Shown: piece by piece, positions 1 through 64,000 of the stretch | Numbering within the stretch: position 1 is the first letter of the stretch | How the letters are laid out: every line of letters starts with the position of its first letter | DNA from: Buxus sempervirens | Lineage: Eukaryota; Streptophyta; Magnoliopsida; Buxales; Buxaceae | Length of the DNA: 64,000 bases | Direction: 5' to 3' | NCBI GenBank assembly: GCA_947561395.2 | Contig: OX387195.1 | Location: forward strand, 23,203,126-23,267,125 | Program-made: the position numbers and the translations under genes | The notes under the pieces: model-generated | Database searches by the model: none | Told to the model about the DNA's origin: nothing | The model's input: only the letters and a program-made list of their open reading frames with translations

Positions 1-69
1 AGGATAGGTCATATGTTATCTGCAATTCAGTTCATTAATACGACAGTAACTTACATTTCAGTTCAATAA
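1..69 (+). mobile_element. 3' tail of a LINE RNase H-like remnant, intron 1 of dioxygenase copy A
   Basis: These bases match almost exactly the last part of the longer remnants at about 8701-8769 and 17271-17339, which sit at the same place in intron 1 of copies B and C. In those copies the reading frame resembles the RNase H-like C-terminal domain of plant L1 LINEs. Its presence here shows that copy A has the same gene structure, with exons 2 and 3 to the left of the window. Confidence 0.7.
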
Positions 70-117
70 AATTTCAGTTTGTTGAGAATTTGAGATTGAC
101 GGTAGGACTAGAAATAC

Positions 118-644
118 CTGCAAACCGAAGGTAATGCATCTGGATTCAAACCCACTTGAGCGTCTCGCATATCAAATGAAAATGTATCCTTCCAATTCCA
201 AGCATTATTATAATCTTGAACACCTGTGCAGTAGTAAGTCAAACTTCTGTTGACGTCGCGCGAATGGAGTTCCATCTTCAGCTCTTTGGGTTGCTCATGA
301 AATCGTCGAACCCCTTCTATCATCTCCTCCATAACGTTGGCTGGAACTCCATGATTTACCATTTGAAAGAATCCCCATGTCTCTGCTGCCCTTCGGATTT
401 CATCAACAATATCCATCCTTCGATCGCCATTAGCACCTTCTAGATCTATCAAAGGAACCTGAAGCTGGTCACTACTGGTATCTGAAGCCTTAGGAAGGTC
501 TTCTGGAGCATGTATGAAGAATCTGGGAATCTTCACGACCCCAGAATCCACGAGTTCTTTGACTCCCACTTTTGTTTCATCGAACTCCTTAGCTTCCTTT
601 GCCCGGTCATAGGCTGGCATGGATTTTCCGGCGAAGACTTCCAT
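118..644 (-). CDS. 2-oxoglutarate/Fe(II)-dependent dioxygenase copy A, exon 1 (gene runs off the left edge)
   Basis: Exon 1 of a gene in the ACC-oxidase-homologue class of plant 2-oxoglutarate dioxygenases (DOXC superfamily). Relatives hydroxylate or oxidise specialised metabolites in the cytosol; the substrate here is unknown. The protein starts [17 protein letters not shown] and contains the N-terminal DIOX_N domain, including [12 protein letters not shown]. The exon is 527 bp and ends after PSVC plus two bases at a CAG/GTATTT donor. The start at 644 is chosen because all three copies share it and the sequence upstream diverges in length. One codon is missing relative to B and C near the YYC..QDYNN stretch. 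Iron and co-substrate ligands lie in exons 2-3 outside the window, so activity cannot be judged. Confidence 0.9.
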
Positions 645-797
645 CTTGACGAGCTTAACACTGCAACACCTTGCGTTAGAGACTTGGGAGATGGAGAGTT
701 CGGCTTTGCTCGTTTTGAAACTACTCCATCTGGGAGAAAAGGTGGGTACTGGGTTGGAGTTGACAGAGACATTTTCCCTTAAAAATAGCCTGTCTTC

Positions 798-805
798 TTA
801 TAAAA
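798..805 (-). promoter_or_regulatory. putative TATA box of dioxygenase copy A
   Basis: On the minus strand this reads TTTTATAA, about 155 bp upstream of the copy A start codon. The same sequence at the same distance precedes copy B. This is inference from position and conservation; the transcription start is not known. Confidence 0.5.
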
Positions 806-851
806 TGAAGAGCATTTTATGTGTGTCAATTAGAGAGTGGAGAGAGATTAA

Positions 852-1051
852 TCCATGTGCTTGATATGCTTTATTAAAGATTTTTTGGAGGTCAAACAAC
901 CTTATCTGATATCTCCATGTGCTTAATATGCTTTATTAAAGATTTTTTGGAGGTCAAACAACCTTATCTGATATCTCTTATCTGATATCTCCATGTGCTT
1001 AATATGCTTTATTAAAGATTTTATGGAGGTCAACCAACCTTATCTGATATC
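852..1051. repeat. 62-bp promoter-proximal tandem repeat, three copies
   Basis: Near-identical units begin TCCATGTGCTT and end CTTATCTGATATC at 852-913, 914-975 and 990-1051, with an extra 14 bp between the second and third. The array lies about 210-410 bp upstream of the copy A start codon. The corresponding region has only one unit upstream of copy B (about 9559-9620) and one upstream of copy C (about 18594-18655), so the expansion is private to unit A. Confidence 0.85.
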
Positions 1052-1345
1052 TCCATGTGTTCCAACTTCCAACCTTATCTGATATATTTGTTTAGTGAAG
1101 CATCTTGTTTAGCATCTCTCTCTCTCCAAATTTTCTAAGTTGCTTTGCATATTCAAATATTATCTATGAAAAGTTTATGGGAAGTTGCTGAAAAATTAAT
1201 CAATAATGAAAGAGAAGTGCACAATAATTGAGAGATTTTTTAAGGATGAAAAACTTAAAGGATAAAACACAGAGATAATGTTGAATTCGATTCAATAGTC
1301 AAGGATGACAATATATTTTTGATATAATAAACTAGCAGGGAAAAG

Positions 1346-1936
1346 TAGGGCTATCAATGGGTTGTATGAACAAAGATCGTCTTCACCCAATCTGTTATAC
1401 ACCCGTGCACCAACCATCTGCAATAAGTGCATCTCTCCTAAAAAATGTCATTTCTCTCTTGGAATGATTAAATGCACCAATGACAATGAATGGGTTGAGA
1501 AATTGGGTGCAAACGGTACATGCTCAGGTTGTATATATTCGATTCCAATCGGAATCCAATTAAATGTATGTTAAATCCAATTAAAGGAGTAGATGGAAAC
1601 TCTGCATTATGATAAAAAAAAAAAAAAAAGATGGAAACTCTGCATCACCCCATTTCGGACTTGACCATTATTCGACAGATTAAGATCCAAATCCAATTAA
1701 AATGTGTACACATTTGTAATTTTTAAATGTGTTGAAAGATGTTTAAATAATTTATGAAACCCTAATTGAACTAATATGCTATTTGGTAGACTTATGGCAA
1801 AAATAAACCTAGTTCATTGGATTTTAGATTATTATCGGATTCGAATATAGGATTCGGATATCCTTAAATCTAATCGGCTGTGTTCGAATTCAGATCATCA
1901 TATATACAATCCGAATCAAACCCATTTACAGCCCTA
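1346..1936. mobile_element. hAT-like MITE with a nested foldback MITE (unit A)
   Basis: The outer element begins TAGGGCTATCAATGGGTT and ends with the near inverse AACCCATTTACAGCCCTA, typical of small plant hAT elements. A second element (about 1368-1526) sits inside it between 8-bp direct repeats GGTTGTAT (1360-1367 and 1527-1534). The inner segment is partly self-complementary, with GTGCAAACGGTACA-type ends. A diverged copy of the composite is in unit B (9897-10419) and a right-truncated one in unit C, so both insertions predate the tandem duplication. I found no convincing outer target duplication. Confidence 0.6.
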
Positions 1937-2879
1937 GGTTAATACAAGGCTATGTTGGTACCATCTTTTGTGTTATGGAAAATGTTCTTGACCCCAAAAT
2001 CACTTTACCTGAACTTGTCAAGCATTTGGAAAACAATTTTTATAGGATTCAATTATGTAGTTCAAACTATTAATTGCTGCAATTCCTAATTTCTTTTAAA
2101 GGAATTAGTGTGGTATTTTTCCCCTCTTGAAGGAAATAGCACGAGCATGCACAAATACTCACACACTAACCTAAAAACTAGCTTACTAGACTTGGGTAGC
2201 ATGACTATCAAGAGGAATTTTTGTAAGAACATACAACATATCAAATGGGAAGCTCATACCGAATGAAAGCGCTATAGGCATTCTGGGACAATGGGGAATT
2301 GAGAGTCATTAAAGATGAATTTGGTAAGTGGAACAAATTACATGGCAAAAATCTAGACAGTAAGAGGACTAAAACTAGCTTGGGAGCAAGGATATTCAAA
2401 CAGACTCTGCTTCAACTCTTCATGGCATAATGCAAGAACATGGAGAGCTTGACCCAAATCCAAGCCTATTCAAAGATATTAAAGAAATTCTAAAGATGAT
2501 GGAAGTGGCGGACTTAACCCAGCTTTTGTAATGGATTTAATCTCTAACTACATCCAAGAGAAAGAAATCCTACAATTGTGAGACTGAATTAGTTATAAAT
2601 TAAAACCTTTGATGCTGAAAGCAAAATTCAATAAGAACAAATAAAAAAGGACAAAATCGTGAGATGAAGCCAATTGCACACAACAGCAGCAGCCGCTCAA
2701 ATGTTAGTTGTGTCATAATAAAAGTTGTTTGTCAAGTCAACAACAGAATTTTTTTTAGTTTGTATCTAGCCTGGAAAAAAGCAATGCTTTGGAACTCAGT
2801 GGATTACCATCACAGCAATGAAAGGATGATTTATCTACAGAAAATCAATCCTTTTCAAGCTTCCAAATACCTGGTTAAG
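1937..2879. other. intergenic, no gene seen
   Basis: AT-rich sequence with no supported coding region. Much of 1937-2340 has a diverged counterpart in unit B (about 10420-10830). The segment at about 2350-2880 is absent from unit B, which marks an insertion or deletion between the units. Confidence 0.6.
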
Positions 2880-3290
2880 CGTTTATTTCACACTTTGCAG
2901 CTTATTTCAAGATCCCCACTTAAGTGTTCTTCTAGTTGATCCCATCCCATATACCAAGCTTCAACTTCAAAAAAAAGTTGCCATATAAGAAGGCTCTATT
3001 AAATTTAACATCTTTGTTGTACATAACTTTAAAATGGTTAAAAGATATCACAGGATATTATTCTTACCTTGTACAAATCAAAATAGATAGAGACATGTTG
3101 TAATGAAAATGTAACGAAAATTTTGATCAACAATATCAAAAATTGGTACCGAGTTCATAAGTCATTTCTTGACAACACCATGAGCAAACGCAAGAGCTTC
3201 CAATCACTCTTGTTGTCACCATAATTTGTCTCAAACTAGCCTGAAATGGGATAATGCAGAGTTTCCATCCACTCCTCTGGGAGCATAGTA
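2880..3290 (-). pseudogene. relic 3' end of an older dioxygenase gene (unit A)
   Basis: About 3110-3268 matches the last 60-70 bp of dioxygenase exon 3 and its immediate 3' flank as seen at 6180-6330 (shared AAACTCTGCATTATCCCATT on the minus strand). About 2880-3110 matches the further 3' flank at 5940-6180. Nothing of the upstream exon or of other exons remains. It is a decayed remnant of a copy older than the present three, and it recurs in unit B. Confidence 0.7.
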
Positions 3291-3444
3291 GGCAATTTAT
3301 TTGAAAAAAGTATCATTAATTCTAATTTTCAAAGAATTAGTTAACTGAATCTGAATTATTTGAAAACAGTATCACTAAAAACCAATTTTCCCTAAACAAA
3401 AAAGGGAAATGGGTTGGAGGGTGGAGCTGACGAAGCGTTGATAC

Positions 3445-3666
3445 GGCTCATATTGTCTTTTTTGGCCAACTACTCTTATGAGATTTAAAATTCTTAATAG
3501 GAGACTTGATAGTCCACAAAGGGTTGATAGTAGGGGTGCTTATCAGGCCATGCCAGGCTCGTATTGTCTTTTTTGGCCAACTACTCCATGAGATTTAAAA
3601 TTCTTAATAGGAGACTTGATAGTCCACAAAGGGTCAGTAGTAGAGGTGCTTATCGGGCCGTGACGG
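3445..3666. repeat. 111-bp tandem duplication
   Basis: Two copies (3445-3555 and 3556-3666) share TTTTGGCCAACTACT and the following AATTCTTAATAGGAGACTTG. Each ends in the first bases of the neighbouring hAT-like element (TAGRGGTGCTTATC), so the duplication arose after that element inserted. Unit B has a single copy at about 11397-11480. Confidence 0.75.
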
Positions 3667-4525
3667 CCTGAGCACCCCCATTATAGGGCACGCGGCCCGG
3701 CGAGACGAAGCCCGTTCGGAAAGCGAGCGGCTTGGAGCATGCCGGCCCGCCTCCGAGCCACCCGCGTGGCCCGCCAAAGGCTAGCCAAACAGCTAGCCCC
3801 ATTAAGTCCCAAAAAAAGTGATTTTTTGGGAGTTTTTTTGACTGCTTCACCACCCCCACCCCCCCCAGACACATAGACACAGACACACACAGAGCCATAT
3901 AACAGCAATATTAGGGGGGTATGCTTGTAATTGACTATAAATGACAATTTCTACCCTTCCAACTGCCAAATAACAGTCATATTGGAGGGTAGAGGTGGTA
4001 AAAACCAAGTTTTGGTTTTCTATAAATAGCTTAACCCTTCCCACTACAAACCACACCTCTTTTACAATCTCTTACCCTCTTCTACAATCTCCCTTACTTT
4101 CTTTTAAATTGTTCAAGCATCAAAAGTGGGTGCCAACCTAGTTGGGATGTGCTCATACTATAGTGATGCGTTATATATCACCAATGCAAAGTTGTACTTG
4201 TACTTGCAAGAATTAATTTATTTATATTTTTTTGAGCAAAATCTATCCTATTATGTGTAAGACAATTTTGTGAGTTTTTCAAAATTTTTACCTTTTTTTT
4301 TTCCTATTTTTTGGATTTTTTTTAATTTTTTTTTAAAAAAAATAAGGCCTAGCCAACGGCGGCCCGTCGGCCCAACACAGCCCCGGGCGTACCACGGGCT
4401 GGGCCATGCCGGGGTATTCGGCCAACTGGACGAGCATGCCACGGCTCATTGGGCATGCGGCCTGCGTGGCCGTGGCCCACCCAACACATCCCAGTCGTGC
4501 CTGGGCCGGCCCGTTGAGCACTCCG
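3641..4525. mobile_element. non-autonomous hAT-like element with GC-rich subterminal regions
   Basis: The left end reads TAGAGGTGCTTATCGGGCC and the right end is an imperfect inverse (GGCCCGTTGAGCACTCC). Both ends are followed inward by about 100-150 bp rich in GGCC/GGGCCG, a pattern of hAT subterminal transposase-binding regions. The middle is AT-rich and holds a TATA-like CTATAAATAGC near 4020, which may be the promoter remnant of an autonomous ancestor. No transposase frame survives. The element is absent from the same position in unit B (about 11480-11515). No clear 8-bp target duplication was found. Confidence 0.6.
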
Positions 4526-4980
4526 GACCATTTATTGGTCATAGAAAAGGAGCGTACATATGATTGTCATCCATGCACGTCATCATTTATGGGAGGGAGG
4601 CTACCAGTACCTGATTTAGGCCAATTTCAAAACTGCAAACAATGGGTGTTTGAATACATCATGAATAAGGATGACAGGCAGGATGGGAAGCTGATTGCGG
4701 TGTTGGGCCGTATGGAATGTTAGAATCAAGGTAACATTTGAGAGTATTGAACCCAACATTAGACTTTGCTTCTGTTTTCACGACCATGCGGAGAGACTCC
4801 AGCATCATTAAGGAGAAAGAGATGGGATCTGGGAAAAAGAAAAGGGAGGAGAAGTTGATCAGACGGGAAAGACCAACCGGAATGTGGAGCAAACTCAACG
4901 TGGATGGTGCGGCTAAGGGCTGTCTTAAAGGCATATAACAGCGTCCCCTTTCTGCAACTTTATTACAAACATTTAAACAG
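4526..4980. other. shared right-hand end of tandem unit A
   Basis: This non-coding stretch is nearly identical to unit B sequence at about 11515-11549 joined to 12930-13330. It is the empty counterpart of the LINE insertion in unit B. Homology ends near 4980, which marks one boundary of the duplicated unit. Confidence 0.7.
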
Positions 4981-5037
4981 ATAATCGGAGAAACCCAAAG
5001 GCCACGCCACGTAACCCTATCACCAGCACCTCCCTAA

Positions 5038-5046
5038 TATATATAA
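5038..5046 (+). promoter_or_regulatory. putative TATA box of the chitinase pseudogene
   Basis: TATATATAA lies about 50 bp upstream of the start codon at 5095, a usual spacing for a plant gene with a short leader. The promoter therefore looks preserved although the coding region is broken. Confidence 0.55.
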
Positions 5047-5067
5047 GACTTGATCAGAAGCAACTGA

Positions 5068-6263
<1,196 letters not shown>

Positions 6264-9200
6264 CTAGCTCTCACCATAATTCTCTGAAACTAGCCTGAAA
6301 TGGGATAATGCAGAGTTTCCACTTGCTACTTTGGACAAATAGCAGGCAAGGTAGTCACCGTACAGGGTTTTCCCGTATTTGGGTGGATTATCTTCTGATA
6401 ATAACTCCTCCAGTGGCCCATAGGGTTCAGATTTCTTGATAGAGCTTGGATGGAGAAAACAGGCTACCGATATCCGAGGTCCAACGCTTCCAGCCAGTAC
6501 TCTATGCTCCACGCTTTTAAACTTGTCATTGGTCATGAGCTACAGCACAACATGTATAACAAAATGACAGCTGAACAAAAATTGCAAATCAAGAAACTCT
6601 AGCGAGTAATCAGAAACAGTACCTGCAGAAGATCCCCAATGTTCACTGTTAGAGCTCCCACTCTAGGAACCACATCAACCCATTGCTTTCCATGTAGAAC
6701 TTGAAGGCCTCCAACATGATTTTGCAGAAGGATGGTAACAAAACCAGGGTCTGAATGCTTGTAAGCACCAAAAGTTAAATCTGGCTCTGGACAAATCGGA
6801 TAGTAATGCCCCGACAATCTGAATGTTTCGGCACATTTTATATCTTTGAAGTAGTTGTTGTTGAGACCCAGAGCCTCTGATAGTAATTCAGACAATGTTT
6901 CGTTCAAAGCATTGATACATTTCAAGTACTCTACCGTTATCTTTCTGAAAAAAATGAACGGACAGTGTTATGTTTGCTTACAGTTCAAAATTTCAAAGAT
7001 GAGAAAACAATGTCATGACCACATACTAGAGTTGCAACTTTTACCCAGCTGGAACACGAGCCTGAACTTATCAGTTTCTTTGGTTTATGGTTCTGTTCAG
7101 TCTTTATTTTAAAGCCCAAGGTTAAGTTTCATCACACTTAGCTTGAGCAACCTCCATTGCAAGCATAATATAGAAGTTATTAGATTTTATTTTTCCATAA
7201 ATATAAACACATACTTTAGTTACAGGCAGTATAACTTCTTTATTCCCAAAATTTCATGACATTTTAAACAAGTATCTAAGATAATTGAATTGAACTTAAC
7301 AGTCATATCAATTTCAACAACAGACTTTTACAATAAAACTTCCTTTTCTCTATATTTTTTATCAGCCTTTTCATTAAAAAAGGAGTTTAATTTGGGTTGC
7401 CAGAGCTCAACACAAATTAAGTTCAAGCTGGGTTTGAACTCACTTGTTTGAGTTTAGTTCAGGTTGGCCTGAGTATGCGACAATTAATCTAGTCAGAGTG
7501 AGTTCAAACTGACCAGAATCTAACCTAAAACATCTTATTCGCAACCCTACTTGCTACATACTCGTAAGTCATAAGTAGACTAAGGTAAAATAGAAACTAA
7601 GATCCAATCCGAGAAAAAGATATGAGATATAGTTTATCTAACTGATGTCTCAGAACTGCATCATTGTTGCGTTTTACAACAATCATCTCATGAATTAGTG
7701 AATGGTTTACCTCTTAAAACCGAGATAACTGGAATGAGATTAAACCGAATGGTTTACCTCATAAAACAGAGATAACTGGAAAAATAAAGAAAACAGCTAT
7801 AAAAAGGTTAACTGCCAGATCAAAATTGTGGAGTAACCAATGACAGGAAATTATCTATCAAGTTGCCAAGATATTAACATACAAAAATAAGGAACTCTTG
7901 AGATCTATACGTGTTTCAATTTAGCATTGACAAAGATTCCAGCCAATTATTATTGCACTTTCTCTACTCAACGTATAGAAAATAGTAATAATTTGTTTCA
8001 AGAATGTGTTTTTACCAAGCAAGTTTGGCAAATGGTTAAGACATACAACAATATATTCATGGACACAAATATTCTTGAATGCTCTATGAAAATTTAAGGA
8101 ACATTATAAGGACGAAACAGAAAAAGTTCTTTATATTGGCTGGCTAATTTCAAAGTTAAGAAATCGTATGCTATTTGAAAATAGATCAGGACATCCAGAG
8201 GAGGTTATAGGATCTGTATGTAAGCTTCTAACAGATAATGAAAAAGCTCAGAAGACTAATTAAAATTTACTTTGACCAGATCATACAGAGTCTAGTCACA
8301 GAAGAATGATGGCAGCTGCAGTGACCTGGAGCTCACCACAACTGGGTTAGTTAAAGCACAATTTTGATGGATCCTTAGAGAACAGAAGTACCACAATAGA
8401 AGGCGTTTTAAGAGATTAAATAGGATGCTTGTCTTTCTTTTTGCATCAAGAATTTTATTAGACTTTTTTTCCTTAATAAATGGCCGAATTATTTACATCA
8501 AGAGAAGGTTTAGAAATTGCAAAACAATTGGGATTGAAGGTAACTCCCAGGTGGTTATAAACTTGATACAGGGCAAAGTAAATAGTCCTCGATATGCGGC
8601 AGCAATCATCACTGAAACTAAACAAGTTTTGACAGTCTATAGGGAAGTAAAATTAACACATAGTTTCAGAGAAGCCAATAGATTTGCTAATAAATTGTCC
8701 AGGATAGGTCATATGTTATCTGCAATTCAGTTCATTAATACGACAGTAACTTACATTTCAGTTCAATAAAATTTCAGTTTGTTGAGAATTTGAGATTGAC
8801 GGTAGGACTAGAAATACCTGCAAACCGAAGGTAATGCATCTGGATCCAAACCCACTTCAGCGTCACGCATATCAAATGAAAATGTATCCTTCCAATTCCA
8901 AGGATTGTTATAATCTTGAAAACCTTTGTTACAGTAGTAAGTCAAACTTCTCTTGATGTCGCGCGTATGGACTTCCATCTTCAGCTCTTTGGGTTGCTCA
9001 TGAAATCGTCGAACCCCTTCTATCATCTCCTCCATAATGTTGGCTGGAACTCCATGATTTACCATTTGAAAGAATCCCCACGTCTCCGCTGCCCTTCGGA
9101 TTTCATCAACAATCTCCATCCTTCGATCGCCATTAGCACCTTCTAGATCAATCAAAGGAACCTCAAGCTGTTCGCTACTGGTATCTGAAGCCTTAGGAAG

Positions 9201-9347
9201 GTCTTCTGGAGCATGTATGAAGAATCTGGGGATCTTCACGACCCCAGAATCCACGAGTTCTTTGACTCCGACTGTTGTTTCATCGAACTCCTTAGCTTCC
9301 TTTGCCCAGTCGTAGGCTGGCATGGATTTTCCGGCGAAGACTTCCAT
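6264..9347 (-). CDS. 2-oxoglutarate/Fe(II)-dependent dioxygenase copy B, complete three-exon gene
   Basis: Exons on the minus strand are 9347-8818 (530 bp), 6944-6623 (322 bp) and 6539-6264 (276 bp), giving 375 codons, normal for the ACC-oxidase-homologue class. All four splice sites are GT-AG and phases agree. The iron ligands are His240 and Asp242 (YKHSDPGF) and His296 (VEHRVLA). The co-substrate motif is Arg306-Ile-Ser308 (GPRISVACF). The family couples 2-oxoglutarate decarboxylation to oxidation of small molecules in the cytosol; the substrate is unknown. The start at 9347 is preferred over an in-frame ATG at 9416, because copy C differs by a single base in that upstream stretch, which suggests it is not coding. 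Intron 1 (1.87 kb) holds a plus-strand LINE remnant. Confidence 0.93.
7950..8770 (+). mobile_element. L1 LINE 3' remnant in intron 1 of copy B
   Basis: Broken plus-strand frames resemble the end of a plant L1 ORF2: a zinc-finger-like linker ([15 protein letters not shown]), then an RNase H-like tail with [15 protein letters not shown] and [16 protein letters not shown]. The last frame is open for about 250 bp up to a stop just before dioxygenase exon 1. It lies antisense to the host gene. The same remnant is in copies A and C, so it entered before the tandem duplication. Confidence 0.7.
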
Positions 9348-9502
9348 CTTGACGAGCTTGACACTGCAACACCTTGCGTTGGAGACTTGGGAGATGGAGA
9401 GGTCGGCTTTGATCATCTTGAAACTACTCCATAACCTGGAATAAAAAGTGGGTACAGGGTTGGACTTGACAATGGCAATTTCCCTTAAAATAGCCTGTCT
9501 TC

Positions 9503-9510
9503 TTATAAAA
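9503..9510 (-). promoter_or_regulatory. putative TATA box of dioxygenase copy B
   Basis: TTTTATAA on the minus strand, about 156 bp upstream of the copy B start codon and identical in setting to the one before copy A. Assigned by position and conservation only. Confidence 0.5.
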
Positions 9511-9896
9511 TGAAGAGCATTTTATGTGTGTCAATTAGAGAGTGGAGAGAGATTAATCCATGTGCTTAATATGCTTTATTAAAGATTTTATGGAGTTCCA
9601 CCAACACTAACCTTATCTGATATCTCCATGTGTTCCAACTTCCAACCTTATCTGATATTTCCATGTTTTCCAATGCTTTGCATATTCAAATATTATCTAT
9701 GAAAAGTCTATGGGAAGTTGCTGAAAAATTAATCAATAATGAAAGAGAAGTGCACAATAATTGAGTGATTTGTTAAGGATGAAACACATGGAGATGATGT
9801 TGAAATTAAAGGATAAAACACAGAGATAATGTTGAATTGGATTAAATAGTCAAGGATGACAATATATTTTTGATATACTAAACTAGCAGGGTAAAG

Positions 9897-10419
9897 TAGG
9901 GCTATCAATGGGTTGTATGAACAAAGATCGTCTGCACTCAATTTGTTGTGCACCCATGCACCAACCATTTGGGATTAGTGCATCTCTCTTAAAAAATGTT
10001 ATTTCTCTCTTGAAATGATTGAATGCACCAATCATAATGAATGGGTGCATGGGTGTATAAGAAATTGGGTGTAAACGGTACACGTTCAAGTTGTATATAT
10101 TCGATTCCAATCGGAATCCAATTAAATGTCCATCAAATCCAATTAAAGGAGTAGATGGAAACTTTGCATTACCCCATTTCGGACTTGACCTTTATTTGAC
10201 TGATTAAGATCCATATCCAATTAAAATGTATACACATTTGCACCTAATTGAACTAATATGCTATTTGGTAGACTTGTGGCAAAAATAAACTTATTTAATT
10301 GGATTTAGGTTATCATCGGATTCAAATATAGGATTCGGATATCCTTATATCTAATCGGGTTCGAATTCGAAGCACCATGGACATAAATACAATCCGAATC
10401 CAACCTGTTTATAGCCCTA
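9897..10419. mobile_element. hAT-like MITE with nested foldback MITE (unit B)
   Basis: Counterpart of the composite at 1346-1936. It starts TAGGGCTATCAATGGGTT and ends in an inverse AGCCCTA terminus. The nested part shows complementary arms around CACCCATGCACCAACCAT and GAATGGGTGCATGGGTG. It is shorter than the unit A copy by small deletions. Confidence 0.55.
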
Positions 10420-10837
10420 GGGTAGAACAAGGCAATGTTGGTATCATCTTTTGTGTTAATTGAAAATGTTCTTGACCCATAATCACTCTACCTGAACTTG
10501 TCTAGCATTTGGAAAACAAATTTTTATAGGATTCAATTATGTAGTTCAAGCTACTAATTGCTGCAATTCCTAATTCCTTTTGAAGGAATTAGTTTGGTAT
10601 TTTTCCCCTCTTGAAGGAAATAGCACAATCATGCACAAATACTCACACACCAACCTAAAAACTAGCCTACTAGTCTTGGGTGGCATGACTATCAAGAGGA
10701 ATTTTTGTAAGAACATACAACATATCAAATGGGAAACTTACACTGAATGAAAGCGCTATAGGCATTCTGGGACAATGGGGAACTGAGTCATTAAAGATGA
10801 ATTTGGTAAGTGGAACAAATTACATGGCAGAAATCCT
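10420..10837. other. intergenic, no gene seen
   Basis: AT-rich non-coding sequence aligned by eye with about 1937-2345 of unit A. A 0.5-kb segment present in unit A is missing at about 10830, where the sequence jumps directly into the relic dioxygenase flank. Confidence 0.55.
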
Positions 10838-11260
10838 TTGCAGCTTATTTCAAGATCCCCACTAAGTGTTCTTCTAGTTGATCCCATCCCATATACCAAG
10901 CTTCAACTTCAAAAAAAGTTGCCATATAAAAAGGCTCTATTAAATTTAACATCTTTGTTGTACATAACTTTAAAATGGTTAAAAGATATTACAGGATATT
11001 ATTATTACCTTGTACAAATCAAAATAGATAGAGACATGTTGTAATGAAAATGTAACAAAAATTTTGATCAACAATATCAAAAATTAGTATCAAGTTCATA
11101 AGTCATTTCTTGACAACACCATGAGCAAATGCAAGAGCTTCCAAGCTTCCAAACACTCTTGCTGTCACCATAATTTGTCTCAAACTAGCCTGAAATGGGA
11201 TAATGCAGAGTTCACATCTACTCCTTTGGAAGCATGGTAGGCAATTTATTTAAAAAAAAA
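10838..11260 (-). pseudogene. relic 3' end of an older dioxygenase gene (unit B)
   Basis: Second copy of the relic at 2880-3290: a 3' flank followed by the last 60-70 bp of a dioxygenase exon 3 on the minus strand (about 11150-11215). No other exons remain. Its presence in two units shows that the duplicated unit already contained a dead dioxygenase fragment beside the live gene. Confidence 0.7.
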
Positions 11261-11549
11261 GTATCATTAATTCCTAATTTTCAAGAATCGGCTGACTGAA
11301 TCTGAATTATTTTGAAAAAGAATCATTAAAAACAAATTTTCCCTAAACAAAAAGGGAAATGGGTTGGAGGCTGGAACTGACGAAGCGTTGATAGAGCTGA
11401 TATTGTCTTTTTTGGCCGACTACTCCATGAGATTTAAAATTCTTAATAGGAGGACTTGACAGGCCACAAAGGGTCGTAGAGCGTTTTGCTTTTCTTTTCT
11501 GTTTTTTTAATGAACCGGACCATTTATTGATCATAGGAAAGGAGTGTAC

Positions 11550-12929
11550 TTTTTTTTTTTTTGGTGGTAATAAGAGAATCTTTATTAACAAAAAAGCCAA
11601 TCAAGGTACATCACGAGTATACACAGAGCCACAGGAGTCATAGAGTAGAGGGAGAAGGATACAAGACGGTGGCTGGGTACGCCAAAAGCAAGAATAATGG
11701 TCCACACTAAAATTTGCTAAAGTATCAGCTACGACATTACCTTCCCTATAAATATGATGAATAATTACATGCTGAAAAGATGGCCACAGTTGAATGATAT
11801 CACAAACTATGGGTAAAATTCTCCAAGGGACTTCAGAAAGCTTCAAACACCCATCGTTGATCTTAGATAATAAGTCCACCATTACTTTTGAATCACCTTC
11901 GACACTGATGTTTGGGATATTCATAGCCTTAGCCAGTTGGAGCGCCTCAAAAACTGCGTATGTCTCTGCTTGAAGTGAATTATGAGCTTCAATTTTGGAA
12001 GCAATAGCTGCCTTGAAAAGACACTGATTACTTCTAGCAACCACTCCTATGCCAGCCATCTGGGTCGTTCTTCTATATGCACCATCAAAATTCAGCTTCA
12101 CATAGCCATCCGGTGGTGCTGTCCAGATAGCTACAGACTTCTCAGCTCTATCAATCAGAACCTCATCCCATTTTAAAAGATCATTCATCTCATAATAAAG
12201 ACGAGAAGCATGATTAATCACCTGAAAAACATTAGGGATTGACTTATCAAACAGCACCATATTTTTATGTGTCCACACAGACCACCCAAAAATAGCAATT
12301 TTAACAAGAAGCATCATCTTAGCGTCATGTTGTAGAAAAGATAGATAATGGAAAAGACTTCTAAACCATTCTAGAAATGATCGCTGTGGTCCATGCTGCT
12401 GAGAAGATCCACCAATGGCTCCAACCCAAACAGCCCGAGAGAATGGACACTTTAGCCAAATGTGCTCAACCGTCTCTGGATGCTCTTTACACAAACAACA
12501 GATGTTAGCGAAATGATGCTGCATACGGCTGGATAGTAAATGAGCCGTTGGAATCACACCTTGCAAGCTCTTCCAAAGAAAAAACTTGATCTTCGCAGGG
12601 CACTTTAGATGCCACACCTTTAGCCATATAGGATCAGCTTGTGGGAGAAAAGGTTCCATCATCATTTGATAGGCAGATGCAACAGAGAAAGCTCCATTAA
12701 TTGGAAGTGGTTTCCCATATTAATTTATCTTGGCCTAGTGACGGATAGATGGGTGTGTCGAAAATTTTTGTAGCCACCGAATGGGGCCAAATGGATAAAA
12801 TAAGAGCAGTATTCCAATAATTTGTAGAAGGGTTAATCAAGTTACTCACCCGCTTTAACTGCATTGCAGTAGATAAATTTGAAGGCCTTGGTAGAAGGGT
12901 TAATCAAGTTATTCCAATAATAAGATGTT
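11550..12929 (-). mobile_element. 5'-truncated L1 LINE (ORF2 C-terminus with RNase H) and its target duplication
   Basis: The element is flanked by 7-bp direct repeats AGTGTAC (11543-11549 and 12930-12936). It begins on the plus strand with a T-run that is its poly(A) tail, so it lies on the minus strand. A 354-codon open frame (12665-11601) gives a zinc-finger linker (CCLCKEHPETVEHIWLKC) and a full RNase H-like domain. The acidic residues are placed as usual in NFDGAY, AETYAVFEAL, EGDSKVMVDL and the REGN.VAD block. The frame continues openly upstream for about 15 codons. Unit A has the uninterrupted target site at about 4548-4556. About 12780-12925 holds a local duplication of GTAGAAGGGTTAATCAAGTT at the 5' end. 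Confidence 0.88.
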
Positions 12930-12936
12930 AGTGTAC

Positions 12937-13330
12937 ATATGATCGTCGTCCATGCACATCATCATTTATGGGAGGAAGGCTACCAGTACCTGATTTAGAC
13001 CAATTTCAAAACTGCAAACAATGGGTGTTTGAATACATCATGAAGCTGAACAAGGAAGACAGGCAGGATGGGAAGCTGATTGCGGTGTTGGGCCGTGTGA
13101 AACGTTAGAAGCAAGGTAATATTTGAGAGTATTGAACCCAACATTAGACTTACTGCTTCTGTTTTCACGACAGAGAGACTCCAGCATCATTAAGGAGAAA
13201 GAGGTGGGAGCTGGGAAAAAGAAAAGGGAGGAGAAGTTGATCAGATGGGAAAAACCAACCGGAATGAGGAGCAAACTCAATGTGTATAACAGCGTCCCCT
13301 TTCTGCAACTTTATTACAAACATTTAAACG
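12937..13330. other. shared right-hand end of tandem unit B
   Basis: Non-coding counterpart of 4556-4980. The short run GGATGGGAAGCTGATTGCGG appears twice (about 13068 and 13330), at the point where homology to unit A ends, so it may mark the recombination junction. Confidence 0.6.
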
Positions 13331-14169
13331 GATGGGAAGCTGATTGCGGAGCCAGATCACTTTGTCCACCTCGCGTTCTTCTAGTTCCCGCCATATCATC
13401 AACTCCTTGAATATTTCTTTTGTTAGTGACTTTTACCTCCTTAGTGGAATCGCCAAAAAATGTAGGTGTCTTTTTTGAATCCACGTCCACGCGCCTAGTA
13501 TTGCCTCCACGTTGTCAAGATGCCGATGACGTGTCTTCAAATCTGGATTCTGAGTAGGAGAGGTACGTCCGACGCTGGCCTAAACCACCAAATTAGCAGC
13601 AGTTCCCATGCCGTTTCCGAACAGAAGAGGGGGAGGAGTCAATAAAACGTGACAAGTAGGCAATGGCTAGAATGAGAGACGGGAGATATTCAAGTAATCC
13701 CTCGTATACCAAAGTAGAGAGCTCCTTTTATGGTAAAGACAAAGAATCTGAAGGACTTAGGGAATGTGAAGTAAGCTTGAAGAAGGTTGAGGAAAAAGAA
13801 GTGAAGTCTTGCTCTTAGCAGTCCAAGAATCAGAGAGATCCCGCCCAAATGAATGAGGCTCTCTTATTTATAGCAAGTGAGGGTATCCAGGATTGTGACA
13901 CTTGTCACGATCTGATGCTTCAGGAATATTTAATCTTTATCATAAATCTGGTCTAAAAAACGTCTAGGTTCAAGATAGGAATAAGAGATAATTATTATTT
14001 GTTTTAAATAAATAATTGAGCTCTCTTATTGGTACAGTGGGTCCCACATATCAAAATGTGAAAATATGTCACTTGATGTCTACATCATCCTAGGTTGGCA
14101 TGCCAAAGCTCATCACCGGCTGCCAACAACTCCCACGCCCATGTCCGCCACACCTTAAGGACCGCCAAA

Positions 14170-14207
<38 letters not shown>

Positions 14208-14740
14208 TTAATAGGCTTTTGCCCAAGACGAAGATCTCCACTCCAATATGCCAAATAATAATCACATTTAATTTAACAAATTATGACACCTTTAATTATT
14301 ATTTTCATTGGATAAATAATGCATGACAGATTACTTTGTTGGGTAACAGATGACCCATGACAGGTTGTTTCTGTCGGGTGACAGATAACTCATAACAAAT
14401 TTGTTATTATCATGTGACAAATCATCCATGCCAAATCGTTATATAGGTGACGTGTCAAGTTATAAAAACGGTCATCTACATTAAGCCCCCTTTTGGGTTT
14501 TAGCAATTTTCGAGTGCCAAAAGCAAAAATATAAATATATGGGGTATTTTGGTAATTAGTGATATTTAACTAATTTTAACTTGAGAAATATATCTCAATT
14601 AAATTAACTGTGCCAAAGTCTTACCCAGATTATGACAGATTAATGGCAAACTCAAATTCTAATTAGATTAGTACAAGTAAGAGTCTTATAGAACTCCAAT
14701 TTACTAGAGTTATACTCTAACTTCCAAGTCATTTCTTGAC
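13331..14740. other. spacer unique to the B-C junction; possible LTR-like sequence
   Basis: This 1.4-kb stretch has no counterpart between A and B and no supported coding region. On the minus strand CTATAAATAAGAGAGC (about 13861-13876) looks like a TATA box of the kind seen in Gypsy-type LTRs, and the flanking text resembles LTR leader sequence. I could not find TG/CA termini or a target duplication, so the LTR reading is tentative. It contains a 35-base C-run. Confidence 0.35.
14173..14207. repeat. 35-base poly(C) run
   Basis: An uninterrupted homopolymer of C. Pure runs this long are rare in plant genomes and are prone to slippage in replication and in sequencing, so its true length is uncertain. 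Confidence 0.95.
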
Positions 14741-14817
14741 AAATGGGTACAATGTTCACAAGTCATTTCTTGACAACACCATGAGCAAACACAAGAGCTT
14801 CCAAGCTTCCAATCACT

Positions 14818-17800
14818 CTAGCTCTCACCATAATTCTCTGAAACTAGCCTGAAATGGGATAATGCAGAGTTTCCACTTGATATTTTGGACACATAGCAGG
14901 CAAGGTAGTCACCGGACAGGGTTTTCCCGTATTTGGGTGGATTATCTTCTGATAATAACTCCTCCAGTGGCCCATAGGGTTCAGATTTCTTGATAGAGCT
15001 TGGATGGAGAAAACAGGCCACCGATATTTGAGGTCCAACGCTTCCAGCCAGTACTCTATGCTCCACGCTTTTAAACTTGTCATTGGTCATGAGCTACAGC
15101 GCAACATGTATAACAAAATGACAGCTGAACAAAAATTGGAAATCAAGACACTCTAGCGAGTAATCCAAACCAGTACCTGCAGAAGATCCCCAATGTTCAC
15201 TGTTAGAGCTCCCTCTATAGGAAGCACATCAACCCATTGCTTTCCATGTAGAACTTGAAGGCCTCCAACATGATTTTGCAGAAGGATGGTAACGAAACCA
15301 GCGTCTGAATGCTTGTAAGCACCAAGAGTTAAATCTGGCTCTGGACAAATCGGATAGTAATGCCCCGACAATCTGAATGTTTCGGCACATTTTATATGTT
15401 TGAAGTAGTTGTGGTTGAGACCCAGAGCCTCTGATAGTAATTCAGACAATGTTTCCTTCAAAGGATTGATACATTTCAAGTACTCTACCGTTATCTTTCT
15501 ACAAAAAATGAAGGGACAATGTTATGTTTGCTTACAATTCAATATTTCAAAGATGAGAATAAAATGTCATGACCACATACTAGAGTTGCAACTTTTACCC
15601 AGCTGGAACACGAGCCTGAACTTATCAGTTTCTTTGGTTTATGGTTCTGTTCAGTCTTTATTTTAAAGCCCAAGGTTAAGTTTCATCACACTTAGCTTGA
15701 GCAACCTCCATTGCAAGCGTAATATAGAAGTTATTAGATTTTATTTTTTGATAAATATAAACACATACTTTAGTTACAGGCAGTATAACTTCTTTATTCC
15801 CAAAATTTCATGACATTTTAAACAAGTATCTAAGATAATTGAATTGAACTTAACAATCATATCAATTTCAACAACAGACTTTTACAATAAAACTTCCTTT
15901 TCTCTATATTTCTTATCAGCCTTTTCATTAAAAAAGGAGTTTAATTTGGGTTGCCAGAGCTCAACACAAATTAAGTTCAAGCTGGGTTTGAACTCACTTG
16001 TTTGAGTTGAGTTCAGGTTGGCCTGAGTATGTGACAATTAATTTTAGTCAGAGTGAGTTCAAACTGATCAGAATCTAACCTAAAACTTATTATTCGCAAG
16101 CCTACTTGCTACATACTCATAAGTCATAAGTACACGAAGGTAAAATAGAAACTAAGATTCAATCCGAGAAAAAGATATGAGATATATTTTATCTAACTGA
16201 TGTCTCAGAACTGCATCATTGTTGCGTTTTACAACAATCATCTCATGAATTAGTGAATGGTTTACCTCTTAAAAAAGAGATAACTGGAATGAGATTAAAC
16301 CAAATGGTTTACCTCTTAAAACAGAGATAACTGGAAAAATAAAGAAAACAGCTATAAAAAGGTTAACTGCCAGATCAAATTGTGGAGTAACCAATGACAG
16401 GAAATTATCTATCAAGTTGCCAAGATATTAACATACAAAAATAAGGAACTCTTGAGATCTATACGTGTTTCAATTTAGCATTGACAAAGATTCCAGCCAA
16501 TTATTATTGCACTTTCTCTACTCAACGTATAGAAAATAGTAATAATTTGTTTCAAGAATGTGTTTTTACCAAGCAAGTTTGGCAAATGGTTAAGACATAC
16601 AACAATATATTCATGGACACAAATGAAACATATATTCTTGAATGCTCTATGAAAATTTGAAGGAACATTATAAGGAAGAAACAGAAAAAGTTCTTTATAT
16701 TGGCTGGCTAATTTCAAAGTTAAGAAATCGTATGCTATTTGAAAATAGATCAGGACATCCAGAGGAGGTTATAGGATCTGTAAGTAAGCTTCTAACAGAT
16801 AATGAAAAAGCTCAGAAGACTAATTAAAATTTACTTTGACCAGATCATACAGAGTCTAGTCACAGAAGAATGATGTCATTGGCAGCTGCACTGACCTGGA
16901 GCTCACAACAACTGGGTTAGTTAAAGCACAATTTTGATGGATCCTTAGAGAACAGAAGTACCGCAATAGAAGGCGTTTTAAGAGATTAAATAGGATGCTT
17001 GTCTTTCTTTTTGCATCAAGAATTTTATTAGACATTTTTTTCCTTAATAAATGGCCGAATTATTAACATCAAGAGAAGGTTTAGAAATTGCAAAACAATT
17101 GGGATTGAAGGTAACTCCCAGGTGGTTATAAACTTGATACAGGGCAAAGTAAATAGTCCTCGATATGCAGCAGCAATCATCACTGAAACTAAACAAGTTT
17201 TGACAGTCTATAGGGAAGTAAAATTAACACATAGTTTCAGAGAATCCAATAGATTTGCTAATAAATTGTCCAGGATCGGTCATATGTTATCTGCGATTCA
17301 GTTCATTAATACGACAGTAACTTACATTTCAGTTCAATAAAATTTCAGTTTGTTGAGAATTTGAGATTGACGGTAGGACTAGAAATACCTGCAAACCGAA
17401 GGTAATGCATCTGGATTCAAACCCACTTGAGCGTCTCGCATATCAAATGAAAATGTATCCTTCCAATTCCAAGCATTGTTATAATCTTGAACACTTGTTT
17501 TACAGTAGTAAGTCAAACTTCTCTTGACGTCGCGCGAATGGAGTTCCATCTTCAGCTCTTTGGGTTGCTCATGAAATGGTCGAACCCCTTCTATCATCTC
17601 CTCCATAACGTTGGCTGGAACTCCATGATTTACCATTTGAAAGAATCCCCATGTCTCTGCTGCCCTTCGGATTTCATCAACAATCTCCATCCTTCGATCG
17701 CCATTAGCACCTTCTAGATCTATCAAAGGAACCTGAAGCTGGTCGCTACTGGTATCTGAAGCCTTAGGAAGGTCTTCTGGACCATGTATGAAGAATCTGG

Positions 17801-17918
17801 GGATCTTCACGACCCCAGAATCCACGAGTTCTTTGACTCCGACTTTTGTTTCATCGAACTCCTTAGCTTCCTTCGCCCGGTCATAGGCTGGCATGGATTT
17901 TCCGGCGAAGACTTCCAT
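14818..17918 (-). CDS. 2-oxoglutarate/Fe(II)-dependent dioxygenase copy C, probably impaired
   Basis: Three exons on the minus strand: 17918-17389 (530 bp), 15498-15177 (322 bp) and 15093-14818 (276 bp), 375 codons, with GT-AG sites throughout. It is very close to copy B. Iron ligands His240, Asp242 (YKHSDAGF) and His296 are intact. Position 306 is Gln (GPQISVACF) where copy B and the family have the Arg that binds the 2-oxoglutarate carboxylate. The codon changed at two adjacent bases, CGG to CAA. Its upstream region is also interrupted by a MITE at the putative TATA box. The frame is open, so it may encode a stable but weakly active or inactive protein. Another co-substrate mode cannot be excluded. 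Confidence 0.9.
16485..17340 (+). mobile_element. L1 LINE 3' remnant in intron 1 of copy C
   Basis: Same remnant as at 7950-8770: a short zinc-finger-like frame, then the RNase H-like tail ([15 protein letters not shown] is present; [16 protein letters not shown] differs by one residue from copy B). It is antisense to the dioxygenase and ends about 50 bp before exon 1. Confidence 0.7.
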
Positions 17919-18036
17919 CTTGACGAGCTTAACACTGCAACACCTTGCGTTGGAGACTTGGAGATGGAAAGGTCGGCTTTGCTCATTTTGAAAGTCTGAA
18001 ACTACTCCATAACCTGGAATAAAAAGTGGGTACTGG

Positions 18037-18112
18037 GTCGGAGTTGAGAAAGACATTTTCCCTTTAAATGACTTGTCGGAGTTGAGAAACACATTTTCCC
18101 TTTAAATGACTT
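18037..18112. repeat. 38-bp tandem duplication in the copy C leader
   Basis: GTCGGAGTTGAGAAA and the following ACATTTTCCCTTTAAATGAC are repeated at 18037-18074 and 18075-18112, between the start codon and the putative TATA region. Copies A and B have a single unit. It lengthens the presumed 5' leader of copy C. Confidence 0.75.
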
Positions 18113-18125
18113 GTCTTCTTAATGA

Positions 18126-18540
18126 GGGGAAATTTAATTTTTAATGGTATTTTATCAAACTATTTAAGATTTAGTTAATAAAGTTTTGAGTTTAAATTTT
18201 TAATACATCTTTATCAAAATAATTAATTTTTAATATCATTTCACTCTTATAAATAAATTCTTCCAAAAATACCCTTATACAACTTATTTCCGAAACTTGT
18301 ACAAGTCAATGAATTAGTTTGTACAAGGCAATAAAATGACTTGTACCATGAATGAGTGACTTGTACAAGTCATTTGGATAAGTGATGTAAGGGCATTTTT
18401 AGAATAGTTGATTTGTAATAATGAAATGGCATTAAAAATTAATTATTTTCATAAAAGTATATTAAAAGTTAAAACTCAAAACTTTATTGACTAAATCTTA
18501 AATAGTTTGATAAAATACCATTAAAAATTAATTTTTCCAA
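18126..18540. mobile_element. 415-bp foldback MITE in the copy C promoter
   Basis: The ends are long imperfect inverted repeats of about 115 bp (TTTAATTTTTAATGGTATTT on the left, its complement on the right), around a short centre containing repeated ACTTGTACAAGTCA. Comparison with copies A and B puts the insertion inside CTTCTTATAAAATGAAG, the putative TATA region. A possible 8-10 bp target duplication (TAAAAAATGA on the right, a shortened form on the left) would fit a Mutator or hAT origin but is not clean. No coding capacity. Confidence 0.75.
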
Positions 18541-18960
18541 TAAAAAATGAAGGGCATTTTGTGTGTGTCAATTAGAGAGTGGAGAGAGATTAATCCATGT
18601 GCTTAATATGCTTTGTTAAAGATTTTATGGAGGTCAACCAACCTTATCTGATATCTCCATCTGTTCCAACTTCCAACCTTATCTGATATATTTGTTTAGT
18701 GAAGCATCTTGTTTAGCATCTCTCTCTCCAAATTTTCTAGGTTGCTTTGCGTATTCAAATATTATCAATGAAAAGTTTATGGGAAGTTGCTGAAAAATTA
18801 ATCAATAATGAAAGAGAAGTGCATAATAATTGAGAGAATTTTTAAGGATGAAACACAGAGATGATGTTGAACTTAAAGGATAAAACATAGAGATAATGTT
18901 GAATTCGATTCAATAGTCAAGGATAATATATTTTTGATATAATAAACTAGCAGGGTAAAG

Positions 18961-19165
18961 TAGGGCTATCAATGGGTTGTACAAACAGAGATCGTCTGCA
19001 CCCTTTGTTATGCACCCCGTGCACCAACCATTTGCGATTGATGCATCTCTCTTAAAAAAAATGTCATTTCTCTCTCTTGAAATGATTAAATGCACTAATC
19101 ACATTGAATGGGTGTGTGAGTATATGAGAAATTGGGTGCAAATGATACACTTAGGTTGTATATAT
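18961..19165. mobile_element. truncated hAT-like MITE composite (unit C)
   Basis: Starts TAGGGCTATCAATGGGTT like the elements at 1346 and 9897 and keeps the nested foldback portion. After about 19165 the similarity breaks off, so the right terminus is lost. Confidence 0.5.
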
Positions 19166-20336
19166 TTGAAGAGTGGGACGAAAACAGGGAAAGTTATCCC
19201 TTTTAAGTACAGGTTTGTAGATATGTTTCTTTTATGGCAAAGTGGTGGTTATATTATTTTAATTAAAGCCACCCCAGGTAGAGTTAGGAGAGTTTAATGT
19301 GCTCCAGACTTGTCAAATGCATTTTTACCAAACCATCAACCATTTTGAAAATTGTTTTTATAGGAATCAATTATACCGTTGAAGCTACCGTTTTTTCTTT
19401 AGGAATCAGTTTGGCATTTGCCCTTTCGTTGGAAATCTAACCAGAGTCATGAGCACAGTCACACACTCACCAAGTACAAGCCTAATTGAGAAACATGCCT
19501 ATCAAGGTGAATTATAGGCCAGATATGTGGCATACTTGACAAGACTGAGAAGATGACCGGTTGACAAACTAATTCGGTGAAGGCACCTAGGCATTGCACG
19601 CCTATGTCTATTTTACCACTGCCCCAATAGAGCATCACTCACATTTCTGATCACCAATTGCAGACAATAATAGCAACTCAGATGTAAGCTGCATCGTAAT
19701 AGAAGCTATTTGTTTACAGAAACAGAAACACATAACAGCCTCCAAATCATAGGGTGATTATGCTAACTCAAATTATGATTGGTGCTATCTCTATCAACCT
19801 CCAAATCATAGGGTGATTATGCTAACTCAAATTATGATTGGTGCTATCTCTATCAACCTAATCACAATGTGATAACCGCTTTGGCACCATTGCATTATCC
19901 ATGATGGCCAACGTCGTAGAGAGCTGATATGTCTTCTTGTATGCCAAATCCTAAGGTTTTGAAGCCACCACAAATCCTAATCCCTTGTGGATAAACCGCT
20001 TCCTCTTTAAGGAAAGGATGTCACAAACCCAACTCCTGCAGTTGAAGGAAGTAACCCCACAAGCATGTACCAACCCAGGGTTCTTGAGCTATAAGAATAC
20101 CTATAAGAACAATGAGAGAGCAAAAGAGAAAGAGGAATATTAGACAATATATGCATTAGATGATCGATTGAAAGGAAATCGATTTTAATAAACAATTTAA
20201 ATAAATTTACAATTTCTCTTCTGAAACCAACAGGTAATAATCTTCTATCACAGTTGTTTCCCAATTACCCAACTGCAAAATTTACAAACTGATAGCCCAG
20301 TCAAAAGTGTTAAATGTTAGGTATTATAATAACACA
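19166..20336. other. intergenic between dioxygenase copy C and the helicase pseudogene
   Basis: No gene seen. About 19300-19500 retains diverged similarity to the unit B upstream region near 10490-10660. A 59-bp direct duplication (unit starting CCTCCAAATCATAGGGTGAT) lies at 19739-19797 and 19798-19856. The region after 19900 is the 3' flank of the helicase pseudogene. Confidence 0.6.
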
Positions 20337-22049
20337 CTACTCGTCAGAGCCCCCATCATCTCCATCTCCAATGTCATCCTCATCCATAGGCACTTGTTCA
20401 TCTTCAACAAGATTATTACTGAAGATGGCTGTATTACTCTCCATCTCATCCATATGGCTCTCCATTGCCTCAATCATGCCTTCTTCCTTCACTGCCATGG
20501 ACTCCAAATTCCCATCACTGAAAAATGAGGTGTACGGTTTTCAAACCTGAAATAAGAAAATTAATCGTCAACGGAAACTGGTGGTGGTATAAATAAATTG
20601 AGCCTGAAAAAGTAACATAAAATTTAAGTCACCGCGAATAGAGATTTTTGCTGTTCAGCACTCTCCACAAGGTTGCGCCAATGCTTATCTTTTGTTTCAG
20701 TGTTGATGCAGAACCCACCACCTGAAGGCGTAAAGCATAAACAATAAAGGAAGCAAGTGACAGAACAAATCATTCACAACATGAGATACTCCTTACCAGG
20801 ACAGAAGATCTGGCTCTGGTAATGCCGACATTCATTCGCCTGAAATCAGATACAAACCCAATGCCTTTACCTTTGTTTGCTCTGACACATGAAAATATTG
20901 CAACATCTTTTTCTCGCCCCTGTAAGGAACAGCATAGATCCCATTACAAACAGGACAGAACTTGAGATAATCATTTGATGCCAACAAACACAGGTTTGGG
21001 CGAACACAGCTGCAACATTGTACATGAGGAGGTGGCAGAATATGTAATTTAACAGTTACAAGAAAAATCTCACAGGCCAAAAAAAGATCCAGCAGATGAA
21101 CTTAACGCACACATTTATGCAATCTTTTGGGATGCAAAAATCTTTACTGGCATCATCAATTGTACCTTCATTCGCTTCTCTTTTTCTGTTTTTTATTTAT
21201 CTATTTTTTGCAGAAGTGATACTTGATGAGACCTTCAGGTGGAAAATCAAGATGTCTTTTTATTTTTTATTTTTTTTTAAAAATAGTAAACCACCAGGTC
21301 AGTCAACCAAAATTTTGCACCTACCTGGAATCCATCAATGGTATTTATGTCAACGACTTTATCTGACTCCACGCCAAAAGTATCATGAAAACGATCCCGG
21401 AAAAGCTTCACTTGATGCCTATAAGGGGATATTATGGCTAGTCAAGAACTTGACTTGAGTTCCGGATATCTGGTCACTAATTTATGATACAGGAGAAGAA
21501 CAAAATCAACCTCATCAACGTTTACCCAAGAACCACTTCCTGAGGGCTGGGATTCTACAGCCTCTTCTATATCAAAGAAGCAGAAAGGCCCAAAGCAGCG
21601 GTAGCCATGCCATGAACGCTCAGTCTGGTCCTTGACATCAGGTCCATCCTCTAGTGCCTCAGAATAAAGTTCTCGTGAAGGACAGCTTCTTATCTGTTTG
21701 AAATTGGATTTGAACTATTAAGTTACTACACATTATTATGAATAACATAGTACAAAATAGGCAAACTTCTCTACAAAAAATAAGTTGGAATTTCAGACAT
21801 TACCTCAGGATGCATACGGTATTGGGTCTTGAGCATATGTACTGGATACCCAGCCCTCTGAAATCTCTTGAATAAGCTGATTCCATATCTAAAATAAGAA
21901 CAAAGTTAGATGGAACAAAAGAATTAAGCAACAGTTAACTTTGAAAAGGAAAATTAATAACTGAATAAATCATAGAACAAAATGCTTTACCCAAATCTTT
22001 CAGCAGTAGGAGAAATAACAGTTGCTGGCAATTGAACCAGATCACCAAC
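20337..22049 (-). pseudogene. MAA3: helicase pseudogene exons 15-20 (motifs III-VI and C-terminus)
   Basis: Exon 15 reads VGDLVQLPATVISPTAERFG; motif III normally has GDP. Exon 16 gives HMLKTQYRMHPE. Exon 17 (123 codons) gives RCFGPFCFFDI, GSWVNVDEVDFVLL and VVDINTIDGFQ, with a TGA at 21444-21442 in ...ELKSSS*LAIISPY. Exon 18 has motif [22 protein letters not shown] and [13 protein letters not shown]. Exon 19 is 89 bp where phases need 90; the shift lies between VVGSASTLK and DKHWRNLVESAEQQ. Exon 20 reads V*KPYTSFFSDGNLESM with a TGA at 20543-20541, then an acidic tail ending DDGGSDE and a normal TAG. Confidence 0.9.
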
Positions 22050-24753
22050 CTAAAAGAACAGTCACCAATCATGATATAATGAATAAGTAGCACCCAGTCA
22101 ATTAGAAATCAAAGTGGTAATTATACGTCTCATAAGATGAACTTAGAGTATAAAACCTCAGATCATGCAAACATGAGCAAGCAATGATAATTTTGATATC
22201 ATGTTGAACATTTGATCCACTCATACCCATGAGTTAACATGCATCTTAAGGAAAATCATTGAAGCAAGCTCAATGTAAACTGTTGGCCACTAATGCTACT
22301 GCTGGACCAAAGGTTTATCAAATTCCCACCATGACTTGCATATATCATCTCTTGGCTGTTGGCAAAGGCTTTATCCTAGCTGGAGTTGCACTGTCCCAAG
22401 CAGCTAGAGTAAAGATACATGATCTACAGCTGTCAATCCCCAAAGACTCCACCTACTAAGCAAACATTCAGCTGCATAAAATCCACTGCCTATAGACTCC
22501 ATTGCATTTGGTCCCATGAGACATGGAAGCACGAGGAAAATAGAACATCATGCAACGATTCAGCATGATAAGATTCACTATTAAATTATATTTTCATCCA
22601 CAAGACAGGCTCAAAAGCCATTAAGCCCAAGTAGCCATGATGGTAGGACTTCCTTCTAGCGTTCAACATGGTACTTAAAAAAGTATACTGGCTTCGTGGA
22701 CAAAATCACACGTACAAGAACAGGGCTAATCTGTGCTTTCCAAGGCCCTGCATGTGACTCAGCAAGGGGAAGGGGCCCTCTCTCGCTTAAGAGACCACAT
22801 GGAAATTATTCCTATTCTCTTGCTGTCAAAGAAAAGCCTAAGCGCTACTGCTTGATCTGCAGCAAGGACGATCTTAAAATATGGGAAAGACATAACCCAT
22901 CATTGAAAATAAGTGAACTATTTAACCTTGATGTTCTCAGCCAATTGAGAAACTTATGATGTTTTGTCCATAATGTTGATCAAAACTAATTATTGATGCA
23001 TGAATATGGTGAAATGTATATATATATATATATATATAGATATATATATAAGGAAGAAAATGATTCACATAGATTTTCGTGGTTCAGAATTGTGTTTACA
23101 TCGATGCAAGAGAAGAGAGTTTTCACTATATTGAAATAATTAAGTTTACAACTTCTACTTACAATCCCCAATTATAAACCCAGTTCAGCACATGAGAAAA
23201 TCCCTAATGTTTCCCTTAACATATAACCCCACAAACCCACACACAGTGCCCACCGCACCACCCCACAAAACACAAATCAACCCCCAAACAAAAGAACGCC
23301 TCCAATTGGTAGACTCCTCAGGCCTCTCCCCCTTTGGGTATAGAGAGTAGCTTAATTGACTCTTTCTCAATATTTACTACTGCCTCTAACAAGTAACCCA
23401 ATGACACTCCAGGGTTAAAAGGAATGGATTCCAGGAAATAGACTATGCTACATAATAAAATCTCCATACAACCTACAATTTCAGAATCACATCTGTAGAC
23501 ATTTGACTGACATGAAATCGATGGATAACAATAAGTGATTAAATAAGAGGATGCAAAGGGACATTGCCGAAGAAAATGATTTAATCAACTCTTGTATCTC
23601 TTTCCACATAATTCATGGGTTCAGAAATATCCATCTTCTCAAGGTTGTCAAACTGAGAATCAATTTTAAAATCATAACGGGTAACTCAGAATCAAATCTT
23701 AAATCGTAAGGTTCATAATAATTTGAGAAGTAGTACTTGGGATTTAGGTTTTGGGATTTTCTTAAAAAAGCATTTCTTGTTGGTAAGATAGGTGAACTAT
23801 GTTTCTTTTTGTATATTTGATTTTTCTAGTGTACGATATTCACTACAAGTATCAAACAAAAAAAGGGGACTTTTTCTGTAAGAAGATAAATTGAAGCCTG
23901 AAATTTTAGTATAAAGTGGTAAAATCTTTGTTTGTATTGTTGGAGTGTGGTTCATACTTTATCCAACTTTTGGCAAGGGTATGTTAGTAATTCTTTAATG
24001 TACCAGGTCTATGCTTGTATCTAGGAATTGGAGATATAGATTGTGACTGTAATGCCCCAATTCTAGTACTGTGAAAATGTAAATATTCAGAATTGAAGTG
24101 TGATTGTCTAAAACAGGACTTTGTGGCTAGGTATTTTAAAGTAGGTATTTTAAAGTGGGTATTTCAGTAAACTAGATTAATTAAAGAAGTCCTAAACTAA
24201 AGTATTTAAAGGCCTATCAAATACTTTATTGACTCTTTAATTATTCATTGAAGCAGACAACCAGGACTGTGCTGTGATTAAAAATTTAGACTACGAGAAT
24301 CTATTATGGGTTTTGTTGTGCTTAAAAATTCAGATTGATAGAATCTATTATGGGTTTCAGCTGTGATTAGAAATTTAGATTAATAGAATCTGTTACAGTT
24401 TCTGCTGTGATTTTAGAACAATAGAATCTGTTATGGTTTCTGCTGTGATGGGCATCATTCATCATTCCTCATATTTTTTCTTCATTCTTGCTTGCTCAAA
24501 GTGGGATCATAAGGTTCTTGTCTCCATAATTCCATATTATCATCTTCATACCTTATATTTTGGCTTCTTTTGATATATTCAGACACCATCAAAATATCAT
24601 GTTTTCATTTGACAGCATCATATTCTGGAGTTGCATATCAGATTACGATAAAGATGCTAAAAATTACTTATAAACACGGATCACAATGTAGAACAACCAA
24701 TATAAGTTCAACCGAAAAGCAACATAACAAGGACGTTAGCATTAAAAAAATAC
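22050..24753 (-). other. intron 14 of the helicase pseudogene
   Basis: 2.7 kb without a supported gene. It contains a TA microsatellite at about 23018-23050 and, at about 24270-24450, four degenerate copies of a 45-60 bp unit built around AATAGAATCTGTTATGG and GCTGTGATT. Short open frames here have no family resemblance. Confidence 0.6.
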
Positions 24754-25984
24754 CAGAAATACTTGCTTGCATCCATTAGCTAAGGGGACAAGAGTTGCTG
24801 GTTCTACCTGTTCAAAGAAAATATCACATGTCAGGCAAAATGACGATGAACATGACAGAAATTTTCCATTGTTTTTAAATGACAACATTTTTTTTACCTT
24901 ATTATAGAGGATTTATAAAAAGTAGTCAGAGTTTACAAGATATCAAACTCAAAAAAAAAATGAGAAATTTGATTTCTAGGAATTAAACCCTTCAAATCAA
25001 AAGCCATAAATCTGATATATTTTGATTCCTTGGAAAAATGGAGGATTTATAAAAAGTAGTCTACTTGTACACCTAACTGAAAATATTTTAACAACCTATA
25101 TTCTTTTTTATCTCCTGGGTACCATGACTAAACACAAAAAATCATCAGCCTATTACACTGTAAGACTTCATCAACAGATCTCATAATAATATCAAACATT
25201 CAAGCAAATGGGTACCATGATGAAACACGAAAAATCATCAGCCTATTACACTGTAAGACTTCATCAGCAGATCTCATAATAATATCAAACATTCAAGCGA
25301 ATGAACATGTAAAATAGGACTATCATCGCCAGAAAACAAATGAAATGGATAAATATACGAAGAGATGATACAAGTACTTACAGCTTGTGCAGCTTCATCT
25401 ATAATGACAACATCAAAAACACGATTTAGTTTACCAAAATGAGATGACCCACTGAAACTAAGGGTGGAAAAGACCTGCCAACATACAGAAATAAGCAATC
25501 ATCATTGTGTAAGTACCATAATAAAAATCTGGTATTGGCTGAAAGAATCTTATTTCACTATTAGTCATTCAAAAATTATTACGGAAATTATAACAAGGTT
25601 CAATGTAATTTCCAATGTTAGGCCAAATTCACATGCAATGGAGGTTCAATGTAATTTCTAGTGTAAGGCAAAATTCACATACAATGGCTGCTTCATCAAG
25701 GACTAAAGAACGGATAATTTCCCTATCCCTTCCTGCACATCCATGTTTTCCTTTATCAGCAGCCGATGGGTGCATGCCAGAAAGTTTTTGCTCAACCTGA
25801 AAATAGGGAAAATATTCACATCAAATAGGTTCATTCAAAAAACTCAAGGTACTACTTGATTGTACAGATGATTTGCCGACACTTACAAGGTAGTCCATGG
25901 ACACTGCCTGGACAGAATGATGAGGTTTTAGACCAATCCGCACAATTTTGGGATTATATGCATGGTCATTTTCATCATGAATAC
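24754..25984 (-). pseudogene. MAA3: helicase pseudogene exons 11-14 (Walker B)
   Basis: Exon 11 (25984-25887): IVRIGLKPHHSVQAVSMDYL. Exon 12 (25796-25683): a variable linker ending SLVLDEAAI. Exon 13 (25474-25382): VFSTLSFSGSSHF, then FDVVIIDEAAQA with the Walker B DEAA box. Exon 14 (24807-24754): 18 codons, VEPATLVPLANGCKQVFL. All junctions are in phase with GT-AG sites. No breaking change seen here. Confidence 0.88.
25118..25301. repeat. 92-bp tandem duplication in intron 13
   Basis: GGGTACCATGA and AAATCATCAGCCTATTACAC recur at a spacing of 92 bp (copies start at 25118 and 25210), with only a few differences. Recent local duplication, non-coding. Confidence 0.85.
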
Positions 25985-26394
25985 CTGAGCATAAAATTAA
26001 ATTAGTAAGCCCCATTATTAACAGTGATACATGATAATAACTTTAACATCCTCAACAGAATATTTTTCATATAACAATTGGAAGATGCTAGTTTGTAAGG
26101 CACATCTGAAGGAAAGTTTATCATAATTAACCAACAATGAATCTGATAATCATCATTTGTACCCTTCTAGAGATGATATTAAACATTTCTACTGGTGGGT
26201 CACAAGGCACAGTAGAGTAGCCCAAGTAAAGCAGTTTCTACATCTATATAATATAATAGAGAAGCAAGTTCACATGAATGATGAATCCCATTTCCAGTAC
26301 GAGACAGAGAGATGACAGAAAACAGCAGCATCTTAAAATATATCATCTAAAAAAGTTCTTATCTGAATTGTGCACATTTCTAGATACATTGTTA

Positions 26395-26750
26395 CAACAT
26401 ACAATTTCAGTTCAGATCACCATTCAGAAAGTTGGAATCGAAAGTTCCTTGATTGCATGTGCAGCCTGAACTTCAATACAGATGAAATGGGTTTAACAGT
26501 AATATTTTTCCTCTTTTTGATATGTAAAATATGAGAAGCTTACAATACATATACATAAATAATGTTAAATTCAGATATTTACAACAAATAGCTTCAGTTT
26601 AGATCACCTTTCAGAACATTGGAATCAACAGTTCGTTGATTGCATGCAAAATCTGAATTTCAATATAGATGTAATGGCTTTGACAGTACTATTTTTTCTC
26701 CTGATAGGAAAAATATAAGAAGCTTCCACTACACAAATAATGCAAAACGC
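26395..26750. repeat. diverged direct duplication of about 190 bp in intron 10
   Basis: Two related stretches (about 26395-26570 and 26590-26750) share CAGTTYAGATCACC, GTTSRTTGATTGCATG, TCAATAYAGATG and AAATATRAGAAGCTT in order. The divergence is much greater than in the 92-bp duplication, so it is older. Confidence 0.7.
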
Positions 26751-27129
26751 CAAACAGCTATATTAATAGAGGGAGTGCATACTGCATACACTAAAAACAA
26801 AAGAACCAACATTGGTTTTCAAAAAAAAAAATACAAAGCGAAAAAGAAGGCAGAATCTATCCATCCGCACCCTTTGTACGTCCCATGTCCTTGGCTTAAG
26901 AAAAATTCAGGGTTCTCCTTTCTTCCCAAGTTGCCTGATAAACAAACGGGATTAGATGCATTCACTCATTATCAAGGTTTCAGGTATAATCTGGTGCCAA
27001 TCTGTATAAGTTTCATATCGGTGCCAAAAAAGGCCAGCGTGATTTGGGGGTTCTTAAAAAAAAGGATAAAAATCCTTTTTGACTTGACAAACATGTACTG
27101 GTATTTAACTGTGGGGACTGGTTTGGCCA

Positions 27130-27667
27130 GTCAACAATAGCACACGATGGGTAAGATATGCATTTCGCCGGGAATGGTAAAAAAAAAGGATCTACATTCA
27201 TTTGGTATTTTGGCCTAAATTCTTTTGCCCCTCAATATTGAATCAGATCCTCTTTGTTGATGATTGAATGCAACTCTATACTCCCATTTATAGTAATTCC
27301 AGAACTCTTTCTTTTGTATCGAGGAACATCGAAATAAGCAAGAATGCTATTTTTACAGAAAATTCCATTTATAGGTACTTCAATCAAGATACTGAACAGG
27401 GCATTAGTTCTTTCTCTCTTTCTTGATTAGATTGAAGTGGGAGTATGAATCTATTTCTTCGCCTCTTTGCCAAAAAATCATAATTCCCATATAGAATGGT
27501 AGGATAACGAACAAATTCTGCTGAAAGAAACTAATTTTTCATTTAGAAAAACCCCAACCATCTGCCAATTAATGGATACCTGAACCCAGAAGCACTCCTT
27601 ACCCCACGTGCTAGACAAAAAGACGTCATTGGGGAATATCCAAGAAACTAACAGAATACAAGAACTC
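27130..27667 (-). pseudogene. rpoC2: nuclear insert of plastid DNA (rpoC2 fragment)
   Basis: On the minus strand the text reads as plastid RNA polymerase beta'' subunit: [32 protein letters not shown], then in other frames [39 protein letters not shown] and KEFRPKYQMNVDPFF. These match the RpoC2 C-terminal half in the right order. The frame is broken several times, including a TGA after EDLIQY, so it is a decayed nuclear plastid insert (NUPT) of about 0.53 kb. Edges are approximate. It lies in intron 10 of the helicase pseudogene, in the same orientation. Confidence 0.85.
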
Positions 27668-30072
27668 AATATAGATTTGATTTGCGAGATTGGTTAAGAC
27701 AATATAAGGTGTAAGTTTATGACTCGGTTAGTATGCTTGCATTCAAATCAAGGTTTACCATTTCGGTGCCGATGGGCGCCGCCCATCCCCCGAAACGAAA
27801 TTTCTCCAAACGGTGAAAAAACAAAAAAGGGCAAAAAATGGACAAAAACTGGATTTTGGGGAAATTTTGCCAGCACACCGCCGCGTTTTACCAATAAAAA
27901 AATGAACAAATTTTCATTTCCCTCCCCTGTTTCGCCCGGTACGCCACCAAAAATCGCCAGAGATGCAATTAAGCGATTTTCCTCCTCAGAAACGCATCAT
28001 TACCTCCGGAAAAACGAAATTTCAGCAGCACGCCACGAAACTGTAAACACTGATTCTAATAATTATTTTCCTATTTTATGTTTCATAACTCAATTGATAC
28101 TTGTGGTTAATGAATAAAACTAAATATTAGTATGATAGGTACTTCTAAAAGTTTCCAAAAACCAAATTTATAGAAGTTTTATAAGGAGTAAGATTTTTTG
28201 TCTCGACAAATATTTATAGTTCCAATGAGTTATAAATTATAATGAATCAGATTTTGATACTGAAAACCATTCCAGATTCTGTAATTTCAAGGTGAGACAC
28301 CGCCTCAAACCCCAATACCTGTAGTGGATCTTCATTAGTGAGTTCTCGTTTTATATCTCAAGTTCTGATTTCTAATTTTCCTATCTTTTTTTTTATTGGT
28401 TTCTCATCTTCAGTTACTAATTCTGTAAGTGATAAATCTATAATTGATCTACTTATATATCTAATTTGCTCAATCATTGATCTACTTCTTCATTCATTTT
28501 TGGTAGGATAACGTCATCTTTGTCAGTCTCCCCAACTTATTGGAACAAAATCAGATATACACCTTAAGAGTGACCTTTATTTTTACCTGTAAGTAACTAT
28601 CCCTGGACGCTCAGAATTGTACAGAAGCAGCCTTGCAAAAATTAAACTCCAAAGGAGCTAATTAAAGAGGTTGTGATGGGCTCGCTTTACTCTGGTCTCA
28701 TCATGTCCACCAAGTCCAAAGTCATTGAAAGGAATCGCCATAATTCTAAGAAAGAAGACCCAAAAAATAACGTAGAGATTAATGATCTCAAAAGCTTGAG
28801 ATGGTGATGTCTCATAAAAACTGAATCAGCTTCTACTAAATCCTAAATCTGAAAGTCAAGACATTTTGAGATAGTTTGCAGCCCAATCCAATACATTTTA
28901 GCCTTGGAGAAGCATGGTCAAAACACGAATGATCAAAGACAGGATTTCCATTTAACCACACCAAAGACGAGGAAAACTACTCCATGCTAGTCAAAAAGCA
29001 ACACATTATTCCGTAACTCTGAAGTCAAATATCAACTGATAATCAAATGGAAAATTGTATAATTGACCTTCAACTATGACAATTTTCTTCAATCTAGCAA
29101 GATCACCTCTCAGAACAACCCCCAACACACACACACACCAAAATTTCCTATAAGAAAGAAAATTGACTTGCCTCCCAACAAAAATAAGCGTCAAGGCAGT
29201 TAAGTGAAAAGAATCCATCATGGCTCCTTTTCCAGCTTATTCTATTTTGACCGCCCAATTGGCATAGACTCATCATTAAAAAATGAAAGACGGATTGTGA
29301 CTTGCCTCCCAACAAAAACCCTTAAGAAAAGGATCACAAAAGTATCCTAGTTAAATCATTTGAATAAAAAGAAGCGATAAGGAAAAACAGAACAGAAACC
29401 TAAGCATAATATCACTACACCAAACTTAATTTTAACAACTTTCTGACCACCATTTGATCCCATGGTTATAGTACCTAAATAATTCACAGATGATCTTTAA
29501 AAAAAAACTATATATGGCCAAACTAAGCATCTAACGAAGAACTCACTCATATTGGAGAAGGGAGAGAAAAAACAAAATCCAGATGATGTACTTTTCACAC
29601 CAGAGGATGTACTTTTATTTTATTCTTCAATATTTTTATTTCAAAAAGGTGATCCTAATCAGAAATTCTACAATTCCGTGCATAAGTTTAAATTGTTAAA
29701 ACAAAATACATCATTAGTTCTCCTTTGGATCATCAACAAGTTCAAGAAGAATTTCACCATCTCATAGTTATTTCATTTGGCAATTACTTTCTGAGAAGTC
29801 TCAAGGCAATTTAAGCCAATGCTTTGTCAAAAGGCAAAGTTCATTATGACTTTATACTCTGCGACAATAGCCCCGTGTTAATCCTTTTTCTTTAACTTTT
29901 TATCACTCATTTATGGATTTAAAAGAGCTTCACACTCTTTCTTACAATTTTAACAAAATTTTTTGATTGCAGATAAAAAAATTAAAACCAAACGAATCCA
30001 TTCAACAGGTGCCACAACAAATTGGAAATACAATAATATAGGATACATAATAGCAAGACAGAGAACTTCTAC
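27668..30072 (-). other. remainder of intron 10 of the helicase pseudogene
   Basis: No gene supported. About 27740-28050 carries GCC/GGTGCC-rich text with AAATTTTGCCAGCACACCGC, which recalls AATTTCGCCAGCACCGC at about 34995-35020, so both may belong to one dispersed repeat. The rest is AT-rich with poly(A) and poly(T) runs. Confidence 0.5.
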
Positions 30073-30367
30073 CAGTGTTTAAAAGGCACAAAACAATCTC
30101 GTCTAGCGCAGAGTTTGAAGGAGCACAAACCAGGACACGCACACGATATTTACGATTTGAATTCACTACTTCTGGTTTCTACACAAGTGGTTGGAAGTTA
30201 GAGGATTATAGAATATTAAGTAGCATCACAAAACATAGAGAACAATAGAACTTACCAACTCATTTCCAGTGGTTGGGAAAAATCCATCATCACCATCAAT
30301 GGGCATAATTTTGTCTCTAGGATTAATACCACTTAACCATGGAGATGCCTGCCTCCAGTGATTGAAT
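30073..30367 (-). pseudogene. MAA3: helicase pseudogene exons 9-10 (motif Ia)
   Basis: Exon 9 (30367-30256) reads FNHWRQASPWLSGINPRDKI then DGDDGFFPTTGNEL. Exon 10 (30178-30073) reads KPEVVNSNRKYRVRVLVCAP then SNSALDEIVLCLLNTG, the motif Ia region; the family has VLRLL where this has VLCLL. Splice sites and phases are intact. Confidence 0.88.
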
Positions 30368-32238
30368 CTGAAAACGACTAAAAAGATACTTGGTAAGATA
30401 TTCCACATTTGACCAGTTGAAAGGAACTATAATTAGTAGATACTTGACAGGAAGGGATGTGAGATGGCCTATGAAACACATTTTAGAGTTGTAAAGTAAT
30501 TCTGTTAAAGAGAGAGAGAGAGAGGAGAACCCAAAAGAATGAAAAGTGGTCCCAAAACATGTTATATTTGTTAACTAATTGATGAATTTGAAACAAATTT
30601 GTTTGTTTTGTGAGTCACTGGCAGAAAATTATTCTTTTGGGTTGACACTATACTGGTTTGTTGAACTTGTAACACACAACATGAGTTAACTGGTAAAAAA
30701 AAAAAATTTCCTCTTTGGCAACATTCATATCCATAAAAATGTTTACTTTCGCATTTTCTTGACTCCCATAAATTGTAATCTCTTAATAAACTGATCATCA
30801 TTTGATGAGAACAAAATGGATCACTCCCAGTTGATCTGGAATGTATAATCTTGATGCAGAATCTATCGCCCATTCTTGTTGTATTCTAAGGTAACGTCTT
30901 CCTGAGAAGTTCTGTAATTGTTGGCAAGAAGTAGAGAAGACTTTGGTTTGAACGCACAGAAGCAAATGCAGAGATTGGCAGATATTGTTATAGAAGACTG
31001 TTCTCCAGATATATTTAGGGCCCTCCAGATGAATTAGAATGATAGGATCTTTGATGGGGAGGATAATAGTTTGGAGTTCATCTTGACCAGAGTGTTAATT
31101 TTGATATTCAATCCAGTGGCTGTCCTCCCTAAACTTAAAAATGTGTCCTTCGGTGTAACTAATAGTGGGCGAGTATACATTGGATGGTTTTTAACTTTTC
31201 CTGCTCCTATGTAGTATTCTGTATCTACCTGGATCTTGGCCTTTTCATTCTCCTTAATTATAACCATAACCCAATAATTTAATATATGTCTAACTAATTT
31301 CTTAATATTGGTGTTCAATATGCCCAGTCCCTAATTGCTTTCTTAATCTCTTTGCATATATACAATTTATAATTAATTTTCCATCAAACTTGTGCGTCAA
31401 AGATTAGGATTGTTATGAGAATGAAGCATCAAATTGGGGTGAGGAAACATTTCCATATGGAAAACATGAATGAAGAAAAAAGAATATAAAAGATAATGTC
31501 GCTATCCAACCTCTAACAATCAGGTCCTGGCATTTAATCTGCAGCCACTATTATTAATTTCAGAAAGTATCCAAGTGCTTTGATGTTGGTGTCCTTAAAA
31601 AGCTAATCTAAACTGACCATCGAATACAAAATTGAACAACTAAAACATGAACTAAATGAGTGATGCCAAAATACTATGCGTGCAGGTCTACAACAAGGTT
31701 CCTATCTGTGTCTTCCTTAATATCCCTTCTTGACTTGGTTGATGGATGCAGGTCTATGATAAGATTCCCATCCTCAAATTTCTCTTCTTGTCTTGTTGCT
31801 AGATCCCTTAGTTTATGAAATTTGATGATTAGTCACTTAATTTTGGCTTTAAATTAAGTCCAAGTACAACTATAGGTCTTTATTGGGTCTATATAACTGC
31901 AACTTTAAGTCAAATATGGGCTTATGGTTAGAATAGGATTAGGTCATTCAATTGTTTATAGAAGAATCACAATGCTTTCTAAATCTTCAAAACATGACAG
32001 ATGTATGACCTTTTCCTTTAGTTGTTGATATATGCTTTAGAGGTAAATCATCAAATATGGACCTATCTCTTTTGACATGTGATGTGTGAAAGTGAGGCTC
32101 CAACAACCAAATTCTTGACTTTCTGATACAATTTATTATCTTCTGGTTAATCTTCCCTTTCTGTTATTTCTATTCGTATCTTAAGACTAAGAGATACCTC
32201 AGTAATTAGCTTATATCATAGTCCATTCCCCTCTAACT

Positions 32239-32690
32239 TGTCTCTCAATTATCTAGCATTTGAATCAAACTGTAGCAAATTTGTTAATGCACTGCAAGTC
32301 AACACCATTTCCTGCTGCAGAAAGTATCAAAACCCTCCCAATGTTATTCTCTAAAACCTATAATTGGCCAAGAGATGTACAAATTCACTGGAAAATGGCA
32401 ATCAATGCATTTTATAATTTTTCCATTTTTAGTTTATATAGATATAAATTCCCTTTCCCTCTGCCCTGTCTCTCAATTATCTAGCATGTAAATCAAACTG
32501 TAGCAAATCTTTTAATGCACTGCAAGTCAACACCATTTCCTGCTGCAGACAGCATCAAAACCCTCCCCATTTTATTCTTCAAAACCTACAACTGCGGCCA
32601 AGAGACGAACAAATTTACCAGAATATGACAATAAATACAATTTATTATTTTTCCATTTGTAGTTTATGCAGATACAAATATGAATCCTTG
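32239..32690. repeat. 228-bp tandem duplication in intron 8
   Basis: TGTCTCTCAATTATCTAGCA followed by CTGCAAGTCAACACCATTTC occurs at 32239 and again at 32467, with about 85-90 percent identity by eye over most of the unit. Non-coding. The rest of intron 8 (30368-32882) shows nothing recognisable. Confidence 0.8.
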
Positions 32691-32882
32691 TTCATGAATG
32701 CAGATACCATTATTAAAATTAGAGAAGAGATGCTCCTCAAATATTCACTCAAGGAAGCAAAGTAAGTGAATTTGGTGGTAGTTGTATGCAATCCCAATTT
32801 TTCATTTTCATGAACGTATAAGTGAAATTATCAATAAGAAAAGCACACCATATTTCAAGATAAATAAGAACAGAAACCATAC

Positions 32883-33221
32883 TTTTCCTGCACAGGTAAT
32901 TCCAGCCCACGTTTTACACCATGAAATCCTCCCCTACAGAAAAAGGAAACCAGACAAATTTACAAAATTGAATGTCAGCTGACGTATGAAAAACCACATT
33001 ATTTATTTGCTGTTATGCCCTACTTAAATCTCCCAGATAACACTGGCCAATGAAAAAAAAAATTGGTATGAACCCCAAAAAGTGAAAGTTGTTCAATCTA
33101 AAAACAGCAAATGGAAAGCCTAAGAAGATATTTACTTAGATTGAACTCTTGCTGGTGTCGCATGCAAAATGGCACTAAGAAGTCCAAGAATGGTCTGTCT
33201 TTTTCCGGTTCCTGGAGGACC
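32883..33221 (-). pseudogene. MAA3: helicase pseudogene exons 7-8 (Walker A)
   Basis: Exon 7 (33221-33136) encodes GPPGTGKRQTILGLLSAI then LHATPARVQS. The loop GPPGTGK is kept, but the next residue, normally Thr that helps coordinate the Mg-ATP, is Arg (AGA). Exon 8 (32933-32883) encodes KGGFHGVKRGLELPVQEK across the joins. It uses donor GTATGG rather than the GTTTCT three codons later, because only the first keeps the frame into FNHWRQASPWL. Confidence 0.88.
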
Positions 33222-36200
33222 CTAGAAAGAAGCATGCAACCACATACCACAGATTCAGTACAAGAAAAATCAATTAGAGCAAAAAGAAAGCAAATACCAT
33301 GAAAGCCGTCAAGGAATAGTACATTAGAAATGGGAAAGGTCCCTAGCTGATGCCAATGTCACATTTCATATAAGCAATGTCTTGACAAAGAACAATGGTC
33401 AAAGAATATATTTATTGCACAAAGAAGGAATATCTAGAGATACACTGCAATATTGAACACTGTCCCAAGCTTGATTTATGTCCTCAATATAGTTTCTTAC
33501 TATTAATGATACAAGAAAAGGAAAGGAGAAAAGGGAAAAAAAATAAACTAATTCAAACAATAGTCAAGATGTCACTGATGGGTGAATGGCTATGCTTATA
33601 GTTTTTATATCTCTAATCAGTAAATGGTTGATTTTTCCATAGATAAGCTGTAGCAAGGTTCGCCGTGCCGTTTCACCAGGGTCCCCGCATTCATCGGCAT
33701 AATTTCAAAAATATTATAAAATTTAAAATAATGATAATGCTATATTTTTACTGATAATGACTATAATATATATACACATAATAACTATGTTATTAGGAAT
33801 ATAATAATATCAACATAATTATATATATATATATATATACACAGACACACATAATAACTATATTATTAGGAATATAATAATATCACCATAATTTTATTAT
33901 TTTATTACATACACATTTATATAAATTATAATTTTTTACAATTCATGATCTACAATTTTTTTTATAATTCAAAATAATAATTTTTTTACAATTTTCTAAA
34001 TCCAAAAACTTGTATATATATTTGTTTTTTATATATAAATTTTTTTGTGATATTTACATTTTATAATTTTATATATATGTATAATTTTAAAACATTTTTA
34101 AATTCAAAAAGTATTTCTACATATATATCTATACTATATATAACGCAAGGCCCCCTTGGGAATCACGCTAACCAAAATGTGCAATTTTCCAAAACGGTGC
34201 TTATACATCATTGTGAAAATTCATTAATAAAAGGGTACAATATTCAAACTACTTCAATTTTTAAAAACTTAAAAATTAGTTGCAAAACTGTTCCCTCCCT
34301 GTCTCCTTCGTTCTTCGTACATGCAGTACTGCATGTGCACCCAACTAATTATATTAATGAAAGAAGGGCTTTATACCCTCTTTTAAAAACGAAGGACTTA
34401 TGACCTTCTTTCTTTACAGCAACAATCGGCAGGCTCCTTACCCTTCTCTGCAACAGCCGTCGGCAGGAGCTCAAGGAAAGGTAAGTAAACTAGGTACGAA
34501 GGACTTATGCCCTTTTTCTCTTTATAGCAGCAGTCGGCAGGCTCTTATCCCTTCTTTACGGCAGCCGTCGACAAGAGCTCAAGAAAAAGTAGGTGAACTA
34601 AGTATGCCGCCCTCCTCTCTCTCCCCCCACCCTCCTCTCCATCCCTCTCTCTCGCTCTCTTTTTTCTATCCCTTTTTCTTCTGATTTAGGTAGTGAGGAG
34701 GGTGAACGTACGCCCCACCTCCATGTTGCCTTTGTTTCTTCTAATCTTTGTTTTGGAGCATTTTTTTTTTTACAAGTTTTGCACGGCATACACACGGCAC
34801 GAAGTGTGTGCCATGCAAAGTCTATTCAACGGCACATATGACTACCATCGAAATTGTTCATTTTTTACTCGCACAAGGAAAAATTTCGCATGTGCCAGTC
34901 AAAACAAATGATGTTTTCGAGGAACGCTGAAACTAGGTGGTTTCAGTGCCGCTTTTGGCAGGCACCAGCAAAATTTCACAATTTTACCAACATGGGCGAA
35001 ATTTCGCCAGCACCGCAAACCATGAGCTGTAGAATTAAAGCAACCAACCAATACCATTTTGTCCAGAAACGAAAGCCATAGCAATAAAGCTATTTTCGTT
35101 AAAGGGATATTCATCTTCTAGGTTAAGGTGTAGTTATGGAAGTCAGACATGGCATGAGATGCTGCCATGTAGATCATCTCACGGTTAGTGTTTTTTCAAA
35201 TGAGCCTCACATGAAACATTTATAATACTTGAAAAAAACACTAACATTGACATGCTCCACATGGCACATCTCATTCTAGTAACAGTAATCAATGCAGGCA
35301 AAATTGCAGGCGATATCATCCCCTTTTTTGGGGGTGGGTAGTTTACTTTGGTTGTTGAAGCTTTTATAAATGTTGTTGGGAAAAGTTCTCTCTTCCCAAT
35401 CAATGTCGGACTGCAATGTTTGTCAATTGGGAAGAGAAAACTCTTCCCAACTAACATCCGTATATAGACAAACCCTTTCCCCTTTAACAGTTTAACTTCT
35501 TTAACAAATATATTTAATAATCTAAAAGCATTTTATAAATAAAAAGATTTGAGAATAAATAAAATTTTTTAAAAATTATTGAATTTGGATAAAAGCTGAG
35601 AAGTCCATATTCAGATTCTAAATGGACCAGAACCTTTGTAAAGATTCGTATTCAATTTGTGAAATACAGGGACATGTCCCTATTCGACAATTTCAGATCA
35701 AATTTGGATCTAAATTCAACTCATTGACAGCTCTAGTAGAGATATAGGGAACTTATGGACATTCATCATCTCATTTAAATATGAGACCAGTAGAGGTAAC
35801 ATATAAAGATTTATCATCTATCTTAGAAGTGAAAAAAATAAGGACTGCGATATTGGTCCAAGGAACCAATGGAGAATCATTATGGAAGACTGTAGCCATC
35901 AAGGAATCATGCTTGGAGACTTATTTGAGGATAACTAGACTTTAGGATACATATAGTAGAGGAACCATCTCTGCTCCCATATTCCCAATCTTTTGCAGAG
36001 GCTACCAATCATGCAACTCTAGTTAGTAACTAGTAATTACTTAAAATTCGGTGCCTCTGTGGATTGAATAACCTGCCACAAAAAAGACCTACTTGATTGA
36101 GACATTGATTTTCTGTGGCTATGCTGGACATCCTCAAACCTGCCCTTCGTGGGAGTGCAGAGTAAGATGGTTGATGGAATCACAAAAGGAACATAGGTAG

Positions 36201-37334
36201 TTAGGTCCTTTTCAGGCCCTAATCAGAGTCAGTCCACCAAGTTTTTTGGAAGACCCTGATGCCTTCCAAGTGGCTTTCTTCATGTGAACTTCCTTGGAAA
36301 AAACTCTTATAGTGGATAATCTCCTTCAAATAATTGTAAAAATAATGTGCAAGCAAAACAATAGCACCTTTTTATTTGAATTACCACTTTGCTCCAGCAA
36401 TATGGTGGCATTTGTTGAGGAGGTTTTCAGTGGAGTGGATGCAAATAATCTGTCAAGTTCGCTAAGTACCTTCCCTATTAAGTGCAGAGAAAGGAGATTA
36501 TCTTGGTGACAGAGCTTTGTTCTTTGGTCTTCACTTGGACAATTGGAAGAGGGACAACAACTAAAAGGAAAATAATATATTTTAAAAGAGGAGAGAAATT
36601 TGAACTGAGAAGAACAATATCATTCACTTCATATACATTAATGCTCGTTTTCTACAGAAATTTCAAGAACAAACTTCTCTCCCCTTTTCATAGACCAGGA
36701 TAATGTATCTATGTCTGGATATGTGTACACATTGCCTCCCCACATTTTAATAAGGTTCCCTTATTACTGTTGGAAAGGAAAAAGGTGAAGAAACACTACA
36801 TTATTTGTGATTAGAAAGACTTGGAAACTAATGATGAACAAATTTCTGAACAACGAGTTTGTTTCAAATAGCAAAAAGCGAACTGACTAAACCAAGTGAC
36901 CAACAAGCCACATATCCTAGAAAGGGATAACACTACAGAAACTACCCGAAGTCGTAATTATTCATTTACCAACTTGACTAATATTTGTGGCTGCAGTAAA
37001 CCACTAAAACCCCTGGTCACAGTACCTCAGTCCAGCTGCTTTGCATTTCTGTGTTCATCTGGCTCATAATACTCTTCATTATCCATATAAAAAAATAAAA
37101 AAAGTGGGTAAAAAAACCAAAAAAAAAAAAAATTTCTCCCCCTCCATGGGTTAGGTCAAATCAACAAAATCAAATATTTGAGAAGCATGAGCATGACAGC
37201 ATCTAGACAGCGGTTATGACTTATTTATAGTACCATCAGATTTTTCTGGAAAGAAAACCATAGAGGAAATATGAAAGATATGCATCAAGTAAGTCAAAAA
37301 GCATGAAGAGCACTCAAGAAGGCCAAAACCAAAC
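33222..37334 (-). other. intron 6 of the helicase pseudogene, repeat-rich
   Basis: 4.1 kb without a supported gene. About 33700-34140 is very AT-rich. About 34390-34603 holds two related 109-bp units (AGGACTTATG ... CGGCAGGCTC ... GCAGCCGTCG). A poorly defined dispersed repeat with GCCAGCACCGC spans about 34850-35030. At about 36100-36160 a plus-strand FCGYAGHPQTCPSWEC run recalls a zinc knuckle of LINE ORF1, but the match is too short to call. Confidence 0.5.
35195..35460. repeat. two foldback structures in intron 6
   Basis: GTTAGTGTTTTTTCAA at about 35183-35200 is complementary to TTGAAAAAAACACTAAC at about 35230-35247. A second pair lies around TTGGGAAAAGTTCTCTCTTC (about 35376) and GAAGAGAAAACTCTTCCCAA (about 35431). 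They look like remains of small foldback MITEs; no target duplication identified. Confidence 0.6.
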
Positions 37335-37803
37335 CTGTATGAGGACAAACTTTTGCCGTGAAAGACCAGCCTGCAGCAAAAAATATTTTTCCCAGAGAAC
37401 AATTTTACAAAAAATATAAAGAAAAGAGGAAAGGAAAAAGGAAACTATGGTATCATTAGTATAAAGGGAAGTGTCCCAAATAACATTAGTATATTTCCAC
37501 CTTGCAGTTGCAGATATATTTGATGAAAACATATGAGAACTCCAAATAGATCACAAGGGGTAAAAGGAAATAAAGAAAGAAAAAGTAATTATAATGTTAC
37601 ATGAAACTCACATGTATGGCTTCCAGTTGGGATGGATTGTGATTATTTTCAAGAAATTCCATGAGGGGTCTAGAAATTTTCCAGGCCTGATCTTCAGAGT
37701 TAGCATCCTTCTCAGCAGCTGTTAATATCAAATTCCTGAACGGAAGAGAGCCAATGGATCGCAAAGCCACATATTCACGGATGATAGTAGATAAACTGCT
37801 AAT
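37335..37803 (-). pseudogene. MAA3: helicase pseudogene exons 5-6
   Basis: Exon 5 (37803-37612, 64 codons) carries STIIREYVALRSIGSLPF and ends NHNPSQLEAIH, the Q-motif-like block before the helicase core. Exon 6 (37370-37335) is a 12-codon mini-exon AGLSRQKFVLIQ leading into the Walker A loop. Both keep GT-AG sites and phase 0. No lesion seen within these exons. Confidence 0.88.
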
Positions 37804-38949
37804 CTGCGTAGCATATTGCAGGAAAACTAACATGAAAAATTATACTTAAGTATCCATCAGCATTATATGATATTAAAATTTGTAAGAGAACAGCAATGCA
37901 ACAAGAACTTGGGCTCTTGGCATATAACTCCATTTGTAATCAACAAAGTATGATTAAAGAAGTATCCTTCTTCAGAACAATAACCATCTTCTTTCACCAG
38001 CTAGTTTCTCAGATTATTCCCAGATAAATACTCATGCAATACCAATAAAGTGATGTTATCACTAGTATCTTTCATTCAATAGACAATAGCGATAAATGCA
38101 TGTGTCATGCAAATATCCAATAAAATTGCCAAATTCGATGTAAGCCACCACAATCTTGAGATTAGTGGTTTCCTTATACTGAGTTTTTCTAGCGAACAAC
38201 CATGGCATGCACCAAGAAATTTTAATTGTCTGATCGTTAGACTGTTGGATGAGCCATACAATGCTCCCAGGTTAAATCAATCATAAAATAAGTAGTCATT
38301 GATCCGCTAGTATAATGAAATCCAAAAATTAAGGGTAATGAATATCAACCTGAGATAGGACTTGGGTTATAGGTCAAGATTCACTTAATTAGCGAACATA
38401 TCTTACCAGGTTTAGTTAACTATGGGGTTGTTTCTATACCAGGGGAGTGATGACTTGGCCCAGTCCAGAAAATCAATCAGACCAGGGACCTTTTACTATC
38501 TCGCCTCTAAAGATAATATCTCCAGGGTAATTCACCTTTCCCATATATTGCCAAAAATCTATGCATCATATAATTTGACAAACATATTAAAATTCTGCAG
38601 TATAAATGCTACTAAAATTTCACCCAAAATTTTTGGAAGTTCTGCCAAAAAACCTTGATTGCAGTGGCTGCTTCTGCAAACCTCTGTAAAGTATAAACGT
38701 CATTTTAGTTCAATCTTTTGCAAGATTCAAATTGAAAACTAAATTGAATAACTAGCCTTTAAAAGTCTAACAAGAGACACCAAGGATTTTGAAGAAAAAT
38801 AATCTAAATTGCTAATTTATCACGGGGTTTAAACTTTGATTTATTCTGAAAAAAAAAAAGGAAAACATTTGTATACTGCTTCAAAATGTATGTTGATGCA
38901 TCTACATGCATTTGAGATGTCTTGCTGAACCAATGAAAGTTGAAAACTG

Positions 38950-39200
38950 GAAACAAAACGAACACGAACACGAACGGAGGTTGCGAACACGAACGACGGA
39001 GGTTGCAGCGACGTCGAACGACGGAGGTAGCAGCGAACGGAGGAGCGACGGCGAACGACGGAGATTGTGAAGAACGGAGGTAGCAGCGACGGAGGTAGCG
39101 AACGACGGAGGTTGTAGTGAACGACGGAGGCAGCGACGACGAAGGAGGTAGCAGCGACGACGAAGGTAGCAGCGAACGTCGGAAGTAGCGAACGGTGGTA
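38950..39200 (+). repeat. GC-rich minisatellite in the LINE 5' leader
   Basis: Irregular tandem units of the type AACGACGGAGGTAGCAGCGA and shorter forms (GAACGGAGGTAGCAGCGACG) fill about 250 bp just before ORF1. The composition differs sharply from the AT-rich intron. In mammalian L1s comparable 5' tandem units act as promoter monomers; a promoter role here is inference. Confidence 0.7.
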
Positions 39201-41530
39201 GAAATTATGGATAGTAGGGGTGGTTTGTCACTCAGACCAAGAGGAGGGGGAAGTCGTTGGTCCTATGATAGGATGCCTTGCCAAAAACTGAAAGAGGTGG
39301 TCATCGTTTCAATGGGTCGATTTGGAAAACTCAGTTACGAATCCAACGGAAGGACCTACTGTTCGAAGGCTATGCTGGGAATTCTTGCCAGGTCGTCCGA
39401 ATAACAGAGAAGTGTAAACGACGACCACGGTGGCTGATACTACAAGAAGATGAGTGGAGATGGTTAGTGTCTAATACAGAATCGAGGATAAATCATTCGG
39501 GTGAGTACGAAGTGGTTGGAGTTATTAGGTCCGATTCAAAGAAGTTGGTCCTCGAGAAAAGGAGGAACAGGTGGGGGCATTTCTTGCAGTTATCTGCATT
39601 TGAGCCGAAGGCGACTTGGAGCTTGATTTTCCCGATGAATGTCGGGCAGCATGGATGGAGTCATGGAGATATATTGGTAAGGCTATAGAAGAAGTTCTGA
39701 AGAAGAGAGGAGATCCTGAGCACAGGATACCTCACTTTAATGGGAGGGCTTCATCAATGAGGACGAATTCACCTTCGTTGAAATTACTTGATGCCATTAA
39801 ACTAAATGGGGTTCGCGGTCAGGTTCAGAACATGGGGTGGAGCCCAGTGGTGGGTATATGTCTGACAGATAACAAATGGAGCATTGCGGTAATGTGCTCT
39901 CAGCCATTTAATACAACCAGGTGGGGCAAAATCCAAGATGCTCTGCGACGCATTCATGAACCCAGTTGTTCTATCGTGGAATTGCCTGCCAGAAAAGTTG
40001 TCATTTTCTCTCGCTCTAAGGAAGATATGGAGAAACTTATAAGGAGGAAGGAGATTCAGGTTGAAAGAAAATTCAAGGTTCGATTCTATCGACCAATGCT
40101 ACAAGGAGGGCTAAACGTAGGACTTGTTTCCGCAGGAGGTATTTGGATCAGCATAGTGGGAGTCCCACTTCATCTCCTTGCTCCGGAAACTTTGAAGACG
40201 TTAGGAAGAGTGTGTGGAGGTGCTCAGGAGATAGGGGGCATTGAGTTGATGCAAAACGACTTGTGTAAGATTTACATGAAGGTCAATGAAGTTTTTGCTC
40301 GTAGAATTCCATCTTCTATTTGCATTTGGGATGGGTCAGCTGTCTTTGAAACGGCAATTTCGATCCTGCCGGATAAGTTTTCTGCATCAGAGCGGTCATG
40401 GAGTTCGTTGCTGGAGGATGAAGATGATGATGTGGACAGTGGGCCCCAGCGTCAGGGGCAGGCCAGGGAGGCAGGTGGCGTCATCAGTACGTCTGGACTT
40501 ACCATTAATGCTAGCCAAGAGACCATTGAGGGGATTCATCATAATGGGCGATGGGCCCAGCCATCTCAGCTGATTGGATCCATGAGATGGAGGCAGGTTA
40601 GCCAACAGAAGGAGTCGGCCCAGGAGGTTTCTCGATCGCGTGACCAAGATATCTGTTTGGACCCTATCGGGCCAGATAACGAAGGACTTGAGTGAAGTAG
40701 GGCTGGGAAGGAGGGGGTCAGCCCTCGTCTTCGTCATGACCCGACCGAGAGTTCCCGATCGAGACGACCAGATCGTCACGGCTTCATATTGCAGGAAGAA
40801 GAGGGGGGAGCCAGCGCTTCACCCATCTCTGTTACCATATCTCAAGGGGTCACGGCGGACGTTGGAGACATTCCGACAAGGGTTAGAATTCCTTCGCCGA
40901 GTGTTGTGGAGGAGTTTCATAGCCAGAGTGAACCATCGGCAGGAGAGGAAGGATTTGCTAATGGGGCTGAGAGCGTGGAAGAAGCTCTGTTACGTAAGGA
41001 GGGTGAATGTATCAGACCGTTGGTTGGTTTTGCTGGCAAGTTGTGATTGCAATCAGAATCAGGATGTTATGTCCTCATCGAACTTGGTGGAAGAGGTGCA
41101 GAGGTCTCCACTGTCGGATAAATACGTACACGTCCTTGGAAATGTGGAAGAATCAGGGATGCAGAATGTCAGGGGAAGAGCATCAGAGGTCCTACCTCTT
41201 CTGGAGAACCATTGGCAGCTGGTGGAGAGCAACGAAGTAAGAGGCGAGTCCGTCAGCCCCATCGTTGCCATGTTACCTGAATCTCATTCCCCGATCCTTG
41301 GTCGAGAGCAGCTTTCAGGGGAAGAGAGAGAGGAAGAGCTTCAGGGGGAAGGAGGTCACTCGGAAAGGATCCTGGACAAGATAATAGTAATGAGTCAAGT
41401 GTTGGGGGTGTCTTTTGAAGGTTTTGAGATGGAAGCATTCGTTCTTTTCTTAGCCATAGAAGCTCAGCACGAAAAAGAGAGGGAAGCTAATAAAAAAGTG
41501 GCACGAGAGCTTAAGAAGCTGGCTTGGTAA
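39190..41530 (+). mobile_element. LINE ORF1 (nucleic-acid-binding protein), frame-broken
   Basis: Starts MDSRGGLSLRPRGGG, changes frame near 39270 (FNGSIWKTQLRIQRKDLLFE) and again near 39610 into the 39616-40695 frame (WMESWRYIGKAIEEVLKKRG). That frame has the DUF4283-like core with KVRFYRPMLQGGLNVG and GGIWISIVGVPLHLLAPETL. Further frames carry the Ser/Pro/Glu-rich tail, ending GVSFEGFEMEAFVLFLAIEA and KKVARELKKLAW at 41530. ORF1 of plant L1s binds element RNA and forms the ribonucleoprotein. At least three frame breaks are seen. Confidence 0.75.
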
Positions 41531-41601
41531 CGAAACACCGAGGATGTTAGGAGGAAAGAAGTGAACCCGAAAAGGGGTAAACAGGGGCTCAGAGGTGATT
41601 T

Positions 41602-44600
41602 ATGAAGATTAACATAATAAGTTGGAATACCAGAGGATTGAATGCAGGAGAAAAGAGGGTGACTGTTAAGTCTCTGCTAAGAATTTGGAAACCTGATGTT
41701 CTGATTATTCAGGAATCAAAGTTGGAAGAAGTGGATAGAAAGATCATGGGGGAGATTTGGGATTGTAAAAGAGTGCAATGGATCTTCTTGCCATCAAAAG
41801 GGAGTGCTAGTGGGATCATTTTGGCATGGAAAAGTGCGCCTTTCCAGCTTCAAAAGTCCTGGATAAAAGAGTATTCAGCATCTGTCCAATTGCAAGTTGT
41901 TGGCTCCTCAAAACCGATTCTGGTCAGTGGAGTGTATGACCCGAATGAGGTAACCTTGCAGGGTAGGGTGTGGGAGGAGCTAGAGGAGGTGAGGAAAAAT
42001 CTTCAGGGTCCGTGGTGTTTTGGGGGGGGGGGGGGGGGGGGGGGGTGGTGGATTTAAATGTGGTTAGGTATCCATCGGAAAGGACAGGGTGCAAGAATTG
42101 GACTACAGCAATGCAGAATTTCTCAGATTTTATTTACAGACTCGCATTGTTAGACATTCCAATATCAGGGTCAAAATACACTTGGTCCAACAAGAAGTCT
42201 TCTTCAAAAATTGACAGGTTCCTCGTTTCATCGGAGTGGGAGTCAAAATTTCCAAAATTTGCTTGTGAAGCTATGCTGAGAGTAATTTCAGATCATAACC
42301 CCTTGCTGCTGAGAAGTGAGAACTTTATAAAAGAGGCTACACCCTTTCAATTTGAAAATATGTGACTGGAAACTGCAGAGTTTGTTAACAAGGTGGAAAA
42401 GTGGTGGAACAAGCTGAAGGTTAACGGAACCCCGAGCTACATCTTAAGTCAGAAAATGAGGTTATTAAAAATAATTCTGAAGAAGTGGAATTATGAAGAG
42501 TTTGGAATGGTGGATGAGCAGGCGTTAAAGATGTTGACTCAGATAAGAGAGATTGATATCAAAACAAAGAAGGACCAATTAAGCACTACGGAATGGATGC
42601 TTAGGGAGAGATTGAAAACGGAGTATAGAAGATGGGCCTATTTGGAAGAAGTTAGTTGGAGACAAAAAGCAAGGGCACTATGGCTAAAAGCAGGTGATAG
42701 GAACACAAAGTTTTTCCACAAGCAAGCAAATGCAAGATGGCGGAACAATCACCTCAACAAAGTTGAGATAGACGGGATAATCTATGAAGAAGAGGAGGCC
42801 ATTAAGAGGAAGATTTCAGATGCTTATTGTATACAATTCAAGGAAGAATTTCAGTCTAGACCCAAGGTGGACGGATTAGAATTTCAGATGTTGTCAACGG
42901 AAGATAGCTATGGGCTAGAAAGACCTTTCCTAGAAGAGGAGGTAAAAGGAGTCATTGATCAACTCAACGGTGATAAAGCTCCGGGACTCGATGGATTCAC
43001 TTTAGCCTTCTTCAAAGCATGTCGGAGAATTGTTAAGGAGGACTTGATGGCTACGGTGGAGGAGTTCCACAAATCAGGGAAATTTGAAAGAAGTATGAAT
43101 GCAACATTCGTGGTGCTGATTCCCAAGAATAAAGATGCATACAAGTTGGATCAGCTCAGACTTATAAGCCTGGTTGGCAGTGTGTATAAGATCATATCAA
43201 AATTGCTTGCTAATAGGATGCGGAAGGTGTTGGATCCACTGATTTCTCAGACCCAAGGAGCTTTTGTAGGGGGTAGGCAATTGCAAGATGGAGTTCTCAT
43301 AGCAAGCGAATGCATTGATTCATGCCTAAAGGAGAAAACCCCGAAAATAATGTGCAAACCAGACCTCCAGAAGGCTTATGATAGTGTGAATTGGGACTTT
43401 CTGTTATATATTATGAGGAGGATGGGATTTGGAGAAAGGTGGAGAAGGTGGATTCATTTCTGCATATCGTCTGCTAGTATATCATTGTTGATAAATGGTT
43501 CTTCAGTTGGTTTTTTCAAGACTCAGAAAGGTCTTAGGCAAGGGGACCCAATCTCACCACTCTTGTTTACATTGGTGATGGAGGTATTTAGTAAAATGGT
43601 GACTCGACTTTCTGATCTTGGATCATTTCAAGGAGTAAATTTTGGAGGAGGCATTACCATAAGTCATTTACTGTTTGCAGATGACATTCTCATGTTCTGT
43701 GATCCTACTCATCATTCTATTCAGTGGCTGAAAGGAGTGCTACTATGTTTTCAGGCATGCTCGGGGTTGCAGGTGAACTTAGCCAAGAGCGAAATATTGG
43801 GGATTGGTGAAGTGGGAGGCCTAGAGGACTTAATTGTAGAACTAGGCTGCAAGGTGAATAAGCTGCCAATGACGTATTTGGGAATCCCCTTAGGAGCTAA
43901 ATTCAAGAATAGTTCGGTTTGGAACCCTCTACTTGAAAAAATGGAAAAGAAATTAGCGTCGTGGAAAAGCTGTATCTTGTCTAAAGGAGGCAAATTGACC
44001 TTGGTGTCAAATGTGTTGGCAGGCCTTCCTACATTCCTTTTGTCAGTCCTAAAGATGCCCATGTCTATTGCTTCCAAGTTGGAGCAAATCCAAAGAAATT
44101 TCTTGTGGAAGGGGCCCAGGGGAGAGGATAAGTTCCATTTAGTGAGCTGGAAATCAGTATGTAAATTGAAGGAGGAAGGTGGGCTTGGATTGAGACCTCT
44201 ACATGTCTTTAACAAAGCTTTATTCCAGAAGTGGATATGGAGGTACAGTAATGAGGCGGAGAGTCTATGGAGAAGGGTTATCCATCATAAGTACGGGTCT
44301 TCTTTTGGTGGTTGGTTTCCTCGTCAGCCTAAAGGTTCATTTGGGGTGAGCCTTTGGAGACCAATAGCAAGGGTTGCCGCATCAGTAGAGATTGATTGCA
44401 AATTTACTGTGGGTGATGGTAGGAGGGTCAGGATATGGGAGGATAAATGGTGTGGTAATGGAACTTTGAAGGACAAGTATAAAGCCTTATATAGTATTTG
44501 TAGGGACCCAGATGCCTTAGTGCATGATTCTATGGAGATAACACCTGCTGGAAAGGTGTGGAACATTACGTTTAGGAGGGAATTGCAAGATTGGGAGGTT

Positions 44601-45253
44601 GGAATTTTTGAAGAATTGCTGCAAGAGCTCTATAGTACCCAGCTGGACCAAGTGGAGGATGGTAGATTGTGGACAAAGGGTAAATCAGGCCTATTCTCAA
44701 TAAAGGAAGCCTATGCATGCCTAATCTCCATGGGATCAACAATTCCAGTCTATAAGCTTATTTGGACAAAATTCATTCCAAGTAAGGTATCTTTCTTTAC
44801 CTGGGCAGCAAGGTTAGACAAGATCTTAACTGTGAATCACTTAAAAAGTAGAGGTTGGCATGTGCCAAACAGATGCATAATGTGCAAAGCAGGCGAAGAA
44901 ACAGTAGAACACTTATTAATCCATTGCAATGAGGCTAACGATATATGGAGTAAAATTATTGCAAGGTTTGGAATATTGTGGGCCCAAGACAAGAGTATTG
45001 ACAAGGTGTACAAGCTTGGAGTGTAAAGAAAGGGAAAACTCGGAAGAACGTGCTGTGGAATGCTGCTCCGGCAGCCATTATTTGGGTAATCTGGGGAGAA
45101 AGAAACAACAGAATTTTCAGGAGTGTAGAGCGATGTTTACCAATTTTAGAAAGGAAAGTGCTAAGGCTTATGTATGATTGGCTGGCAGTTCATGGCATGA
45201 TGAATGACATACAAGTTCAGGACTTCGTCCTATGTCAACTATTTCTAGACTAG
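41602..45253 (+). mobile_element. LINE ORF2 (endonuclease and reverse transcriptase), few lesions
   Basis: An AP-endonuclease domain starts MKINIISWNTRGL with IIQESKLEEV and ends with SDHNPLLL. The reverse transcriptase has GDKAPGLDGF, KAYDSVNWDF, GLRQGDPISPLLF and the catalytic LLFADDILMF (about 43669-43698). Next is a zinc-finger linker (CIMCKAGEETVEHLLIHC) and a short tail WGERNNRIF to 45253; no RNase H domain. Lesions: a 24-G run at 42022-42045 where GGDFNVV is expected, a TGA for Trp at about 42363 (FENM*LETAEF), and a frame change near 45030. Otherwise the 877-codon frame 42393-45026 is open. Confidence 0.9.
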
Positions 45254-45689
45254 GTAAGAAATGGGCTCCAGAAAGGGGAGGTAGGCTGATGTCATCAGTG
45301 GAGAATGGGAAATGAATGTGGGTGTAGTTGAATTGTAAATACCCTTTTGGGTGCTGTATGGTGACTCCATTGTATCATGGGTACACTGTTTGTGAACCTA
45401 TGATCCAACTACCTAGTTTATTTATAATATACCTTATTTACCTATCAAAAAAACATTTATATTCTGATTTTCATCCCTTAACAAAATCATGTGATATAGA
45501 GAGACTAACAATCTATAGAAGATGAAATTTTTTTGGTTTTCATCAATGAACTCGTTCTTTAATTTTTATTTGAACAAATCAATCAATCGATAACTACATC
45601 TTATACTAACCAGTTAGGTCAGCAAAATGAATCCTCTTCCTCTATCCCAATCTGTCAAAAACAATATACTTTGGGTATTCAAATCCCTT

Positions 45690-46640
45690 CTAATTCACTC
45701 CATCAGTGTTCTTTTTTTTATCTTCTTCTTACCCTCTTAGATATATCAATGAGTACCCATTCACTCTTCACATCTGCCTTCGTAAGTCTTCACTTTACCT
45801 GCTCAAACCATCTTGCCTATTTTCATTTATCTCATCACCTATTTGAGCAGCACCTCACTACCCTCAAAAATTTTTATTCCTTATTTTTTATAGTCTCGCC
45901 ACACATCCATCTCAACATCCCCCATCTCATCAATGATCATTTATATATATACATATGTTTTTGTTGTTGTCTGATATTCTGATCCATATATCATAACGGA
46001 TCTCATTATTGCCTTGTAAAATTGTACCTAAGCCATCTAGATTTATTTATATGGGTAACATCATCATCTGTATACCCTGCACTGTTGATAATTGAACCAA
46101 TATAACAAAATTGATTACTTACAAGAACCTCTTGGTTCTCAATTCTTTGTGTTGCTTCACCTCTATCCTTATTTATACTAAAGCTACACTCCATACACTC
46201 GATCTAAGTCAACTTACTTTGAGATCTTTCAATTCAAAAATATCTCTCTTTAATTCCAATTTTGCATTCTCATCCTCTCTAGTTTGGTCCACCAAAGCTA
46301 AATCATCTACAAATAATATACATCAAAGCACATCATCATGGATATGACTATTTAATTAATCTATAGATTATTTTTTTGGATGGATAATGAGAGTTCGTCT
46401 ATAAATATAATTAAAGCAAAAAAATAATGGTTTATATCTGATCCTTGGAGTAAACCTATCATTGTTAGAAATTCATTTGTCTTGCGACCCACTATTCCTA
46501 CCCCCGTTAGCACTCCCTCATATGCATTTTCAATATATCTTATTAGCCTTTCTTTTCTTCTCAGAACCCCAAAATTAGCACTTTGACCAGGGAAGGACCA
46601 CCAAAGAGATAAGCCCTCCTCCACCATGTGAGTTGAGAAA
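45690..46640 (-). mobile_element. RTE-type LINE fragment (reverse transcriptase 3' half)
   Basis: Minus-strand text follows the RTE reverse transcriptase order: IRYIENAYEGVLTGVG, FLTMIGLLQGSDINHYFFAL, then DDLALVDQTRE, ECMECSFSINKDRGEA, QFCYIGSIINSAGY and FYKAIMRSVMIYGSE, then a broken tail. The catalytic block is degraded (RDD for ADD) and the frame is interrupted in several places. It is an old, 5'-truncated insertion in intron 4 of the helicase pseudogene. Confidence 0.8.
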
Positions 46641-47081
46641 TACCTGCTTTATTAGCAATTCTTAGCTTCTTTAAAACCTCTAATCACTAAGGACAAGCAC
46701 ATATTATGAACGAAATGATCACAAAATCATCATCATCATCATCAGCGTAATCCATTCCCCACCAAAGTGGAGTCAGTGGCACGAATTTTGTCTTTCCATC
46801 CTGCTCTATCAAAATCATATCTTCGGTTAATTTATGTTAATGTAAGTCTTGTTTTATTAACTCCATACATGTCCTTTTAAGTCTTACTATTGATCTCATA
46901 GGCCCTTCAATATGCATCCTCTAAAACCTTCTTACAAGTGCATCTCTATTTCACAATAAAGAAGACAAAAACATGGAACTGTCTTTTCCCACGAAGAAAT
47001 GTTCCTTTATTTTAACAGTTAGCCAAGATAGTTGCTCTTAAATTTGAACCCCTATGTCAATGTGAGAAAGTGAAATGAAAT
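46641..47081. other. intron 4 segment between the RTE relic and exon 4
   Basis: No gene seen. Contains a short CAT/ATC trinucleotide run at about 46729-46746. CCCCACCAAAGTGGAGTCAG (about 46758) looks like part of a dispersed plant repeat, unassigned. Confidence 0.5.
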
Positions 47082-47707
47082 CTATGAACAGTATAGAACA
47101 AAAGTGAAAAATTCACTAAGGAAATGACTAAAAGTAAAGAGAAAACAGGAAGTGAAAGACAAAGATGAAAGATAATAATAAAAACTGAAACCTAACTTCA
47201 GAATCCACAAGCCTTTCTTGTTCTCCTCAGCTTTGTCTACTTCATTAATAAATGAACGCATATTCAAAAGCCTCGAACAACATTTAATTTGATCTACTTT
47301 TATTTTCTTGACCTCCCCAGCTAAAATCATGCGAAGTCGAAGAAGATTTCCCTGATGGCGTTCCACCAATGCAAATGCATATGTAGATGGGAGTGTAGAG
47401 CCCTCTTGGAGCCCGCATCTTCTCCTACGCCCCCTCTCCTCCATTTTTACTGCATTGAGGAGAGGCTGCCATGTGTTCTGTAGGTCCCGCAGTTTGTTTT
47501 TAAACAAACGGCACCGTCAACCAACACTAACATTTTTCCATGTTTTTAAATGAAAAAGAAAAACTTAATAAAGGAAAAAAACTCACCTCGTCTTCAACAA
47601 CGAGTTGGTAAAGCCATCTTCAACAAGGAGTTGGCTTGGCTTTATTATAGCTGCCTATAACAGACGAACACAGAAATGAACGAAGACATGAATCCAATAA
47701 CAGGAGA

Positions 47708-47842
47708 AGAAACCTCGCCATGGGTGCTGATCAGGCCATCCACGACGATACATCTGCCGCTCTTTTTCCCCTCTCTGTTGCAAAGCTCCTCAGAGTCCTT
47801 GCTGACATCGAGAAACCTGGGCTTCTCATTCTTGGCAAACAG
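47708..47842 (+). pseudogene. ETFB: captured fragment of electron transfer flavoprotein beta subunit
   Basis: The frame reads NLAMGADQAIHDDTSAALF then PLSVAKLLRVLADIEKPGLL and ILGKQ. Plant ETF-beta (mitochondrial electron carrier from acyl-CoA and branched-chain dehydrogenases to ETF-ubiquinone oxidoreductase) has LAMGADRGIH, then PL..AK.L, then ENPGL...LGKQAIDDDC. Similarity stops exactly after GKQ at CAG/GTCTATC, a plausible exon-intron junction, so genomic DNA rather than cDNA was captured. About 45 codons; no independent function expected. Confidence 0.8.
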
Positions 47843-48066
47843 GTCTATCAAATGCTTCAATTTTACCTGAAGAATGCAATTACGAGGTTTTGTTCCTTTC
47901 CTTTTTAGTTTGTCTTATTTGGCTTGTGCGATTTGTGCGTTTCCTAGATCTCTTTGTACGGACAAGCATCACAAGAAGAAGAGCTCCATCCATTTGGGAA
48001 AACTCCAATTTCGACATTGACAACCTTTTTTCTATAATCGTTAGGATGTTCATGGGGAACGAACAA

Positions 48067-48183
48067 AGACATGAAGTTGGTGATGCATTGGATGAGCGGT
48101 GATCGTTCTCTCACTGTGTTTAGCATTCTCCACGCCTTCGTTCCCCACTCCTTTTCCTCTTCTCCACTTGCCTCCTCTTCCAT
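48067..48183 (-). pseudogene. THIM: captured fragment of hydroxyethylthiazole kinase
   Basis: From an ATG at 48183 the minus strand reads MEEEASGEEEKEWGTKAWRM then LNTVRERSPLIQCITNFMS. The SPLIQCITNF block is the N-terminal signature of plant ThiM, which phosphorylates the thiazole moiety in thiamine salvage. Similarity ends after ITNFMS, where the kinase continues MDL.ANTLL. The fragment lies opposite in orientation to the ETF-beta fragment, so at least two acquisitions occurred. Confidence 0.68.
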
Positions 48184-48469
48184 GGCCCTGTGTCTGTGCA
48201 TAGGTTTGAGTTTCCTTCATATACTGTTTTGAACTTTCCCCATCGACAAGAGCTGAAAGAGTCGATCTGCTGTTGAAGACGAGTTGGGTCTTTTTATTTT
48301 TAATTTTTTCGATTTAAAATCATTCAACCAAGACGTTTGTGCTGTTGACGTTGCCGTCTACTTGAAAGCAAAATGTGGGACCTACAAGCACACGTGGGGG
48401 CGATTTGTTGATGCAGTAAAAATGGAGGAGAAGGGGCGTAGGAGAAGATGCGGGCTCGCCCTCTTGAGA

Positions 48470-49438
48470 CTACATATAAGTCATAATAAATGCATAAAAC
48501 CTAAGAAACAAGTGCTGACAAATGCCATTAACCAAAATTTTAAGTGCCATTAATGAACCCAATAATTCTTACAAGATCAATAAAAACATCAACAGGCCAA
48601 AATAAAAGGTTATTCTCATATTTTCTAAGTGGGCAATCACTATAACTTTAATTAATGCTAATAAGTTACAAACTCAATAATTGAACATAGCATATAAAAC
48701 AGAACAATAAAAAAGTTTTTGCTTCAAAAAATTATTACAAGAACTTAAAGAGAGTGATTCACTAACCACTAATAAGGTTAAAGAGAGTGATTCACTATTC
48801 AAGTCAAATTAAACGAAAGGGATATCCATGGTTTGTGTCTCCCAAACCCCATAAAAGTAGAAAATAGTCTTCCATGATAAAAATTTATTCTGCCCGCAGC
48901 AATCTTCTTTATACCAGAATTCACAAGCTTAAAAATATCACAAAGATATCGACCAGAAATTCTGTACTTTTCAAAGCTTCAATAAATATTTTCACACATG
49001 AGCAGCTGCTTGTAAAAAAGCATGCAAGAACACAAGAACACATACATACAAACATTTAAGAGCAAGTTATTTCTTTTATCACCTAGGAATCATGCAGGAT
49101 TTGAGTTGTCTCAACTGAAACACCAAAGTAACGAACCCGCTACTTGGCTCTGACAATTGTTTCTGTTTTTGTTACTCGAAAAGTAGCTATGTCAATTTCG
49201 GCCAATGGAATTTTCAATCTTACATTATATTTCTCATCAGACGAATAGCATCTTCTTTGGAAATTCTTTCTATTCCTAACTTGATATAACAGATCCTCAA
49301 GTAATCATGAAACATGTATGTCAAACTGTATGAGTAACTATTGGAACAACTAGTGTGCATAGAGATAGACAACTATTGTTGCAAGAATTCATCAACAGAG
49401 TCCAAATATATTGATTTTAAACCCAAAGAGATGCCCAC
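48470..49438 (-). other. intron 3 of the helicase pseudogene
   Basis: AT-rich, about 0.97 kb, with no coding evidence. A short direct duplication AAAGAGAGTGATTCACTA occurs at about 48748 and 48780. Confidence 0.6.
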
Positions 49439-50057
49439 CTTGTCTTTTGAGAGTAGTAACAGATCATTATCCGATATTGATTCACCCTCGGTGGATTCAT
49501 AGAACACAGCGGGAAGGTGAAACCCATCAGCCTCACTGCATTCCGTGATTACACTAAGCTTCCAATCCGACACTGTCAAGTCCCACCCAGAAAAAAAAAA
49601 ATAGATAGTAAAAAATCAAATTAAAAAAAAGTACATGAAAAAACAAAAAATAAAAGAGAGTTCTATCCGTGTAAGAATCGAATTGATGAGATGCTGAGTA
49701 AAAATAAACTTGAAATTACTTCTTCTTCGTCTCTCCCTTGAACTATATGGGCCTTCACTTCTTCAAACAAAAGCGGTTCGAAAGTCCCAGTATAATCGTC
49801 AATGTCTTTGTATGTATCTTTCACTTTCTTCAGCCCCAACGCAGCCTCGTCGCCGACATCTCTTCCCTTTTTCTGCTTCAACAACGAAATAAAATAAAAT
49901 CGAACAATATTAAAGAATCATCTAAAAAAAATCAACTATCAATGGGAAACAGTACGTTGGATTCTCGGAGGAGACGCAGATAATCCCAACTGAGAACAAT
50001 TTTACAAAAGCGAGCAATATGGGCCTCTTCCTGAAGCTTGCTCTTCTCCACAGTCAT
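49439..50057 (-). pseudogene. MAA3: helicase pseudogene exons 1-3 (N-terminal region)
   Basis: Exon 1 (50057-49956) starts MTVEKSKLQEE and holds the conserved FCKIVLSWDYLRLLRESN. Exon 2 (49872-49720) gives VKDTYKDIDDYTGTFEPLL and FEEVKAHIVQGRDEEE. Exon 3 (49572-49439) gives ECSEADGFHLP and SISDNDLLLLSKDK. The family has Val at the exon 2-3 join, which needs a G before the donor. Here the exon runs GAAGAAGAA directly into GTAATT, so the phase is off by one base. A GA-rich tract lies in the leader at about 50085-50108. Confidence 0.88.
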
Positions 50058-51012
50058 CTCTATATCTATAATAGAGAAGAGAAGAGCAGAGAGAGAGAGA
50101 GAGAAGAGGAGACGAACGAGCGCGAAGAGAAACAGAGACCGGTCCATAGGACTGGATCTCTCAAACTTAAACGGAAACTAAAACACAAGAAAGGGCTCGC
50201 GAGGGAGGCTCAAGAAAGGGATCTCAACGGAAACTAAAACAGAGAGTCAGACACTACAAAAGTATTCAAATTTGTATCTGAGTTTTCTTAAATAAATTCT
50301 ATTTTGAAATTCACTTGCAATAAATCTCTTTCATTATCATTATAAAATAAAAAAACAAAGTCTAACATAATTTCAATTTAGTAATTAAAAAATTAGGAGC
50401 ACTCAAAAGCTTATGAGACAAAATATATTTTCTATTATTCCTGAATGATTTAATAAATATTTTTGTAACTTTTAGAACTTCTGGCAATGTAAATTTTTTT
50501 TTGATATTTTAAAAAACTATCATAAATATAATGGCAAGAAATTTGTTAAAATTAATTTTATCTAGCAATTAAAAAAATGAAAAGTAAAAAATTTTAAAAA
50601 GAGAATGGCACCAAAAGGGATCTAATTGTAAGTAGCGTAACTTGGGCCATTTTTAGCCCAATTAAAAATATCTGGCCCAACTCAGCCTAGTACCCCATAA
50701 ATCCAAATCATTGAACCCAAAGCCAATTTAGGCACCATTTTCCAAGATAAAGTTGGACATAAATCCAATAAGAATATAGCATGTTAAAAATCAATTTACT
50801 TTCAAAACTTGAAAATAGATTTGTATAATTCTCCTAGCCCAAAGCAGCAAACTGAATGATATAACTTTGATTTTTTTTGTTTTCATGCATGTAATTGGTA
50901 TTTTCCCACAAATTGGGAAGGCAATGGCTGCTCTAACACAATTTGATGGTTTATGGCTCAGGGTATTTGCTAATTTTTGAGTTTCTAATGTTTTGATCAT
51001 GCATCTTACATG
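50058..51012. other. upstream flank of the helicase pseudogene
   Basis: A GA-rich purine tract (about 50085-50108) lies in the presumed leader. CGCGAGGGAGGCTCAAGAAA and two copies of TCTCAACGGAAACTAAAAC-like text follow. The rest is AT-rich with no gene. No clear TATA box was assigned. Confidence 0.5.
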
Positions 51013-51429
51013 TAGAGCTGGCAACGGGTCGGGTTGGGTCTGGTCATAATCGAGTTGGGGTTAATTGGGTCGGAACTAAATTAAGGCGGGCTAGAAAACC
51101 CCCAATCCGCTAATAAACGGGTTCAACCTACCAACCCGTTTATTATTATTATTATTTTTTTATTTTTCAAAAAAATGATTAAAATAGGTTTGGGGATTAA
51201 TTGGATCGGGTTGTACCAGGTTCAGGTTGGGTTGTGGTTTCATCGGGTCGGGACGGGACGGAACATTTTTGCCACTTTTTTATAAAAAAAAAAATCGGGT
51301 TACCCGTTGGGTTGCCAGGTCATAATTGGGTTGATCAAATTACTTGTGGTTGGGGTCCCGTTTAACTTGGGTCGATTCGGGTTGACCTCCCCTCCCCCCC
51401 GAGGGTCGGGTCGCATTTTTCCAGCTCTA
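51013..51429. mobile_element. 417-bp hAT MITE with perfect 8-bp target duplication
   Basis: Termini TAGAGCTGGCAACGGGTC and its inverse ...TTTTTCCAGCTCTA bound the element. The 8-bp repeats CTTACATG (51005-51012 and 51430-51437) flank it exactly. The interior is rich in CGGGTCGGGTTGG motifs, typical of this widespread plant hAT MITE group. No coding capacity. Confidence 0.92.
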
Positions 51430-51437
51430 CTTACATG

Positions 51438-52561
51438 TTCACAAGCACACATCCACAACAGTCCAAAGCTTTTCTTACTTAGACTAAATTTTGGAATGAT
51501 TTTGCTTAAGATGGATAGATTTGTCCACTTGGTCTTAGATTAATGATCTATACCCATTGAGAAGTTTCTTTTTCCTTGGTTCAACCTCAAATATAGCTAT
51601 AGCATCTATGGTAAGAACGAAGTACACAAATAATATTTTTTCCTTTAAAAAAAAAGTAAAAGGCTCTTGACAAATTAACTTTGTATACTTAATTCTTTAT
51701 TTTTATTTGAAAATTCTCTTTGTAGCATTTTATGGAAATTTTTCCTTCAAATACCTTCAAGCTAAAGTCATTTCAATTAAAGTAGTTTTTAGTATTTTTA
51801 TTCAATAGTATTTGTTGCAAAAGAATTTTTTTTCCTTTTGATCGACGAAATAGTATGTAAAACTTAGATGAATTAAAATAAAATAAAAAGCACCTCTTGA
51901 TGGCAAATTCTCATGGTTAAACATGAAAATCTCAAAAAGTTATATCATTGTATGGTTTAATTGAATGTTCTCATCAATAAAGCTTTAGGCTTAGTCATTA
52001 AATTTTTGGATATTGTCTATTGTTTATATATGTTATATTACCACATCGCTTATACCATTTATGTTATGAGGTAATATTGTAACGACTGATCTAGCTTAAT
52101 GTAGGAATGAATTTGCCAATCTTTTAATTAGGAATTTTACAAAATCATGTCCTAGGCTTTGTCATAACGGTAAATGCGCGTTCGGTTGTATTTTACATAA
52201 TGGTATATCTATATGTACATATCTTCAGTAGCTATTTCTCTAATGTCAAAATGTTCATACATTTGTCAATGGTATTATCTTTAAATGACAAACATCTTCA
52301 TCTACTTTCAACTTGATAAAAATTAGTTCTATTATAAATCTACCAATTAATTTGATTGATTAACGTATAATTAAAGGCAAGAAATCAAAAGTTAAAATTA
52401 GCTAAAAAATATTGACCTACGTACCCACTTTTTTCATCACCAACGTTCTTTATTTGTTTTCATTTTTTTTATTAAGTTAACTTTCTGTTTTCCTGCTCAT
52501 ATTGTTGTTTGCTTTACGATCTTTTCCTTATGCTTTGCTAGCTAGAAGCATAAACGACTAC
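51438..52561. other. intergenic, no gene seen
   Basis: AT-rich sequence without supported coding regions, RNA genes or recognisable repeats. Confidence 0.6.
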
Positions 52562-53707
52562 GGCTGCGTTTGGTAACGCTTTTCGGAAGTACTTTTTTGC
52601 TTTTGAAAGCAAAAAATTGCTTTTAAAAGCAAAAGTACCGTTTGGTAACGCACACGAGAAGCAATTTACTAAAAGCAAAGAAACAATTTTATTGCTTTTC
52701 ACCGGAAGCAACAAAACGTTGCTTCTTAATTTTTTTTACAAAATTGCTTTATTGCTTTCAAAACCCCTCGATACCCTATTGCTTTATTCCTATATTAAAG
52801 ATGATGCCTCCATACTCACTTAAGAAGCAACAACGTATTGTTATTGCTAGAACCGGCAAAATGCCACCCGACCCGACGGGTCAACCCTATTATAAACGGG
52901 TCAACCCGATTACGACCCGCCAATCCAACGGGTAACTCAATAAAAAAAAAAAGATGGCAAAAGTATCATGTTTCGACCTGATTAACCCCAAAACCCGACC
53001 CGAATCCGGTACAACCCGATCCAATTAACCCCCAACCCTATTTTAATAATATTTTTTGAAAAATAAAAATAAAAATAATAATAAACGGGTTGGCAGGTTG
53101 AACCCGTTTATTGGCGGGTTGGGCTTGGGTTGGGGGTTTTCCAACCCGATTATGACCCGACCCGTTGCTAGCTCTAGTTATTGCTTGTTGTGCATTACAT
53201 AATTTTATCAGAATGCAAGCACATGAAGATAATTTATTCACATAATTTGAATATGAGGAAATGGTGGTCGAAGATGAGCTAGGAGGTTCAAGTTCAGAAC
53301 AACCCATAGAGATTGATGTGACGGCTAGATCTCAACGAGAGATGTCAGAATTAAGAGACTCAATTGCACGTAGACTAGCTAGTGCATATGGATTAGCACA
53401 ATGGTGATATTAGATACTTGTTTAGTTATTTGAATGTAATTAAATGACTATTTTATGAATCTTTTATAATATTGGACTTATATTTTTGAGTATATTTCTA
53501 AGTACAATACATAAATTGTGTACAATACTTTTATGGAAGCAAAAAGCAATTTTTATGTTACTACAATTACCAACATGCTTTTTTGCTTCTTAGAAGCAAA
53601 GCAAAAGTTTACCAAACGCATTTGCTTCAAGAAAAGATCTTTCGAAAAGCATAAAATTGCTTTCTTGCTTTTAGAAGCAAAAAGCAAAAGCGTTACCAAA
53701 CGCAGCC
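52562..53707 (+). mobile_element. deleted PIF/Harbinger-like element
   Basis: Inverted termini GGCTGCGTTTGGTAACGCTT and its complement bound 1146 bp, with a 3-bp flank TAC on both sides. Harbinger elements normally duplicate 3 bp, usually TWA. Subterminal regions repeat TTGCTTTTAGAAGCAAAA. At about 53215-53406 the plus strand reads EMVVEDELGGSSSEQPIEID then RDSIARRLASAYGLAQW followed by TGA, which resembles the C-terminal end of a Harbinger-type transposase. The rest of the gene is deleted, and a hAT MITE sits inside. Family assignment rests on the 3-bp flank and this tail. Confidence 0.72.
52848..53176. mobile_element. 329-bp hAT MITE nested in the Harbinger-like element
   Basis: Ends TAGAACCGGCAAAATGC and ...GACCCGTTGCTAGCTCTA, flanked by perfect 8-bp repeats GTTATTGC (52840-52847 and 53177-53184). 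Its ends and CGGGTTGG-rich interior show it is the same family as the element at 51013-51429, in opposite orientation. It must have inserted after the Harbinger-like element. Confidence 0.9.
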
Positions 53708-53931
53708 TACATATTTATGACTTCCACTTTCCCAATTCTCAAGAAGTCTAATTGTTGTCAGTCTTCTTTCCTTCATTATAAGTTCTCTTGTGAGATGACC
53801 CGAATGTTTGTGATGTTTTAGTATTATAATCCAAGATCTAGCTGATTTAATTCCTTCCTCTGTTCCATCTACCACTTGCGTGAAAGCTATGAATTTGAAG
53901 TAGAAAAAATGTCATATGGATTTATAGGCCC

Positions 53932-56900
53932 TGTGCGCGCGTCGGAAACGCGGCACGGGAAAGTTCGGAGTCGCCACCGCCTGATGGGGTGCAGGCGGAC
54001 ACCTGGGCGCCTAATCTTGTCTATTAGGGCTTTTTGGTCTGCGGCTTGAGATTCTAAGTCTGTTCTTGGTTGCAGTCTGGGGAAGTCCGTAGATACCCTA
54101 GTCCGCCCCGTCGGATGACGGGTCCCGTGGGTTCCCTGGTTTGAGTCAGCTTACATTGGTCTCACCTGATTCCTAATCCGATATGCAGTTTGGTTAAGTC
54201 TGGCGGGACCACCTAAGTGGTGTGGGTCCCTTTAATTGCTTTTATCTTGATTACTTAGGTGATCTGAGTCTAGTTGGGTGGGCCCCGTTGGAAGGCTCAC
54301 GGTATCCTTGGTGGGCTTAGTCAAGCCCATGTACCCTTGTGGACCTCAGTCTAGCCTGAGAGGTCCTTTGGGCTTTGGTTAGTTCAATTGATTTTAGTTT
54401 AGGTTCAGATTTAAAATTTAAGTGTTTTTTATGAAAAGGTGGGCCGGATAGGTTCATGGGCCCCTAAGGTGGGCCCACATGGTGGCCAAGTATTTTTATT
54501 GGATTTATCTTTTTAATCTGCCAAAGTGAGTTGGACACTGGGCTTGGGGCCCGTAGTCCAAATCTGGGCTTGTAAGCCCAAGTTACAAGAAGTTAGGGTT
54601 TGCACCCTTCCTTGGTTCGGTTGGTGGGTTTTGGCGGGCCTGGTAGGCCCTTGCCCTTGGTCTCGGCCAAACCACGCAATTCATGCATCAATTTCACATA
54701 ACAAGGCTCGGGTGGGCCGCATTGGGTTTGGCCCGCCCGGTTCAAATTGTTCATTTTACTTAAGTTATTTAATGGCATGCTTTGGTGTTTATTGGGCTTG
54801 GTGGGCCCCGTTGGAAGGGCCACTGGAAGTCAAGTTGGACCGGGAGTCCAAGTCCCATGTCGGGTTTCCGGGTGACCCGGAACCCTGTTGGTTTATCCGG
54901 TTTGGTTCGGAAATGGCACTCACATCCAGTAATAATCACAACAAGAAAATACACAAGATTGACACTCTATCAGGAAAAAATTGGCTCACTGTGCTGGGTC
55001 CAAAGGGAGGTACCCGGGGGCCCTGTGGGCAGAGCGAAGCGGACAAAGGGGGTGGGGGTGCGGGGGGCGAAGCCCCCTGCGGTACAGTAGAGGGTATTTT
55101 CGGAAATTTTCAAAAATCTAGCAATTCGGCATGTTTTAGGGGTATGCTCTCACTTCCTGAAGTGAGCGCCAGGTGAGCGCCAGTAGGCGGCTAAGAACCA
55201 GGCAAAATTCGGACCTGGCGCTCACTCGATATTAAGTGAGCGCGAGCTGGGCAGGAAATGAGCGCGAGATGGGCGCCAGAATTACACATGGTTTTAAGTG
55301 AGCGCGAGCTGAGCGCCAAGTGGGCGCGAGATGGGCGCCAGCTCGGCGGGTAGTGAAATTAAAAGGGCGCCTACTTCCTAAGTGAGTGCAAGTGAACGCC
55401 AAGTGGGTGGCTGCTCACTGCGATTTTTAACTCTCTGTTTCTTCGAGATATCCATCTCTGGCCGATTTTTTTCGGCCTGTAATTGTTCCACTATTCTCCT
55501 AATATGCACAGGACACTTCCCAACTAGTTTTGGATTTAATCTAAACACATTTTATCTCAAGTTGTAAATCGCTTTCAGGCTCGGACTCATGATATTCCAA
55601 AAAAAACAGAAAACTCACAATACCACCATGCAATCAAAATACATCACGAATAATATGCCCAGAACACTTCCCCGGACTCCGACCACTCCCCAGAAGGCAC
55701 TTAAACTTGCATTGAAATTAACCTAAGCTACTTTACTACACAAGATCCCTTTACGAAACATACCAACCCGACTGTTATCAAACATGACCGCTATGGACAT
55801 CTGGTTATGGGGTGCTGGGGGCATGCTTATAGTGACACAAGGAGCATATAGCAGGTGCCAGGGGTATGGGAGCATGTTAGTAGGTCCAGCAACATAAAAT
55901 AAAATAAAAAACATACAGACATCACATACATGCATTTTCATCCGCACGACTGGACTTCCGAGTGTGTACACTGATCACTTCACACTAATCACCCGAAGAA
56001 GGGAATGAGGAGGGGGGTTTACAGGGATACATTGGATGAGGTGAATGAGGGGCCGATTCTCCGTGGGAGTGCCAAGTACCTCGTGAGCCTTCAATGGAGC
56101 AATAAGCCCTTATCTTCTTAAAGGGGTCATGCATGGATCTCCCTTACCCTGGGAGACCTCCATGTCACCCGAAATGGAGGAGCAAAAGGAAAAATGCATG
56201 ACAATGAAAGGAACAAAAAACAGTAGTGATAACATGCTTATATGACTCCCATTTTTATTTATGTAAGCGAGTGAGGAGTAGTACCTGATGTTCCTACACT
56301 CTTGTGCAAGGCGGCGGCTTCTCCTTGAGGTAGCACGATCCCTGGAGCTCTCCTCTCTTGCACCTCCAACAGCAGCCGGCCTCCGTTTGTTTGCGTGGGG
56401 ATGAAGAAGAAGCAAGAATAGGGGGGTGTTGGAACAAGGTGGGGGATTGGGGAAGCCGAAGCCACTGAGACAAGGAGGGTTCGGGTGGGGAAGAAACTTG
56501 GGCACGGCACCTTCAAAAATCCCAACCCCAAAAAAAATGTTCGAACCCCCTGCGTTTAGCGCGGCCTTATATAGGCAAGAAAAAGGGGGTATGCGCCCAC
56601 TTTGGCGCCCAGCTCCAGGTGAGCGCATGCCTTTCGCCATGTCTGCGCGAGCGGCATAATGATGAAAATCCATTAAATGTTGCCGCGCGTTTGGTCGGAA
56701 AATCCGAATTTTCGGATTTAGTCCCTGGCAAATTTCAATTTAATCCGATATTCTCGGATTTTTACAGATTTAGTCCCTGGGATATTTCGTATATTCGGAT
56801 ATTTACGGATTTGATCCCCGAGATATTTTCCTGCGTAACTCGCCACGTGTGCAGCTTTTTGCCACGTGCGCAGATTGCCGGTTTTGCTGCTCGGGAATTT

Positions 56901-57540
56901 CGTCAGCTCATATTTCCTTCATTCGGGCTTCGATCTGGGCAAACTTAGTTGCGTTAGAATCGTATTGACGCCCTCCATCCCATGACCTAGGGGTAGGCCT
57001 CTGGATCGGATTTTAGCAGAAAGTCAACTTTTGACTCTGCTCAAGTTTGACCGCCCTCAGAACCTTCATCCGGACCCCGATTCCTGCAAACTCAGTTGCG
57101 TTGGAATCGTGTCGAGATTCTCTATCCAATGACCTAGGGGTAGGCCGCTGGATCGGATTTTAGCAGAAAGTCAACTTTTGGCTCTGCTCAGGTTTGACCG
57201 TCCGCAGAACCCTCATCCGGACCCCGATTCCTGCAAACTCAGTTACGTTGGAACCGTGTCGATATTCTCTATCCAATGATATAGAGCAAGGTATCTGGAT
57301 CGGATTTTAGCAGAAAGTCAACTTTTGGCTATGCTCAAGTTTGACCGCCCGCAGAACCTTCATCCGGACCCCGATTCCTGCAAACTCAGTTGCGTTGGAA
57401 CCGTGTCGAGATTCTCTATCCAATGGCATAAAGCGAGGTGGCCAATTTTCACTTGATCAAAAAGTCAACTTTTCACCCCTTAGGGTTTGACTTTCTGTCA
57501 TTTTTGGTTTTTCGGGGAACGCAAAAATGAGGTGCTTACA
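53932..57540 (-). mobile_element. solo LTR, 3.6 kb, of a Gypsy-type (Tat/Ogre-like) retrotransposon
   Basis: The stretch runs from TG to CA (minus strand TGTAAGCACCTCATTTTTGC ... CACA) and is flanked by 5-bp target repeats GGCCC (53927-53931 and 57541-57545). No second LTR or internal region is present, so this is a recombined solo LTR. A minus-strand TATA box (GCCTATATAAGGCC, about 56563-56576) marks the U3/R side. Parts: a 147-bp tandem array in U3 (about 56940-57480) and a GAGCGC-rich minisatellite (about 55150-55410) in the distal part. GC content is far above the surroundings. The intact target repeats suggest moderate age. Confidence 0.85.
56984..57480. repeat. 147-bp tandem array inside the solo LTR
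   Basis: Units start at 56984, 57131, 57278 and 57425, an exact 147-bp spacing, with a partial unit before the first. Shared blocks include GGATCGGATTTTAGCAGAAA, GTCAACTTTTG and CATCCGGACCCCGATTCCTG. Units differ by scattered substitutions only. Confidence 0.9.
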
Positions 57541-57545
57541 GGCCC

Positions 57546-57724
57546 TTTTAAGGTCATATATTGAATTTACAATAAAATATCGAGCAGATATCAGAGTAAT
57601 TAAGGTATCAACATCAGATAATTATCAAGATGGTCAAACATGTACAATATATTTTTAAAGAGGTTTTGATCATCTAAAACTGAATAGATATATAGATGAA
57701 AATCTTTCATTTAAGTGGGATATA
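57546..57724. other. short spacer between solo LTR and CACTA terminus
   Basis: AT-rich sequence with no recognisable feature; it continues the host sequence interrupted by the solo LTR. Confidence 0.5.
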
Positions 57725-58000
57725 CACTACAAGAATGAAGGCTTTTACCAGCGGTCTAATATTGCCACTAAATCATCAAAGCCCGTCACTAAAAGTCCAA
57801 GGGTCCAACGGATGCCCGCCAAGAAAAGTCCTGTCGCTAAAAGATTTAGCGGCAATCTGATGGGTTTTTAGCGGCGGTCTATGCCCACCGCTAAAATTAT
57901 AACATTTTTTAAAAAAAAATTAGCCGCCCCTGAGCCCTTCCTCACCTACCCGTATCCCAGTCCTTGCCTGATCTACCCAAACTTCTTTCCCACCTACTCG
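57725..58000 (+). mobile_element. left terminus of a CACTA (En/Spm) element
   Basis: CACTACAAGAATGAAGGC is the canonical CACTA terminal repeat. It is followed by clustered subterminal motifs such as TTTAGCGGC, TAGCGGCGGTC and the inverse CCGCTAAAA, the transposase-binding pattern of this superfamily. No matching TTCTTGTAGTG end is seen in the window, so the element is truncated, or its other end lies beyond 64000 with the LINE inserted into it. Confidence 0.75.
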
Positions 58001-59080
58001 TACCCCTGCCCGGTATCCTGATCTCCGGCATCATGAATATGGCCGGAGTTTCGGCAAACTCCTCTTCAAGATTATCGCTCCAAACTTGTCTTTTCTAATG
58101 CGAACCGAATTGCTTTTTCGGTAGAATCGATATGTCCGTAGATGAAAAAAAAAAACTAAACCAAAGGATAGATCAATCTCCTCAAATTCCGTTCGTTAAC
58201 TGACCGATCTAACATGAACTGAATTCATTCAACTTGATATTCAAAAATTCCAACCAAACCTCATCAAAACAATTGAATCAAATAGCTGAGAAATGAAGAC
58301 AAAGAGATCGACAGACCTCAGATCCTACCTCAAAGCTCTCAAATATCCCATGCAGAATCACATATACTGAATCCCGAATCAATCGTTTCCTCTTCGTCAA
58401 AGAAAAACGAAGAGAGAACGAGGAGGAAACAGAAATGCGATGAATTATCTCTACACTTGAACAATACAAACACAAACGCAAAATTAATTACATAAGAACA
58501 ATACAAAAACAATAAAATTTGCAGAATTTCCTGAGAATAGAAAGAACAATAAACGTTATTTTTAGGAAAAAAAAAACCAATGGATTTGGTTCAAGGACAG
58601 GATAAAAAGGAGAACACATTTCCTTGAATTTATAGTGATATCTTAATCGATTCCACAGGGTAACTTTCAATGTCTACAACGAAGGCTTCAGATTTCTTGC
58701 TCCTGTCTTGAAATCTAGAGAAGCAGATCTTGCATTTTATCTAGGGAAAATTATGCGAAAGACCTCCTTTTTGGGAGGTCTTTCCCAGGAGGCTTGTACG
58801 TCAAACTCAAGACACTGTAGGCCTCCTTTTCCCTAAAATTTATCAAAAGGGCCTCACATGAGAGGCATGTAAGGGATGCAAGCATTTTCATAGGAGGATA
58901 CAAGTCCTGTCATAGGAGGATATAATTATTTTCATAGTAGGATACAATTACACTCATAGGGGGAAACAAGTAATTATAGATCCAAGGTAAGGAAATGCAA
59001 AGAAACCACATCACAAGAAACACCCGTTTGGGCCATTTCTCACAGCACAATAACGATCCAAACACAGCCCTACTTCTTAA
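58001..59080. other. possible CACTA interior and unassigned sequence
   Basis: No transposase frame recognised. Contains a perfect hairpin GAAAGACCTCC/GGAGGTCTTTC (about 58758-58785). At about 58885-58970 there are four degenerate 22-24 bp units around TCATAGGAGGATACAA. The nature of the region is unresolved. Confidence 0.4.
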
Positions 59081-59084
59081 GGTG

Positions 59085-59215
59085 ATGCGGTCGTGAAGGT
59101 GCTGCGGTCTGAAGGTGCTGCGGTCGTGAAGGTGCTGCTGTCTGAAAGCGCTGTGGTAGTGAAGGTTTTCACGACCAAGGCGTGCTGAGGTCTGAAGGTG
59201 TCCTGGTCGTGAGCG
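59085..59215 (+). repeat. minisatellite in the second LINE's 5' leader
   Basis: Units of about 17-35 bp built on GCGGTCGTGAAGGTGCT alternate with GCGGTCTGAAGGTGCT and diverge toward the right. Its position before ORF1 parallels the 5' minisatellite of the LINE at 38950-39200, but the unit sequences are unrelated. Confidence 0.7.
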
Positions 59216-59546
59216 AGGCATCATTCTGCTCTGGTCGCGATACCGTGGTTCGCTCGAGTTCCTCTTTGCTGTTCATGGCCATTGTGAATAGCTCTATGGC
59301 ATCGTGGAGAAGTTGAGATAATCAGTGTGGGTTACGTGCTCAGGCCTTGCTGTTGGGTGCAAACTATCCGAGGGATGTTACGCGGTCTGGTCCTTGTGGC
59401 GTAGCATCATCGGCATCCAATACCGTTGTGACTGCAGTCTGTTGAGGTTTTTAGTAGCAGTTTATTCGGAGACAAATCGGGGAAGCATGTTTGCTCCACT
59501 CAACTGAATCAAGTCCGGTTTTCCAGTAGTGAGTGGTTTTCCGGAG

Positions 59547-60900
59547 ATGAATTTGAATTTGAATTTCCCGCCCTTGGGAAACCAAATGGGTCATGGTACA
59601 ACACCAGGTCCTACTGTGGAGGCTACTGATGTGCCAGGCGCAGTAGCAGAATTTCAGACCCATAATCGGACTCCTCCAGCACCGCCTATGCATGGGAATC
59701 CCATCTTAGGTAATGAGAGATATCGTGGCAGTAGCTGGTCGGCTCTCTTCCCTGATCAAGTTCGTTCCAGGATAAGGCTGTAATATATGGAACCCCAAGT
59801 GGTCAATGGTAAGATTGTTGTAACTCCCCCACCTCAGGTGGCCGAAGATGGAATGAAACATTGGGAAGGCAGCTTAGTAGGACACTTTTTGGAGAAAAAC
59901 CTTCCCTTTGCAGTAGTGAGAAGCTTGGCCGTAAGGTTGTGGAGTAAGATGGGATCTGTTCAAGTATCTGGCATCGATAATGGATTTTATATCTTTAGAT
60001 TTGGGTTTCCTACGATGAGAGAAAAGGTTCTTCATGGAGCCCCCTGGCACTTTGCTGGCCGTCTTCTGATTTTGAGAGAATGGGAACCTAACATGTAGTT
60101 TATCAAGTCTCAACTCAGTAAAAGTCCCAGTGTGGGTAAAGTTATTTAACATGCCAATGGAATATTGGTCTCCAGAGGGGCTTGCTGTAATTGCTAGCGG
60201 AGTGGGGCGACCATTATTCCTGGATAGGCAAACGGAGAACAAAACTAGGTTGTTTTGCTAAGATTTGTGTGGAGATGGACGTTGACGATCAATTCCTGAA
60301 CAAAATATTCCTAAATACCAGTGGGGACTCATCAAAAGCCTCTGATGATTTGCAAATTGACGTGGAATACACCTGAAACCCCTCGAAATGTTCTCACTGT
60401 AGGGTTTTTGGACATTCAGAAAAGCAATGTAGCATAGCAAGATCCGGTCAGGAGGATTCCCCTCATGTAGGCCATGCAGACTTGGAAAAAGAGGTTGTTG
60501 AAGTTCAACATATCCGACGTAATGAAAACATGGGAGAAATTATGGGCAACCAAGCTGAGCCTGCTCAGTGGCAAGTAGTGAAAGCGAAGGGCAAAGCAGT
60601 TATGATCGATTCACCCTCCCATTCGCTGCAAGGAAGCGAAGACTCTGATCCAAAATGTAGAGAATCCAAAAACGCTGAAGATGAAGTATCTAATAGTCCT
60701 TGTACTGAATCATCAAATTCCATTGTACCAGATTCCAATCCAGGGGCTTAGAAGAGGGAAATCAATTTGAAGTGCTCGCAGAAAGTGTTGAGGTGGTTCT
60801 CGCTAGGCAATCATGCAAAAAGAAGCATAAAAAGAAGAAGAGGCTATTAGTAGATGAAATGGCCATGAAGAAAGTAAAAAATCATTCTGGTAAAGGGAAT
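59547..60900 (+). mobile_element. second LINE ORF1 region with DUF4283-like domain and zinc knuckle
   Basis: Starts MNLNLNFPPLGNQMGHG. A separate frame (59787-60098) gives LVGHFLEKNLPFAVVRSLAV and VLHGAPWHFAGRLLILREWE, the DUF4283-like core. At about 60391-60435 a CCHC knuckle reads CSHCRVFGHSEKQC. A variable acidic tail follows. Several stops and frame changes divide it. Confidence 0.75.
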
Positions 60901-60940
60901 CCTGCGGTATCTCAAGGAAGCGGGGGTGGTTGTTCTACCC

Positions 60941-63900
60941 ATGATTAAATTAGCAGCATGGAACATCAGGGGTCTTAATGACCCCGCCAAGCAAAGGGAG
61001 GTTAGGGTACTAGTAGAAACTCAGAAGTTAAGCTGTATGTGTTTGATTGAGACGAAAGTTAGGGAGGTAAACTCTCACCTGGTTAAGAGTTTAGTATGTC
61101 CTCAATGGAGTATGATTGCAAACTATGGAGGGTCTATCAAGGGGCGTATATGGCTCATGTACGACAACCAAGCAATCACAATGACTCCCTTACAAATTAC
61201 GGATCAGCTGATTCATTGTTATGTTGAATTTTCAGGGATTAATAAGGGTTGCTTTCTATCATGCATGTATGGATCTAATGACCACAAGGAGAGGAGCTCA
61301 CTTTGGTAGGACTTAATGAAACATGTAGTAGACCATCCTTGGCTAGTCTTTGGGGACTTTAATTGTGTTCGAAACCACTCTGAGAAAGCTGGAGGAAAAA
61401 GCTTAAAGAGGAAGCCGACCGAAGATTTTAATAGATGCATTCACTACTGCGCTGTGGTTGACCTTAGTATAAAGGGTACCGCCTGTCTTGGAGTAATCGA
61501 AGCTCAGGTACAAAGAGAATCTCTTGCAAGCTTGATAGAGCACTGACCAACAAGGGATGGCTCATGGAATTCACATCTTTTGAAGTGGAATTTTTAAACG
61601 CAGGTATCTCAGATCATTGCCCAATCATAGTTACTGTGTTACCTGAACAGCAAAGGGGAGTGAGACCATTTAGATTTTTTAATCATTGGAGAAATCACGA
61701 GAAGTTCATCCCCATGGTATCTGATGTATGGAAATGCCATGTGGGTGGCCATGCTATGTATCGGGTGGTGAAAAAACTTCAATTAGTTAAGTTAAAACTG
61801 AAGGAATGGAGTAGGAAGGAGAATTTTGCTAATATTACTGAGGAAGTCAATCGTCTTCGAGCTTAGCTTGTCGATCTCCAAAATAAATGCCATCTTCTAC
61901 CGCTCAATGATGCTTTGGTGGAAAAAGAAAGATTTGTTCGAGCTGCCCTCATGAATGCGTTAAGGATAGAGGAATCCCAACTATGTCAGAAAGCCCGAAT
62001 TACCTAGATGAAGGAGGGTGATAAGAATTCAGGTTTTTCCATAACCATGTCATATCCAGAAGAGCAGCAAATAGAATTATCAGCTTAGCAGATGGTTCTG
62101 GAGAGAAGACTTCCGATCCTAGCAAGATTTGTAGTTCCTTTGTGAATCACTTCACCAACCTCCTGGGAACTACATATAGTGTTGATCTACAGCAGTTTCC
62201 CTCATTCCCTCGGATGTTGTCGGAAGCTCAATGTAATATGTTGCAGGCGGAGGTGACAGCAGAGGAGGTCCAAGCTACATTATTTGCTTTAAAGGAAGAC
62301 AAGGCTCCGGGGCCTGATGGGTTCACACCGGTTTTCTTTAAGAAAGCTTGGAGCATTGTGGGGTCTGATGTGGTGGAGGCCATTCTCAGCTTCTTCAAGG
62401 ATGGTAAACTTCTCAAGCAGATTGATGCTATAGCTATAACCCTTGTCCCTAAGTGCCCAAACTTGGATAAGGTTTCTAATTATAGACCCATATCTTGTGT
62501 GAACACCCTATATAAGTGCACTGCAAAAATTATAGCTAACAGTCGCAAGAGTGTCATTGCTGATATTGTGGGAGATTACCAATCGGCGTTTATTCCTAGG
62601 AGATCGATTGCAGAGAATATCCTCTTGACCCATGAACTTCTTCATAAATCCCATCTAAATAAGGGTTCTCCAAGATGTGCTATAAAGGTAGATCTAAGCA
62701 AGGCATATGATTCGGTCTCGTGGTGCTGTATTAGGAAAACTCTATTGAGTATGGGATTCCCACCAAAAGTCATCAGCTGGGTGATGGAGTGCATCTCAAC
62801 CCCTTCTTACTCTATTATGATCAATGGAGGAATGAATGGTTTTTTCCACGGTGCTAAGGGCCTCAGACAAGGAGATCCAATGTCTCCATACATCTTTGTG
62901 CTCATCATGGAGCTGTTCAACACAATCCTTCAAGAGAGCACCAGCAAGCAAGCATTCAAGTATTTTCCCAAATGTTCCAAGCTTAACATAAAACTTCTTA
63001 GCTTTGTTGATGACTTAATGCTCTTTTCTTATGGTAAAGCTAAATCCATCGACTGTTGTATGGAAGCACTCCGAAAGTTCCAAGTCTTATCGGGTCTCAA
63101 AATGAATAAGGACAAGACTACATTGTTCTTGGCAGGTATGGATGAAAGCACAAAAACTTACTTGAGTAATAGGTTCCAGCTCCAGATAGGTCATCTTCCC
63201 ATCAAGTACTTGGGGCTACCATTGTTGTCTTCGAAATTAACCCCAAGGGACTGTGATCCTCTCCTGTCACGCATAAGAATGAGGCTTCAATCATGGAGTA
63301 ATAAGAATTTATCCTATGCTGGAAGGCTCACCCTCATCAAGTCGGTACTATTCTCTATCACAGTTTATTCTCCCCAAGTGTGTATCCGAAGAAATCCAGA
63401 AGGAATGTCGTCATTTTCTATGGGCTGGCCACAATACATCCAAAAAGTTATGCCCTATAGCTTGGAAGAAAATTTGTGCCCCAAAAGTCCAAGGAGGTCT
63501 AGGTATCAAGTGTATGGAAACCTGGAACAAGGTGGCCATCCTGAAATATGTTTGGTCGATAGTAAACAACTCACCTACTCTGTGGGTAAAGTGGACTCGA
63601 TGCTACTTGATAAGAGACAAAAATTTCTGGGCTATGAAATGCCCGTCACGATGTTCATGGACATGGAGGAAAATATTGGAAGCCAGAACACTTGCTGCAA
63701 CTCTACTAAAGGTGAGAATTTACAATGGAGTAGGCACTTCACTTTGGTATGACAATTGGCGTCCTGATGGTCCAATTGGACCTAGGCTTGGACTACAAAT
63801 AGTGTATGATTCAGGTTTGCCCATAACAGCAACTGTAAGTAGCATCATTGACCATAATGAATGGTTGGTCCCCCCTGCGGTTACAATAGATCTAATGGTT

Positions 63901-64000
63901 GTGTGGAGTAAACTCAATATGCTTCTGATGCCTGATACGACAAGGGAAGACAGGTTGGTGTGAACGACATCAAAGTCAGGCCTCTTAGACATTGCAAGCA
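60941..64000 (+). mobile_element. second LINE ORF2, endonuclease and reverse transcriptase, multiply broken
   Basis: Endonuclease: MIKLAAWNIRGLNDPAKQRE, LIETKV, PWLVFGDFNCV and ISDHCPI. Reverse transcriptase (62142-63400): KEDKAPGPDGFTPVFF, VDLSKAYDSVSW, GLRQGDPMSPYIF and LLSFVDDLMLF. After a frame change near 63350 the connector follows (FLWAGHNTSKKLCPIAWKKI, GTSLWYDNWRPDGPIG). In-frame stops fit CAG to TAG (SSLW*DLMKHV near 61307; LRA*LVDLQN near 61864) and TGG to TAG (RIT*MKEGDK near 62008), with additional frameshifts. Confidence 0.85.

Follow-up and report, generated by a model that had tools for sequence, protein, structure and literature searches.

A putative Pack-MULE carrying fragments of two host genes in an exon of a decaying SEN1/MAA3-type helicase copy of Buxus sempervirens

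How do pieces of two genes come to lie inside an exon of a third, and what kind of element holds them there? The question is raised by a locus in the Buxus sempervirens genome (contig OX387195.1), for which a first-pass annotation had proposed a Pack-MULE with two unrelated host gene fragments, inserted in a coding exon of a helicase. We followed up this proposal computationally across the 64,000-nucleotide stretch of DNA in which the locus lies, referred to here as the window. The insertion is very probably a Pack-MULE, a small Mutator-like element of the non-autonomous type, which carries two host-gene fragments in exon 4 of the helicase. Its putative parental genes encode the electron transfer flavoprotein beta-subunit (ETFB) and hydroxyethylthiazole kinase (ThiM).

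Boundaries and inverted repeats of the element

The element spans positions 47409–48457 (1,049 bp) and is flanked by two direct copies of GCCCTCTTG, at 47400–47408 and 48458–48466, which were read directly as its target site duplication (TSD). The duplication is 9 bp long and perfect, as had been annotated, and these are the only two occurrences of the 9-mer on the forward strand of the whole window, with none on the reverse strand. Both ends of the element are inverted copies of GAGCCCGCATCTTCTCCTACGCC. When up to 3 mismatches were allowed, the outermost 23 bp were present in the window at the two element ends only and in 0 of 100 shuffles, and the exact 23-mer had no match in either the viral or the prokaryote collection, as expected for a plant element.

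Local alignment of the two arms delimited a left terminal inverted repeat (TIR), which starts with GAGCCCGCATCTTCTCC, at 47409–47599 (forward strand) and a right TIR at 48271–48457 (reverse strand). The alignment scored 161, and the best of 200 mononucleotide shuffles scored 29. Counted from this alignment, 46 positions match in the outer 47 bp of the arms; the outer 71 bp are 83% complementary and the next 43 bp 81%, and the gapped alignment as a whole covers 191/187 bp at 76.4% identity over 195 columns. The earlier figure of about 130 bp is a fair one for the well-conserved part, beyond which the similarity extends to about 190 bp. Where the left inverted repeat ends on its inner side, a short tandem unit, TCTTCAACAA(C/G)GAGTTGG, occurs in two copies 26 bp apart (47591–47634).

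Elsewhere in the window there was no further copy of the outer TIR and no long match to the element interior. Weak matches to the element, the best of them 43 bp long at 81% (E = 3e-5, 21254–21293), were A/T-rich and were rejected as copies.

Captured gene fragments and class membership

Between the inverted repeats lie two pieces of coding homology in opposite orientations, ETF-beta on the forward and ThiM on the reverse strand. Both had been reported in the first-pass annotation. The ETFB fragment, placed by phmmer and tblastn at 47705–47842 (forward strand), encodes RRNLAMGADQAIHDDTSAALFPLSVAKLLRVLADIEKPGLLILGKQ (LAMGADQAIH...LLILGKQ), with clear homology from near 47714. Searched with phmmer against PDB, it matched ETF-beta chains only (3 distinct sequences at an E-value limit of 10), the best being 1efv_B (E = 1.6e-4), aligned in register from LAMGAD to LGKQ. 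A tblastn search with an approximate Arabidopsis ETFB query gave E = 4e-13 and 57% over 46 aa. The Pfam ETF match was weak and below the cut-off (E = 0.091), and NCBIfam returned no ETF model for this piece, its single match being a chance one (E = 0.1).

The ThiM fragment, placed at 48064–48183 (reverse strand) by NCBIfam and tblastn, corresponds to a captured 5′ coding start, MEEEASGEEEKEWGTKAWRMLNTVRERSPLIQCITNF; it opens at an ATG start codon, and homology is clear as far as about 48073. NCBIfam matched a single family, ThiM (E = 0.0018), aligning residues 17–37 with profile positions 3–23, a match that is far under the full-length cut-off yet is placed at the true N-terminus. With an approximate Arabidopsis THIM query, tblastn gave E = 8e-7 and 54% over 28 aa. 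Among 72,556 plasmid records, tblastn of the piece matched 126; of the 20 of these that were listed, 14 are annotated as thiM, 4 fall in records that carry no annotation, and 2 have none at the matching position.

Could one of the two resemblances, most likely that to ThiM, be due to chance? The ThiM piece is short (28–37 aa), has no match in Pfam or PDB, and its best plasmid match has E = 0.02. Against this stand a sole NCBIfam match that is to ThiM itself and aligns N-terminally, a correctly placed start codon, the match to the approximate THIM query, and the fact that every annotated feature among the listed plasmid matches is thiM, which together make chance resemblance extremely improbable.

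The two fragments differ in how their ends relate to gene structure. The earlier suggestion that both end at plausible exon borders fits the right end of the ETF-beta fragment, which reads GKQ|GTCTAT and resembles a splice donor, but not its left end, where there is no AG directly before the homology, nor the ThiM fragment, which begins at the start codon. The middle segment (47843–48063) possibly derives in part from an ETFB intron, judging from the GT directly after GKQ, with further unassigned DNA besides; Pfam found no match in the frame at 47806–48099.

Further domain matches were considered and set aside. In a frame of the minus strand that overlaps ThiM (48050–48313), Pfam matched an alpha-mannosidase C-terminal domain with E = 0.003. 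As a third captured fragment this was judged to be chance: NCBIfam and PDB give nothing, and the match is lost once the TIR portion is removed, which leaves 44 residues. This rejection falls short of certainty and is weakened by the shuffle control, which used 9 of the 10 shuffles made: the best of these shuffled versions reached E = 0.049, so none scored as well as the observed sequence. Pfam matches to a PH-like domain antisense of ETFB (E = 0.17) and to an HD domain across the left end of the element (E = 0.064) were likewise taken as chance.

No transposase was matched in the six frames given to Pfam, which were chosen from 38 stop-to-stop ORFs and of which five lie within the element and one spans its left end, consistent with the earlier statement that the element has none. 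ORFs overlapping the element are at most 98 aa long, except for one of 144 aa that extends into helicase exon 4. Class membership was judged from these features. According to a passage of PMC9168764, typical MULEs have long TIRs and TSDs of 7–12 bp, and another passage gives 9–11 bp for Pack-MULEs, a range that includes the perfect 9-bp duplication found here. The outer 71 and 43 bp together provide long TIRs of at least 100 bp and reach the threshold of 100 bp and 80% that a passage gives for the tomato library; over the full 191/187 bp, identity falls below this 80%. The element carries host gene fragments from ETFB and ThiM, and in the frames scanned it lacks a transposase, as a non-autonomous element does. 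Judged by this anatomy it is a Pack-MULE, in agreement with the first-pass annotation.

An alternative is that the element belongs to another superfamily (e.g., hAT, with its 8-bp TSD), or is a foldback element with captured gene pieces, and so would be a Pack-TYPE element other than a MULE. TSDs are 8 bp in hAT, 3 bp in CACTA, 3 bp in PIF and 2 bp in Mariner elements and their TIRs are mostly short, which counts against this alternative, whereas a 9-bp TSD with long TIRs fits a MULE. Although Pack-TYPE elements also exist in further plant TIR transposon superfamilies, according to a passage of PMC8903248, and no transposase that could settle the family was found within the element, we consider a non-MULE origin highly improbable and refer to the element below as a Pack-MULE.

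The helicase host gene

The element lies within a SEN1/MAA3-type SF1 helicase locus that carries inactivating lesions and extends on the reverse strand over 20481–50057, from the ATG to the last recognised exon match, as delimited with tblastn and PDB. A tblastn search with an approximate Arabidopsis MAA3 query aligned a series of exons in order along the minus strand, the first starting at 50057 and the last finishing at 20481. Independently of this query, the joined helicase core matched a 5′-3′ RNA helicase-like protein (E = 1.2e-85) and SEN1 (E = 8.3e-84) in PDB. Pfam matched AAA_12 on one helicase exon piece (E = 1.8e-11) and nothing on the exon 3 piece. GT-AG borders were read by eye, and the joins 4/5, 8/9 and 14/15, which were checked by script, each have at least one in-frame splice choice; frame breaks considered at joins 4/5 and 8/9 were withdrawn since in-frame GT-AG choices exist there. 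The gene is about 30 kb long with large introns, and the intron between exons 4 and 5 contains a long LINE-type reverse transcriptase ORF (42366–45026, forward strand).

The element sits 3 bp inside exon 4, where it had been placed before. Sequence reading assigns to this exon a first part of 12 bases (48458–48469, reverse strand), which follows the acceptor TATATGTAG and consists of TCT and then one TSD copy. The main part downstream of the insertion, with the other TSD copy, covers 47197–47408 (reverse strand), based on tblastn and on the frame shared with exon 3; its tblastn match to the approximate MAA3 query runs from 47405 to 47247 (E = 7e-8), and of several possible donors GTTAGG at 47196 is the most likely. 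When the empty site is reconstructed by joining over one TSD copy, it reads ...DLLLLSKDK-SQEG-STLPSTYAFALVERHQ, with a frame that is open from exon 3 through exon 4. The occupied site reads ...SQEGEPASSPTP... and then runs into a stop once 49 codons of the interrupted exon have been read.

The insertion might nevertheless be tolerated if the element served as a functional alternative exon or as a removable intron, with splicing within the inverted repeats preserving the helicase frame. Four acceptors in the element (TACAG, TGGCAG and two AG in a purine-rich context) can be joined to exon 3 in frame and stop-free, and 26 donor–acceptor pairs within the element keep the frame. However, mononucleotide-shuffled elements offer the same choices, with such an acceptor in 174 of 300 and such an intron in 153 of 300; the splice options are therefore at chance level and give no evidence of function. 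The helicase also has other lesions downstream, and we regard rescue by splicing as very unlikely and return to the reading of the element as a disruptive insertion.

Several lesions are found in the rest of the gene. First, in Walker A (33221–33195), the locus encodes GPPGTGKR in place of the GPPGTGKT of the aligned PDB chain, and in motif III (22049–22027) it encodes GDLVQLP in place of GDPKQLP, so that the intact Walker A and motif III of a functional SEN1/MAA3 helicase are absent. Second, the uninterrupted reading frame of such a helicase is also absent: an in-frame TGA at 21444–21442 precedes two conserved stretches, GFQGRE and VGITRAR; exon 17 contains a change of frame near 20706–20683; and a second in-frame TGA follows at 20543–20541. 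The locus thus resembles MAA3 (MAGATAMA3)/SEN1 helicases in its ordered exon series, as compared with the approximate MAA3 query, and in its PDB matches, but differs from them in the motif substitutions, the stops, the frameshift and the inserted Pack-MULE.

On these data, this copy of the helicase is most likely to be a pseudogene. Because in-frame choices exist at the three tested joins, the case for it is made by the stops and the frameshift together with the two altered motifs. Assembly error could account in part for the lesions that affect single bases and is unlikely to account for all of them. A helicase exon as the target was correctly recognised in the first-pass annotation, which missed these lesions and hence the poor state of the gene. 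Since the copy is pseudogene-like, an insertion in exon 4 is no puzzle: it could have persisted without cost in a helicase damaged independently, or may itself have begun the decay, and either order is compatible with the locus.

Other features were observed in the surrounding DNA. LINE-type reverse transcriptase or RNase H ORFs make up three among ten window proteins scanned, and besides the ORF in the helicase intron, LINE pieces lie at 62025–63752, where Pfam matches RVT_1 in a reverse transcriptase ORF (E = 4e-36), and at 11601–12719 (a zf-RVT/RVT_3 ORF; RVT_3, E = 5.5e-22). The N-terminal exon of a plant 2-oxoglutarate dioxygenase (DIOX_N) is present in three repeated copies on the minus strand (108–797, 8808–9521 and 17379–18101), alongside which further ORFs, very similar when compared by eye, lie at 6264–6539 and 14818–15093. 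A GH18 chitinase-like ORF at 5068–5628 covers profile positions 19–134 of 317, the first part of the domain only, and is possibly truncated. The plant-type dioxygenase, chitinase-like and LINE ORFs, together with the MAA3 match, agree with a plant origin of the window.

Assembly of the element and its place among known Pack-MULEs

How might the two fragments have been joined? An 18-bp imperfect direct repeat (16/18 matches, both copies on the forward strand) has its first copy at 47675–47692, separated by about 21 bp from the outer end of the ETFB homology, and its second at 48058–48075, where it straddles the inner end of the ThiM fragment. Among 200 dinucleotide shuffles of the 671-bp core, the best 18-mer pair never had 16 matches, and it had 15 in 18 of them. 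The left copy is near the fragment junction and not at it. We tentatively raise the possibility, which we consider doubtful, that the repeat is a footprint of the element's own assembly, either as templated filler or as a similar stretch that guided a template switch. In animal Pack-TIR elements, a passage of PMC8277862 describes microhomology at capture breakpoints together with template switching, and by analogy capture could have proceeded in this way in the present element. If the repeat is a footprint, it would be direct sequence evidence that replication had stitched pieces of two genes together in a Pack-MULE of a plant, and would bear on how Pack-MULEs acquire DNA.

A course of events consistent with these features can be proposed. 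At another site, a break or gap between paired inverted repeats would have been filled by copying pieces of ETFB and ThiM, and short stretches of similarity may have allowed the template to be switched. A transposase from an autonomous relative would then have bound the inverted repeats and moved the element into the helicase gene, where the insertion would have duplicated 9 bp and broken the reading frame.

Pack-MULEs were reportedly treated by Jiang et al. 2004, as cited in PMC12030055 and PMC9168764. With Pack-MULEs of rice, tomato and other plants, as far as they are described in passages on them (for tomato PM-ZIBP, PMC3310237), the present element shares long inverted repeats, a 9-bp TSD, a size of about 1 kb, captured gene pieces and the lack of a transposase match; it differs in its target, a coding exon within a decaying helicase. 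A passage on tomato Pack-MULEs gives a size peak of 1000–1200 bp, and one in PMC8903248 describes Pack-TYPE insertion in and near exons. What is said of sacred lotus Pack-MULEs in a passage of PMC4053705 is compatible with our element, and compatibility is all that this comparison offers.

The capture of these two genes in one element had tentatively been put forward as novel, which overstates the case: a passage of PMC12030055 attributes segments from multiple loci to 'about a fifth' of Pack-MULEs, and one in PMC9168764 states that some combine fragments of several genes. Among the open-access papers searched, which mostly leave subscription papers aside, none was found to mention both a Pack-MULE and thiamine, or both a Pack-MULE and electron transfer flavoprotein. 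A new passenger pair is, however, expected of each new Pack-MULE, and ETFB and ThiM have no evident functional link. The element is genuine and well formed but ordinary, and its kind is well known. It provides a further case, clean and intact, in which more than one gene was captured and the empty site could be tested well, and it shows a Pack-MULE located in a decaying SEN1/MAA3-type helicase copy.
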